Below are positions 1-45,379 of a DNA stretch of 45,379 nucleotides, piece by piece. A program made the translations under genes and the position numbers. This DNA comes from an uncultured Acidobacteriota bacterium. Lineage in GTDB: Bacteria; Acidobacteriota; Thermoanaerobaculia; UBA5066. The stretch's first letter is position 1; every line of letters begins with the position of its first letter. Below the pieces are notes generated by a model. It was not told the DNA's origin and did not search any database. It saw only the letters and a program-made list of their open reading frames with translations. Where the stretch lies: NCBI GenBank assembly GCA_903845115.1, contig CAIMWE010000021.1, positions 1 through 45,379 on the forward strand, given 5' to 3'.

Positions 1-280
1 ACCGCGGGACGGACCCGATGGCGGCCTGGTGGAAGAGGACGGCGGCGTCGCGGCAGGCCCTGACGCACGAGTCGCGGTCCCGGATGTCCCCCTCGACGAG
101 GTCGATCCGGTCCTGGAGGTGGGCCAGGTTCTCCCGCCGGCCCGTGAGGAAGCTGTCGAGGACGCACACCCTCGCCCCGAGGTCGACCAGGGCGTCCACG
201 AGGTGGGAGCCGATGAACCCGGCCCCGCCCGTCACGGTCACCCGGGCCCCTTTCAGGTGCCCTCCCGCTGGCGCGCTCAC
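1..280 (-). CDS. NAD-dependent sugar epimerase/dehydratase, N-terminal part
   Basis: This is the first 93 residues of an extended short-chain dehydrogenase (nucleotide-sugar epimerase); the rest lies beyond the left edge. It begins at GTG 280, overlapping the stop of the upstream dehydrogenase by four bases (GTGA). The Rossmann dinucleotide motif TGGAGFIGSHL is seen near residues 17-27, then a beta-strand ending VLDSFLTGRREN, an acidic VEGDIRD patch that would hold the adenine, and FHQAAIGSVPR, where family members bind nicotinamide. Paired with a WbpA/TviB-type dehydrogenase, the best guess is a UDP-N-acetylhexosamine(uronate) C4-epimerase of the WbpP/TviC kind, supplying precursors for surface polysaccharide. 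A dTDP-glucose dehydratase or another epimerase cannot be excluded because the catalytic YxxxK region is not in the window. Confidence 0.9.
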   Translation of the reverse strand, partial: MSAPAGGHLKGARVTVTGGAGFIGSHLVDALVDLGARVCVLDSFLTGRRENLAHLQDRIDLVEGDIRDRDSCVRACRDAAVLFHQAAIGSVPR

Positions 281-1605
281 GCCTTGACCAGCTTCCCGGC
301 GGCGCCCGCGGGGACGATGTTGCGGGTGTCCACGACGAGTGCCGCGCCCGCGTAGAGAGCGGCGTCCCGGAAGACCGTGTGCGCCGTGGAGACGACGATC
401 GCGTCGTGCCTGGCGAACTCGCCGGCCGTGCAGGGGACCGAGGCCATCTCGAGGCGGTGCTTCCGCCCGGGCCTGGCGCGCGGGATGAAGGGATCGCAGT
501 AGGCGACCTCGGCCCCGGCTTCCGAGAGCAGCTCGATCAGCTCGAAGCTCGGGCTCTCGCGGTCGTCGTCGATGTCGGCCTTGTACGAGAGGCCGAGCAG
601 GAGGACTTTCGCCCCCTTCACGCTCTTCCCCAGCGCGTTGAGCCCCTCGATCGTCTTCTGGACGACGTAGCGGGGCATGGACGTGTTCACCTCCCCCGCT
701 AGCTCGATGAAGCGCGCCCAGACGCCGTATTCCGCGGCCTTCCAGGTGAGGTAGAACGGGTCGAGGGGAATGCAGTGGCCGCCCAGGCCGGGCCCCGGGT
801 AGAAGGGCATGAAGCCGAACGGCTTGGTCTTGGCCGCCTCGATCACCTCCCAGACGTCGATCCCCATCCGGTCGAAGACGACCTTCAGCTCGTTGACCAG
901 GGCGATGTTCACGGCCCGGAAGACGTTCTCGAGGATCTTCGCCGACTCGGCGACCTCGGCCGTGGCGACCCGGACGACCCGGTCCACCGCGGCGGCGTAA
1001 AGGGCCTCCGCGGCCTCGCCGGACGGCCCGTCGATCCCGCCGACGACCTTCGGGATGTTCCGCGTGGAGTACGTCGGGTTCCCGGGGTCCTCGCGCTCCG
1101 GCGAGAAGGCGAGGAAGACGTCCCGGCCGCACGTGAGGCCGGCAGCCTCCAGGCGGGGCAGGATCTCTTCCCGGGTCGTGCCGGGGTACGTGGTGGACTC
1201 CAGGACGATCAGCTGCCCCGGCCGCGCCCGGCGGCCGACCTCCTCGGCCGTGGAACGGATGTAGGAGAGGTCGGGCTCGCGGTGAGGCCCCAGGGGGGTC
1301 GGGACGCAGAGGATCACGGCGTCGCACTCGCCGAGACGCGCAAATTCCGTCGTCGCCGCGATCCGTCCCCGGGAGAACGCCGCCGACACCCTCTCCGCCC
1401 CGATGTGGCGGATGTAGCTCTCTCCCCTCCCGAGCGATTCGACCTTTCGAACATCGACGTCGAAGCCCAGGACCGGAAAGCCCGCCTGTTCGAAGACGAG
1501 GGCCAGGGGGAGGCCGACGTAGCCGAGCCCCACCACTCCCACCGTCGCCGTCCGGCCGGCGACGTGTTGCAGAAATTCCTCGAGTTCGGGTGCTCTGTCC
1601 AGCAT
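277..1605 (-). CDS. wbpA: UDP-N-acetylglucosamine/mannosamine 6-dehydrogenase (WbpA/TviB type)
   Basis: A 442-residue nucleotide-sugar dehydrogenase that should oxidise C6 of a UDP-N-acetylhexosamine to the uronic acid with two NAD+. The N-terminal Rossmann motif VGLGYVGLPLA is at about residues 24-34. The middle holds ESTTYPGTT and FSPEREDPGN, both typical of the family. The catalytic cysteine is in GPGLGGHCIPLDPFYL near residue 276; GGHCIP is characteristic of the UDP-GlcNAc/UDP-ManNAc enzymes rather than UDP-glucose dehydrogenase. The C-terminal UDP-binding domain (VLLLGLSYKADIDDDRES) is complete. The ATG start at 1605 has a GAGGAG ribosome site seven or so bases upstream. It overlaps the epimerase by four bases, so the two are probably translated together. 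GlcNAc versus ManNAc as substrate cannot be settled here, though the sequence looks closest to WbpA. Confidence 0.9.
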   Translation of the reverse strand: MLDRAPELEEFLQHVAGRTATVGVVGLGYVGLPLALVFEQAGFPVLGFDVDVRKVESLGRGESYIRHIGAERVSAAFSRGRIAATTEFARLGECDAVILCVPTPLGPHREPDLSYIRSTAEEVGRRARPGQLIVLESTTYPGTTREEILPRLEAAGLTCGRDVFLAFSPEREDPGNPTYSTRNIPKVVGGIDGPSGEAAEALYAAAVDRVVRVATAEVAESAKILENVFRAVNIALVNELKVVFDRMGIDVWEVIEAAKTKPFGFMPFYPGPGLGGHCIPLDPFYLTWKAAEYGVWARFIELAGEVNTSMPRYVVQKTIEGLNALGKSVKGAKVLLLGLSYKADIDDDRESPSFELIELLSEAGAEVAYCDPFIPRARPGRKHRLEMASVPCTAGEFARHDAIVVSTAHTVFRDAALYAGAALVVDTRNIVPAGAAGKLVKA

Positions 1606-1671
1606 TCGACTCCTCTCAGGCCCCCTGGCCGTCCCCGGGACGGGGCAGACTAGAGGGACGCCGCTCCACCG

Positions 1672-4600
1672 TCAAGGCGCCCTCCCGGCGGGCTCTTCCC
1701 GGAGGGCCCAGGCGGCCGCCGCCGCGGCGAGGGCGAGGAGGACGGCCCCGTTCCCGACCCAGTACGGGACGCCGCTAATGCCGAGCTTCCACGCCGCCGG
1801 GAGCAGGACGGCCAGCGAGCCGGTGAGCCAGACGGCGCGGGGGTCGTCCGCGAGCAGCCAGGCGGCTCCGGCCCATGCGAGTCCCGGGAGGAGCGCCGCG
1901 AGCAGCGGGACGAGAAGCTCCGCGGCCGTCTGGGGAGCCAGGGGCGCGAAGACGCCCGCCACGGCGACGGCGGTGGCGAGACGGGAGCGCCACGAGGTGA
2001 GGACGCGCTGCCCCAGCAGCCACGCGAGCGCCCCGAAGGCCCCCAGCTGAAGGGCCGCGAAGAGGGCGCCGGAGGCGACCGCCACCGCGGGGACGAGCGA
2101 GTCGATGGCCGGGGGATCGGGAAAGCCCCCGAGCCCGGCCAGGGCAGGGGCCGCGGCGGTGACTCCGGAGCCGAGGGAGCGCCCCGCCAGGACGAGCAGC
2201 AGCGCGGCGGCGGAGGAGAGGGCCGCGGAGCGCCGGGTCGGGGCCCACAGGCGCCGCGAGAGCGCATCCGGACGGACGGTGAGGACGAGGAGCAGGGCGA
2301 GGAAGGCGAGGGCCGCGAGCCCCGACACGCGGAAGAGCAGCGCCACCCCCGCCGCCACCGAGAAGGTCGTCAGGGACATCCCTCCGGGCGCCGCCGCGCG
2401 GAGCGCTTCCGGGGCCGACACGGCCGCGGCGGCGGCAGCCGCGAGCGCGAACCAGAGGGCCCCGCGGGCTGCCCGCCTCCACGGAAGTGCCCCGGCGCGA
2501 GCGAGCCGGAGGATCTCCACCACCGCCAGGCCCAGGACGATGCCGAGCCCGGCGACCTTCCAGGCCAGGGAGACGTAGGCGGCCGGGCGCATCCGGTCCC
2601 GCTCCCTGACCCAGCTCTCCGGCAGCTTGAGGGCCGTGGCGACGGTCACCGGGACGGCGCCGGCCAGCTCGACCACGACCCGGCGAGTGGCGTCGCCGGC
2701 CCGTTCCGAAAGGGACTCGTAGACGATCCGGTGGTCCCGCCTCGCCTTCCTCTCCTCCGACTTGACGGAGACGACGGAGAAGCGAGCCGGCTCCAGGCCC
2801 AGGGCGCCGAGGGCCGTCTCGCCCCGGGCGCGCGCCGAGCCTTCGTCCAGCGTCGCCCCGGCCTCCTCCTCCGGGAGGAAGCGGCGGAAGGAGACGACCC
2901 GGCCGCTCCGCCCGTCGACGACCACCCACCAGGAGCGGCGGTCGCCGAAGCGGAGGAACCGGACCTGCCAGACCCGCCCGGGCAGGATCCGGAACGCCCA
3001 CCGCGAGAGGAGCGAGGGCCCTCCCCGGTCGAGGAGCCAGCGCTCCGCCAGGCCGGAATAGGCGTAGGGGAGGGCCCCCTCGGCCGACTCCGCCCCGGAG
3101 TCGAGGGACGGGAGCGCCGAGGCGCTGAAGGAGGCGGCGACGTACCGGTCCGGATCGTCGCCGGAGGCGCGGACGAAGAGGGCCGCGCGTTCGAGGGCGG
3201 CTCTCCGGTCGAGCCGGTACTCCTCGCCCTCCCCGAAGGCGAGGCGCGGGAGAGCCAAGCGGCCCGCCGCCAGGAGGCCGACGGCCGCGGCGGCAGCCAC
3301 CAGGATCCAGGCGAGCGGCCTGGAGCGGGGAGCGGGGGCGCCGGCCGGCTCGCTCCCCGGCTCCGGGGCCGGGGCCGACCCGACGCTCCGGTTGGAGAGG
3401 CCCTCCTCCGGGAGGAACCCGCCCCTCCGGACGGCCAGGAGGAAGGCCGCCACGAGCGGCAGGAGGAGGAGCCCTCCCGCGAAGCTCCCCGCCGCCACGA
3501 GGGAAGGGCTGGACGAGCGGACGAGGATGAGGGCCGTGTAGACCGCGTCCACGGTGAAGTGCCACACCAGGAGGGGAAAGATGCCGACCCGGAGGAAGAC
3601 GACTCCGATGACGATGCCCGCCATCCCGACCTCGACTCCGCGGATCCAGAAGGGCTGGTTCGGGTAGGCCGAGTGGGCGAATCCCCAGATGAACGCCGGG
3701 AGGGCGACGGCCACCCAGGCGGGGGCGAAGCGCCTGACGAACGGGATCGAGAACATCCTCGAGCTGAACTCCTCGGTCGTGGCCGGCACGAAGCCGGCCA
3801 GGAGGACCGCCAGCCAGGGGAAGCTCGTCCCCAGCAGGTTGGAGTACGGGATCTCCGCCGGGGCCCAGGCTCCCAGCCTCTCCGCGCCGACGTAGAAGAG
3901 GACCTGGTAGGCGACGAAGAGGACGGTGAGGGTCCAGCCCAGGAGCAGCCCCCGGAAGACGCTCCGGGTCCCGAGGGCGCGGAGGGAGAAGAGGCGGCCC
4001 AGGGCCGGGCGGTCCGGGCACCCTTCGCGATACGACGGCTCGCCGGCCGCGACCAGGAGGACGAGGACCACCGCGAGGACCGCCGCCCCGCCCACGCCCC
4101 CGAGCAGCGCCCGGAACACGGTGTTCGCCCAGCTCTGGGTGGTGTCGTAGTCGAACAGCGCGACGGGCAGCTCGTTGAGGGACGCGGCCAGCTGCAGCCC
4201 GAAGCCCGTCCCGCCGAACGCGAGGGCCGTCTTCCACTTCACGTCGCGCCTGCGGATCCTCTCCAGGAAGACCGCCAGGACGGCGAGACCGGTCAGGAAG
4301 AGGCCGAGGGTGGCGACCGCGCCGGCCGCCTCGTTCTGCGACCGCAGCTGACGGTACGAGTCCGCCCACGCCTCGGGGACGCGGTAGAAGGAGGTGCAGC
4401 GCCCGGCGCGGTCCCCCTGGACCTCCACGACGTACCGCAGCGCCCCGTCGCCGTGCCGGAACCGCTCCGACTCGAAGACGAAGGTCCGGTCGACCCGCGC
4501 CGGCCGCCGTTCGCTCGTCGCCTCGACGAACCGGAACCGGCCGCGGTCGGCGGGGTCCTCGCCGAACGAGAGGCGGAACGCCTCCTCGGCGATCCGGCGC

Positions 4601-5046
4601 GCCGCCCCGTCCCCCGGGTCCGCCGCCGCCGCCGTCTCCGGGAGGAGCCGGCGGAACGCCGTGACCCGGCCCGCCGGGTCCACTCGGACGACGTACTCCA
4701 GCTTCTCCAGCGGGCGGACGAACCGGACGACCCAGTGCCAGATCGGGAGCGCCCCGTATTCCCGGTTCGCCCGGGCGAGGCCGAGGGTCCGCTCGAGGTA
4801 GGTCTTCGCGTCGTCGTCGTGGTCGAAGAGGACGAGCCGGCGGAACCCGTCGAGGGGGAACCCCCTGGCCTCGAGCGCGCGCGCCGCGATTCCCCCGGCC
4901 TGGTCCGCCGTCACGCGAAAGTCGATCGAGGCCTCCGGGAAGGCCCGGGTGAAGCCCCACCGGACCACCAGCCCCCCGGCCAGGATGGCCAGGAGGCACG
5001 CCGCGGCGTGGAGGAGGTCCCCGCGCCGCGGCCGGAGGATCACCAC
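1672..5046 (-). CDS. Giant CPBP-family intramembrane metalloprotease with duplicated extracytoplasmic domain
   Basis: A 1124-residue polytopic membrane protein, several times longer than ordinary CPBP (Abi/Rce1-like) proteases of 200-300 residues. Order: one TM helix (about 13-33); a soluble domain (about 40-240); a TM bundle with the protease core; a TM helix near 580; a second soluble domain (about 605-820); then a C-terminal array of perhaps eight hydrophobic helices. All three protease motifs are visible: EEFSSR (EExxxR, near 424), GFAHSAY (FxxxH region, near 457) and HFTVD (HxxxD, near 495). The soluble domains look like copies of each other: VDPAGRVTAFRRLLPE in the first matches VDGRSGRVVSFRRFLPEE in the second, resembling PepSY-like beta repeats. 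The GTG start lies 22 bases after the flavoprotein gene, so it is probably cotranscribed with it. Substrate unknown. Confidence 0.85.
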   Translation of the reverse strand: MVILRPRRGDLLHAAACLLAILAGGLVVRWGFTRAFPEASIDFRVTADQAGGIAARALEARGFPLDGFRRLVLFDHDDDAKTYLERTLGLARANREYGALPIWHWVVRFVRPLEKLEYVVRVDPAGRVTAFRRLLPETAAAADPGDGAARRIAEEAFRLSFGEDPADRGRFRFVEATSERRPARVDRTFVFESERFRHGDGALRYVVEVQGDRAGRCTSFYRVPEAWADSYRQLRSQNEAAGAVATLGLFLTGLAVLAVFLERIRRRDVKWKTALAFGGTGFGLQLAASLNELPVALFDYDTTQSWANTVFRALLGGVGGAAVLAVVLVLLVAAGEPSYREGCPDRPALGRLFSLRALGTRSVFRGLLLGWTLTVLFVAYQVLFYVGAERLGAWAPAEIPYSNLLGTSFPWLAVLLAGFVPATTEEFSSRMFSIPFVRRFAPAWVAVALPAFIWGFAHSAYPNQPFWIRGVEVGMAGIVIGVVFLRVGIFPLLVWHFTVDAVYTALILVRSSSPSLVAAGSFAGGLLLLPLVAAFLLAVRRGGFLPEEGLSNRSVGSAPAPEPGSEPAGAPAPRSRPLAWILVAAAAAVGLLAAGRLALPRLAFGEGEEYRLDRRAALERAALFVRASGDDPDRYVAASFSASALPSLDSGAESAEGALPYAYSGLAERWLLDRGGPSLLSRWAFRILPGRVWQVRFLRFGDRRSWWVVVDGRSGRVVSFRRFLPEEEAGATLDEGSARARGETALGALGLEPARFSVVSVKSEERKARRDHRIVYESLSERAGDATRRVVVELAGAVPVTVATALKLPESWVRERDRMRPAAYVSLAWKVAGLGIVLGLAVVEILRLARAGALPWRRAARGALWFALAAAAAAAVSAPEALRAAAPGGMSLTTFSVAAGVALLFRVSGLAALAFLALLLVLTVRPDALSRRLWAPTRRSAALSSAAALLLVLAGRSLGSGVTAAAPALAGLGGFPDPPAIDSLVPAVAVASGALFAALQLGAFGALAWLLGQRVLTSWRSRLATAVAVAGVFAPLAPQTAAELLVPLLAALLPGLAWAGAAWLLADDPRAVWLTGSLAVLLPAAWKLGISGVPYWVGNGAVLLALAAAAAAWALREEPAGRAP

Positions 5047-5068
5047 CCCGGGAAAACCGCTACCGCCC

Positions 5069-6061
5069 CTAGAAACGCCAGCTCTGGAGCATGTGCATGT
5101 AGTTCGCGCGCTCGTACGCCTTCGGGTCGGGACAGGCGAGGAGGTCCATGGAACCCCTCATCTGCTCGAGCGACTCGTACTCGTGCTCCTCCAGGAACCG
5201 GGCCAGCTCGGCCCGGAGGACCCGCAGGTACTCGGGCCCGCGCTGCAGCAGGGCCGAGACCAGCTGGACGGCGTGCGCCCCGGCCATGACCGACTTGATC
5301 ACGTCGACCGGAGTGTGGACGCCTCCCGTGACCGCCAGGGAGGGGCGGACGCGGCCGGAGAGGATGGCCAGCCACCTGAGGCGGAGCGGCAGCTCGGACG
5401 ATGTCGAGAGCTGCAGCGCCCGCTCGACCTCCAGCTCCTCCACGTTGATGTCCGGCTGATAGAACCGGTTGAAGAGGACGAGGCCGTCCGCTCCGGCCTC
5501 TTCCAGCCGGCGCGCCACGTTCGCGAGGGAGGAGTAGAACGGCGAGAGCTTGACCGCGACCGGGATCGTGACGTCCTTCTTGACCGCCTGGACCAGGGAG
5601 ACCATCCGCTCCTCCACCGCGTCCCCCCGGGTCTCGAAGTCGGTCGCGAGGTCGTAGACGTTCAGCTCGAGAGCGTCGGCGCCCGCTTCCTGCATCAGCT
5701 TGGCGAAGCGGAGCCAGCCCCCGCGCGTCGTCCCGTTGAGCGAGGCGACGACCGGAACGCGGACCGTCTGCTTCAACTTCCGGAGCTGCTCGAGGTACTC
5801 GTCGGGCCCCAGCCGGAAGTCGGGCGGGTCGGGAAGGTAGGAGCTGGCCTCTCCGGACGAGTTGGCGTGCGTCTCGGTGGCGCGGGCCGTCGCCACCTCC
5901 TCGCCGGAGATCTGCTCCTCGAAGAGGGAGTGCATGACGATGGCGGACGCCCCGGCGTCCTCGAGCCGCTTGACGCGGTCGAGGTCGTCGACGAAGGGCG
6001 AGGCGCCCGGCATCAGAGGGTGGGCCAGGTTGAGTCCGAGGTACTTGACGGACAGGTCCAC
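5069..6061 (-). CDS. Dihydroorotate dehydrogenase-like flavoprotein next to PFOR
   Basis: A 330-residue (beta/alpha)8 protein of the dihydroorotate dehydrogenase superfamily. Visible family features are the N-terminal LNLAHPLMPGASP strand, substrate-region asparagines in SLNGTTRGG and ELNVYDLA, VAVKLSPF (a flavin-contacting lysine in relatives), and the phosphate-binding end AVTGGVHTPVDVIKSVMAGAHAVQL. True DHODs have a catalytic Cys or Ser in an NxSCPN or NxSSPN segment; here the matching stretch reads NVYDLAT (near residue 133), with no such residue. The gene starts 12 bases after pyruvate:ferredoxin oxidoreductase. This points to a flavin redox role tied to pyruvate/ferredoxin metabolism rather than pyrimidine synthesis. 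The exact reaction is unknown. Confidence 0.88.
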   Translation of the reverse strand: MDLSVKYLGLNLAHPLMPGASPFVDDLDRVKRLEDAGASAIVMHSLFEEQISGEEVATARATETHANSSGEASSYLPDPPDFRLGPDEYLEQLRKLKQTVRVPVVASLNGTTRGGWLRFAKLMQEAGADALELNVYDLATDFETRGDAVEERMVSLVQAVKKDVTIPVAVKLSPFYSSLANVARRLEEAGADGLVLFNRFYQPDINVEELEVERALQLSTSSELPLRLRWLAILSGRVRPSLAVTGGVHTPVDVIKSVMAGAHAVQLVSALLQRGPEYLRVLRAELARFLEEHEYESLEQMRGSMDLLACPDPKAYERANYMHMLQSWRF

Positions 6062-6073
6062 GGCGCGCCTCCT

Positions 6074-9691
<3,618 letters not shown>

Positions 9692-9753
9692 TGGCTTCTT
9701 CTCCTGTTGTCGCGGACGGACGGCCCCCTCGGGCGGCCTTCCCGCGGACACGC

Positions 9754-9778
9754 GAAAAATTACCCCGGCGGTCCGGGG
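9754..9778 (-). terminator. Rho-independent terminator after the HTH gene
   Basis: Read on the minus strand, CCCCGG-ACCG-CCGGGG forms a six-pair GC stem with a four-base loop (9778-9763), followed at once by TAATTTTT (down to 9755). It lies 53 bases past the stop of the small DNA-binding gene and 62 bases before the PFOR start. It could end the HTH transcript or act as a leader attenuator if transcription continues into PFOR. The stem is short, so strength is uncertain. Confidence 0.6.
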
Positions 9779-9830
9779 CTGCGGACGCGGCCAGGGCCCT
9801 CTCGCGCGCGTCCGGCTAGATTCTCGATTT

Positions 9831-10085
9831 TCAGACGACCCGGCTGCGGACCTGGACCTTCAGGTCGCTGGTCTCGGTGGAGACCGCCCCTCGTTCCTGG
9901 AGGTGGCGGCGCAGCTCGTCGATGACCGCGGCGTCGAACCGGCGGTGCCCCCCGAGGGTCATCTGGTAGGGCATCCGGCCTTCCCGGGCCCACCTGGTGA
10001 CGGTGTTCGGCGACACCCCGAGGGAGGATGCCACCTCCGAAGGTGTCAGGAAAATCTCGTGTGGATGGGCGTGTGCGTTCGACAT
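9831..10085 (-). CDS. Small MerR/BldC-like helix-turn-helix DNA-binding protein
   Basis: An 84-residue protein that is almost entirely a winged helix-turn-helix of the MerR/excisionase class. [21 protein letters not shown] (12-32) is the helix-turn-helix; [17 protein letters not shown] (34-50) is the wing, with the GGHRR typical of BldC/MerR proteins; VIDELRRHL follows. There is no effector or dimerisation domain, as in BldC. ATG 10085 is preferred because GGGGGAG sits just upstream; an in-frame ATG at 10175 would add 30 unrelated residues. It diverges from the FGGY kinase and precedes PFOR on the same strand, so either may be a target. An excisionase role is unlikely, since no integrase is present. 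Confidence 0.88.
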
Positions 10086-10237
10086 CGACTCCCCCTTCGA
10101 TTGCAAGTGGTGGTTTGCCACAGGACTTGAGGGAATTAAATAATTCAGATGAATCACGTCGTAGTTCTTATGCATCAGCCGGTGGCTCTCCGGTTCCGAA
10201 ACCGAGCAGACAGCTAGACTTCCGGCAAGAGGATCAT
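10086..10237. promoter_or_regulatory. Divergent control region with AT-rich palindrome
   Basis: This 152-base gap between two divergent genes is much more AT-rich than its surroundings. At 10133-10146 it holds the inverted repeat GAATT-AAAT-AATTC, with further GAATC and TTCTTATG stretches to 10172. It must contain promoters for both the HTH gene and the kinase. The palindrome is a reasonable operator candidate for the neighbouring HTH protein, since BldC-type proteins are known to bind AT-rich repeats. No convincing -35/-10 pair was assigned. Confidence 0.5.
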
Positions 10238-11794
10238 GTGCCGGGTGAGCTGCTTCTGGCCCTGGACAGCGGGACGCAGAGCGTCAGAGCCCTGCTGTTC
10301 GACCTCGCGGGGAACCTCCTCGCCAGGTCCCAGGTCAAGATCGAGCCCTACGTCTCGACACATCCCGGGTGGGCGGAACAGGAGCCGTCCGTGTACTGGG
10401 AATCGGCGGCGGCGGCGTGCCGGTCCCTCCTGGCGATGCCGGGAGTCCGCCGGGAGGCGATCGCTGGCCTCGCCCTGACGACCCAGCGCGCCACCGTCGT
10501 GAACCTCGACCGGGACGGGGAACCTCTCCGTCCCGCGATCGTCTGGCTCGACCAGCGGCGGACCGAAGGGCTTCCCCGCATCGGCGGCCTCTGGGGGGCC
10601 TCCTTCCGGGCGGTCGGCATGAGCGACACGGTCGCCGCGTTCCAGGCCGAGGCGGAGGCGAACTGGATCCGGTCCCACCAGCCCGAGATCTGGGACCGGA
10701 CGTCGAAGTTCCTCCTCCTCTCGGGATACCTGACCTGGAAGCTGACCGGCCGGTACGCCGACTCGACCGGCGGGCAGGTCGGCTACGTCCCGTTCGACTT
10801 CCGCCGGCACCGCTGGGCCTCTCGCCTCGACTGGAAGTGGAAGATCCTGCCGATCCGCCCCGACCAGCTCCCGGAGCTGGTGCCGCCCGGAACGGTCCTG
10901 GGACCCCTCACGGCCGGGGCGGCCGCGGCGACCGGCCTTCCGGCGGGCCTGCCGGTCGTCGCCGCGGCGGCGGACAAGGCCTGCGAGGTGCTGGGGGCCG
11001 GCTGCCTGGAGCCGCACGTCGCCTGCCTCAGCTACGGGACGACGGCCACCATCAACACGACGTTCTTCCGGTACGTGGAGCCCTACCCGATGATCCCGCC
11101 CTACCCGGCGGCCCTGCCGCACGCCTTCAACGTGGAGGTCCAGATCTTCCGCGGGTACTGGCTCGTCTCGTGGTTCCGCCGGCAGTTCGGCCACCGGGAG
11201 GAGCAGCTGGCGGCCGAACAGGGCGTGGAGCCGGAGGAGCTGTTCGACGACCTCGTCAAGGAGGTCCCGCCCGGCGCGATGGGCCTCGTCCTGCAGCCGA
11301 CCTGGTCGCCGGGGGTGAAGATCCCGGGCCCGGAGGCGAAAGGGGCCGTCATCGGGTTCGGCGACGTCCACACCCGCGCGCACCTCTACCGCGCGATCCT
11401 GGAGGGCCTCGCCTACGCGCTCCGGGAGGGGAAGGAGCGGACCGAGAGGCGCAGCGGCGTCCCGATCACCCAGCTCCGGGTCGCCGGAGGGGGCTCCCAG
11501 AGCGACGCGGCCCTCCAGATCACGGCTGACATCTTCAACCTGCCGACGGCCCGGCCGCACGTGACCGAGGCGTCCGGCCTGGGCGCGGCGATCGACGCGG
11601 CGGTGGGGCTGGGTCTGCACCCCGACTTCCCCTCCGCCGTCCGCGAGATGACGCGGGTCGGCCGCGTCTTCGAACCCGACCCGAAGACCTCGGGCCTCTA
11701 CGACCGGCTCTACCACCGGGTCTACAAGCAGATGTACCGGCGCCTGAGACCGCTCTACCGCGAGATCCGCGAGATCACCGGGTACCCCGGGTGA
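10238..11794 (+). CDS. FGGY-family carbohydrate kinase
   Basis: A 518-residue sugar/polyol kinase of the FGGY family, which transfers phosphate from ATP to a sugar or glycerol-like substrate. The first actin-like domain opens with [18 protein letters not shown] (the ATP phosphate-binding strand pair), then [16 protein letters not shown] and IVWLDQRR. The second starts near [14 protein letters not shown] and contains the signature region [21 protein letters not shown] and the adenosine-loop residues [18 protein letters not shown] 10238 is the chosen start: AGAGG lies five bases upstream and homology begins directly after; the open frame further upstream is non-conserved, low-complexity sequence. 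No sugar transporter or isomerase is adjacent, so the substrate (xylulose, gluconate, glycerol or other) cannot be named. Probably controlled by the divergent HTH protein. Confidence 0.9.
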
Positions 11795-11814
11795 GGACCG
11801 CGTAGCATCCCGCC

Positions 11815-12573
11815 ATGGCGGCCACGCTCCTCTTCGACGACGGCAACCACCGGAACCTCCTCCTGCCGGAGCTGTCGTCGGGGCAGATGGTGCAGGCCAA
11901 CATCCACTGCGTCGTACACGGGTCGGGCGCCGTCCTCCTCGACCCCGGAGGGCACAAGGTCTACAACCAGGTGAAGGGGCGGCTGGAGGAGTTCCTGGGG
12001 GACGCCCGCCTGGAGGCGCTCTTCTTCTCGCACCAGGACCCCGACGTCGTCGCGGCGATCAACGGCTGGCTGATGACGACCGACGCGCCCGCCTACATCT
12101 CCGAGCTGTGGGTCCGGTTCGTCTCGCACTTCGGCCTCGATTCGCTGGTCGCGGAGCGGATCCGGCCGGTTCCGGACGAGGGGGCGTGGCTCGACGTCGG
12201 CGGGTGCCGCTTCGGGATCCTGCCGGCCCACTTCCTCCACTCGCCCGGGAATTTCCATCTCTACGACCCGGTGGCGAAGATCCTCTACTCGGGCGACCTC
12301 GGCGCCTCGATGGGGGCCCCGGACGCGGAGGTGACCGACTTCGACGCCCACGTCGCCCGGATGGAGAGGTTCCACACCCGGTACATGGCGTCCGGAAAGG
12401 CGCTCCGCGCCTGGCTCGCGATGGCCCAGGACCTGGACCTCGACGTCGTCGCGCCGCAGCACGGCTCGCTCTTCCGCGGCCGCCCGGCCATCACGAGGCT
12501 GTTCGACTGGCTGGGATCGCTCGAGTGCGGGGTCGACGCGATCCGGCCCTACCGCCTTCCGCCCGCACCGTGA
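11815..12573 (+). CDS. Stand-alone flavodiiron-type (ODP) metallo-beta-lactamase-fold protein
   Basis: A 252-residue metallo-beta-lactamase-fold protein of the oxygen-binding diiron (ODP)/flavodiiron group, without the flavodoxin domain that full flavodiiron proteins carry. Candidate metal ligands, in order, are HQDPDV (flavodiiron proteins have HxExDH), the His in PAHFLHSPGN, the Asp in YSGDLGAS and the His in QHGSLFRG. So Glu is replaced by Asp and the last His of the first motif by Val. ODP relatives sense or bind O2 and flavodiiron proteins reduce O2 or NO; either fits a genome encoding oxygen-sensitive PFOR. It begins 20 bases after the kinase and may be cotranscribed. Real O2 or NO chemistry is not shown by the sequence. 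Confidence 0.85.
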   Translation: MAATLLFDDGNHRNLLLPELSSGQMVQANIHCVVHGSGAVLLDPGGHKVYNQVKGRLEEFLGDARLEALFFSHQDPDVVAAINGWLMTTDAPAYISELWVRFVSHFGLDSLVAERIRPVPDEGAWLDVGGCRFGILPAHFLHSPGNFHLYDPVAKILYSGDLGASMGAPDAEVTDFDAHVARMERFHTRYMASGKALRAWLAMAQDLDLDVVAPQHGSLFRGRPAITRLFDWLGSLECGVDAIRPYRLPPAP

Positions 12574-12649
12574 TCCCGGCCGGGCCCTCGCGCAAGGAAA
12601 CCGCAGAGGGCGCCGGTTCGTACGGAGAACGCCATAACATCGAGGCCCC

Positions 12650-13861
12650 ATGGACACGACGAGCAGGAACGCCGACCTCTCCGCCCTCCGCATCCCCCGC
12701 GACGACGGCCCGAAGCGCCGCGGGAGCTGGGTCGTCCCGGCGATCGGGACCCTCCTCGTCTGCCTGGCCGCCGGGGGCCTGCTCTGGGCGCGGTCGAGCG
12801 GGAACCTCTCGCTCGGCGCGCCGGAGGTCTCGACCACGCGGGTCTCCCTCGTCACTCCGACCCAGGCCTCCACGGTGCTGACGGCCTCCGGCTACATCGT
12901 CGCCCGCTCCAAGGCGGAGATCTCGCCGAAGTCGGTCGGGCGCGTCGCGTGGATGGACCTGGAGGAGGGCCAGAAGGTGCGCAAGGGGGAGCTGGTGGCC
13001 CGCCTCGAGTCGCAGGAGCTGGACGCCCAGCGCAAGCAGTTCGTCGCCTCCCGGGAGCAGGCGGCCGCCCAGCTCCAGAACGCCCGGATCGAGCGCGAAC
13101 GGGCGGCTTCGATGCTGAAGCAGCAGGTGGGCTCGCAGCAGGCGTACGACGCGGCCGACGCCCAGGAGCGCCAGCTGGAGGCGAACGTCCGGTCGCTGGA
13201 GGCGCAGGTCCGGTACGTGGACGAGCTGATCCGGAACGCCGAGATCCACGCGCCGATCGACGGGGTGGTCACGGTGAAGAAGGCGTTCGTCGGCGAGACC
13301 GTGGCGCCGCAGGGCTTCGGGGGCGCCGGGTCGGCCGGGGCGACCTTCGCAGTCATCGTCGACCTGAAGTCGCTCGAGATGGAGGCCGACATCAACGAGC
13401 AGAACCTCGGCAAGCTCCGGATCGGCCAGCCGGCCGAGGTGGCGCTGGACGCCTACCCCGACAAGCCCTACAAGGCGCGGCTCCGGCAGATCGTCCCGAC
13501 GGCCGACCGGCAGAAGGGCTCGGTCAAGGTGAAGGTCGAGATCGAGGCGAAGGACGAGAAGGTCCTTCCCGAGATGTCGTGCCGCGCCGTCTTCCTCTCG
13601 TCCGAGGCGAAGGTGGACGAGAAGGCGAGGGCGAAGGTGATGGTCCCCGCCTCCTCGGTCGTGGAGGTGGGCGGGAAGAAGGGGATCCTCCGGGTCGACG
13701 ACGGGAAGGCCGTCTTCGTCCAGCTCGTCCTCGGCGAGGCCGTGGGGGGACAGCTCCAGGTCCTCTCGGGCGCCGCCGGCGGCGAGGAGATCGTCGCCGA
13801 CGCCGCGACCGGTGGAAGGCGATGGAGCGCCGAGCAGATGGTCCGGCAGAAGAAGGAATAG
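12650..13861 (+). CDS. Efflux/ABC membrane-fusion (periplasmic adaptor) subunit, MacA/HlyD type
   Basis: A 403-residue periplasmic adaptor. One TM helix (about 25-45) anchors the N-terminus. A lipoyl-like half (SGYIVARSKAEISPKSVGRV, about 82-101) leads into an alpha-helical hairpin (about 115-190, rich in Gln/Glu/Arg heptads) and returns with the matching lipoyl half ending APIDGVVTVKKAFVGETV. A beta-barrel domain (ADINEQNLGKLRIGQPAEVAL) and a membrane-proximal domain follow. Length and order match MacA/HlyD proteins, which join an inner-membrane transporter to an outer-membrane channel. Next in line are an ATPase and two permeases, so this is the adaptor of a tripartite ABC exporter. No TolC-like gene is in the window. 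A 76-base spacer precedes it. Confidence 0.92.
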   Translation: MDTTSRNADLSALRIPRDDGPKRRGSWVVPAIGTLLVCLAAGGLLWARSSGNLSLGAPEVSTTRVSLVTPTQASTVLTASGYIVARSKAEISPKSVGRVAWMDLEEGQKVRKGELVARLESQELDAQRKQFVASREQAAAQLQNARIERERAASMLKQQVGSQQAYDAADAQERQLEANVRSLEAQVRYVDELIRNAEIHAPIDGVVTVKKAFVGETVAPQGFGGAGSAGATFAVIVDLKSLEMEADINEQNLGKLRIGQPAEVALDAYPDKPYKARLRQIVPTADRQKGSVKVKVEIEAKDEKVLPEMSCRAVFLSSEAKVDEKARAKVMVPASSVVEVGGKKGILRVDDGKAVFVQLVLGEAVGGQLQVLSGAAGGEEIVADAATGGRRWSAEQMVRQKKE

Positions 13862-13871
13862 GAGAGACCGC

Positions 13872-14603
13872 GTGGAGAGCACCGAACCGTCCCCGCAGCC
13901 CCGGCCACCCCTCATCCAGGTCCAGTCGGTCGTCAAGAAGTACACCCGGGACACCCAGGTCCTCACCGTCCTCGACGGCCTCTCGCTGACCGTCGACGCC
14001 GGGGACTTCGTCGCCCTGATGGGCCCGTCCGGCTCCGGGAAGACCACCCTGCTCAACCTGATCGCCGGAATCGACCGGCCCACCTCGGGCCGGGTCCTCG
14101 TCGGGGCCGACGAGGTCTCGGCGATGAGCGAGTCTGCCCTCGCGAAGTGGCGGAGCCGCCACGTCGGCTTCATCTTCCAGCTCTACAACCTGGTCCCCGT
14201 GCTGACCGCCTACGAGAACGTCGAGCTGCCGCTCCTCCTGACGCCGCTCTCCAGGGCGCAGCGCCGGAAGCAGGTCGAGCTGGCTCTCTCGATCGTAGGG
14301 CTCTCCGACCGGATGGACCACACGCCGCGCCAGCTCTCCGGCGGGCAGGAGCAGCGGGTGGCCATCGCGCGGGCCATCGGCACCGACCCGACGCTCCTCG
14401 TGGCCGACGAGCCAACCGGCGACCTGGACGCCCGGAGCGGGGAGGAGATCCTCGTCCTCCTCGAGCGGCTCAACGACGAGTTCCACAAGACGATCGTGAT
14501 GGTGACCCACGACCCGAAGGCGGCCGCGAAGGCCCACCGGCTGGTCCACCTGGACAAGGGAGTCCTCGAGGAGGACGTCCGCGCGGCGGGGAGCGGCGGG
14601 TGA
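13872..14603 (+). CDS. ABC transporter ATPase of the MacB/LolD type
   Basis: A 243-residue ATP-binding subunit that powers the adjacent permeases. Visible motifs: Walker A GPSGSGKTTLLNLIAG (near 50-65), Q-loop in FIFQLYNLVPVLTAYENV, signature LSGGQEQRVAIARAI, Walker B LLVADEPTGDLD, and the switch His in VMVTHDPKAAAKAHR. These are the hallmarks of the LolD/MacB/FtsE subfamily (type VII mechanotransmission transporters). Start is GTG 13872, ten bases after the adaptor stop and preceded by GGAGAG; longer in-frame starts would lie inside the adaptor. Its stop overlaps the GTG of the next gene by four bases, implying coupled translation with the first permease. Confidence 0.93.
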   Translation: MESTEPSPQPRPPLIQVQSVVKKYTRDTQVLTVLDGLSLTVDAGDFVALMGPSGSGKTTLLNLIAGIDRPTSGRVLVGADEVSAMSESALAKWRSRHVGFIFQLYNLVPVLTAYENVELPLLLTPLSRAQRRKQVELALSIVGLSDRMDHTPRQLSGGQEQRVAIARAIGTDPTLLVADEPTGDLDARSGEEILVLLERLNDEFHKTIVMVTHDPKAAAKAHRLVHLDKGVLEEDVRAAGSGG

Positions 14604-15760
14604 TCCGCTTCCTCCCCCTCGTCCTGAAGAACGTCTTCCGGAAGAAGACCCGGTCGGTCCTGACGATCGCGTCGATCCTCCTCCCGCTCTTCGTCATCTG
14701 CATCCTGGGCACGCTCCTCGCCGCGCTGGACGCCGACCCGTCGGGGGGCAAGGGGATGTTCCGGCTGACGGTCCGGCACCGGATCTCCATCACGAACTTC
14801 CTCCCCGAGGCCTACCTCCCGAAGATCCGGCAGCTGCCGGGCGTCAAGGAAGTCACGGTGATGAACTGGTTCGGCGGGAAATACGTGGACAACTCGGCGA
14901 AGAACTTCTTCGCGCGGTTCGCCATCGACCCCGAGCCGTTCCTCCGGGTCTTCGACGAGGCGACCGTCGTCGAGGGGTCGACCGCCGAGTGGATGAACGA
15001 CCGGAGCGGCCTGATGGTCGGGCAGGTCCTGATGGGCAAGTACGGCTGGCGGCTGGGCCAGCAGATCACGCTGAAGGGGGACATCTTCCCGGGCATCTAC
15101 ACCTTCACGATCCGGGCGGTCTTCAAGGGGGCGGACGAGAGCGGCGTCTACTTCGACCGGCGGGTCCTCGAGGAGGCGGTGCCCCGCTTCAAGGGGCTGG
15201 TCGGCCTCTTCTGGATCAAGTGCGATTCGGTCCAGACGGTGGAGAGGCTCCCGAAGGAGATCGACGCCATGTTCGAGAACTCGCCGTACCCGACCAAGAC
15301 CGAGACGGAGAAGGAGTTCCAGAACAGCTGGGTCTCCATGCTCGGGAACGTCCGCCTGCTGATCACGTCGATCACGACGATCATCGTCCTCGTCATCCTC
15401 CTGATCGCGGCGAACACGATGGCGATGTCGGCGCGGGAGAGGGTCACGGAGATCGCCGTCCTCCGGACGCTCGGGTTCCAGCGGGGGACGATCCTGGGCC
15501 TCGTCCTGGGAGAGAGCGTCCTGCTCTCCCTCTTCGGCGGCTTCCTCGGCGTCGCGCTCTTCGTCCTCTCGTTCCCCGGCTTCAAGCAGGGGATGCTCAG
15601 CTCGCCCATGGGGGGCTTCGCCGCCGGGATGAGGCTCTTCCCGGGGATCCTGGCGCTCGGCTTCGGCATCACCCTCCTCGTCGGCCTCCTGTCCGGCCTC
15701 GTCCCCGCGATCCGGTCCGCGCAGCGGCCGATCGCGGACGGCCTCCGCCAGGTCGGATGA
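14600..15760 (+). CDS. ABC transporter permease, FtsX/MacB-type, first of two
   Basis: A 386-residue permease with the four-helix FtsX/MacB layout: TM1 right after a basic start (KNVFRKKTRSVLTIASI), a periplasmic domain of about 230 residues, then three C-terminal TM helices. The conserved FtsX loop is seen as MSARERVTEIAVLRTLGFQRG between TM2 and TM3, and the last helix ends in LVPAIRSAQRPIADGLRQV. It has no fused nucleotide-binding domain, unlike MacB, and uses the ATPase encoded just upstream (GTGA overlap). It probably pairs with the second permease as a heterodimer. The exported substrate is unknown; in relatives it may be an antimicrobial, a lipoprotein or a siderophore-type compound. 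Confidence 0.92.
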   Translation: MIRFLPLVLKNVFRKKTRSVLTIASILLPLFVICILGTLLAALDADPSGGKGMFRLTVRHRISITNFLPEAYLPKIRQLPGVKEVTVMNWFGGKYVDNSAKNFFARFAIDPEPFLRVFDEATVVEGSTAEWMNDRSGLMVGQVLMGKYGWRLGQQITLKGDIFPGIYTFTIRAVFKGADESGVYFDRRVLEEAVPRFKGLVGLFWIKCDSVQTVERLPKEIDAMFENSPYPTKTETEKEFQNSWVSMLGNVRLLITSITTIIVLVILLIAANTMAMSARERVTEIAVLRTLGFQRGTILGLVLGESVLLSLFGGFLGVALFVLSFPGFKQGMLSSPMGGFAAGMRLFPGILALGFGITLLVGLLSGLVPAIRSAQRPIADGLRQVG

Positions 15761-15783
15761 AGCGGGGAAGGAGGAGAGAGACC

Positions 15784-16962
15784 ATGCTGGGCATCCCGCT
15801 GAAGTACAACGTCCGGAACCTCTTCGTGAGGAGGGTGACGACGGGCCTCACGGTCCTCGGGATCGGCCTGGTCGTCGCCGTCTTCCTCTGCGTCATGGCC
15901 CTCGGCGAGGGGATCTCGAAGGTCTTCACCACCTCCGGCTCCGACCGGAACGTCCTCGTCCTCCGGCAGAACTCCCAGTCGGAGCTCCAGTCGGGGCTGG
16001 GCCTGGAGCAGGTGCCGCTCGTCCTGACGCTCCCGGGGATCGAGAAGGACTCGGACGGCAAGCCGCTCGCGTCCGCCGAGCTGAACATCGTCCTGAACCT
16101 CGACAAGGTGGACGGCGGCAGCTCGAACGTCACCCTGCGCGGGGTCCAGGAAAAAGCGATGAGGCTCCGCCCCGGCATGAAGCTGACCGAAGGGAGGATG
16201 TTCCAGCCGGGGATGTCGGAGGCGATCGTCTCGGAGAGCGTCGCCAGGCGCTTCAGGAACTGCGCCCCCGGGCAGACGCTCCGCTTCGGCTCGTACCGGT
16301 GGGCGGTCGTCGGCCACTTCGACGCCGGCGGCACCGCCCCGGACAGCGAGATCTGGACGGACGTGGAGGGGATGCGGAACGCCTTCAAGCGCGGCGGCTA
16401 CTCGTCGGTCCTCGCCCGCACGACCGACCGCGCCGGGCGCGACCGGTTCGTCGCCGGCCTCGCGGGCGACGCACGGCTCGCGCTCGAGGGGAAGGTCGAG
16501 AAGGACTACTACGGCGCCCAGACGTCGGCCGCCGCGCCGATCCGCTTCTTCGGGATCTTCGTCGGCGTCATCATGGCGATCGGGGCGTGCTTCGGCGCGA
16601 TGAACACCATGTACGCGGCGGTCTCGGCCCGGACGCGCGAGATCGCGACCCTCAGGGCGCTCGGGTTCTCGCGCCTCCAGGTCCTCGCCTCGTTCGTCTT
16701 CGAGTCGGTCGTCCTGGCCCTCCTCGGCGGGATCGTCGGGTGCCTCCTCGGCCTCGTCGCCGTGAAGACCGCGCTCTCGGGCGTCACCGGCACGACGAAT
16801 TTCGCCACCTTCGCCGAGGTGGTCTTCGCGTTCCAGCTGACCCCCGCGCTCCTCGCCACCGGGATCGTCTTCTCGGTCTTCATGGGGTTCTTCGGGGGCC
16901 TCCTGCCGGCGAGCCGCGCTGCGTTCATGAAGATCACGGACGCCCTGAGACAGGTCGGATGA
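15784..16962 (+). CDS. ABC transporter permease, FtsX/MacB-type, second of two
   Basis: A 392-residue paralogue of the preceding permease with the same plan: TM1 near 22-42 (TGLTVLGIGLVVAVFLCVMA), a large periplasmic domain, and three C-terminal helices around SARTREIATLRALGFSRLQ; it also ends GRLLPASRAAF-like and ALRQVG. Start ATG 15784 has a strong GGAGGAGAG nearby; an in-frame ATG at 15757 would overlap the first permease stop by four bases (ATGA) and add nine basic residues, so it is a real alternative. The two permeases differ in sequence but share the C-terminal ALRQVG-type ending, consistent with an old duplication and a heterodimeric channel. Confidence 0.9.
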   Translation: MLGIPLKYNVRNLFVRRVTTGLTVLGIGLVVAVFLCVMALGEGISKVFTTSGSDRNVLVLRQNSQSELQSGLGLEQVPLVLTLPGIEKDSDGKPLASAELNIVLNLDKVDGGSSNVTLRGVQEKAMRLRPGMKLTEGRMFQPGMSEAIVSESVARRFRNCAPGQTLRFGSYRWAVVGHFDAGGTAPDSEIWTDVEGMRNAFKRGGYSSVLARTTDRAGRDRFVAGLAGDARLALEGKVEKDYYGAQTSAAAPIRFFGIFVGVIMAIGACFGAMNTMYAAVSARTREIATLRALGFSRLQVLASFVFESVVLALLGGIVGCLLGLVAVKTALSGVTGTTNFATFAEVVFAFQLTPALLATGIVFSVFMGFFGGLLPASRAAFMKITDALRQVG

Positions 16963-16987
16963 CCCCGGACCGGGAGCCGTCCGCGGG

Positions 16988-18844
16988 ATGATCCTCTCCG
17001 CGGCGCTCCTCGTCCTGGCCGCCGCCCTCCTCCAGGCGCTCTTCGCGGCGCTTCTCCTGGCTCTCCTCTCGGTCGCCGGCTACGGGCTCGTCCCGAAGCG
17101 GCTCCTCCCCGCCCGCGCCGGGCTTCGCCTGGCGGTCTCCCTGTCGGCCGGGACCGCGCTCTTCGGCATGGCGGGCACGGTCGCCGGCTCGCTGCTCGGG
17201 ACGAGGTGGGTTCCGGCGGCCTTCGCCCTGCTGGTCGCCGCCTCGCTCCCCGGCGCCCGCGGGTGGCCCCGCGACCTCCTCCGGGCGTTCCGGCGCGGGA
17301 GGGCGCTCGTTCTCTGCTCCCCCTTCTCCTCGTGCCTGCTCGCCCTCCCGCTTTCCCTCGCGCTGGCCGCGCTGGCCCTTCCGCTCTCCGATTCGGACGG
17401 GCTCCGCTACCACGTGGCCTTTCCGAAGCTGTGGCTCCTCGGCGGCAAGATCTCCTTCTACCCCTGGGACATCACGGGCGGGTTTCCCCAGCAGGCGGAG
17501 ACGCTCTACCTGCTGGCGCTCCCGCTGGCCGGAGGGGAGTCGGCGAAGTTCCTCCACTTCGGGTTCTTCGTGGCCCTCCTGGCCCTTGTCGGATCGGCCG
17601 TCCATCGAGGGCGCGGGAGGAGAGGCGCCGCCCTCCTCGCCCCGTTCCTGCTCGCCGCCGCCCCGGTCGCCCTCGTGCCGGCCGCTTCGGCGTTCGTCGA
17701 CCACGTGGCCCTCTTCCACCTGGCCGTCGGGGCCGTCCTCCTCGGCTCGAGAGGCGCACCCGCCCTCGTGGGGCTCGCCGCGGGCGCCGCCTTCGCGGTG
17801 AAGCTGACGGCCGGGCCCGGCGCCGCGGGTCTCGTCCTGGCGACCGCCGCCGCGGCCCGGACCGGCTCCCGCCTCCGGACCCTGGGCCTGGCGCTGCTCA
17901 TCTCCGCGATCCCGTTCGCGCCCTATGCCGTCCGGAACCTCGTCCACACCGGGGACCCTCTCTATCCGGCGGGAACCTACTTCGCCGGGCGCCCGCTCCC
18001 CGGCGTGGCGCGAGACCGGGCGAGCACCATGACCGAGTTCAACGCCGGCCAGGGCGGCGTCCTCGGGATCCTGTGGTCCAGCCGGCCCGGCGAGACGAGA
18101 AGCGACGAGGTCGCGGGCTGGCACCTCCTCGCCGCCCTCGCCGTGCTCCCCCTGGCCCTCCGTCGGCCCCTGAGGCCACTCCTCGCCATCGCCCTCCCCT
18201 TCGTCCTGCTGGCCCTTCTCGTCCATCCGCCGACCCGGTTCTTCCTCCCGCTGCTGGCGGCGCTCGCCTTCCTGGAGGCGGTGGTCCTCTGCCGGCTGCT
18301 CCCACGGCTCGCCCCCGCCGCCGCCGCGGTCGCCGCGATTCCCGCGTTCCTGACGGCGGTCTCGTCCGTCGGATCGCTCCATCCGCTCCCCTACCTGCTC
18401 GGGGAGACGGACCGGGAACGCTTCCTGACGGAGCGGGTGCCGGGCTACCGCGCGGCGGTGGCCGTCAATTCCCTGGGAAAGGGGCCGGTCATGGCGCTCG
18501 ATTTCCCCGCTCTTTTCTACCTCGACCGCCCGTTCATCGCCGAGGGGATCATTCACGACCCGCCGCTGAAGGGGTGGATCGACGAGGCGCGGTCCGCCGA
18601 CGACGTGCTCCGACGCCTCCGCGCGCTCGGCGTCGAGCACATCCTGGTCACCCCAGGGTACGGAGGCGGGACGGCGGCTTCCCTCCTCCCGCTCGCGTCG
18701 GACGCCGCCCGGGGCCGGATCGTCCTGGACCTCCGGAAGAGCCTTCGCCTCGTGGGGAGGGTGGACCAGGTCGACATCTACGAGGTGCCGCGGAGCAGCG
18801 GGGGAGGGAAACCACCCGATCCCGACCTATCATCGCCGCGATGA
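16988..18844 (+). CDS. Polytopic membrane protein, probable GT-C-fold glycosyltransferase
   Basis: A 618-residue integral membrane protein with roughly ten to twelve hydrophobic helices and a soluble C-terminal domain (about 460-610). After the third or fourth helix comes an outer loop, SDSDGLRYHVAFPKLWLL, with acidic residues where lipid-linked-sugar glycosyltransferases of the PMT/ArnT class keep their catalytic Asp. The overall look matches acidobacterial proteins of the dolichyl-phosphate-mannose mannosyltransferase-like group, which take sugar from a polyprenyl-phosphate donor on the outer face. The C-terminal domain (GVEHILVTPGYGGG, DQVDIYEVP) resembles the small alpha/beta domain often following such cores. 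Start ATG 16988 is 25 bases after the permease. No donor or acceptor can be named. Confidence 0.75.
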   Translation: MILSAALLVLAAALLQALFAALLLALLSVAGYGLVPKRLLPARAGLRLAVSLSAGTALFGMAGTVAGSLLGTRWVPAAFALLVAASLPGARGWPRDLLRAFRRGRALVLCSPFSSCLLALPLSLALAALALPLSDSDGLRYHVAFPKLWLLGGKISFYPWDITGGFPQQAETLYLLALPLAGGESAKFLHFGFFVALLALVGSAVHRGRGRRGAALLAPFLLAAAPVALVPAASAFVDHVALFHLAVGAVLLGSRGAPALVGLAAGAAFAVKLTAGPGAAGLVLATAAAARTGSRLRTLGLALLISAIPFAPYAVRNLVHTGDPLYPAGTYFAGRPLPGVARDRASTMTEFNAGQGGVLGILWSSRPGETRSDEVAGWHLLAALAVLPLALRRPLRPLLAIALPFVLLALLVHPPTRFFLPLLAALAFLEAVVLCRLLPRLAPAAAAVAAIPAFLTAVSSVGSLHPLPYLLGETDRERFLTERVPGYRAAVAVNSLGKGPVMALDFPALFYLDRPFIAEGIIHDPPLKGWIDEARSADDVLRRLRALGVEHILVTPGYGGGTAASLLPLASDAARGRIVLDLRKSLRLVGRVDQVDIYEVPRSSGGGKPPDPDLSSPR

Positions 18845-18851
18845 ATCGCTG

Positions 18852-20630
18852 ATGCGGGACCTCCGCGTCTTCCTCGATCGGCTCCGGGCCGAGGGCGACC
18901 TCGTCGAGATCGACGCGCCGGCGGACCCGCGCCTGGAGATCCCGGAGATCCACCGCCGGGTGATCGAGGAGGGCGGCCCTGCCCTCCTGTTTCGGCGGCC
19001 GGCCGGAACGTCTTCTCCGGACCGTTTCTCCTTCCCGGTCGTCACGAATCTCTTCGGGACCGCCAAGCGAATCGACCTCGCGTTCGGGCGCCGGCCGCTC
19101 GACTTCGTCCGGACGGCCGCCCGCGCCGCGACGGAGCTCCTCCCTCCGTCGCCGGCGAAGCTCTGGGCCCACCGGTCTCTCTTCGGCCAGGCGCTCCGGA
19201 TCGGGACGGCGCGCGCCCGGCACGCGCCCGTGCACGAGATCGTCGACGACGCCTTCGACCTGACCCGCCTCCCCGCCCTCACGCAGTGGCCCGAAGACGG
19301 CGGTCCCTTCCTGACCCTGCCTCTCGTCTACACGGAGCACCCGGATCGGGCGGAGCACAACCTCGGGATGTACCGGATCCAGATTCACGGGCCGCGCGAG
19401 ACCGGCATCCACTGGCAGATCGGCAAGGGCGGGGGCTTCCACTACGACGCGGCCGAGCGGCGCGGCCAGGCCCTTCCGGTGACGATCTTCCTGGGCGGGC
19501 CGCCGGCGCTGATCCTCGGCGCCATCGCCCCGCTCCCCGAGGGGGTGCCCGAGCTCCTCCTGACCTCGCTCCTCCTCGGCGAGAAGCTGCCGATGGCCGG
19601 GGCCGACGGCTCCCCGCACCGCCTGGTGGCGGGCGCGGAGTTCGCGTTCACGGGGAGCGTCCCGCCGGCGGTGCGGCGTCCGGAGGGACCGTTCGGGGAT
19701 CACTACGGCTATTACTCCCTCGCGCACGACTACCCCGTCTTCCGGCTCGGCCGGGTCTGCCACCGGCGCGACGCGATCTTTCCCGCGACCGTCGTGGGGA
19801 AGCCGCGGCAGGAGGACTTCTTCATCGGCGACTATCTCCAGGAGCTGCTGTCGCCGCTCTTCCCGCTGGTCATGCCGTCGGTCGTCAGCCTCTGGAGCTA
19901 CGGCGACACCGGCTTTCACTCGCTCGCCGGGGCGGTCGTGAAGGACCGCTACGGCCGCGAGGCGATGGCCTCGGCGTTCCGGATCCTGGGCGAGGGGCAG
20001 CTCTCCCTGACGAAGTTCCTGCTCCTGACCGACACGCCGCGGGACCTGCGCGATTTCCGGGGCCTCCTCGAGCACGTCCTGGCGCGGTGCCGCTTCGAGA
20101 CCGACCTCTTCGTCTTCGGGAACCTGGCGATGGACACCCTGGACTACACCGGGCCGAAGGTGAACGAGGGGTCGAAGGGAGTGCTCCTGGGACTGGGCGA
20201 AGCGGTCCGCGACCTCCCCAGGGCGTTTTCCGGCGCGCTTCCTGCCGGAGCGCGAAACGCCACGGCGTTCTGCGGCGGGGCGCTCGTCGTCGACGGGCCG
20301 GCGTGGAAGGACGACCGGGACTTCCCCTCCCGCCTCGCGGCCGACCCCGCCGTCTCCCGTTGGCCGCTGGTCGCCCTGGTCGACGACGCGGCCGCCGCGG
20401 CCAGGAGCGATCGCTCGTTCCTCTGGCACGTCTTCACCCGGTTCGAGCCGGCCGCCGACCTGGCAGGCGCATCCCGGCGGATCGTCCGGAACCACGTGGC
20501 CTTCACGGCTCCGATCGTGATCGACGCCCGGACGAAGCCGTGGATGCCCGGCGTCGTCGAGGCCGACCCGGAGACGGTCCGGCTCGTCGACCGGCGCTGG
20601 AGGGAGTACTTCCCGAAAAAACGCGGGTGA
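18852..20630 (+). CDS. UbiD-family (prenyl-FMN) decarboxylase
   Basis: A 592-residue UbiD-type decarboxylase, which removes or adds CO2 on aromatic or unsaturated acids using prenylated FMN. The N-terminal domain is typical (RDLRVFLDRLRAEGDLVEID; EIHRRVIEEGGPALLF). The prFMN and metal pocket is seen as NLGMYRIQIHGPRETGIHW and GKGGGFHYD, and the catalytic Glu region as RPEGPFGDHYGYYS, nearly the same as EGPFGDHTGYY of E. coli UbiD. The C-terminal dimerisation part is present (GDTGFHSLAGAVVKDRYGRE). It is longer than most UbiD proteins (490-500), the extra length being in the C-terminal third. It starts seven bases after the membrane protein. No ubiX flavin prenyltransferase or ubiA is adjacent, so quinone synthesis is a guess. 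Confidence 0.93.
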   Translation: MRDLRVFLDRLRAEGDLVEIDAPADPRLEIPEIHRRVIEEGGPALLFRRPAGTSSPDRFSFPVVTNLFGTAKRIDLAFGRRPLDFVRTAARAATELLPPSPAKLWAHRSLFGQALRIGTARARHAPVHEIVDDAFDLTRLPALTQWPEDGGPFLTLPLVYTEHPDRAEHNLGMYRIQIHGPRETGIHWQIGKGGGFHYDAAERRGQALPVTIFLGGPPALILGAIAPLPEGVPELLLTSLLLGEKLPMAGADGSPHRLVAGAEFAFTGSVPPAVRRPEGPFGDHYGYYSLAHDYPVFRLGRVCHRRDAIFPATVVGKPRQEDFFIGDYLQELLSPLFPLVMPSVVSLWSYGDTGFHSLAGAVVKDRYGREAMASAFRILGEGQLSLTKFLLLTDTPRDLRDFRGLLEHVLARCRFETDLFVFGNLAMDTLDYTGPKVNEGSKGVLLGLGEAVRDLPRAFSGALPAGARNATAFCGGALVVDGPAWKDDRDFPSRLAADPAVSRWPLVALVDDAAAAARSDRSFLWHVFTRFEPAADLAGASRRIVRNHVAFTAPIVIDARTKPWMPGVVEADPETVRLVDRRWREYFPKKRG

Positions 20631-20660
20631 GCCCGACGGAGGCCGGCCCGGGGAGACCGG

Positions 20661-21572
20661 TCAGAGGGCTCCGCTCTCCCCGGCCCCCGCCGGCTTCGGA
20701 CCGCCGCCGCCGCCGCCCCGGCGGCGGCGGCGCTTCCGTCGCCGCGCGCCTCCTGCGGCCTCGGCGCCGGCCCCGCCCTGGGCGGCAGCCCCTTCCTGGG
20801 GAGGACGCGGAGCCTGGGGAGTCTGGGGAACCGGGGCCGGCTGCGGCGGCCTCGGTTTGGGCGGGCGCGGGTGCGGCCTCGGCCCGGCCGCCTGGGCGGG
20901 AGCCTGCGGCCCGGCCGGACGCCCCTGCTGCGGCTGTCCGGACGGCTGACCCGGAGCCCCCTGGGCGCCGCGCCCGCGGCGGCGGCGCTTCTTTCCAGTT
21001 CCCGGAGCGGAGGCAGCCTGGGGCGCGGCCGCCGCGGCCTTCCCTTCGGTGGCCCCGCGGCCCTTCTCGCGGCGAGCCCTGTGCCGCGTTGCCTCGATCT
21101 CCCGCTGGCGGCGTCTCTCCTCCGTCCGCCGGGCCTCTTCGGCGCGGCGGGCCGCGGCGGCCGCCTCCTCCCGCGCGCGCCACTCGGCGTCGACGATCTC
21201 GCCCGCGGTCCGGTCCTCCGCGTCCATCACGTCGCGAAAGGCGACCAGGATCTCGTCCTTGTGGGCCTGGGCCCGGAGGACGCCGAGGAGACGATCGCGG
21301 ACCGGGGCGGACCGTTCGGCGGCGGCCGCGGGGACGCACGTGGCGTCCGAGAGGACCATCCGGGTGAACCGGATCCGGCGGGCCCGGCCCGATTCTCCGC
21401 CGACGGTCACGATGAAGAGATCCGGCTCGGCCTCCAGCTCGTGGGAAAGGACGGCCGTCCCCGGGAGAGCTTCCGTGACCAGCTCCCCCAGAAACCCCAG
21501 GTACTTCTCGCCCAGCTCGAGCGTCTGCTCCATCGAGACCACCCGGTCCCGGAACATCTTGGTGATTCCCAT
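20661..21572 (-). CDS. Arg/Gly/Pro-rich low-complexity protein with a short conserved-looking N-terminal domain
   Basis: A 303-residue protein I cannot assign to a family. Residues 1-115 look globular (MGITKMFRDRVVSMEQTLEL at the start; HKDEILVAFRDVMDAED near the end). Residues 115-175 form a charged helix or coiled coil rich in Arg, Glu and Ala. From about 175 the chain is disordered: a KKRRRRGRGA patch, a long Pro/Gln/Ala/Gly stretch with PRPHPRPPKPRPPQ, then RRRKRRRRRGGGGGG near the C-terminus. Such basic R/G tails are common in RNA-binding proteins and in RNase E- or DEAD-helicase-type tails, so nucleic-acid binding is an inference. ATG 21572 is preferred; ten bases separate it from the glycosyltransferase stop and no clear ribosome site is seen. 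It follows an rRNA methyltransferase and a glycosyltransferase on the same strand. Confidence 0.72.
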   Translation of the reverse strand: MGITKMFRDRVVSMEQTLELGEKYLGFLGELVTEALPGTAVLSHELEAEPDLFIVTVGGESGRARRIRFTRMVLSDATCVPAAAAERSAPVRDRLLGVLRAQAHKDEILVAFRDVMDAEDRTAGEIVDAEWRAREEAAAAARRAEEARRTEERRRQREIEATRHRARREKGRGATEGKAAAAAPQAASAPGTGKKRRRRGRGAQGAPGQPSGQPQQGRPAGPQAPAQAAGPRPHPRPPKPRPPQPAPVPQTPQAPRPPQEGAAAQGGAGAEAAGGARRRKRRRRRGGGGGGPKPAGAGESGAL

Positions 21573-21582
21573 CGCCGCGAGT

Positions 21583-22710
21583 CTACCAACCGGCCAGGGC
21601 GAGGACCCGGCGGGCGTGCTCTTGCGGCGAGAAGCGGGACCGGTGCACGACCGCTCCCGCCGCAAGACGCGGCCCGAGGCCCTCCCGCAGGAAGCGGCGA
21701 AGCGCCCCGCCGAGAGCGTCGACGTCGCCCGGCGGGACCAGGAGCCCCGACTCTTCCTCGGCGACGACCTCCACGAGGCCGTCCACGCGGGTTCCGATGA
21801 CGGCCCTCCCGTGGGAGAGGGCGTCGGCCGCGATGCCGGAGCCGGTGGCGTGGAGGTATGGGCAGACCACCGCGTCGCAGGCGTCGAGCCAGAGGGCCCG
21901 CTCCTCTTCCGGCAGGTACCGGAGCTCCAGCCGCACCGCCGGGAGCCCCCCGGCCCGCCGCGGCAGGCGCCTGGCTTCCCCCCAGGGCTCCCCCGCCAGG
22001 ACGAGGTGGGCCTCCGGGAAATCGCGAGGGATGCTCGAGAAGGCCTCGAGAAGGAGCTTCCATCCCTTGTAGGGACGGAGGAGACCAGTGAAGAGAAAGA
22101 GGACCGCCTCCGGCGGGATGCCGAGGCGCGCCCGCGCGGAGGCCCGGTCGGGGAGGACCTCCCGCGGCTCGGAAGGGTGGGGGATCACCTCCACCGACGC
22201 GCCGGGGACGAGCGAGAGGAGCTCCTCCCTGGCCCGGCCGTTCTGGACGGCGAAACGGTCGGCTCGCCGGAAGACCGACGCCGCCACCCTCCGCTTCCAG
22301 GGGCCCCCTTCGTGGTCGACGAGGTTGTGGCACAAGAGGACGCGGACGGTCCGGGGCGACTCCTTCGCCAGGGCGTCCAGGAAGAGCCGCGTGTGCGCGC
22401 CGAAGAACGAGGTCCACCAGGGCAAGAGGACGGCGTCCGGCCGGGCCTGCCCCACCACGCGCCCCGCCTCGCGGAACGAGAGGGGGTTCGCGCCGTCGAG
22501 GAGAGCCCGGACCGGGCCCGCGTCGGCGGGGAAATCCCCGGCGCCTCGATCCGACAGCCCCGGGTAGAGGAAGCGGGGGTACATCCTCCGGAAGGTGACG
22601 ATCTCCGGCCGGGCCCCGAGCCCCCCCATCGCCCGCGCCAGGCGGATCGTCTGGTCCGCGATTCCGCTCCGCCAGGGGGGGACCGGCCCCGCGAGGACGA
22701 GGTGCTTCAC
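21583..22710 (-). CDS. Family-4-type glycosyltransferase
   Basis: A 375-residue GT-B glycosyltransferase. The N-terminal half begins HLVLAGPVPPWRSGIADQT, a typical acceptor-side strand and Gly-rich loop. The C-terminal nucleotide-sugar half has FTGLLRPYKGWKLLLEAF (near 205-225) and the donor-binding region YLHATGSGIAADALSHGRAV, where the more usual EGFGLPxLEA is changed; the following GTRVDGLVEVV and GLLVPPGDVDALG are standard. Start GTG 22710 overlaps the methyltransferase stop by four bases (GTGA); longer in-frame extensions lie inside that gene and show no homology. Likely adds a sugar to an envelope or capsule polymer. Substrates unknown. Confidence 0.9.
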   Translation of the reverse strand: MKHLVLAGPVPPWRSGIADQTIRLARAMGGLGARPEIVTFRRMYPRFLYPGLSDRGAGDFPADAGPVRALLDGANPLSFREAGRVVGQARPDAVLLPWWTSFFGAHTRLFLDALAKESPRTVRVLLCHNLVDHEGGPWKRRVAASVFRRADRFAVQNGRAREELLSLVPGASVEVIPHPSEPREVLPDRASARARLGIPPEAVLFLFTGLLRPYKGWKLLLEAFSSIPRDFPEAHLVLAGEPWGEARRLPRRAGGLPAVRLELRYLPEEERALWLDACDAVVCPYLHATGSGIAADALSHGRAVIGTRVDGLVEVVAEEESGLLVPPGDVDALGGALRRFLREGLGPRLAAGAVVHRSRFSPQEHARRVLALAGW

Positions 22711-23885
22711 GGGCGCCTCAGGAGGAACGCCTTCAGGTACTCCCCCTCGGGGACGTCGAGGGAGACAGGGTGGTCGGCGCCGGCGCCGTGGCGGGAGAGG
22801 AGCTGGACCGTCGTCCCGGCCTCGAGCGAGGCGGAGAAGAGAACCTGCTGGAAGAGAGTCGACGAGATCGGCCCCGAGCAGGAGCACGCGAGAAGAAGGC
22901 CTCCGGGAGCGAGCAGCTTCATCGCCAGACGGTTCACGTCCTTGTACCCGCGACACGCCCGGTCGATGTCGTCCTTCCGTTTCGCGAAGGCGGGAGGGTC
23001 GGTCACGACGAGGTCCCACCTCTCGCCCCCCGCCACCCGCCGCCGCAGGTCCTCGAAGGCGTCCGCGGCCACGAATTCCACGGCGCCCGCGTCCTGGCCG
23101 TTGGCCTCGTGGTTCTCCCGGGCCAGGTCCAGGGCCGGCCGGGAGACGTCGACCTGGGCCAGCCGGCTCGCCCCCCCTGCGAGGGCCGCCACCCCGAACG
23201 CCCCCGAGTAGGCGAAGAGGTTGATGACGCTCCGTCCCCCGGCCCGCTCCCTCACCAGCTGACGGTTCTCGCGCTGGTCGAGGAAGAAGCCGGTCTTCTG
23301 CCCCTTCTCCACGTCGGCGAGGAACCGGAGAGAGCGCTCGAGAAACGGGACCCGGGCAGGGGCGGCCTCTCCGGCCAGCAGCTCGTCCCGGGTGGAGAGC
23401 CCCTCCCCCTCTCTCGACGGCAGCGAGTTCTTCTGCACGATGGCCATGCCGGGGAAGAGGGCCCTCAGGGGCGGGAGCCAGAGCGGCCGGGCCCGTTCCG
23501 TCCCCTCGGTCGTCGCCTGGACCGCCAGCAGGTCGCCGTAACGGTCGACGATGAGTCCGGGGAGCCGGTCCCCTTCCGCGTGGACCACCCGGTAGCCCGT
23601 CGTCCCGGGAGGCACGACCTCGCGGCGCAGGGCAACGGCGTCCTCCACGAGCCGGCGCACGTGGGGGGCGTCCACTTCCCCTCCGAACGACCAGACCCGG
23701 GCGACGAGGGGGGACGACGGCGAGAGGAACGCGTGGCCGAGAAAGGCGCCGGCGGAGTCCCGGATCTCAGCGGATCCGTCGGGGGAGCTTCCCTCGCGCC
23801 GCGCCACCGCTCCGGCGAACAGCCACGGATGGCGTTGGCGAAGGGCCTTCTCCCGCCCGGGCCGGAGGATGAGGGTCAGCGACAC
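22707..23885 (-). CDS. rlmI: Class I SAM-dependent rRNA (cytosine-C5) methyltransferase, RlmI-like
   Basis: A 392-residue protein of the RlmI/YccW type, which makes m5C in 23S rRNA. The N-terminal PUA domain (LRPGREKALRQRHPWLFAGAV, about 7-27) binds RNA. A middle RlmI-specific domain has LPGLIVDRYGDLLAVQ. The Rossmann methyltransferase core has GFFLDQRENRQLVRE, VINLFAYSGAFGVAAL (SAM-binding loop), the acidic VDVSRPAL, and the catalytic DPPAFAKRK motif; a Cys in LLACSCSG is where the RlmI nucleophile sits. GTG 23885 has a close-lying GGAG. It shares a 44-base divergent gap with the chemoreceptor-like gene and is followed without gap by the glycosyltransferase. Confidence 0.9.
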   Translation of the reverse strand: MSLTLILRPGREKALRQRHPWLFAGAVARREGSSPDGSAEIRDSAGAFLGHAFLSPSSPLVARVWSFGGEVDAPHVRRLVEDAVALRREVVPPGTTGYRVVHAEGDRLPGLIVDRYGDLLAVQATTEGTERARPLWLPPLRALFPGMAIVQKNSLPSREGEGLSTRDELLAGEAAPARVPFLERSLRFLADVEKGQKTGFFLDQRENRQLVRERAGGRSVINLFAYSGAFGVAALAGGASRLAQVDVSRPALDLARENHEANGQDAGAVEFVAADAFEDLRRRVAGGERWDLVVTDPPAFAKRKDDIDRACRGYKDVNRLAMKLLAPGGLLLACSCSGPISSTLFQQVLFSASLEAGTTVQLLSRHGAGADHPVSLDVPEGEYLKAFLLRRP

Positions 23886-23929
23886 GGCTCCGACATCGGG
23901 CCGAGTTTACGTGTAGAGTTTCCGGCGTA
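23886..23929. promoter_or_regulatory. Divergent promoter gap
   Basis: Forty-four bases separate the divergent starts of the methyltransferase (-) and the membrane-anchored coiled-coil protein (+). The middle is relatively AT-rich (GAGTTTACGTGTAGAGTTTCC), so promoter elements for both directions must be packed here or inside the coding ends. No specific -35/-10 is assigned. Confidence 0.3.
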
Positions 23930-25093
23930 GTGGAGATGGAGATCCTGCTCGCCTCCCTCCTCGCCGCGGCGATCGTGGCCGGCGCCTGGCTCTGGGCCGG
24001 CCGGAAGGACGCCCTCGCCCGGGAACGAAGGCTCCGGGAGGAGATCAGCGGGATGACCAGGGCGTCGCTGGCCCCTCTCCCCGTCGTTCCGTCTCCGGAC
24101 CTCCGGACCCTCTTTCCGGAGCCGCCGCCGGCCGCTCCCGTTGCCCCCGAAATTCGCCCCGCCGAGGAGAGGGCCGGGCTCGGGGGACCTCCACCCGCCC
24201 CCCGGCCCATTCCCGCCGGGCTGCTGGACGAGGCGGAGCGCCACCGGGAAGCGCTCCGCTCGCTGGAAGAGACGCTCTCCCGCAAGCGTCCGCCGGACTC
24301 GGGACCGTTCAGCCCTCCGCCTTCCTCCCTCCCGCCGGATCACGAGCCCGGCACCGCGAGACTTTCCGCTGCCGCCGGCGCGATCGGCACGGCCGTGGAG
24401 CCGTTTCTGGACCAGGGCACCCGGCTCCAGAACGATCTCCAGGCCGTGGGGGCCGCGACCGCCCGCGTCCTCTCGTCGCTCGAAGGGGCCCTTCTGCTCG
24501 CCCGGGAAGCGGCTCAACAGACCGAGGCGCTCTCCCCGTTCGTCGCCTCGCTCTCGGGCCTCGCGGACCGGCTGAACCTCCTCTCCCTCGACGTCACCCT
24601 CGCGGCGGAGGCGCCGGCTGCCGGCGCCAACGCTCCCAGCACGGTGGCAAGCGTCGAGGTCCGGGTCCTCGTCGACGAGACGAGGGCGTTCTCGAGGGCC
24701 CTGGGCGCCCGCGTCCGGAAGGCCACGGAGGCGGCCCGCCGGTCGGAGGAGGCCTTCTCCGCGGTCCGCGAGGTCGCCGACGGAGCCCGGGAACGGAGCA
24801 CGGCCGCCACGGAGCGGGGCGAAAGGCTCACGGCGATCTCCCGCCGCCTGGAAGAGGCGGTGGAAGCGCTCCGGTCCGCCTCCGACGGCGCCCGGCTCGA
24901 ATGGGAGAAGCTGGCGCGCACGAGCTCCGCCCTCGAGCACCGGCTGGCCGCCGAGCGGCAGACGGCCGAACGGTGGTCCCACGAAGCGGGCGCGAGCGCC
25001 GAGGCCACCCTGACCGTCCAGGAGGTCGTTCGCGAGGAAAGCCGGGCGGCCGGGGAGATGGCGGAGAACCTCAGAGCGATCGCCCGCCGGTGA
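23930..25093 (+). CDS. Membrane-anchored coiled-coil protein resembling a degenerate chemoreceptor signalling domain
   Basis: A 387-residue protein with one N-terminal TM helix (about 5-23), a Pro-rich linker (45-95) and long Ala/Glu/Arg-rich helices to the end. The segment LADRLNLLSLDVTLAAEA (near 211-228), followed by VEVRVLVDETRAFSRAL, lines up in pattern with the tip of methyl-accepting chemotaxis proteins (INLLALNAAIEAA...EVRxLAE). Several tip residues that touch CheA/CheW are changed, and there is no sensor or HAMP domain. It may be a decayed or repurposed chemoreceptor-like scaffold. GTG 23930 and ATG 23936 are equally good starts. The TPR gene follows closely on the same strand. Function not known. 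Confidence 0.75.
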   Translation: MEMEILLASLLAAAIVAGAWLWAGRKDALARERRLREEISGMTRASLAPLPVVPSPDLRTLFPEPPPAAPVAPEIRPAEERAGLGGPPPAPRPIPAGLLDEAERHREALRSLEETLSRKRPPDSGPFSPPPSSLPPDHEPGTARLSAAAGAIGTAVEPFLDQGTRLQNDLQAVGAATARVLSSLEGALLLAREAAQQTEALSPFVASLSGLADRLNLLSLDVTLAAEAPAAGANAPSTVASVEVRVLVDETRAFSRALGARVRKATEAARRSEEAFSAVREVADGARERSTAATERGERLTAISRRLEEAVEALRSASDGARLEWEKLARTSSALEHRLAAERQTAERWSHEAGASAEATLTVQEVVREESRAAGEMAENLRAIARR

Positions 25094-25163
25094 CTCGCAC
25101 GGCCGGCGGGTCGTCCGGCGAATGACCTTGACACGGCTCGTCCGGGCTGGGGAGACTGACCGG

Positions 25164-25706
25164 GTGAAAAAACCGGCAGAGCCAGCGACCGCCGACGCCA
25201 TCCTCCGGCAGGCGGGCACCTCCGACCCCCTCCAGCTGATCCAGCTCGGAATCGAGGCCGCGAAAGAGCAGAGGTTCGACCGCGGGCTCGTCTACCTCGG
25301 AGCGGCCTACCTCCAGATCTCCCGGGACAAGGACGCCAAGGTCCCCCCCTCGGCGCTCTCGTACTACGGACTCTGCCTGGCGATGGAGAAGGGACGGATC
25401 AAGGAAGCGTCCGAGTATTGCGAGCTGGCCCTGGAGCACGAGTTCTTCAACCCCGAGCACTACGCCAATATGGGGCAGGTCTGGATCAAGGCCGGATACC
25501 GGCGGAAGGCGGTCGACGCGCTGGAGCGGGGCCTCGCGGTGGAGCCGACCAACCCCCGCCTCCGGAAGCTGCGGGAGAGCATCGGCGTCCGGAAGCCGCC
25601 GGTGATCCGCTTCCTGCACCGGGACAACCCCGTCAACGTCTCGCTCGGCAAGGTCCGCCGGAAGCTCAAGGAGAAGCCGAAGAGCCCGAAGCGCCCGAGG
25701 CCCTGA
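25164..25706 (+). CDS. Small TPR-repeat protein
   Basis: A 180-residue soluble protein with about three tetratricopeptide-like repeats: QLIQLGIEAAKEQRFDRGLV, then SYYGLCLAMEKGRIKEASEY, and HYANMGQVWIKAGYRRKAVD with ALERGLAVEPTNPRLRK. The basic C-terminal tail (NPVNVSLGKVRRKLKEKPK) may bind an acidic partner or membrane. GTG 25164 is chosen because GGGGAG lies nine bases upstream; ATG 25122 would add 14 residues. Its last 41 bases overlap the 3' end of the convergent aconitase gene. TPR proteins are adaptors, so a partner such as the coiled-coil protein just upstream is plausible but only inferred. Confidence 0.8.
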   Translation: MKKPAEPATADAILRQAGTSDPLQLIQLGIEAAKEQRFDRGLVYLGAAYLQISRDKDAKVPPSALSYYGLCLAMEKGRIKEASEYCELALEHEFFNPEHYANMGQVWIKAGYRRKAVDALERGLAVEPTNPRLRKLRESIGVRKPPVIRFLHRDNPVNVSLGKVRRKLKEKPKSPKRPRP

Positions 25707-27660
25707 TCGCCGGCGTCCACTTCACGATCCGGCCCGCCAGCGCGGAGGCGGCGACGACCCCGGGACTGGCGAGGTAGACCCTGCCCGGCCCGCTCCGCCC
25801 GGGGAAGTTCCGGTTGATGGCGCTGACCGTCACCTGGTCCGGCCTCGTCGACACCCCGGGGCCGGCGGCGATGCAGGCGCCGCAACCCGGCTCCAGGAGC
25901 TTCACCCCGGCCCTCTCGAAGAGGTCGAGGAAGCCCCGTTCCCGGCACCACTCCTTCACGTCGAGGCTCCCGAACTGGATGAAGAAGTCGACGCCGTCCG
26001 CGACGCGGCGCCCCGCCGCGAGCCCCTCGGCGAGGACCGCGGCGTAGATCTGGAGGTCGGTCCGTTTCCCTCCGGTGCACGACCCTCCGTAGGCGATGTC
26101 GATCGGAATCGGCTCTGGCAGGTCGGCGAGGAAGACGCCGTTTCCCGGGTCGCCCGGGAGCGCGACCATCGGAGAGAGAGAGCTCGCGTCGATCGCGAGG
26201 GTGCTCTCGTATTCCGCCTCCGGGTCGGGCCGCCACCCTTCGCAGAGCCGCCTCGCCTCCGGGAGAGGGAACCCGCGGCGCTCCGCGAGGAACCGGGCCG
26301 TCGTCTCGTCGGCCGCCACGAGACCCGCGAAAGCGCCCACCTCGGCCGCCATGTTCGTCAGCGTCGCCCGCTCCTCCAGCGCCAGCGCCTCGACGGCCTC
26401 CCCGCTGAACTCCACGAACTTCCCGAGGCCCCCCCCTCCCCGGACGAACGGATGGGCGAGGAGGGCGAGGACGAGGTCCTTGGCCGAGACTCCCGGCGCG
26501 GCCGCGCCGCTGAGCACGACGCGGATCGTCGGGGGGACGGTGATCCTCACGTCGCCGGTCCACCACGAGTTGAAGAGGTCGGTGGTGCCGATGCCGAATG
26601 CGAGGCACCCGAGCGCCCCGGCCATCGTGGTGTGCGAGTCCGAGCCGACGACGACCTGGCCGGGGAGCGCGTACGAGTCGAGCACCTTCGAGTGGCAGAT
26701 GGCCCCCGTGTGGACCGGGATCCCGCGGGACGCCGCGAACTCCTCCTGCCGACGGGCGAGCCCCTCGGCCAGGCCGAGCAGGCCGCGCTTCTTCCGCTCC
26801 TCCGGCATCACCTCCCCGAGGAGCGCCAGGTGGTCGCGAAAGAAGACGATCGACTCCGGGTCGGTCACCGGGGCGGCGGCGCCCAGGGTTTCCTCGAAGA
26901 GGTTCGCCGCCATCGGCGTCACGTACTCGTGCGAGAAGCGGAGGTCGGTCCGGACGAACCCCGCGCTCCCCGGCGCCACCGAGTCGACGCCGTGCGCCCC
27001 GCTCCGGGCGTCGGTGACCATCTTCCGGGAGAGGATCTTTTCGGCCAGCGTCATGGGCCGCCGCGGCACCCCCGGCGACGGGAGGACGACCTCCCCGCCG
27101 AGCCGGGCCCTGTTGAAGGGGGCGAGGCCGCCGCGCCGCACGATCTCCGCGCTGACCGGGTCCATCCCCTCGGTGAACCGCTCGACCGGGACCTCGTCTC
27201 CGCGGCGGACCGCTTCGAGCACCGAGAAGTCGGTCGTCGGGAGGAGGCCGAGGTTCACGCAGTTCTGGAGGTAGATCCTCTCGAAGCTCTCGGCCACCAC
27301 GATCCGGATCCCCGCCGCGAGCTCCGCGTACGGCGCCTGCTCGCGGGACGACCCCTTCCCGCGGCGGCGGCCCGCCACCGAGGCCGCGAAGCCGCCCGCG
27401 CGGACCGCTCCCTCGCCGACAGGCTGGACATTCGCGAGGGCGCCCACTCCCCTCTCCCGGCAGGTGAGCCCGAGGTAGACGAAGCTCCCGAGCTTCTCGT
27501 CGTGGTGGAAGCAGACCCAGCCCGGCGTCATCTCGTCGGTCGAGAGGTCGTCCCGGAGCTTCTGCCCGGGGTCGTTCGGGTTCCAGTCGAGATCGCGGCC
27601 CCCCAGCTGCTCGCGGAGGAGCGCCGCGTCCTCGGTCAGGTAGAGGATCCGCTTCGGCAC
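25666..27660 (-). CDS. Aconitase/isopropylmalate dehydratase-family enzyme, swivel domain first
   Basis: A 664-residue iron-sulfur hydro-lyase. The catalytic part starts near 202 (TLAEKILSRKMV) and has the aconitase/LeuC motifs VVGSDSHTTMAGALGCLAFG and the three cluster cysteines: one in YGGSCTGGKRTDL (near 527) and two in PGCGACIAAGPG (near 590). The swivel (LeuD-like) part lies in front, at about 80-180, with GKGSSREQAPYAEL and SFERIYLQNCVNLGLLP. This order resembles AcnB without its HEAT-like domain, not AcnA. It should isomerise citrate/isocitrate or a related 2- or 3-hydroxy acid; the substrate is not fixed by sequence. GTG 27660, 11 bases after the helicase stop, has GAGAGG upstream. 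No leuB or leuA is near, so a citric-acid-cycle role is favoured. Confidence 0.88.
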   Translation of the reverse strand: MPKRILYLTEDAALLREQLGGRDLDWNPNDPGQKLRDDLSTDEMTPGWVCFHHDEKLGSFVYLGLTCRERGVGALANVQPVGEGAVRAGGFAASVAGRRRGKGSSREQAPYAELAAGIRIVVAESFERIYLQNCVNLGLLPTTDFSVLEAVRRGDEVPVERFTEGMDPVSAEIVRRGGLAPFNRARLGGEVVLPSPGVPRRPMTLAEKILSRKMVTDARSGAHGVDSVAPGSAGFVRTDLRFSHEYVTPMAANLFEETLGAAAPVTDPESIVFFRDHLALLGEVMPEERKKRGLLGLAEGLARRQEEFAASRGIPVHTGAICHSKVLDSYALPGQVVVGSDSHTTMAGALGCLAFGIGTTDLFNSWWTGDVRITVPPTIRVVLSGAAAPGVSAKDLVLALLAHPFVRGGGGLGKFVEFSGEAVEALALEERATLTNMAAEVGAFAGLVAADETTARFLAERRGFPLPEARRLCEGWRPDPEAEYESTLAIDASSLSPMVALPGDPGNGVFLADLPEPIPIDIAYGGSCTGGKRTDLQIYAAVLAEGLAAGRRVADGVDFFIQFGSLDVKEWCRERGFLDLFERAGVKLLEPGCGACIAAGPGVSTRPDQVTVSAINRNFPGRSGPGRVYLASPGVVAASALAGRIVKWTPAIRASGASGSSASP

Positions 27661-27671
27661 GTCCGGGCCTC

Positions 27672-29777
27672 TCAGTTCACCGGCTCGTCGTCCTCGCCGG
27701 AGAGGGTCGGGTCGTCGGCTTCTCCCAGGGCGGGCGCCCCGCTCCCGGAGAGGGACGGCGCCGGGGGCGGGGCTTCCAGGACCCACCGCTCGTAGAGGTC
27801 TCCCGGAAGCTCGCGCAGAAAGCGGCTCGGCTCGGTCATCACGAGGATGCCGGTGCGGTCGTAGGCGGCGAGAGGGTGGACGAGGGTCAGCTCGTCCTTC
27901 GCCCGCGTGACGGCGACGTGGAAGAGGCGCCGCTCCTCCTCCAGCCCCTCGGGGGCCCTGCAGGCCCGCGCGTTCGGGAAGCGGTCCTCGGAGAGGCCGA
28001 CGAGGAAGACCGCCCGCCACTCCAGCCCCTTGGCCTGGTGGACCGACGAGAGGACCAGCCGCTCGTCGTCCTTCTCCCCCGCGACGGTGTCCTCTCCGGC
28101 GGGGTCCCCGAAGAGAGTCACCTCCTGGAGGAACTTCCCGACGTCGTCGTACGGGAGGGCGAACTGGGCCAGCGCCTCGAGGTCGTCCAGACGCGCCGTA
28201 GAATTCGGGAACTTCGTCTTGGCGACCTCCGAATAGCCTCCGTCCTCGACGACGAAACGGATCGCCTCGGCGGGCGAGGAGGCGTAGCTGGCCTTCCTGA
28301 GCGCCGTCAGCGTCCCGCGGAAGCCCTTCAGGCCGGCTCGCGCCCCGGCCGGGGCCTTCGAGAGGTCGAGCGCGAGGAAGGTCTCCACCGGGTCGGCGGC
28401 CTCGGAGACCGCCAGCCAGAACGTCGCGGCGATCCGCTCCCCCACCTTCGGGAGGAGCTTGATCGCCCGCTTGAACGAGGTCTCGTCCTTGGGGTTGACG
28501 GCCAGCTTCAGGAAGGCGAGGACGTCCTTGACGTGCTGCTGCTCGAAGAACCGGAGGCCCGACCGGATCTCGAACGGGATTCCCCGGCGGGTCAGCTCCA
28601 TCTGCAGCTCGAGCGACTGGTAGTGAGCCCGGTAGAGGACCGCGATCTCCGACAGCGCGAGCCCCTCGTCGCGCAGCTCCAGGATCCGCTGGGCGACGAA
28701 CTGGGCCTGCTGGGGGACGTCGGCCGTCCCGACCACCGCCACCGGGACGCCGGCGCCCCGGGTCGGCCGGAGGGTCTTCTCGAAGCGGCGGGCGTTGAAG
28801 GCGATCGAGGCGTCGGCCAGCCTCAGGATCTCCGGCGTCGACCGGTAGTTGGTCTCCAGCCGGTACATCCGGACCCCCGGGTACCGGTCTGGGAAGCCGA
28901 GCAGCGCCTCGAAGTCGGCGCCGCGGAAGGAGTAGATCGACTGCGCGTCGTCGCCGACCACCATCACGTTCCGGACCGGGGAGTCCCGGGCGAGCAGGTC
29001 CACGAGCTGGGCCTGGAGGTGATTGACGTCCTGGTACTCGTCGACGAGGACGTGCGCGATCCGCCGGGCGAGGGCCTGCCGCACCTCGGGATGCTCTTCG
29101 AGGAGCCTCTTCAGGTTCGACAGGAGGTCGTCGTAGTCCATGGCGTTCGCCCGGACCTTCCGCTCGCCGTACCTCTTCGCCACCGCCTCGATCGCGGGGA
29201 GCTGGGAGAGGAAGTGAGGCGCCTCGGAGGCGACCGCCTCCCCGAGCGACCTCCCCCGGTTCACCGAGAGCGAGAGGAGCTCCCGGAGGAGGTCCCCCTT
29301 CGGGAAACGCCGCTCGGCGACCGGGATGTTCAGGTCCGAGGTGGCCGACTCGAGGAGCTCCTTGGAGTCCTCCCCGTCCAGGATCGAGAAGTTGGGGCGG
29401 TAGCCGAGCAGCTCCGCGCTCGGCCGGAGGAGCCGCGCGGCGACGGAGTGGAACGTCCCGGCGAGGGCGCCCGAGACGTCCTCCCCGATCAGCGCCTCGA
29501 CCCGCCGCGTCATCTCGCGGGCGGCCCTGTTCGTGAAGGTGAGCAGGCAGAGCCGCTGGGGCGGGGTCCCGTCCTCGACAAGGCGGGAGACCCGGTAGAC
29601 GAGCGTCCGCGTCTTGCCGGAGCCGGCTCCCGCGATGACGATCGTCGGCCCCTCCGGGGCGAAGACCACCTCCCGCTGCTCCTCGTTCAGCTCCCGGGCG
29701 TAGTCGACCCGGTAGGACCGCGCCGGGGCCGCGGTCCGGAGGACGTATCGCTTCACCGGAGGCGCGGGATCGGCCAT
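27672..29777 (-). CDS. UvrD/PcrA-family superfamily 1 DNA helicase
   Basis: A 701-residue 3'-5' DNA helicase of the UvrD/Rep/PcrA group, used in repair and replication restart. All motifs are visible: Q-motif LNEEQREVVF, Walker A AGAGSGKTRTLVYR (near 49-62), Ia FTNRAAREM, motif II VLVDEYQDVNHLQ, motif III GDDAQSIYSFRGA, motif IV ETNYRSTPEIL, motif V SVHQAKGLEW and motif VI RRLFHVAVTRAKDELTL. Domain 2B sits between. Length fits UvrD-type enzymes (650-750), and the acidic C-terminus ends SGEDDEPVN. The ATG at 29777 opens a 38-base divergent gap with pyrophosphatase. The aconitase gene follows 11 bases after its stop, so they may share a transcript, an unusual pairing. Confidence 0.95.
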   Translation of the reverse strand: MADPAPPVKRYVLRTAAPARSYRVDYARELNEEQREVVFAPEGPTIVIAGAGSGKTRTLVYRVSRLVEDGTPPQRLCLLTFTNRAAREMTRRVEALIGEDVSGALAGTFHSVAARLLRPSAELLGYRPNFSILDGEDSKELLESATSDLNIPVAERRFPKGDLLRELLSLSVNRGRSLGEAVASEAPHFLSQLPAIEAVAKRYGERKVRANAMDYDDLLSNLKRLLEEHPEVRQALARRIAHVLVDEYQDVNHLQAQLVDLLARDSPVRNVMVVGDDAQSIYSFRGADFEALLGFPDRYPGVRMYRLETNYRSTPEILRLADASIAFNARRFEKTLRPTRGAGVPVAVVGTADVPQQAQFVAQRILELRDEGLALSEIAVLYRAHYQSLELQMELTRRGIPFEIRSGLRFFEQQHVKDVLAFLKLAVNPKDETSFKRAIKLLPKVGERIAATFWLAVSEAADPVETFLALDLSKAPAGARAGLKGFRGTLTALRKASYASSPAEAIRFVVEDGGYSEVAKTKFPNSTARLDDLEALAQFALPYDDVGKFLQEVTLFGDPAGEDTVAGEKDDERLVLSSVHQAKGLEWRAVFLVGLSEDRFPNARACRAPEGLEEERRLFHVAVTRAKDELTLVHPLAAYDRTGILVMTEPSRFLRELPGDLYERWVLEAPPPAPSLSGSGAPALGEADDPTLSGEDDEPVN

Positions 29778-29815
29778 CGGCCCGGAGTATGGCCGAATCT
29801 GTTAGTTTACGACTC
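29778..29815. promoter_or_regulatory. Divergent promoter gap
   Basis: The 38 bases between the helicase (-) and pyrophosphatase (+) starts contain an AT-richer stretch (GAATCTGTTAGTTTAC) just before the pyrophosphatase ATG. No good ribosome site precedes that ATG, so a very short leader is possible. Promoters for both genes must lie here or within the gene ends. Confidence 0.3.
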
Positions 29816-30502
29816 ATGAGCGACGAGAAACGCGACCCGTTCTGGGAGGTCCTGAGCCTTCTCTACAAGCCCCACCCGTGGCACGGGATCGCCGTCGGGG
29901 AGAAGGCTCCCGCGAAGGTGAACGCCTACATCGAGATCGTGCCGACCGATACCGTCAAGTACGAGCTCGACAAGACGACCGGCTACTTGAAGATCGACCG
30001 GCCCCAGAAGTTCTCGAACGTCTACCCGACCCTCTACGGCTTCATCCCCAGGACCTACTGCGGGGAGGAGAGCGGCGACCTCTGCGCGAAGAGGACCGGG
30101 CGGATCGGGATCAAGGGCGACGGCGACCCGCTCGACATCTGCGTCCTGTCGGAGAAGGTGATCACGCACGGCGACGTGATCCTGGAGGCGATCCCGATCG
30201 GGGGCCTCCGGATGATCGACGGCGACGAGGCGGACGACAAGATCATCGCGGTCCTGGAGGGGGACGCCGTCTACGGCCTCTGGAGCGAGATCTCGCAGAT
30301 GCCCCCGGCGATGCTCGAGCGGCTGAAGCACTACTTCCTCACCTACAAGCACAACCCCGACTCGTTCCAGCCCGAGCACGTGGCGATCACCCACGTCTAC
30401 GGCCGCGAGGAGGCCTACGAGGTGATCCGGCGCGCGCGGGTGGACTACGACGTCCGCTTCAAGGACCTCGAGAAGATGATGACCGCTGCGCTGAAGGGCT
30501 AG
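29816..30502 (+). CDS. ppa: Inorganic pyrophosphatase, family I
   Basis: A 228-residue soluble family I pyrophosphatase, which hydrolyses PPi to drive biosynthesis. The Mg-binding signature DGDPLDICVL is near 98-107. Upstream are substrate and metal residues in KYELDKTTGYLKIDRP and YGFIPRTYCGEE, and the later Asp/Lys region IDGDEADDKIIAV also matches. It is longer than the roughly 175-residue E. coli enzyme, with a longer N-terminus and a C-terminal helical extension. ATG 29816 is the preferred start; an in-frame ATG at 29789 adds nine residues. Chorismate synthase begins 12 bases after its stop. Confidence 0.95.
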   Translation: MSDEKRDPFWEVLSLLYKPHPWHGIAVGEKAPAKVNAYIEIVPTDTVKYELDKTTGYLKIDRPQKFSNVYPTLYGFIPRTYCGEESGDLCAKRTGRIGIKGDGDPLDICVLSEKVITHGDVILEAIPIGGLRMIDGDEADDKIIAVLEGDAVYGLWSEISQMPPAMLERLKHYFLTYKHNPDSFQPEHVAITHVYGREEAYEVIRRARVDYDVRFKDLEKMMTAALKG

Positions 30503-30514
30503 GGGCAACGCCGG

Positions 30515-31696
30515 ATGCCGCGCCGCCTCGACCTGATCACCGCCGGCGAGTCGCACGGGCCGCTCCTGACGGCGATCCTGACCGGGCTTCCCGCCGGGCT
30601 GAAGGTCCCGAAGGCGGCCGTCGACCTCGACCTCGCCCGGCGCCAGCACGGCCACGGCCGGGGCGGGCGGATGAAGATCGAGAAGGACGCGGTCCGCTTC
30701 ACCGGCGGTCTCCGCGGCGGCGAGACCCTCGGCGGGCCGCTCGCGATGGAGATCGAGAACCGGGACCACGCCGTCTGGGCGGAGGTGATGGGACCCGACG
30801 CGATCGACGAGGCCGCCGCGGCCAGGAGGCGCCTCTCGTCTCCGCGCCCCGGGCACGCCGACCTGGCGGGAGGGCTGAAGTACGGCCGGCGGGACCTCCG
30901 AGACATCCTCGAGCGGGCCAGCGCCCGCGAGACGACGGCGCGCGTGGCCGCCGGGGCCGTCTGCCGCCTCCTCCTCCGGGAATTCGGGATCGAGATCCGG
31001 AGCGGCGTCCTCTCGGTCGGCTCGGTCCGGGCCCCGGAGAGGGACGGCGGCTTTTCCTTCGACGTCCTCGAGAAGGTCGACGAAGGCTCTCCGCTCCGCT
31101 CCGTGGACCGCTCGGTCGAGGGGGAGATGGTCGCCGCCGTCGACGCGGCAGGGAAAGCCGGCGACACGCTCGGCGGGACGGCCCTCGTGGCAGCGAGAGG
31201 AGTCCCGCCCGGCCTCGGCTCGCACGTCTCCTGGGACGAGAAGCTGGACGGGAGGATCGCCCAGGCGATCCTCTCCATCCCCTCGGTGAAGGCCGTCTCG
31301 CTCGGGGAGGGAGTGACGAACGCCTTTCGCCCCGGCTCGCTGGCCCACGACCCGATCGGCCACGACTTCGCCCGGGGGTTCTTCCGGACCTCGAACCGGG
31401 CCGGCGGGCTCGAGGGGGGGATCACGAACGGAGAGGAGATCCTCGTCACCCTCTACCAGAAGCCGATCGCGACGCTGCGGGAAGGGCTGCCCTCGGTCGA
31501 GATCGACACGAAGGCCCCGCACCGGGCCCAGTACGAGAGATCCGACGTCACGGCCGTCCCCGCGTGCGGCGTCATCGGCGAGGCGATGCTCGCCTTCGTC
31601 CTCGCCAGCGCCCTCCTCGAGAAGACCGGCGGCGATTCGCTGGACGAGGTCCGCCGGAACTTCACCTCGTTCCTGAACGCCCAGCGGGCCTACTGA
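30515..31696 (+). CDS. aroC: Chorismate synthase
   Basis: A 393-residue chorismate synthase, which removes phosphate from 5-enolpyruvylshikimate 3-phosphate using reduced FMN, the last shikimate step toward aromatic amino acids. All signature regions are present: TAGESHGPLL at the N-terminus, ARRQHGHGRGGRMKIEKD (two His/Arg active-site residues), ASARETTARVAAGAVCRLL in the middle, and YERSDVTAVPACGVIGEA near the C-terminus. Length is typical of the bacterial form (360-400). It lies between pyrophosphatase and a class V aminotransferase on the same strand; no other aro genes are in the window. Confidence 0.97.
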   Translation: MPRRLDLITAGESHGPLLTAILTGLPAGLKVPKAAVDLDLARRQHGHGRGGRMKIEKDAVRFTGGLRGGETLGGPLAMEIENRDHAVWAEVMGPDAIDEAAAARRRLSSPRPGHADLAGGLKYGRRDLRDILERASARETTARVAAGAVCRLLLREFGIEIRSGVLSVGSVRAPERDGGFSFDVLEKVDEGSPLRSVDRSVEGEMVAAVDAAGKAGDTLGGTALVAARGVPPGLGSHVSWDEKLDGRIAQAILSIPSVKAVSLGEGVTNAFRPGSLAHDPIGHDFARGFFRTSNRAGGLEGGITNGEEILVTLYQKPIATLREGLPSVEIDTKAPHRAQYERSDVTAVPACGVIGEAMLAFVLASALLEKTGGDSLDEVRRNFTSFLNAQRAY

Positions 31697-31707
31697 GGCC
31701 CTCCGAC

Positions 31708-32871
31708 GTGGAGTTCACCAGGGAGGCTCTCGACCGGGAATTCCCGTCCAGGCGCCACGGCGTGCAGTTCAACCACGCCGCGGTCTCCCCGCTCCCGGCG
31801 CGCGCGGCCGAGGCCCTTTCGCGGTACGCGTCCGGCCTGACCGGCCGGGCGGTCCTGGACTGGAAAGATTGGGGGCAGGAGGCCGACCGGCTGCGCGAGC
31901 GGGCCGCGCGCCTGATCGGGGCCGGCGAGGCGGTGGGCGGGCCGAGGTCGATCTCCGTCGTCCCGAACACGACGGCGGGCCTCTCCTACGTGGCGGCGGG
32001 ACTCGACTGGAAGCCGGGCGACTCGATCGTCACGACCGCCACGGAGTTCCCCGCCAACCTCGCCCCGTGGCTGGACCTCGCCCGTCTCGGCGTCGAGGTC
32101 CGCCGGGTTCCCACCCGCGACGGGGCCTTCACGGCCGACGAGGTCGCCGCCGCCTGCGGCCCCCTGACCCGGCTCGTCTCCCTCTCGGCGGTCGCGTACC
32201 ACACGGGATTCGTGGCGCCCGCGGAGGCCGTCGGGGAGCTCTGCCGCTCCCGCGGGATCGTCTTCGGCCTGGACGGCATCCAGGCGGTGGGGGGGATGGA
32301 GGTGGACGTCGTCCGGGCGAAGGCCGACTTCCTCTCGGCGGACGGCCACAAGTGGATGATGGGTCCCGAGGGGTGCGGGATCCTCTTCACGACGCCGGAG
32401 CTCCGGCGGCGGCTCCGCGCCCCTTCGGGCTGGCAGAACCTGAAGAGGACCGTGCCGGGCGACTTCCGGATCGGAGAGACGACCGACTACGTCTCCGACG
32501 CCGTCCGCTTCGAGGTGGGGGCGCTCCCCACGCCGGGCGTGTACGCCCTGTCGGCCTCTCTCGAGCTGCTCCTGGAGATCGGGATCCCGAAGGTGCGGGA
32601 GCGGATCGGACAGGTCCTCGCCGTTCTAGAGGAGGGCCTCCCCCGTCTCGGCTGGGAGCCGGTCCTCTTCGACGGCCGGCCCCGCTCCGGAATCCTCTCG
32701 GCCCGCCCCCCCGCGGGCGTCGACCCGCGCGCCGTCGTGGCGAGGCTGGAGACGCAGGCGATCGCGGCGACCGCCCGGGCCGGCTTCCTGCGCCTCTCCC
32801 CCCACGTCGGCAACGACGAGGAAGAAGCGGAGCGCGTCCTCTCCGCCCTCCGGAAAGGCGAGGAGAGGTAG
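31708..32871 (+). CDS. Class V aminotransferase-fold PLP enzyme (not a typical cysteine desulfurase)
   Basis: A 387-residue PLP enzyme of the class V aminotransferase/NifS fold. The PLP lysine is in SADGHKWMMGPEGCG (near 215-220), with the cofactor Asp in FGLDGIQAVGG. VVPNTTAGLSYVAAGLDW binds the phosphate, and the C-terminal end GFLRLSPHVGNDEEEAERVL is the pattern seen in isopenicillin-N-epimerase-like and kynureninase-like members. The active-site cysteine loop of SufS/IscS (RxGxxC) is missing, so sulfur mobilisation is unlikely. GTG 31708 gives an N-terminus (FTREALDREFPSRRHGVQF) that fits the family. It follows chorismate synthase by 11 bases. Substrate unknown. Confidence 0.85.
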   Translation: MEFTREALDREFPSRRHGVQFNHAAVSPLPARAAEALSRYASGLTGRAVLDWKDWGQEADRLRERAARLIGAGEAVGGPRSISVVPNTTAGLSYVAAGLDWKPGDSIVTTATEFPANLAPWLDLARLGVEVRRVPTRDGAFTADEVAAACGPLTRLVSLSAVAYHTGFVAPAEAVGELCRSRGIVFGLDGIQAVGGMEVDVVRAKADFLSADGHKWMMGPEGCGILFTTPELRRRLRAPSGWQNLKRTVPGDFRIGETTDYVSDAVRFEVGALPTPGVYALSASLELLLEIGIPKVRERIGQVLAVLEEGLPRLGWEPVLFDGRPRSGILSARPPAGVDPRAVVARLETQAIAATARAGFLRLSPHVGNDEEEAERVLSALRKGEER

Positions 32872-32884
32872 CGCGTGAGCGCGC

Positions 32885-32911
32885 AGGGGAACCCGGGCCA
32901 GGGGTTCCCCT
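32885..32911. terminator. Strong hairpin between converging genes
   Basis: AGGGGAACCC (32885-32894) and GGGTTCCCCT (32902-32911) form a perfect ten-pair stem with a seven-base loop, 13 bases after the aminotransferase stop. It lies between converging genes, where a bidirectional terminator is expected. There is no clear T-run on either side (GATAAATAATGG follows), so a classic intrinsic terminator is not certain. Confidence 0.55.
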
Positions 32912-32938
32912 GATAAATAATGGCCGCCCTCGGCAGAG

Positions 32939-32971
32939 GCGCGAAGCGACTCTGGTAGCGCGAAGCGACTC
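32939..32971. repeat. Tandem 14-base direct repeat
   Basis: GCGCGAAGCGACTC occurs at 32939-32952 and again at 32958-32971, separated by TGGTA (period 19). It sits between the hairpin and the 3' end of the crotonase gene. Two copies only; it may be remnant sequence or a short binding-site pair. Confidence 0.7.
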
Positions 32972-32972
32972 C

Positions 32973-33758
32973 TTATCGCCCCTTCCAGTCCGCCGGCCGC
33001 TTGCCGAGGAAGGCGTCGATCCCTTCGGCCGCGTCGTCGAGGAGCATGCCGCAGGCCATGCTCGCGCTCGCGGTGTCGTAGGCGGCCGCCAGCGGCTGGT
33101 CCACCTGGGCATAGAAGGTCCTCTTGCCCAGGCCGACCGCCGCGGGGCTTCGCGCGACGAGGATGTCGGTGAACGCTTTCACGGCGGCGTCGAGGCCGGC
33201 GGCGGGGACGACGCGGTTCACGAGCCCCCACGCCAGGGCGGTGGCGGCGTCGATCGGCTGCCCGGTCAGGAGCAGCTCCATGGAGCGCTTCCGCCCCACG
33301 TTACGGGCCACTCCCACCGCCGGGGAGGAGCAGAAGACGCCGATGTTCACGCCGGGGAGGGCGAACGTGGCGGACTCGGCGGCCACCGCCAGGTCGCACA
33401 TCGACACGAGCTGGCACCCGGCCGCCGTCGCGATCCCGTGGACCCTCGCGATCACCGGCTGCGGGAGGCGGGTCAGCGCCACCATCATCCGGCCGCAGTC
33501 GTCGAAGAGCTTCCGCTGCCATCTCTCGTCCCCGGCGTGCTGGCGCATCTCCTTCAGGTCGTGCCCGGCGCAGAACCCCTTCCCCGCGCCGGAGAGGACG
33601 ACCACCTTCACGGAAGGGTCCGCCGCGATCCGGTCGAGCTCCTCGCCGACGGCGGCGATCATGCCGAGCGACAGGGGGTTGTACCTCCCGCCCCGGTTCA
33701 GGGTCAGCGCCGCGACGCCGTCTAGCCGCTCGCACGTGGTGTACGGGGCTTCGCTCAT
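32973..33758 (-). CDS. Crotonase-fold (enoyl-CoA hydratase/isomerase family) protein lacking usual catalytic Glu
   Basis: A 261-residue crotonase-superfamily protein. The CoA/oxyanion region is clear: LSGAGKGFCAGHDLKEM (about 55-71) and VHGIATAAGCQLVSMCDLAVA (near 107-127). In enoyl-CoA hydratase two glutamates do the chemistry, one in GGGxE and one in PExxxG. Here the first reads GCQL (Gln) and the second LPGVNIG (Gly), so normal hydration is unlikely. The pattern matches the ECHDC3-type subgroup, whose function is poorly known. The ATG at 33758 follows the CBS gene by seven bases. Alternative roles such as a thioesterase, isomerase or CoA-binding protein cannot be ruled out. Confidence 0.88.
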   Translation of the reverse strand: MSEAPYTTCERLDGVAALTLNRGGRYNPLSLGMIAAVGEELDRIAADPSVKVVVLSGAGKGFCAGHDLKEMRQHAGDERWQRKLFDDCGRMMVALTRLPQPVIARVHGIATAAGCQLVSMCDLAVAAESATFALPGVNIGVFCSSPAVGVARNVGRKRSMELLLTGQPIDAATALAWGLVNRVVPAAGLDAAVKAFTDILVARSPAAVGLGKRTFYAQVDQPLAAAYDTASASMACGMLLDDAAEGIDAFLGKRPADWKGR

Positions 33759-33765
33759 ACCCGGC

Positions 33766-34203
33766 TCATGCCCGCCCCGTGATGTACTCCGTCAGGTACT
33801 CCACGGTCTGGTGGTCCTCGGCGGCGTGCCATGCCGTGACGTCGCCGATCGAGATCATCCCGACGACGCCGTTCTCCCCGGCCACGATCACGTGGCGGAT
33901 CTTCTCCTGCCGCATGATCGCCTCGATCTCCTCGACCGAGCGGTCGGGGCGGACCGCGATGATGCGGGAGGTCATCGCCCCGGCGACGGTCGTCTTCGCA
34001 GGATCCAGGCCCTCCGCGACGACGCGGTTGACGACGTCCCTTTCCGTGAACATCCCGCGCAGCTGGCCGTCCTCGGCCACCACGAGCGCGCCGATCCTCC
34101 GGTCGCGCATCAGGCGGCACGCGTCCTGGACGCTGCAGTCGGGCATGACGGTGATGACGCCGGCGGATTTCTTGGAGTGGAGGAGGTCCTTCGCGCTGGT
34201 CAT
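33766..34203 (-). CDS. Two-CBS-domain protein
   Basis: A 145-residue protein made of two CBS domains (about 10-65 and 75-135), a Bateman module that binds adenosyl nucleotides. The repeats show VQDACRLMRDRRIGALVV with GMFTERDVVNRVV, then VEEIEAIMRQEKIRHVIV with GMISIGDVTAW, the normal beta-alpha-beta pattern with the terminal Asp that contacts ribose. There is no catalytic partner domain, so it would act as an energy or nucleotide sensor on other proteins. The ATG at 34203 has no very strong ribosome site. It is followed by the crotonase gene with only a seven-base gap, suggesting cotranscription. Confidence 0.93.
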   Translation of the reverse strand: MTSAKDLLHSKKSAGVITVMPDCSVQDACRLMRDRRIGALVVAEDGQLRGMFTERDVVNRVVAEGLDPAKTTVAGAMTSRIIAVRPDRSVEEIEAIMRQEKIRHVIVAGENGVVGMISIGDVTAWHAAEDHQTVEYLTEYITGRA

Positions 34204-34293
34204 ACCTTATGAGACAGCAGTCGCGGGGCTCCCGTCAACGCGTTTGCGCGAAGGGCCCGAGGGGGCAGAGGGCCGCGGCCGCCCCGCGGCCGT
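34204..34293. other. Intergenic gap with GC palindrome
   Basis: A 90-base gap between the CBS gene start and the stop of the LytM-domain gene, both on the minus strand. CGGCCGC-CCC-GCGGCCG (34276-34292) forms a seven-pair GC hairpin right after the LytM gene stop, a possible weak terminator without a T-run. The rest must hold the CBS-crotonase promoter; none was clearly identified. Confidence 0.35.
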
Positions 34294-35268
34294 TCACCTC
34301 AGGCCGGGAGGGAGGTCCAGGTCCGGCGGGGCAGGCGGACGGTTCCCGATCTCGGCCGCCGTGATCCAGCCCACGTCGAGGATGAAGAGTCTCGGGTCGA
34401 GCGGAAGGTAGCGCCCCTCCGTCAGCTGCCGGACCTCGTAGTGGAGGCGCGCGGCGGAAGTCATCCCGCTGTGGCCGGCCGACCCGATCCGGTCGCCGCG
34501 CTGGACGCGCTGGCCGGCGCGGACGAGCGGCTTTCCGAGGTGCCCGTACACGGTCCTGAGGCTCTCTCCGTGGGAGAGGACGAGAACGGTTCCGAAGGCG
34601 CGCCAGCCCGCCCCGGCTCTCGACGGGACGGAGCCAGAGAAGACGACCGTTCCCGCCGCCGGCGCGATCACCGCGGCCCCGTCCGGGACGGCGAGGTCGA
34701 TCCCCGGGAAGAATTCGGGGGCGCGCGTCAGCGGCGACGTGCGCGGGCCGAAGGCCGCCGTCGGGACGGCGGCCGACGGCTCCACCGGCGAGCGCGAGGG
34801 GATGTTCGCCGCGCCGGCCACGGGCGCCTCCGCGACCGCCCGGCGGAAGAGCTCCAGGGTGCGGAGGCGCCGCGAGAGACGCAGGACGTTCCCCTCGAGG
34901 CGGTCGGGCGTGAGCGCCTCCTCTTCCTCGGCGGGAGCGAGCAGGCCGGCCGGGAGCGGCACCGAGACCAGGATCGCGACCCGGGCGAGGAAAAGCTCGG
35001 TCGTCCGGAGGCGGGTATCGAGCTTCCCGTAGCGGTTCTGGACCGACTCGAACGCCTCGGCGGAGACCTTCGCCGACTCGCGCAGGGAGAGCCGGTCGGC
35101 GGACCGGCCGAGGTCGTGGAGGAGGTCGGGCGCGGCCATGAGCCCCAGGAAGGCGAGATTCCCCGCGGCCAGCAGGACGAACGCCCAGACGGCTCCCGCC
35201 CGCGGGCCGATCGTCCACGTCCGGGTGGGCTGCTTCGGGTCGTTGGAATGGAGCCGGACCTCGGTCAT
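34294..35268 (-). CDS. LytM/M23-domain protein with degenerate metal site
   Basis: A 324-residue envelope protein: a short cytoplasmic start, one TM helix (about 27-47), a helical/coiled-coil region (about 55-140), a Pro/Ala linker and a C-terminal LytM domain (about 180-300). The fold is clear (APAAGTVVFSG, TVYGHLGKPLVRAGQ, GDRIGSAGHSG), but the metal site is altered. The HxxxD motif reads FFPGID (near 188), losing the first His ligand, and the HLH motif reads RLHYEV (near 272), losing the catalytic His. Inactive LytM proteins such as EnvC and NlpD activate amidases, so a regulatory role in cell-wall cleavage is inferred. It begins ATGA-overlapped with the preceding membrane protein gene and ends a minus-strand run starting at the GH44 gene or carB. 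Confidence 0.88.
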   Translation of the reverse strand: MTEVRLHSNDPKQPTRTWTIGPRAGAVWAFVLLAAGNLAFLGLMAAPDLLHDLGRSADRLSLRESAKVSAEAFESVQNRYGKLDTRLRTTELFLARVAILVSVPLPAGLLAPAEEEEALTPDRLEGNVLRLSRRLRTLELFRRAVAEAPVAGAANIPSRSPVEPSAAVPTAAFGPRTSPLTRAPEFFPGIDLAVPDGAAVIAPAAGTVVFSGSVPSRAGAGWRAFGTVLVLSHGESLRTVYGHLGKPLVRAGQRVQRGDRIGSAGHSGMTSAARLHYEVRQLTEGRYLPLDPRLFILDVGWITAAEIGNRPPAPPDLDLPPGLR

Positions 35269-37262
35269 GAAGGGCGAGCTCGGAGAAAAGCTCGCTCCCC
35301 CACCTCGAAGCCGAGCTTCCTCCGGTCCGTCCCGCTGAGCGGCCGGAACGTGGACGACGGGACGAGGCGAAGGACCCCCGACGACACCGCCGGGACCTCC
35401 AGCCGGTGCCAGCCCCCGAAGGGGATCGCGACCCGCCCGCGCAGGCGGTCGTCCCACAGGACGTCGACCAGGACCAGCGCGTGGTCGGGGCGGGCGTTCC
35501 TGATCGGCAACGAGACGACGCCCCCGCCGCCCCAGGGAATCGCGATCGGCATCGCCGCCGACGACGTCGTCCAGCGGAACGGGCGGCCGTCCGGCTCCCG
35601 CTCCACCGGGAAGAGGCCCGCCGTCGGCTCGTAGGCGAACGCCTGCGCGGGACCGAGCGTCCGGAACCCGCGGTTGAAGATCGAGCCGAGAAGCAGCACG
35701 ACCGCCCCCGCCAGGACCACCGGGACGAGGGCCACGAGGAGGCGCTGCGTCCGCCCCTCGGGAGGGATTTGCAGGCGGGCCGAGAGGATCCCGGCGAGGG
35801 CGGCGATCTCGGCGTAGACCATGTGGGACCCGAAGAGAAAGACGACCAGCAGCCCACAGAGCGCGGCGGCGGCGCCCGCCTTCCGGAGGGCGGTCGCCGT
35901 ATCGGCCTCGTGGAAGGCGAACGCTGCCGCGATCCCCCGGATGATTCCGATCAGGAGCAGGGCCAGGAGAGCGGCCCCCGCGAGCCCCATCTCCGCCAGC
36001 ACGCCGAGGTAGTAGGAGGGGGGATAGTCGGTCGCTCGCACGGGCCGCTCCAGCGACTTCGCGGCCACGTTCGGGAAGTCGTAGAGGAAGGAGCCCAGGC
36101 CGGTCCCCACGACCGGGTGCTTCCGGAACGTGGTCGCCGCGGCCTCGTAGAGGATCATTCTCCCCGAGGCGGTCTCGGAGGGGGTCGGGATGCGGGAGAA
36201 CGACCCTTCCAGGCGGGCCATCAGCGGGGACCGGACCCCTCCCCTCTGCGGGAAGGAGAGCGAGACGGCGAACGCGAGCGCGACGAGGAGCGAGATCCCC
36301 CCGATGACGCGGACCACTCCTCGCCGCACCCCGGGGCGCTCGCCCGCGGCGAGCCGGAACAGGGCCCACAGGACGAAGAGGCCCGCCGCCGTCAGCATCT
36401 CGACGAGCCCCGCGCGGGAACCCGCGTCGGTGACGACGCCCACCAGGAGAACGGACCCCGCCGCCGCGGCGAGCCGGAGCGGGAACCTCCCGGTCGCGGT
36501 CAGCGCGAGGAGGGGGGCGAGCAGCAGGGCCGCGGCCACTCCCGCCGCCGAGGGGTCGGTGAAGGTCGACTGGACCCGGCTCCACTCCGTCCACCTCACG
36601 GAGCGCCAGAGCGGGAGCGCCCCCACCTTCTGGGCCAGCGCCACGCCGCCGGCCGTCAGCGCCGCGAGGACCAGGGCCAGGTCCACGGCCCGCTCTCCGC
36701 TGCGGGTCCTGCCGAGCCAGGCGGCCGCCTGGTAGAAGCCGGCCGCGACGGCCAGGACCGCGAGCGCCGAGAGGGTCCCCGCCACCGCCTGGCTGGCGTC
36801 GGTGCCGAGGACGTTCACGGCCCGCGGCGGCGGCACTCCGCGGAAGAGGAGGTAGGCCGACCGAGCGTAGACGATGCTCGCGGCCGCGGAAACGGCCGAC
36901 CCGACGAAGAGGGCCCACCACGCCGAGAGCAGCGGCGCGAACGGCGCCGTTTCTCCCACTTCGTAGACGGAACGGATCAGCGCACCGGCGAAGTACCCGG
37001 CCACGGCGATCGCCCCCGCGGCGATCGGCTCGGGGAACCCGAAGACGAGGGCCGAGACGCCGGCGACCGTCACGGTGAGGACGGCGAGGATGAAGGAGAG
37101 CCGGCGGGCCGCGAGACCCGTCGCGAAGAGCAGGAGGGCCGCGCCGACGACCGCCGTCCGGTACGCCGGCGACGGGGGGAGGAGGAACGGCGTGACGACC
37201 GAGGATCCGACGATCCAGCCGACCGCGGAGAGGAGGAGCGTGGCGGGCGACCGCGGGTTCAC
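35265..37262 (-). CDS. O-antigen ligase/polymerase-like membrane protein with C-terminal beta domain, second paralogue
   Basis: A 665-residue protein with about a dozen TM helices followed by a soluble C-terminal domain (about 545-665). The Wzy/WaaL-type outer loop is seen as SGRMILYEAAATTFRKHPVVG with GTGLGSFLYDFPN, then DYPPSYYLGVLAEMGL, where most O-antigen ligases have an HNxxL histidine; here none is present. The sequence is an obvious paralogue of the protein encoded next door: TFTDPSAAG matches SFTDPNALG there, YLLFRG matches YLLLRG, and both end in a DRRxLG segment. GTG 37262 overlaps its neighbour's stop by four bases. It probably polymerises or ligates lipid-linked glycan in the inner membrane; substrate unknown. 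Confidence 0.88.
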   Translation of the reverse strand: MNPRSPATLLLSAVGWIVGSSVVTPFLLPPSPAYRTAVVGAALLLFATGLAARRLSFILAVLTVTVAGVSALVFGFPEPIAAGAIAVAGYFAGALIRSVYEVGETAPFAPLLSAWWALFVGSAVSAAASIVYARSAYLLFRGVPPPRAVNVLGTDASQAVAGTLSALAVLAVAAGFYQAAAWLGRTRSGERAVDLALVLAALTAGGVALAQKVGALPLWRSVRWTEWSRVQSTFTDPSAAGVAAALLLAPLLALTATGRFPLRLAAAAGSVLLVGVVTDAGSRAGLVEMLTAAGLFVLWALFRLAAGERPGVRRGVVRVIGGISLLVALAFAVSLSFPQRGGVRSPLMARLEGSFSRIPTPSETASGRMILYEAAATTFRKHPVVGTGLGSFLYDFPNVAAKSLERPVRATDYPPSYYLGVLAEMGLAGAALLALLLIGIIRGIAAAFAFHEADTATALRKAGAAAALCGLLVVFLFGSHMVYAEIAALAGILSARLQIPPEGRTQRLLVALVPVVLAGAVVLLLGSIFNRGFRTLGPAQAFAYEPTAGLFPVEREPDGRPFRWTTSSAAMPIAIPWGGGGVVSLPIRNARPDHALVLVDVLWDDRLRGRVAIPFGGWHRLEVPAVSSGVLRLVPSSTFRPLSGTDRRKLGFEVGERAFLRARPS

Positions 37263-39076
37263 GGGCTCTCCCCCTGCCCGCTCCTGAGCAGGACGCCCAG
37301 CGTCCGCCGGTCGTGGCTCGGAGGCTCGTCCGCCGGGACGAAGACCGGCGAGAACGCGACCGTCAGGACTCCCCCGGTCCGCGGGACGGGCCGCACGGCC
37401 AGGGTTCGCGGGCCGTCGGCGGGAAGGACCACGGAACCGGCCGGAGCGTCGTCCACCCGGAACGTCGCGAGGACGGGCCGTCCGTCCGGCCGCGCGTTCT
37501 CGAGCGTCAGGCGGGCCTCGCTCTCCCCGGCGGCGAGGAGCCGGCCGATCCGCCTCCCCGTCCACTGGCGGCGCGACCCGGCGGACCCCTCGCGAGGATA
37601 GACGCCGATCCAGCCCCCGCCGGCTCCGCGGAAGGGGGCGTCCGGCCCCAGGGTCGACAGGGCGGCCAGCGACGACGCGAGGATTCCCGCCAGGACGAGG
37701 ACCGGGAAGACTCTCCTCGGACCGTGAGGCGGATCCTCCTCCCTCGGCCCCGGCCGGCCGGGGAAGGGGAGGAAGGCCGCGCCCAGAGCCGCGCAGACCG
37801 CGACCTCGGGAAACCGGAGATGGGACCCCGTGAGCGAGGCGGCGAGGAGCCCGAGGAGGCCCGCAGCGCCCGCGACCGCCGGCCACCCGGCTCCAGGCCA
37901 GGCCGTGGCGAGCGTCTTCAGGGCGAGGAGGACGAGCGGCGCCACGGCCCCGATGCCTAGGATCAGGGCCGGCAGCCCCGACTCGGCCGCCACGTCCAGG
38001 AAGGCGTTGGTGGCGTTGTCGGTGAAGAGGGCGGGGCCGTGGGTCCGTTCGTACCGGACCGGGAACTCGTACGGGAACCCTCCGAGGCCGCAGCCGCTCA
38101 GCGGCTCCTCGCCGACGGCCTCGACGGCCGCCCGCCAGAAGAGCGGCCGGTGGCTCGTCAGCTCCACGAACGACCGGGCCGACAGGCCCCCCCCGATCCG
38201 CCGGGCCAGGCCGCCGGCGGCGGCCGGCCCTCCCCGGGGGGCGGCGACCAGGAGGACCGCCGCCAGGACCAGGGCACCCCCCCCGGCGGCGAGGACGGCG
38301 AGCCGGATCCGCCCGCCGGACCGGTACCCCCCGAACGCGGCGGCGAGGGCGGCGATGGCGAGGACGATCAGGGCCGATCGCGATCCGGACCGCTCGAGGG
38401 CGAACGGGGCGAGGAGGAGGGCGGCGGCCGGGACGGCCCGGGCGGCCCCGCGGACCTCCAGGAACGCGGCGACGGAAAGCGGGACGAGAAGGGCGAGGCC
38501 GACGCCGAGGGCGTTCGGGTCGGTGAAGCTCCCGGAGGCCCTCCCGATCAGTTTCCAGTACTCCGAAGAGCCCTCCATCGGGGCGAACCGGAGGAGGGCC
38601 GCCAGGCCCGCGAGCGCAGCCCCCGCCGAAGCCGCGACCAGGAGCGAGCGGCGGCCCCCGGGCGTCCGGGTCAGGCGCGAGAAGGCCTCCGCCGCGAGGA
38701 GCAGCAGGACGAGGGCGGCGAACGTCCGCGTGGCCGCCGCGGTCCGGTCCGCGGCCGTCATCCCGAGCGAGTTGACGAAGAGAGGCTCCACTCTGCCCCT
38801 CAGGAGCAGGTAGAGGGTCTCGCCCCGGGCGACCGAGAGGGCCAGGGAGGCCAGCGAAACCCCCAGGAACCCCAGGCCCCAGCGCCACGTCGCCGCGGGC
38901 AGCACGGGGGAGCCGTCCGTCCGCCGGGTGGCGAGGAGCACCCCGCTCGAGACGGCGAGACCGGCGAGGAGGACGAGATCGGATCCTGCCGGGCATCCGG
39001 CCCACCGGGCGAGGCCCGGAAGGAGCGGGGCCAGGGCCGCGAGGAGCGCGAGCGCGGCGCCGGCCCCTCTCGTCAG
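37259..39076 (-). CDS. O-antigen ligase/polymerase-like membrane protein, first paralogue, probable CTG start
   Basis: A 605-residue Wzy/WaaL-type protein with about a dozen TM helices and a C-terminal soluble domain (about 490-605). The periplasmic loop has [32 protein letters not shown] and [16 protein letters not shown], again without the usual His. No ATG, GTG or TTG occurs in frame near the expected N-terminus. CTG 39076 does fit: AGGAGG lies seven bases upstream, it forms a CTGA four-base overlap with the carB stop like the GTGA and ATGA overlaps downstream, and it keeps the first TM helix whole. The next in-frame GTG would cut about 45 residues, including that helix. It is the proximal member of the tandem pair. 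Confidence 0.87.
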
Positions 39077-42000
39077 ACGAGCGCCTCCTGCAGGGACGAC
39101 ACGGTGACCGGGCGTTCGAGCTCCTGTCCGATCGCTTCGATCGCCGCCGCCGCCGCGGAGAGGGTCGTGAGGCAGGGGATGTCCCTCTCGAGGGAGGTCC
39201 GGCGGATCGCCACCTCGTCGAAGAAGGACTCCTTCCCCAGCGGCGTGTTGATCACCAGGTCGATCTCCCCGTTGATCATCCGGTCGACGACGTTCGGACG
39301 CCCCTCGTTCACCTTCAGGACGGCGTCCGCGGTCAGGCCTCCCGCGCGGAGCGCCCGGACCGTCCCGCCCGTCGCCATCAGCGAGAACCCGAGCTTCGAC
39401 AGCTGGCGGGCGAGGGGGAGGATCGCCGCCTTGTCGCCGTCGTGGACCGACAGGAACGCCCGTCCCTTCTTCGGGAGCCGGATGCCCGCTCCCAGCGCCG
39501 CCTTCAGGAAGGCCATGCCGAAGCTCCGGTCCCGCCCCATCACCTCGCCGGTCGAGCGCATCTCCGGTCCGAGGATCGTGTCGACCCCTTCGAACTTCCG
39601 GAACGGGAAGACGGGGGCCTTGATCGAGAAGCCGCCGACCGGCGGCTCGTGCGTGAGGCCGACCTCCTCGAGCGTCGCCCCGAGGCAGAGGCGCGCCGCG
39701 AGCCGGGCGAACGGGACCCCGGTCGCCTTCGAGACGAAGGGGACGGTGCGCGAGGCGCGCGGGTTCACCTCGAGGACGTAGAGCGTCCCGTTTCGGATGG
39801 CGTACTGGACGTTCATGAGGCCGACGACGCCCAGGGCCTCTCCCAGCTTGGCGGTGGCCGCCCGGATCTCGCCGAGCGCTTCCCGGGGAACGCGGCGGTA
39901 CGGCGGGATGACGGCGTACGAATCGCCCGAGTGGATGCCGGCTTCCTCGATGTGCTGCATCACCCCGGCGACGATCACCCTCTTCCCGTCGCCGATCGCG
40001 TCGACGTCCAGCTCGAACGCGTCCTCGAGGAAACGGTCGATCAGGATCGGCCGTCCGGGGAAAGCCGCCAGCGCCTCCGCGAGGACCCCCTCCAGCGCCC
40101 TCTCGTCGTAGACGATGCGCATCGCGCGCCCGCCCAGGACGTAGCTGGGGCGGACGAGAAGGGGGAACCCGAGGCTCCTTCCCGCGGCCATCCCCTCCGT
40201 CACGTCGCGCGCCGTCGCCCAGGGAGGAGCCGAGAGGCCCAGCTCCCCGAGCAGCTCTCCGAACCGCTCCCGGTCCTCGGCCCGGTCGATCGCGTCCGGG
40301 GCGGTTCCCAGGATCCTCACGCCGGCCCGCTCGAGCGGGTGCGCGAGCTTCAGAGGCGTCTGCCCGCCGAACTGGACCAGGACGCCGAGGGGCTTCTCCT
40401 TGTCGACGACCGCCATCACGTCCTCGAACGTCAGCGGCTCGAAGTAGAGCCGGTCGGAGGTGTCGTAGTCGGTCGAGACGGTCTCCGGGTTGCAGTTCAC
40501 CATCACCGACTCGTACCCGGCAGCCGAGATCGCCTTCGCCGCGTGGACGCAGCAGTAGTCGAACTCCAGCCCCTGGCCGATGCGGTTCGGGCCCGACCCG
40601 AGGACGATGACGGTCGGCTTGCCGCTCGGCCTCGCCTCGTCCTCGGTCTCGTAGCAGGAATAGAGATAGGGCGTCTCCGACTCGAACTCGGCCGCGCAGG
40701 TGTCGACTCGAGAGAAGACCGGCTCCGTGCCCGCCGCCGCGCGCGCGGCCCGCACGGCCGCGGCGGACGAGCCGGTCAGCACCGCGACGTCCTCGTCCGA
40801 GAACCCGGCCCGCTTGGCCGGGCGGAGGTCCTGCGACGCCGGGTCCCCGCCCGCCCGGACGGCCCGCTCGACCTCGATCACCTCGACGAAGCGCTCCAGG
40901 AACCAGGGGTCGATCCCGGTGAGGGCGTACGCTTCGGAGACGGGCATGCCGGCGCGGAGGGCGTCCAGGACGGCGAAGATCCGCTCGGGGCGAGGGACCC
41001 GGAGCGACTCCGCCTTCGGCATCGGCGGGACGTCGAGACCGTGCGAGACCCAGCCTCCGCAGCCGGTCTCCAGCGAGCGGAGGGCCTTCCCGAACGACTC
41101 GGCGAAGGTCCGCCCGAGGGCCATCACCTCGCCGACCGATTTCATCTGGACGCCGAGCGTCGTCGACGCCCCGGCGAACTTCTCGAACGCGAAGCGGGGG
41201 ATCTTCACGACCACGTAGTCGAGCGTCGGCTCGAAGGAGGCCGGCGTCTTCTTGGTGATGTCGTTCAGCAGCTCGTCGAGCGCGTACCCCACGGCGAGGA
41301 GGGCGGCGATCTTCGCGATCGGGAAGCCAGTCGCCTTCGAGGCGAGGGCGGACGACCGCGAGACGCGGGGGTTCATCTCGATCACGATCCGCCGTCCCGT
41401 CTCCGGGTGGACCGCGAACTGGATGTTCGAGCCGCCGGTCGCGACGCCCACCCGGCGGATGACCTTCTTGGCGTCGTCCCTCATCGCCTGGTACTCGACG
41501 TCGGAGAGGGTCATCTGCGGGGCGATCGTGATCGAGTCGCCGGTGTGGACTCCCATCGGGTCGAGGTTCTCGATGGAGCAGACGACGACGCAGGTGTCCC
41601 TGGTGTCGCGCATCAGCTCCAGCTCGAACTCCTTCCATCCGAGGACCGACTCCTCGACCAGCACCTCGTGGACGGGCGAGAGGAGGAGTCCCCGCTTGAC
41701 GATCGCCTCGAAATCCTCGGCGTTGTAGGCGATCCCGCCCCCGGTCCCTCCCAGGGTGAAGGAGGGGCGGATGATCACCGGAAAGCCGAACGACTTCGCG
41801 ACGACGCGCGCCTCGTCGAAGTTCCGGGCGATCCCCGACCGGAGGACGTCGACCCCCACTTCCTGCATCGCGCTCTTGAAGAGGAGCCGGTCCTCGCCGA
41901 GCATGACCGACTCGGCCGAGGCCCCCAGGAGCTCGACGGAGAACTTAGCGAGCGTTCCCGCCTGGGAGAGGGCGATGGCCAGGTTCAGGGCGGTCTGCCC

Positions 42001-42273
42001 GCCCACCGTCGGAAGGAGGGCGTCGGGACGCTCCCGTTCGATCACTCTGGACACCGTATCCAGCTCCAGGGGCTCGATATAGGTGGCGTCGGCGAACTCC
42101 GGGTCGGTCATGATCGTGGCCGGGTTCGAGTTGACCAGGACGACCCGGTATCCCTCCCGCTTGAGGGCCTGGCACGCCTGGGTCCCCGAGTAGTCGAACT
42201 CGCACGCCTGGCCGATGACGATCGGTCCGGAGCCCAGGACCAGGATCGACCTCAGATCGGTTCTCTTCGGCAC
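39073..42273 (-). CDS. carB: Carbamoyl-phosphate synthase large subunit
   Basis: A 1066-residue CarB, the subunit that makes carbamoyl phosphate from bicarbonate, ammonia and two ATP for pyrimidine and arginine synthesis. It has two ATP-grasp halves plus an allosteric domain. The N-half has [33 protein letters not shown] and [18 protein letters not shown]; the C-half repeats with [34 protein letters not shown] and [18 protein letters not shown]. The MGS-like regulatory domain occupies about 935-1066 ([20 protein letters not shown]). Length matches the family (1050-1080). GTG 42273 is the start, although no strong ribosome site is visible. The small subunit carA is not adjacent. Its last codons carry the ribosome site of the next gene, so envelope-gene translation is tied to carB. 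Confidence 0.97.
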
Positions 42274-42306
42274 GCGCGGAGTCTACGGGAAGAGGAAGGG
42301 AGCCGT

Positions 42307-45300
42307 TCATCTCGCCGTGTCGGGGGACGCCACGATGGCGAACGGGTCCCCCGAGCCGTTGTTGATGACCGACGCGAACGCGAGCACGGGCTGGTCGCTC
42401 GTGAACTCGAGGAAGAGGTTGGTGTCCGTTACCCCCGCCGCCCCGGGGAAGCCTCCCAGGGAGACCTGCCGGAACCCGTTGGCCGGCAGCGGCCCGATCG
42501 AGCTCGTGCCGATGCTCGAGCCGGCGCCGCGCCGCAGGCCGGCGCTCACCGTCGCCGCCTGGGTGCCGGGATTCACGAAGACCACGTTCGTCCGGTAGCC
42601 CGTCCCGCCGTCCGCGCTGAGGGCGAGCTGGACCAGGATCCCGGCCGTCATCGCCTGAGAGGCGTCGAGCCCGGGGAGCCACTCTCCCGAGACGGCCCCG
42701 GCGCCGCACGCGTTCACGTTGTTGACGACGGACGAGACGATCAGCGGACCGCTCGTTTGGAGCCGGATCGGTCCGTACGCGCCCGGGCCCCGGCCGAACA
42801 GGGACTGGAGGACGTTGTCGTAGGAGACCTGGCTCCGGCCGGCCACCGCGAAGGGAGCGGCGGGATAGGCCTGGCCGCTCGTCTGGTCGTAGAGCGTGGG
42901 CGTCACGGTCACCGCCGACGGACCGGGGTTCATCAGACGGAGGTCCGTGTGGAACTCGGCGCCGCCCGCCCCGACGCTGTACGCCGAGGACGGCAGGAAG
43001 TAGGTGCGGGCCGACCCCCCGGCCCCGTCGCACCCGGTCACCGCGAGGGCGCCCGCCGCGCCGCTGACCCCGACCGGAGCGGCGTTGCCGTCGCTGGCGG
43101 TGGGGGTGCCAGCCCCGAACCCGACCGTGAACGAGCCGCACTTCCCCGCCGCCGTCGCGAAGCAGACCGAGGCGGAGGGGCCGTTCGGGAGCGCGCCGTT
43201 CCCTCCGGAGACCGTGACGCGGTAGACGCCGGAGGAGGTGACGCTTCCCTGCGCCGCCTTCCCGCTGACGGAGGTGGTCACCGAAGCGGGGGTCAGGCTC
43301 GCGCCGTCGTAAATGAGGTCCGCCGAGAAGGAGGCGATGCTCGGCGTCGCGCTGTTCGCGAGGCTGATCTCCAGGCAGCCCTGGGTCCCCGCAGCCGTCG
43401 AGGCGGTGGCCACGGTGAAGAGCCCCGTGTTGCCCCCGGACCCTGCCGGACCGCCTCCGATCACGGCCAGCGTCGCCGACCGCGCAGGGAGCGAGACCGC
43501 GAGCGCACCGCGGACGACGGGAACCGTGCCCGACGCCCCCAGCCGCGAGGAGGCCTGGACGCGGTAGAGCGCGGCGGAGGTCCCGGTGGACCCCGCGATG
43601 GAGACCGCCGCGTCCCGGGCGGCCGTGTCCTTGTTGAAGAGGAGGACGTAGACCCTCGTGGAATCCCGGAGGGCGTACGCTCCAACCGCGTCCACGTCGG
43701 AGCTCACGGCCTGGACGCTCTCGCTCCCGACCCTCGACCCGTTCCCGTCGTAGTCCAGGTAGAGCTTGAACGCGTCCTCCACGAGCGAGCGGTCTTCCGG
43801 CGCCGTCCACCGGTTCGCCAGGTCCACCCCCTCGCGCCCGAAGATCGCGAGCACCTCCGCCTGCGCCAGCGTCGACGAAAGGCCCTTGTCGCCGCCCCAG
43901 CTGTACTCGGTGATCGCGAGTTTCGTGCCGGGACAGTACTGGTCGATCCACGCCTTCAGGCGGGGGATCAGGTTCACCGGCTGGGCGACCCACGATTCGT
44001 CGGTGTACGTCGGGTCGTAGAGGCCCTTGATGGAGCGAAGCCGGAGAGCCGACGTCGCCGCCGACTCGTCGTCCGACAGCGCCACGTTGTTCGCGTACGG
44101 GTAGGCGTGGACGTCGAGATAGTCGATGAGGCGGACGCCCGTCGCCTGCCTGGTGTCGTTCACCTGCTTGAGGTACCAGGCGAGCCAGGGAAGGCCCCCG
44201 TGCGCCTGCCGGTCCGGCCCGTCGGCGCAGTTGTCGGCATCCGAGAAGAAGTACTCGCACCAGCCCCACGAGACGGGCCCCAGGAGCTGGGCCCCCGGGT
44301 CCTGCGCCTTGATGGCGGCCGCGTAGTCCCGGGTCTTCTGCCAGAGCTCGTCGTAGGTGGCCTTCTGGGGGTGGACGTCCCGGTGCGTGGAGGACCAGAT
44401 CCCCGGTTCGTTGTCGAGGGCGAAGAACCTGACCCCGCCGGCTCCGGCCGTTCCCACTCGCGAGGCGATGTGCTTCATCCAGTCGGTCACGAAGCCCGTG
44501 CCGACCTCCTTCGACGTGTCGTGCGGGTCGTTGCCCGTGACGGGCGTGCCGTCCTTGTGCTTTCCGTTTCCGGCGTCGGGGTTGCACCAGGAAGCGCCTC
44601 CGGCCGCGTCGCACTCGGTCTGCTGCTGGGCGCCGTACTTCGCCACGGAGAACCCCCAGCGGCGCACGCGGTCGACGGGAGTCCAGCCGATGAGAGGGAC
44701 CGTGATGAGGGGCTCGCTGCCCGCGGCGCGGGCCTCGTCGATGAAGAGGTCGGCCGTGGAGCCGGCGGGCAGCGCTCCCGGATTCGCGTTGTCCTGGGCA
44801 TAGCTGATGTAGAACCAGTCGTTCGCGCTGTTCTGCGTGTCGGTTTGCCAGCTGTACCGGGTGGCCCCGTTCCCTCCCCAGCGACGGACCGGGAACTTCA
44901 GGCGCGAGAGCTGCGCCGCCGTCCCGAAGCTCACCCCGTAGATGAGCGGGCTGACGGCGTGGCGGCCTGCGGCGGGGTCGACCGCGACCGTCACGGCGGC
45001 CCCCGCCGGCGGCGGCGCCGTCCGCTCGGCGAGCTGGATGTCGTCCAGGTACACCGGCGCCTGGGTTCCTCCGCTCCCGTCCATGAACCAGAAACCGGAG
45101 AGGACGCCGGACGGCGTTCCGAGGCTCGCGAACGGGACGTGCACCTGCACCCACTGGCCCGCCGGGATCCTCCCGCCGGGGATGAAGCCGGACACGGCGG
45201 CGTCCCCGGAAATCTTGCCCGCGACGAGCGCCGCCAGACGGACGTTCTGCCCGCCCGAGGGCCCGCCGTGGATCCAGAAATCGAGGGCTTCGTAGGTGGA

Positions 45301-45379
45301 GAGGTCGATCCCGGCGTCCCGCTCGAGGTAGAGCCCGCCGTAGCCGCTCGGCTCGAACGAGATGGCGGCGCTCCCGGAG
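42307..45379 (-). CDS. Secreted GH44-family glycoside hydrolase with cohesin-like and tandem C-terminal modules (5' end outside window)
   Basis: The last 1023 or so residues of a large secreted enzyme; the signal peptide and start lie beyond the right edge. Visible order: a carbohydrate-binding beta-sandwich (to about 115, GLYLERDAGIDLSTYEALDF); a GH44 catalytic domain (about 120-590) with the acid/base Glu in LDNEPGIWSSTHRDVHP (near 323) and the nucleophile Glu in AITEYSWGGDKG (near 489); a cohesin-like domain (about 649-785, GCLEISLANS and ADLIYDGASLTP); and two related beta repeats (about 790-1023), HTDLRLMNPGPSAVTV and YRTNVVFVNPGTQAATV. GH44 enzymes cut beta-1,4-glucans and xyloglucan. 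The tandem tail may anchor or display the protein. It ends 33 bases before carB on the same strand. Confidence 0.92.
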   Translation of the reverse strand, partial: SGSAAISFEPSGYGGLYLERDAGIDLSTYEALDFWIHGGPSGGQNVRLAALVAGKISGDAAVSGFIPGGRIPAGQWVQVHVPFASLGTPSGVLSGFWFMDGSGGTQAPVYLDDIQLAERTAPPPAGAAVTVAVDPAAGRHAVSPLIYGVSFGTAAQLSRLKFPVRRWGGNGATRYSWQTDTQNSANDWFYISYAQDNANPGALPAGSTADLFIDEARAAGSEPLITVPLIGWTPVDRVRRWGFSVAKYGAQQQTECDAAGGASWCNPDAGNGKHKDGTPVTGNDPHDTSKEVGTGFVTDWMKHIASRVGTAGAGGVRFFALDNEPGIWSSTHRDVHPQKATYDELWQKTRDYAAAIKAQDPGAQLLGPVSWGWCEYFFSDADNCADGPDRQAHGGLPWLAWYLKQVNDTRQATGVRLIDYLDVHAYPYANNVALSDDESAATSALRLRSIKGLYDPTYTDESWVAQPVNLIPRLKAWIDQYCPGTKLAITEYSWGGDKGLSSTLAQAEVLAIFGREGVDLANRWTAPEDRSLVEDAFKLYLDYDGNGSRVGSESVQAVSSDVDAVGAYALRDSTRVYVLLFNKDTAARDAAVSIAGSTGTSAALYRVQASSRLGASGTVPVVRGALAVSLPARSATLAVIGGGPAGSGGNTGLFTVATASTAAGTQGCLEISLANSATPSIASFSADLIYDGASLTPASVTTSVSGKAAQGSVTSSGVYRVTVSGGNGALPNGPSASVCFATAAGKCGSFTVGFGAGTPTASDGNAAPVGVSGAAGALAVTGCDGAGGSARTYFLPSSAYSVGAGGAEFHTDLRLMNPGPSAVTVTPTLYDQTSGQAYPAAPFAVAGRSQVSYDNVLQSLFGRGPGAYGPIRLQTSGPLIVSSVVNNVNACGAGAVSGEWLPGLDASQAMTAGILVQLALSADGGTGYRTNVVFVNPGTQAATVSAGLRRGAGSSIGTSSIGPLPANGFRQVSLGGFPGAAGVTDTNLFLEFTSDQPVLAFASVINNGSGDPFAIVASPDTAR

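Follow-up and report, generated by a model that had tools for sequence, protein, structure and literature searches.

The C-terminal tail of the GH44 protein that lies at the end of this DNA is best read, from predicted structural models, as a dyad of a new and strongly expanded family within the ASRAH (Anabaena sensory rhodopsin transducer homology) superfamily, distantly akin to DUF5719. Its probable role, on our reading, is that of an exchangeable accessory module carried by exported proteins, with each half probably holding a sugar or a short glycan.

The window is the whole stretch of DNA that was analyzed and is identical with one entire contig (G000:C21, 45,379 bases). For this reason, the contig end cuts the 5' side of the GH44 ORF, the N-terminal end of the protein is absent, and no upstream gene stands beside it (Table 1). 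Downstream on the same strand, carB follows after a gap of 33 bases, and two further same-strand genes encode O-antigen ligase Wzy_C domains according to a domain scan. These three scanned neighbors gave no sign of a polysaccharide utilization cluster.

Table 1. Coordinates of the GH44 protein, its domains and the adjacent gene (residues count from the cut 5' end of the ORF)
Feature	Positions	Strand	Extent and basis
GH44 protein ORF	42307-45378	-	1,023 codons plus stop; truncated on the 5' side where the contig ends
N-terminal CBM8-like carbohydrate-binding domain, incomplete	45025-45378	-	residues 1-118; phmmer match to PDB 7t7y
GH44 catalytic module	43459-45000	-	residues 127-640; PF12891 and PDB 3ii1 alignment
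Cohesin-like beta domain, identity unsure	43030-43428	-	residues 651-783; sub-threshold PF00963 match
C-terminal tail module, putative ASRAH-type beta-sandwich dyad	42310-43026	-	residues 785-1023; profile A1 and AlphaFold2
ASRAH-like domain 1	42667-43008	-	residues 791-904; HTDLRLMN strand-2 signature, turn Asn N817
ASRAH-like domain 2	42310-42663	-	residues 906-1023; YRTNVVFVN strand-2 signature, R929, N931, turn Asn N936
carB	39073-42273	-	

The original prediction of a GH44 enzyme is borne out, and from its sequence the assignment of the catalytic module is certain: it matches PF12891 with an E value of 1.1e-67 (228.7 bits against a cut-off of 25.1) and the cellulase in PDB entry 3ii1 with an E value of 3.2e-118. 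The catalytic Glu pair is presumably E324 (LDNEP) and E491 (TEYSWG). In front of this module lies a domain that had previously gone unmentioned. Its residues 4 to 114 match a solved family 8 carbohydrate-binding module, PDB 7t7y, titled as a Dictyostelium protein, in a phmmer search (E 1.9e-13), and it also has a weak CBM_11 match (E 0.11).

The domain that follows the catalytic module had been called cohesin-like, an uncertain identity. It is a beta domain that does match the cohesin model PF00963 (residues 655 to 722), but at 15.2 bits this match stays below the cut-off of 24.1. A cohesin search of the genome returned this domain (18.0 bits, sub-threshold) as its sole match at E 1, and a PDB search with the domain alone, at a threshold of E 10, brought up no cohesin. 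The dockerin reported as missing from the window also had no match anywhere in the assembly, which is 96% complete, in a search with the Dockerin_1 model alone. A cohesin-dockerin system was rejected because Dockerin_1 has no match in the assembly and the sole cohesin match is sub-threshold.

The two related repeats seen earlier in the tail are real. The 239-residue tail consists of two related halves, which in the single window copy align with a score of 58, reached by 6 of 2,000 shuffles; when profiles of the halves from 64 copies are compared with hhalign, the E value is 3.5e-9. A profile of 14 diverse tail copies, A1, covers residues 789 to 1018 of the window protein. Named families say little about the window copy: Pfam finds nothing in it, including DUF5719 (PF18986) at E 10, and NCBIfam gives it no name. 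Of the 14 sequences in A1, 3 do match DUF5719 weakly (best E 1e-6), and one protein of the genome lies just above the cut-off of that family (26.5 versus 26.2 bits), with the other three listed proteins below it. A PDB sequence search with the tail gave nothing useful (best E 1.4). Two candidates were judged chance matches: a profilin found in the PDB with the tail profile (E 0.021) and an arginine repressor, the best NCBIfam match of the A1 members (E 0.0029). A viral scan with a further alignment, A3, gave 37 pattern matches, none of which encodes a relative of the tail. We found no description of the tail module in Acidobacteriota in the open-licence literature.

The case for an ASRAH fold is carried by structure. 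AlphaFold2, run on seven related sequences, predicts two beta-sandwiches (pLDDT 81.7, pTM 0.79). In VIA-align, the C-half superposes on TM1070 of Thermotoga (1nc7) with Z 14.9 and an rmsd of 2.7 over 113 residues, the next fold reaching 5.8. For the N-half folded alone (pLDDT 81.9), chains of the ASRT family take ranks 1 to 5, with Z 11.6 for 1nc7 and 10.0 to 10.2 for the ASRT entries 2ii7, 2ii8, 2ii9 and 2iia, ahead of the next match at 6.7. The Anabaena ASRT entries were absent beside 1nc7 among the best 50 VIA-align matches of the whole-tail model. Foldseek placed 1nc7 at rank 5 with a probability of 1.00 for the whole two-domain model; the multidomain beta-galactosidases at its top ranks had TM-scores of at most 0.2 and were judged generic. 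On these predicted models, both halves have the ASRT beta-sandwich fold that characterizes the superfamily, in VIA-align lists that do not exclude other families.

Profile comparisons point the same way with less force. Against ASRT-type sequences, hhalign scored the N-half at 32.7 and the C-half at 24.2, values that none of 200 column shuffles reached (maxima 12.8 and 13.0), with modest probabilities of 77% and 23%; the ASRT-type set, taken from Acidobacteriota, has 10 rows, including two duplicates and at least three that are not solo ASRT proteins. Against three solo ASRT sequences alone, the scores were 21.9 and 19.1 (probabilities 13% and 5%), not far above the best control at 17.4, and because of these values the sequence link to ASRT would be weak if taken alone. 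The control profiles of PKD, DUF11, CARDB and PCRxxDTR scored 8.9 to 17.4, with thin alignments of 10 members for PKD, 3 for DUF11 and 1 for CARDB; PKD, CARDB and DUF11 were rejected as relatives, their scores lying at background. No A1 member matched ASRT in a plain hmmscan, and the Pfam model of ASRT, PF07100, had no match in the genome of the window.

The ASRAH superfamily was defined by De Souza, Iyer and Aravind in 2009 (PMC2739507), and its hallmarks are the fold, a nearly absolute Asn that ends strand 2 and a Trp in strand 1 (PMC2739507). Of 64 copies counted, 55 of them from the genome of the window, 58 keep the strand-2 turn Asn in the N-half and 48 in the C-half; the window copy has it in both. 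The Trp is less regular: the first strand has W in 17 of the 54 N-halves without a gap at this position and Y in 9, the window copy among the latter, and Trp is absent from the ten C-half columns counted. The C-halves share the strand-2 signature [FY]-R-[TS]-N-x4-N, in which the Arg is kept in 60 of 64 and the Asn at position -5 in 62 of 64. In the hhalign alignments, this Arg falls in the register of the His that contacts the ligand in ASRT. The His and Cys contacts of ASRT are not kept, and position -7 varies in the N-halves. Since neither the SHEshChhN signature nor a PF07100 match was found, the tail appears from its sequence not to be a member of the ASRT-like family itself.

Many secreted proteins contain beta-sandwich spacers, and the halves could in principle be generic Ig-like structural spacers that hold no ligand, the more so as PKD or CARDB/DUF11 domains accompany several copies in the same protein. 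We regard this as quite unlikely. The ASRT fold match leads the next fold by 3.3 to 9.1 Z units, the PKD, CARDB and DUF11 profiles, thin as they are, fail to align, and nearly all C-halves retain the polar Arg and Asn.

The original prediction was that the tail may be a surface retention or secretion signal, to be checked by its presence on other secreted proteins of the same genome and by a constant place at the C terminus. Recurrence was found in abundance. A search of the genome with the single tail gave 26 places and the A1 profile gave 59 matches at E 0.01 across the whole genome, while the fetched stretches of the genome hold 59 copies within 39 ORFs; these two sets of 59 overlap without being identical, and the weakest matches are fragments. 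A segment resembling a signal peptide is present in 23 of the 30 ORFs whose 5' side is intact, compared with 5 of 16 control window genes, by a home-made rule that is looser for the ORFs, which ran from stop to stop. The proteins that carry the module are mixed. Pfam, applied to 34 of the 39 ORFs and to the ORF of the window (the four ORFs left out lie on contigs C24, C151, C165 and C265), identifies GH44, GH10 with CBM4_9, a GH5-type cellulase match just above the cut-off, a calcineurin-like phosphoesterase, Abhydrolase_10, three FGE-sulfatase proteins, a subtilase, BNR/sortilin repeats, leucine-rich repeats, PKD and collagen repeats, and several ORFs are without a match.

The fixed position, on the other hand, did not hold up. 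Where the stop is known (36 ORFs), the last copy lies within 25 residues of the end in 27 and is N-terminal or internal in 9, and the named relatives L081, L082, L085 and L086 carry the module directly after the signal peptide, as read by eye. Because some copies are N-terminal or internal, the tail is no obligate C-terminal signal. A sorting or secretion signal comparable to the C-terminal domain of type IX secretion cargo would suit the majority of terminal copies and the exported look of the cargo, but the copies elsewhere make it highly improbable, and the type IX sorting domain was rejected on the same count. A genome search for the type IX protein SprA (TIGR04189) had no match, and all controls were equally silent.

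Within GH44 proteins, too, the module is exchangeable. The genome has a GH44 paralogue, an ORF of 853 codons between stops on contig C281 with a signal-peptide-like start by eye, which resembles the window protein in its front layout and GH44 module and differs in its tail. It therefore provides an internal comparison in which the catalytic part is constant and the tail is swapped, and it argues against the tail being the secretion signal of the GH44 enzyme. We compared 35 of the 38 GH44 matches in the class, leaving out three short ones and including four that are cut at the 3' end, and the tail occurs in only one of them, the window protein itself. Of the 35, four bear another module (PCRxxDTR) and 13 finish with a short motif resembling FxDGFESG; others show additions that look SLH-like or fn3-like by eye, or little or nothing. 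The tail thus does not belong to GH44 by any fixed bond. Likewise, in a tree of the 64 copies, the window tail falls into a clade of 11 (support 100/100) that spans unrelated proteins, namely GH44, a PKD protein and an FGE-sulfatase protein; in the relatives' proteins of this clade, the module stands between the signal peptide and PKD or cupredoxin-like parts, the cupredoxin-like match scoring 25.3 bits, below the cut-off of 27.

The number of dyads per protein bears on a further alternative. ASRT forms tetramers, the tetrameric TM1070 has its cleft partly at the dimer interface, and the extracellular forms of ASRAH are dyads or tetrads (PMC2739507). Two dyads, equal to four domains, are present in 20 of the 39 ORFs. 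The dyad could therefore be mainly an oligomerization module, in which single dyads pair and proteins with two dyads close an internal four-domain assembly, with higher avidity or the linking of different cargo proteins on the surface as the effect. We consider this rather unlikely, as 19 of the 39 ORFs have one detected dyad, although contig ends cut some of these, and the conserved polar signature of strand 2 fits a ligand site equally well.

The original prediction that the tail may be specific to its lineage is supported by two surveys, in that the tail is concentrated in one class. Matches occur in 48 of 60 genomes comprising that of the window and its relatives, which is 47 of the 59 relatives; the 12 genomes without a match comprise every one of the 11 sampled from family f8 and one from f11. 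When 297 genomes were drawn evenly from the phylum, the window's own included, 21 matched at 1e-10, of which 18 are among the 33 listed genomes of the same class or closer and 3 are from outside the class, and 256 genomes without a match stand outside this listing. At most 47 candidates per genome were scored in the first survey and at most 9 in the second, which makes the copy numbers lower bounds and the misses weaker. Of six named public-genome loci, five are labeled Acidobacteria, Acidobacteriota or Holophagales and one Actinobacteria; we take the lineage to be Acidobacteriota, because the Actinobacteria locus repeats an ORF of another named locus. The module is mainly a trait of this class, unseen in one well-sampled family.

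How might the dyad act on the GH44 enzyme? For the whole ASRAH superfamily, ASRT included, it has been predicted that sugars bind in a cleft that strand 2 lines (PMC2739507). We suggest that each half of the tail would likewise hold a sugar, or a short piece of a glycan, in such a cleft, the nearly invariant Arg and Asn of the C-half lying on the strand where ASRT has its ligand-contacting His and Cys. A shared fold alone is no proof of a shared function, and the sugar role of ASRT is itself a prediction. The CBM8-like domain and the GH44 module would handle beta-glucan or xyloglucan, and the dyad would add a second contact with glycan, either with polysaccharide on the cell's own surface or in its matrix, so that the enzyme would stay close to the cell, or with the substrate. 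The former appears likelier, because most of the cargo is not carbohydrate-active; since the proteins with leucine-rich repeats, BNR repeats, subtilase and collagen repeats are no carbohydrate enzymes, substrate targeting cannot be the general role. A match of the repeats to a known carbohydrate-binding family had been named in advance as a finding that would speak against a retention or secretion signal. The result comes close to this, the fold being that of a superfamily predicted to bind sugars, and the enzyme could still be retained through the binding of a cell surface glycan.

A bolder extension, which we hold to be doubtful, is that the dyad serves as a docking tag across the lineage, by which dozens of unrelated exported proteins per genome would bind a single self-made extracellular polysaccharide. 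If so, the matrix would be a scaffold for glycosidases, phosphoesterases, FGE-sulfatase-type proteins and adhesion-like proteins that manages without cohesin-dockerin pairs. Much of one class carries the module, with tens of copies in each genome, and yet neither Pfam nor NCBIfam has a name for the window copy. The link to the ASRT fold provides the 2009 sugar-binding prediction with many secreted, expressible cases, some of them joined to glycoside hydrolases for which the kind of substrate is known; should binding prove true, the tail would be a candidate for a new family of carbohydrate-binding modules.

Among known systems, the window protein has the catalytic module and active-site motifs in common with GH44 endoglucanases/xyloglucanases such as PDB 3ii1. 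It does not appear to be an equivalog of EpsB (NF041873), as it scores 362.6 bits against a cut-off of 1,250, a score lowered somewhat by its missing N terminus. The N-terminal domain is homologous to CBM8 as in PDB 7t7y and is shortened here by the contig end. With ASRAH/ASRT (PF07100, formerly DUF1362; TM1070), the tail shares the predicted beta-sandwich fold, the mostly conserved strand-2 Asn and the occurrence in pairs and fours, whereas it differs in the PF07100 model and in the ASRT-like His/Cys signature, both of which it lacks. DUF5719, to which some relatives of the tail bear a weak sequence likeness that the window copy does not have, may be the family of actinobacterial dyads treated in 2009 (PMC2739507). 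The cargo of the tail also differs from that of ASRAH/ASRT: the main text of the 2009 paper names an amidase and one glycosyltransferase fusion, whereas the tail described here is fused to proteins of many types.

The tail of the window GH44 protein, probably a dyad of ASRAH-type beta-sandwich domains, has a different counterpart in the GH44 paralogue encoded on contig C281 of the same genome, which terminates in a second exchangeable module of ~122 residues that we call PCRxxDTR after its sequence motif. Besides the C281 copy, nine others were found elsewhere in this genome (10 in total), and the module is present on 4 of the 35 GH44 proteins compared in the class; its stretch in the paralogue had no Pfam match at E 0.01. 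Thirteen of the 35 end only 22 to 27 residues beyond the catalytic match, with a short motif like (L)IFxDGFESGxTxxW, which could be a sorting tag or a domain stub. No mention of the string DGFESG was found in an open-licence library of papers.

Features discussed in the text (L numbers, sequence stretches fetched from the window's own genome or from relatives)
Feature	Location	Strand	Remark
PCRxxDTR module, end of GH44 paralogue	L048:1596-1961 (C281)	-	FYxLxPCRxxDTR ... DVNGWFE
GH44 proteins with DGFESG-like ending (relatives)	L138, L152, L154, L156, L158, L159, L161, L164, L165, L166, L168, L172, L173		
1509-codon ORF	L083:4198-8724; L084:498-5024		translations identical
Dyad + FGE-sulfatase proteins	L031:2731-4539; L102:3-1571; L032:3-1817		

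The 1509-codon ORF occurs in assemblies filed under Acidobacteria (ACB1) and Actinobacteria (ATB1), and one of the two contigs bearing it is probably misbinned. Within the window, two adjacent minus-strand genes (35268-38998) each encode a Wzy_C (O-antigen ligase) domain (44.8 and 55.8 bits).

The dyad is also combined with a formylglycine-generating-enzyme-like (FGE-sulfatase) domain in three proteins, in both domain orders. In three relatives' proteins with tails close to the window's (L082, L085, and L086), it directly follows the signal peptide, as judged by eye, with a PKD domain downstream in L082 and L086. L085 has a cupredoxin-like C-terminal part after the dyad (match below the cut-off), which the C-terminal parts of L082 and L086 resemble by eye. 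Proteins of this type are possibly secreted copper proteins, in which the dyad would act as a tether.
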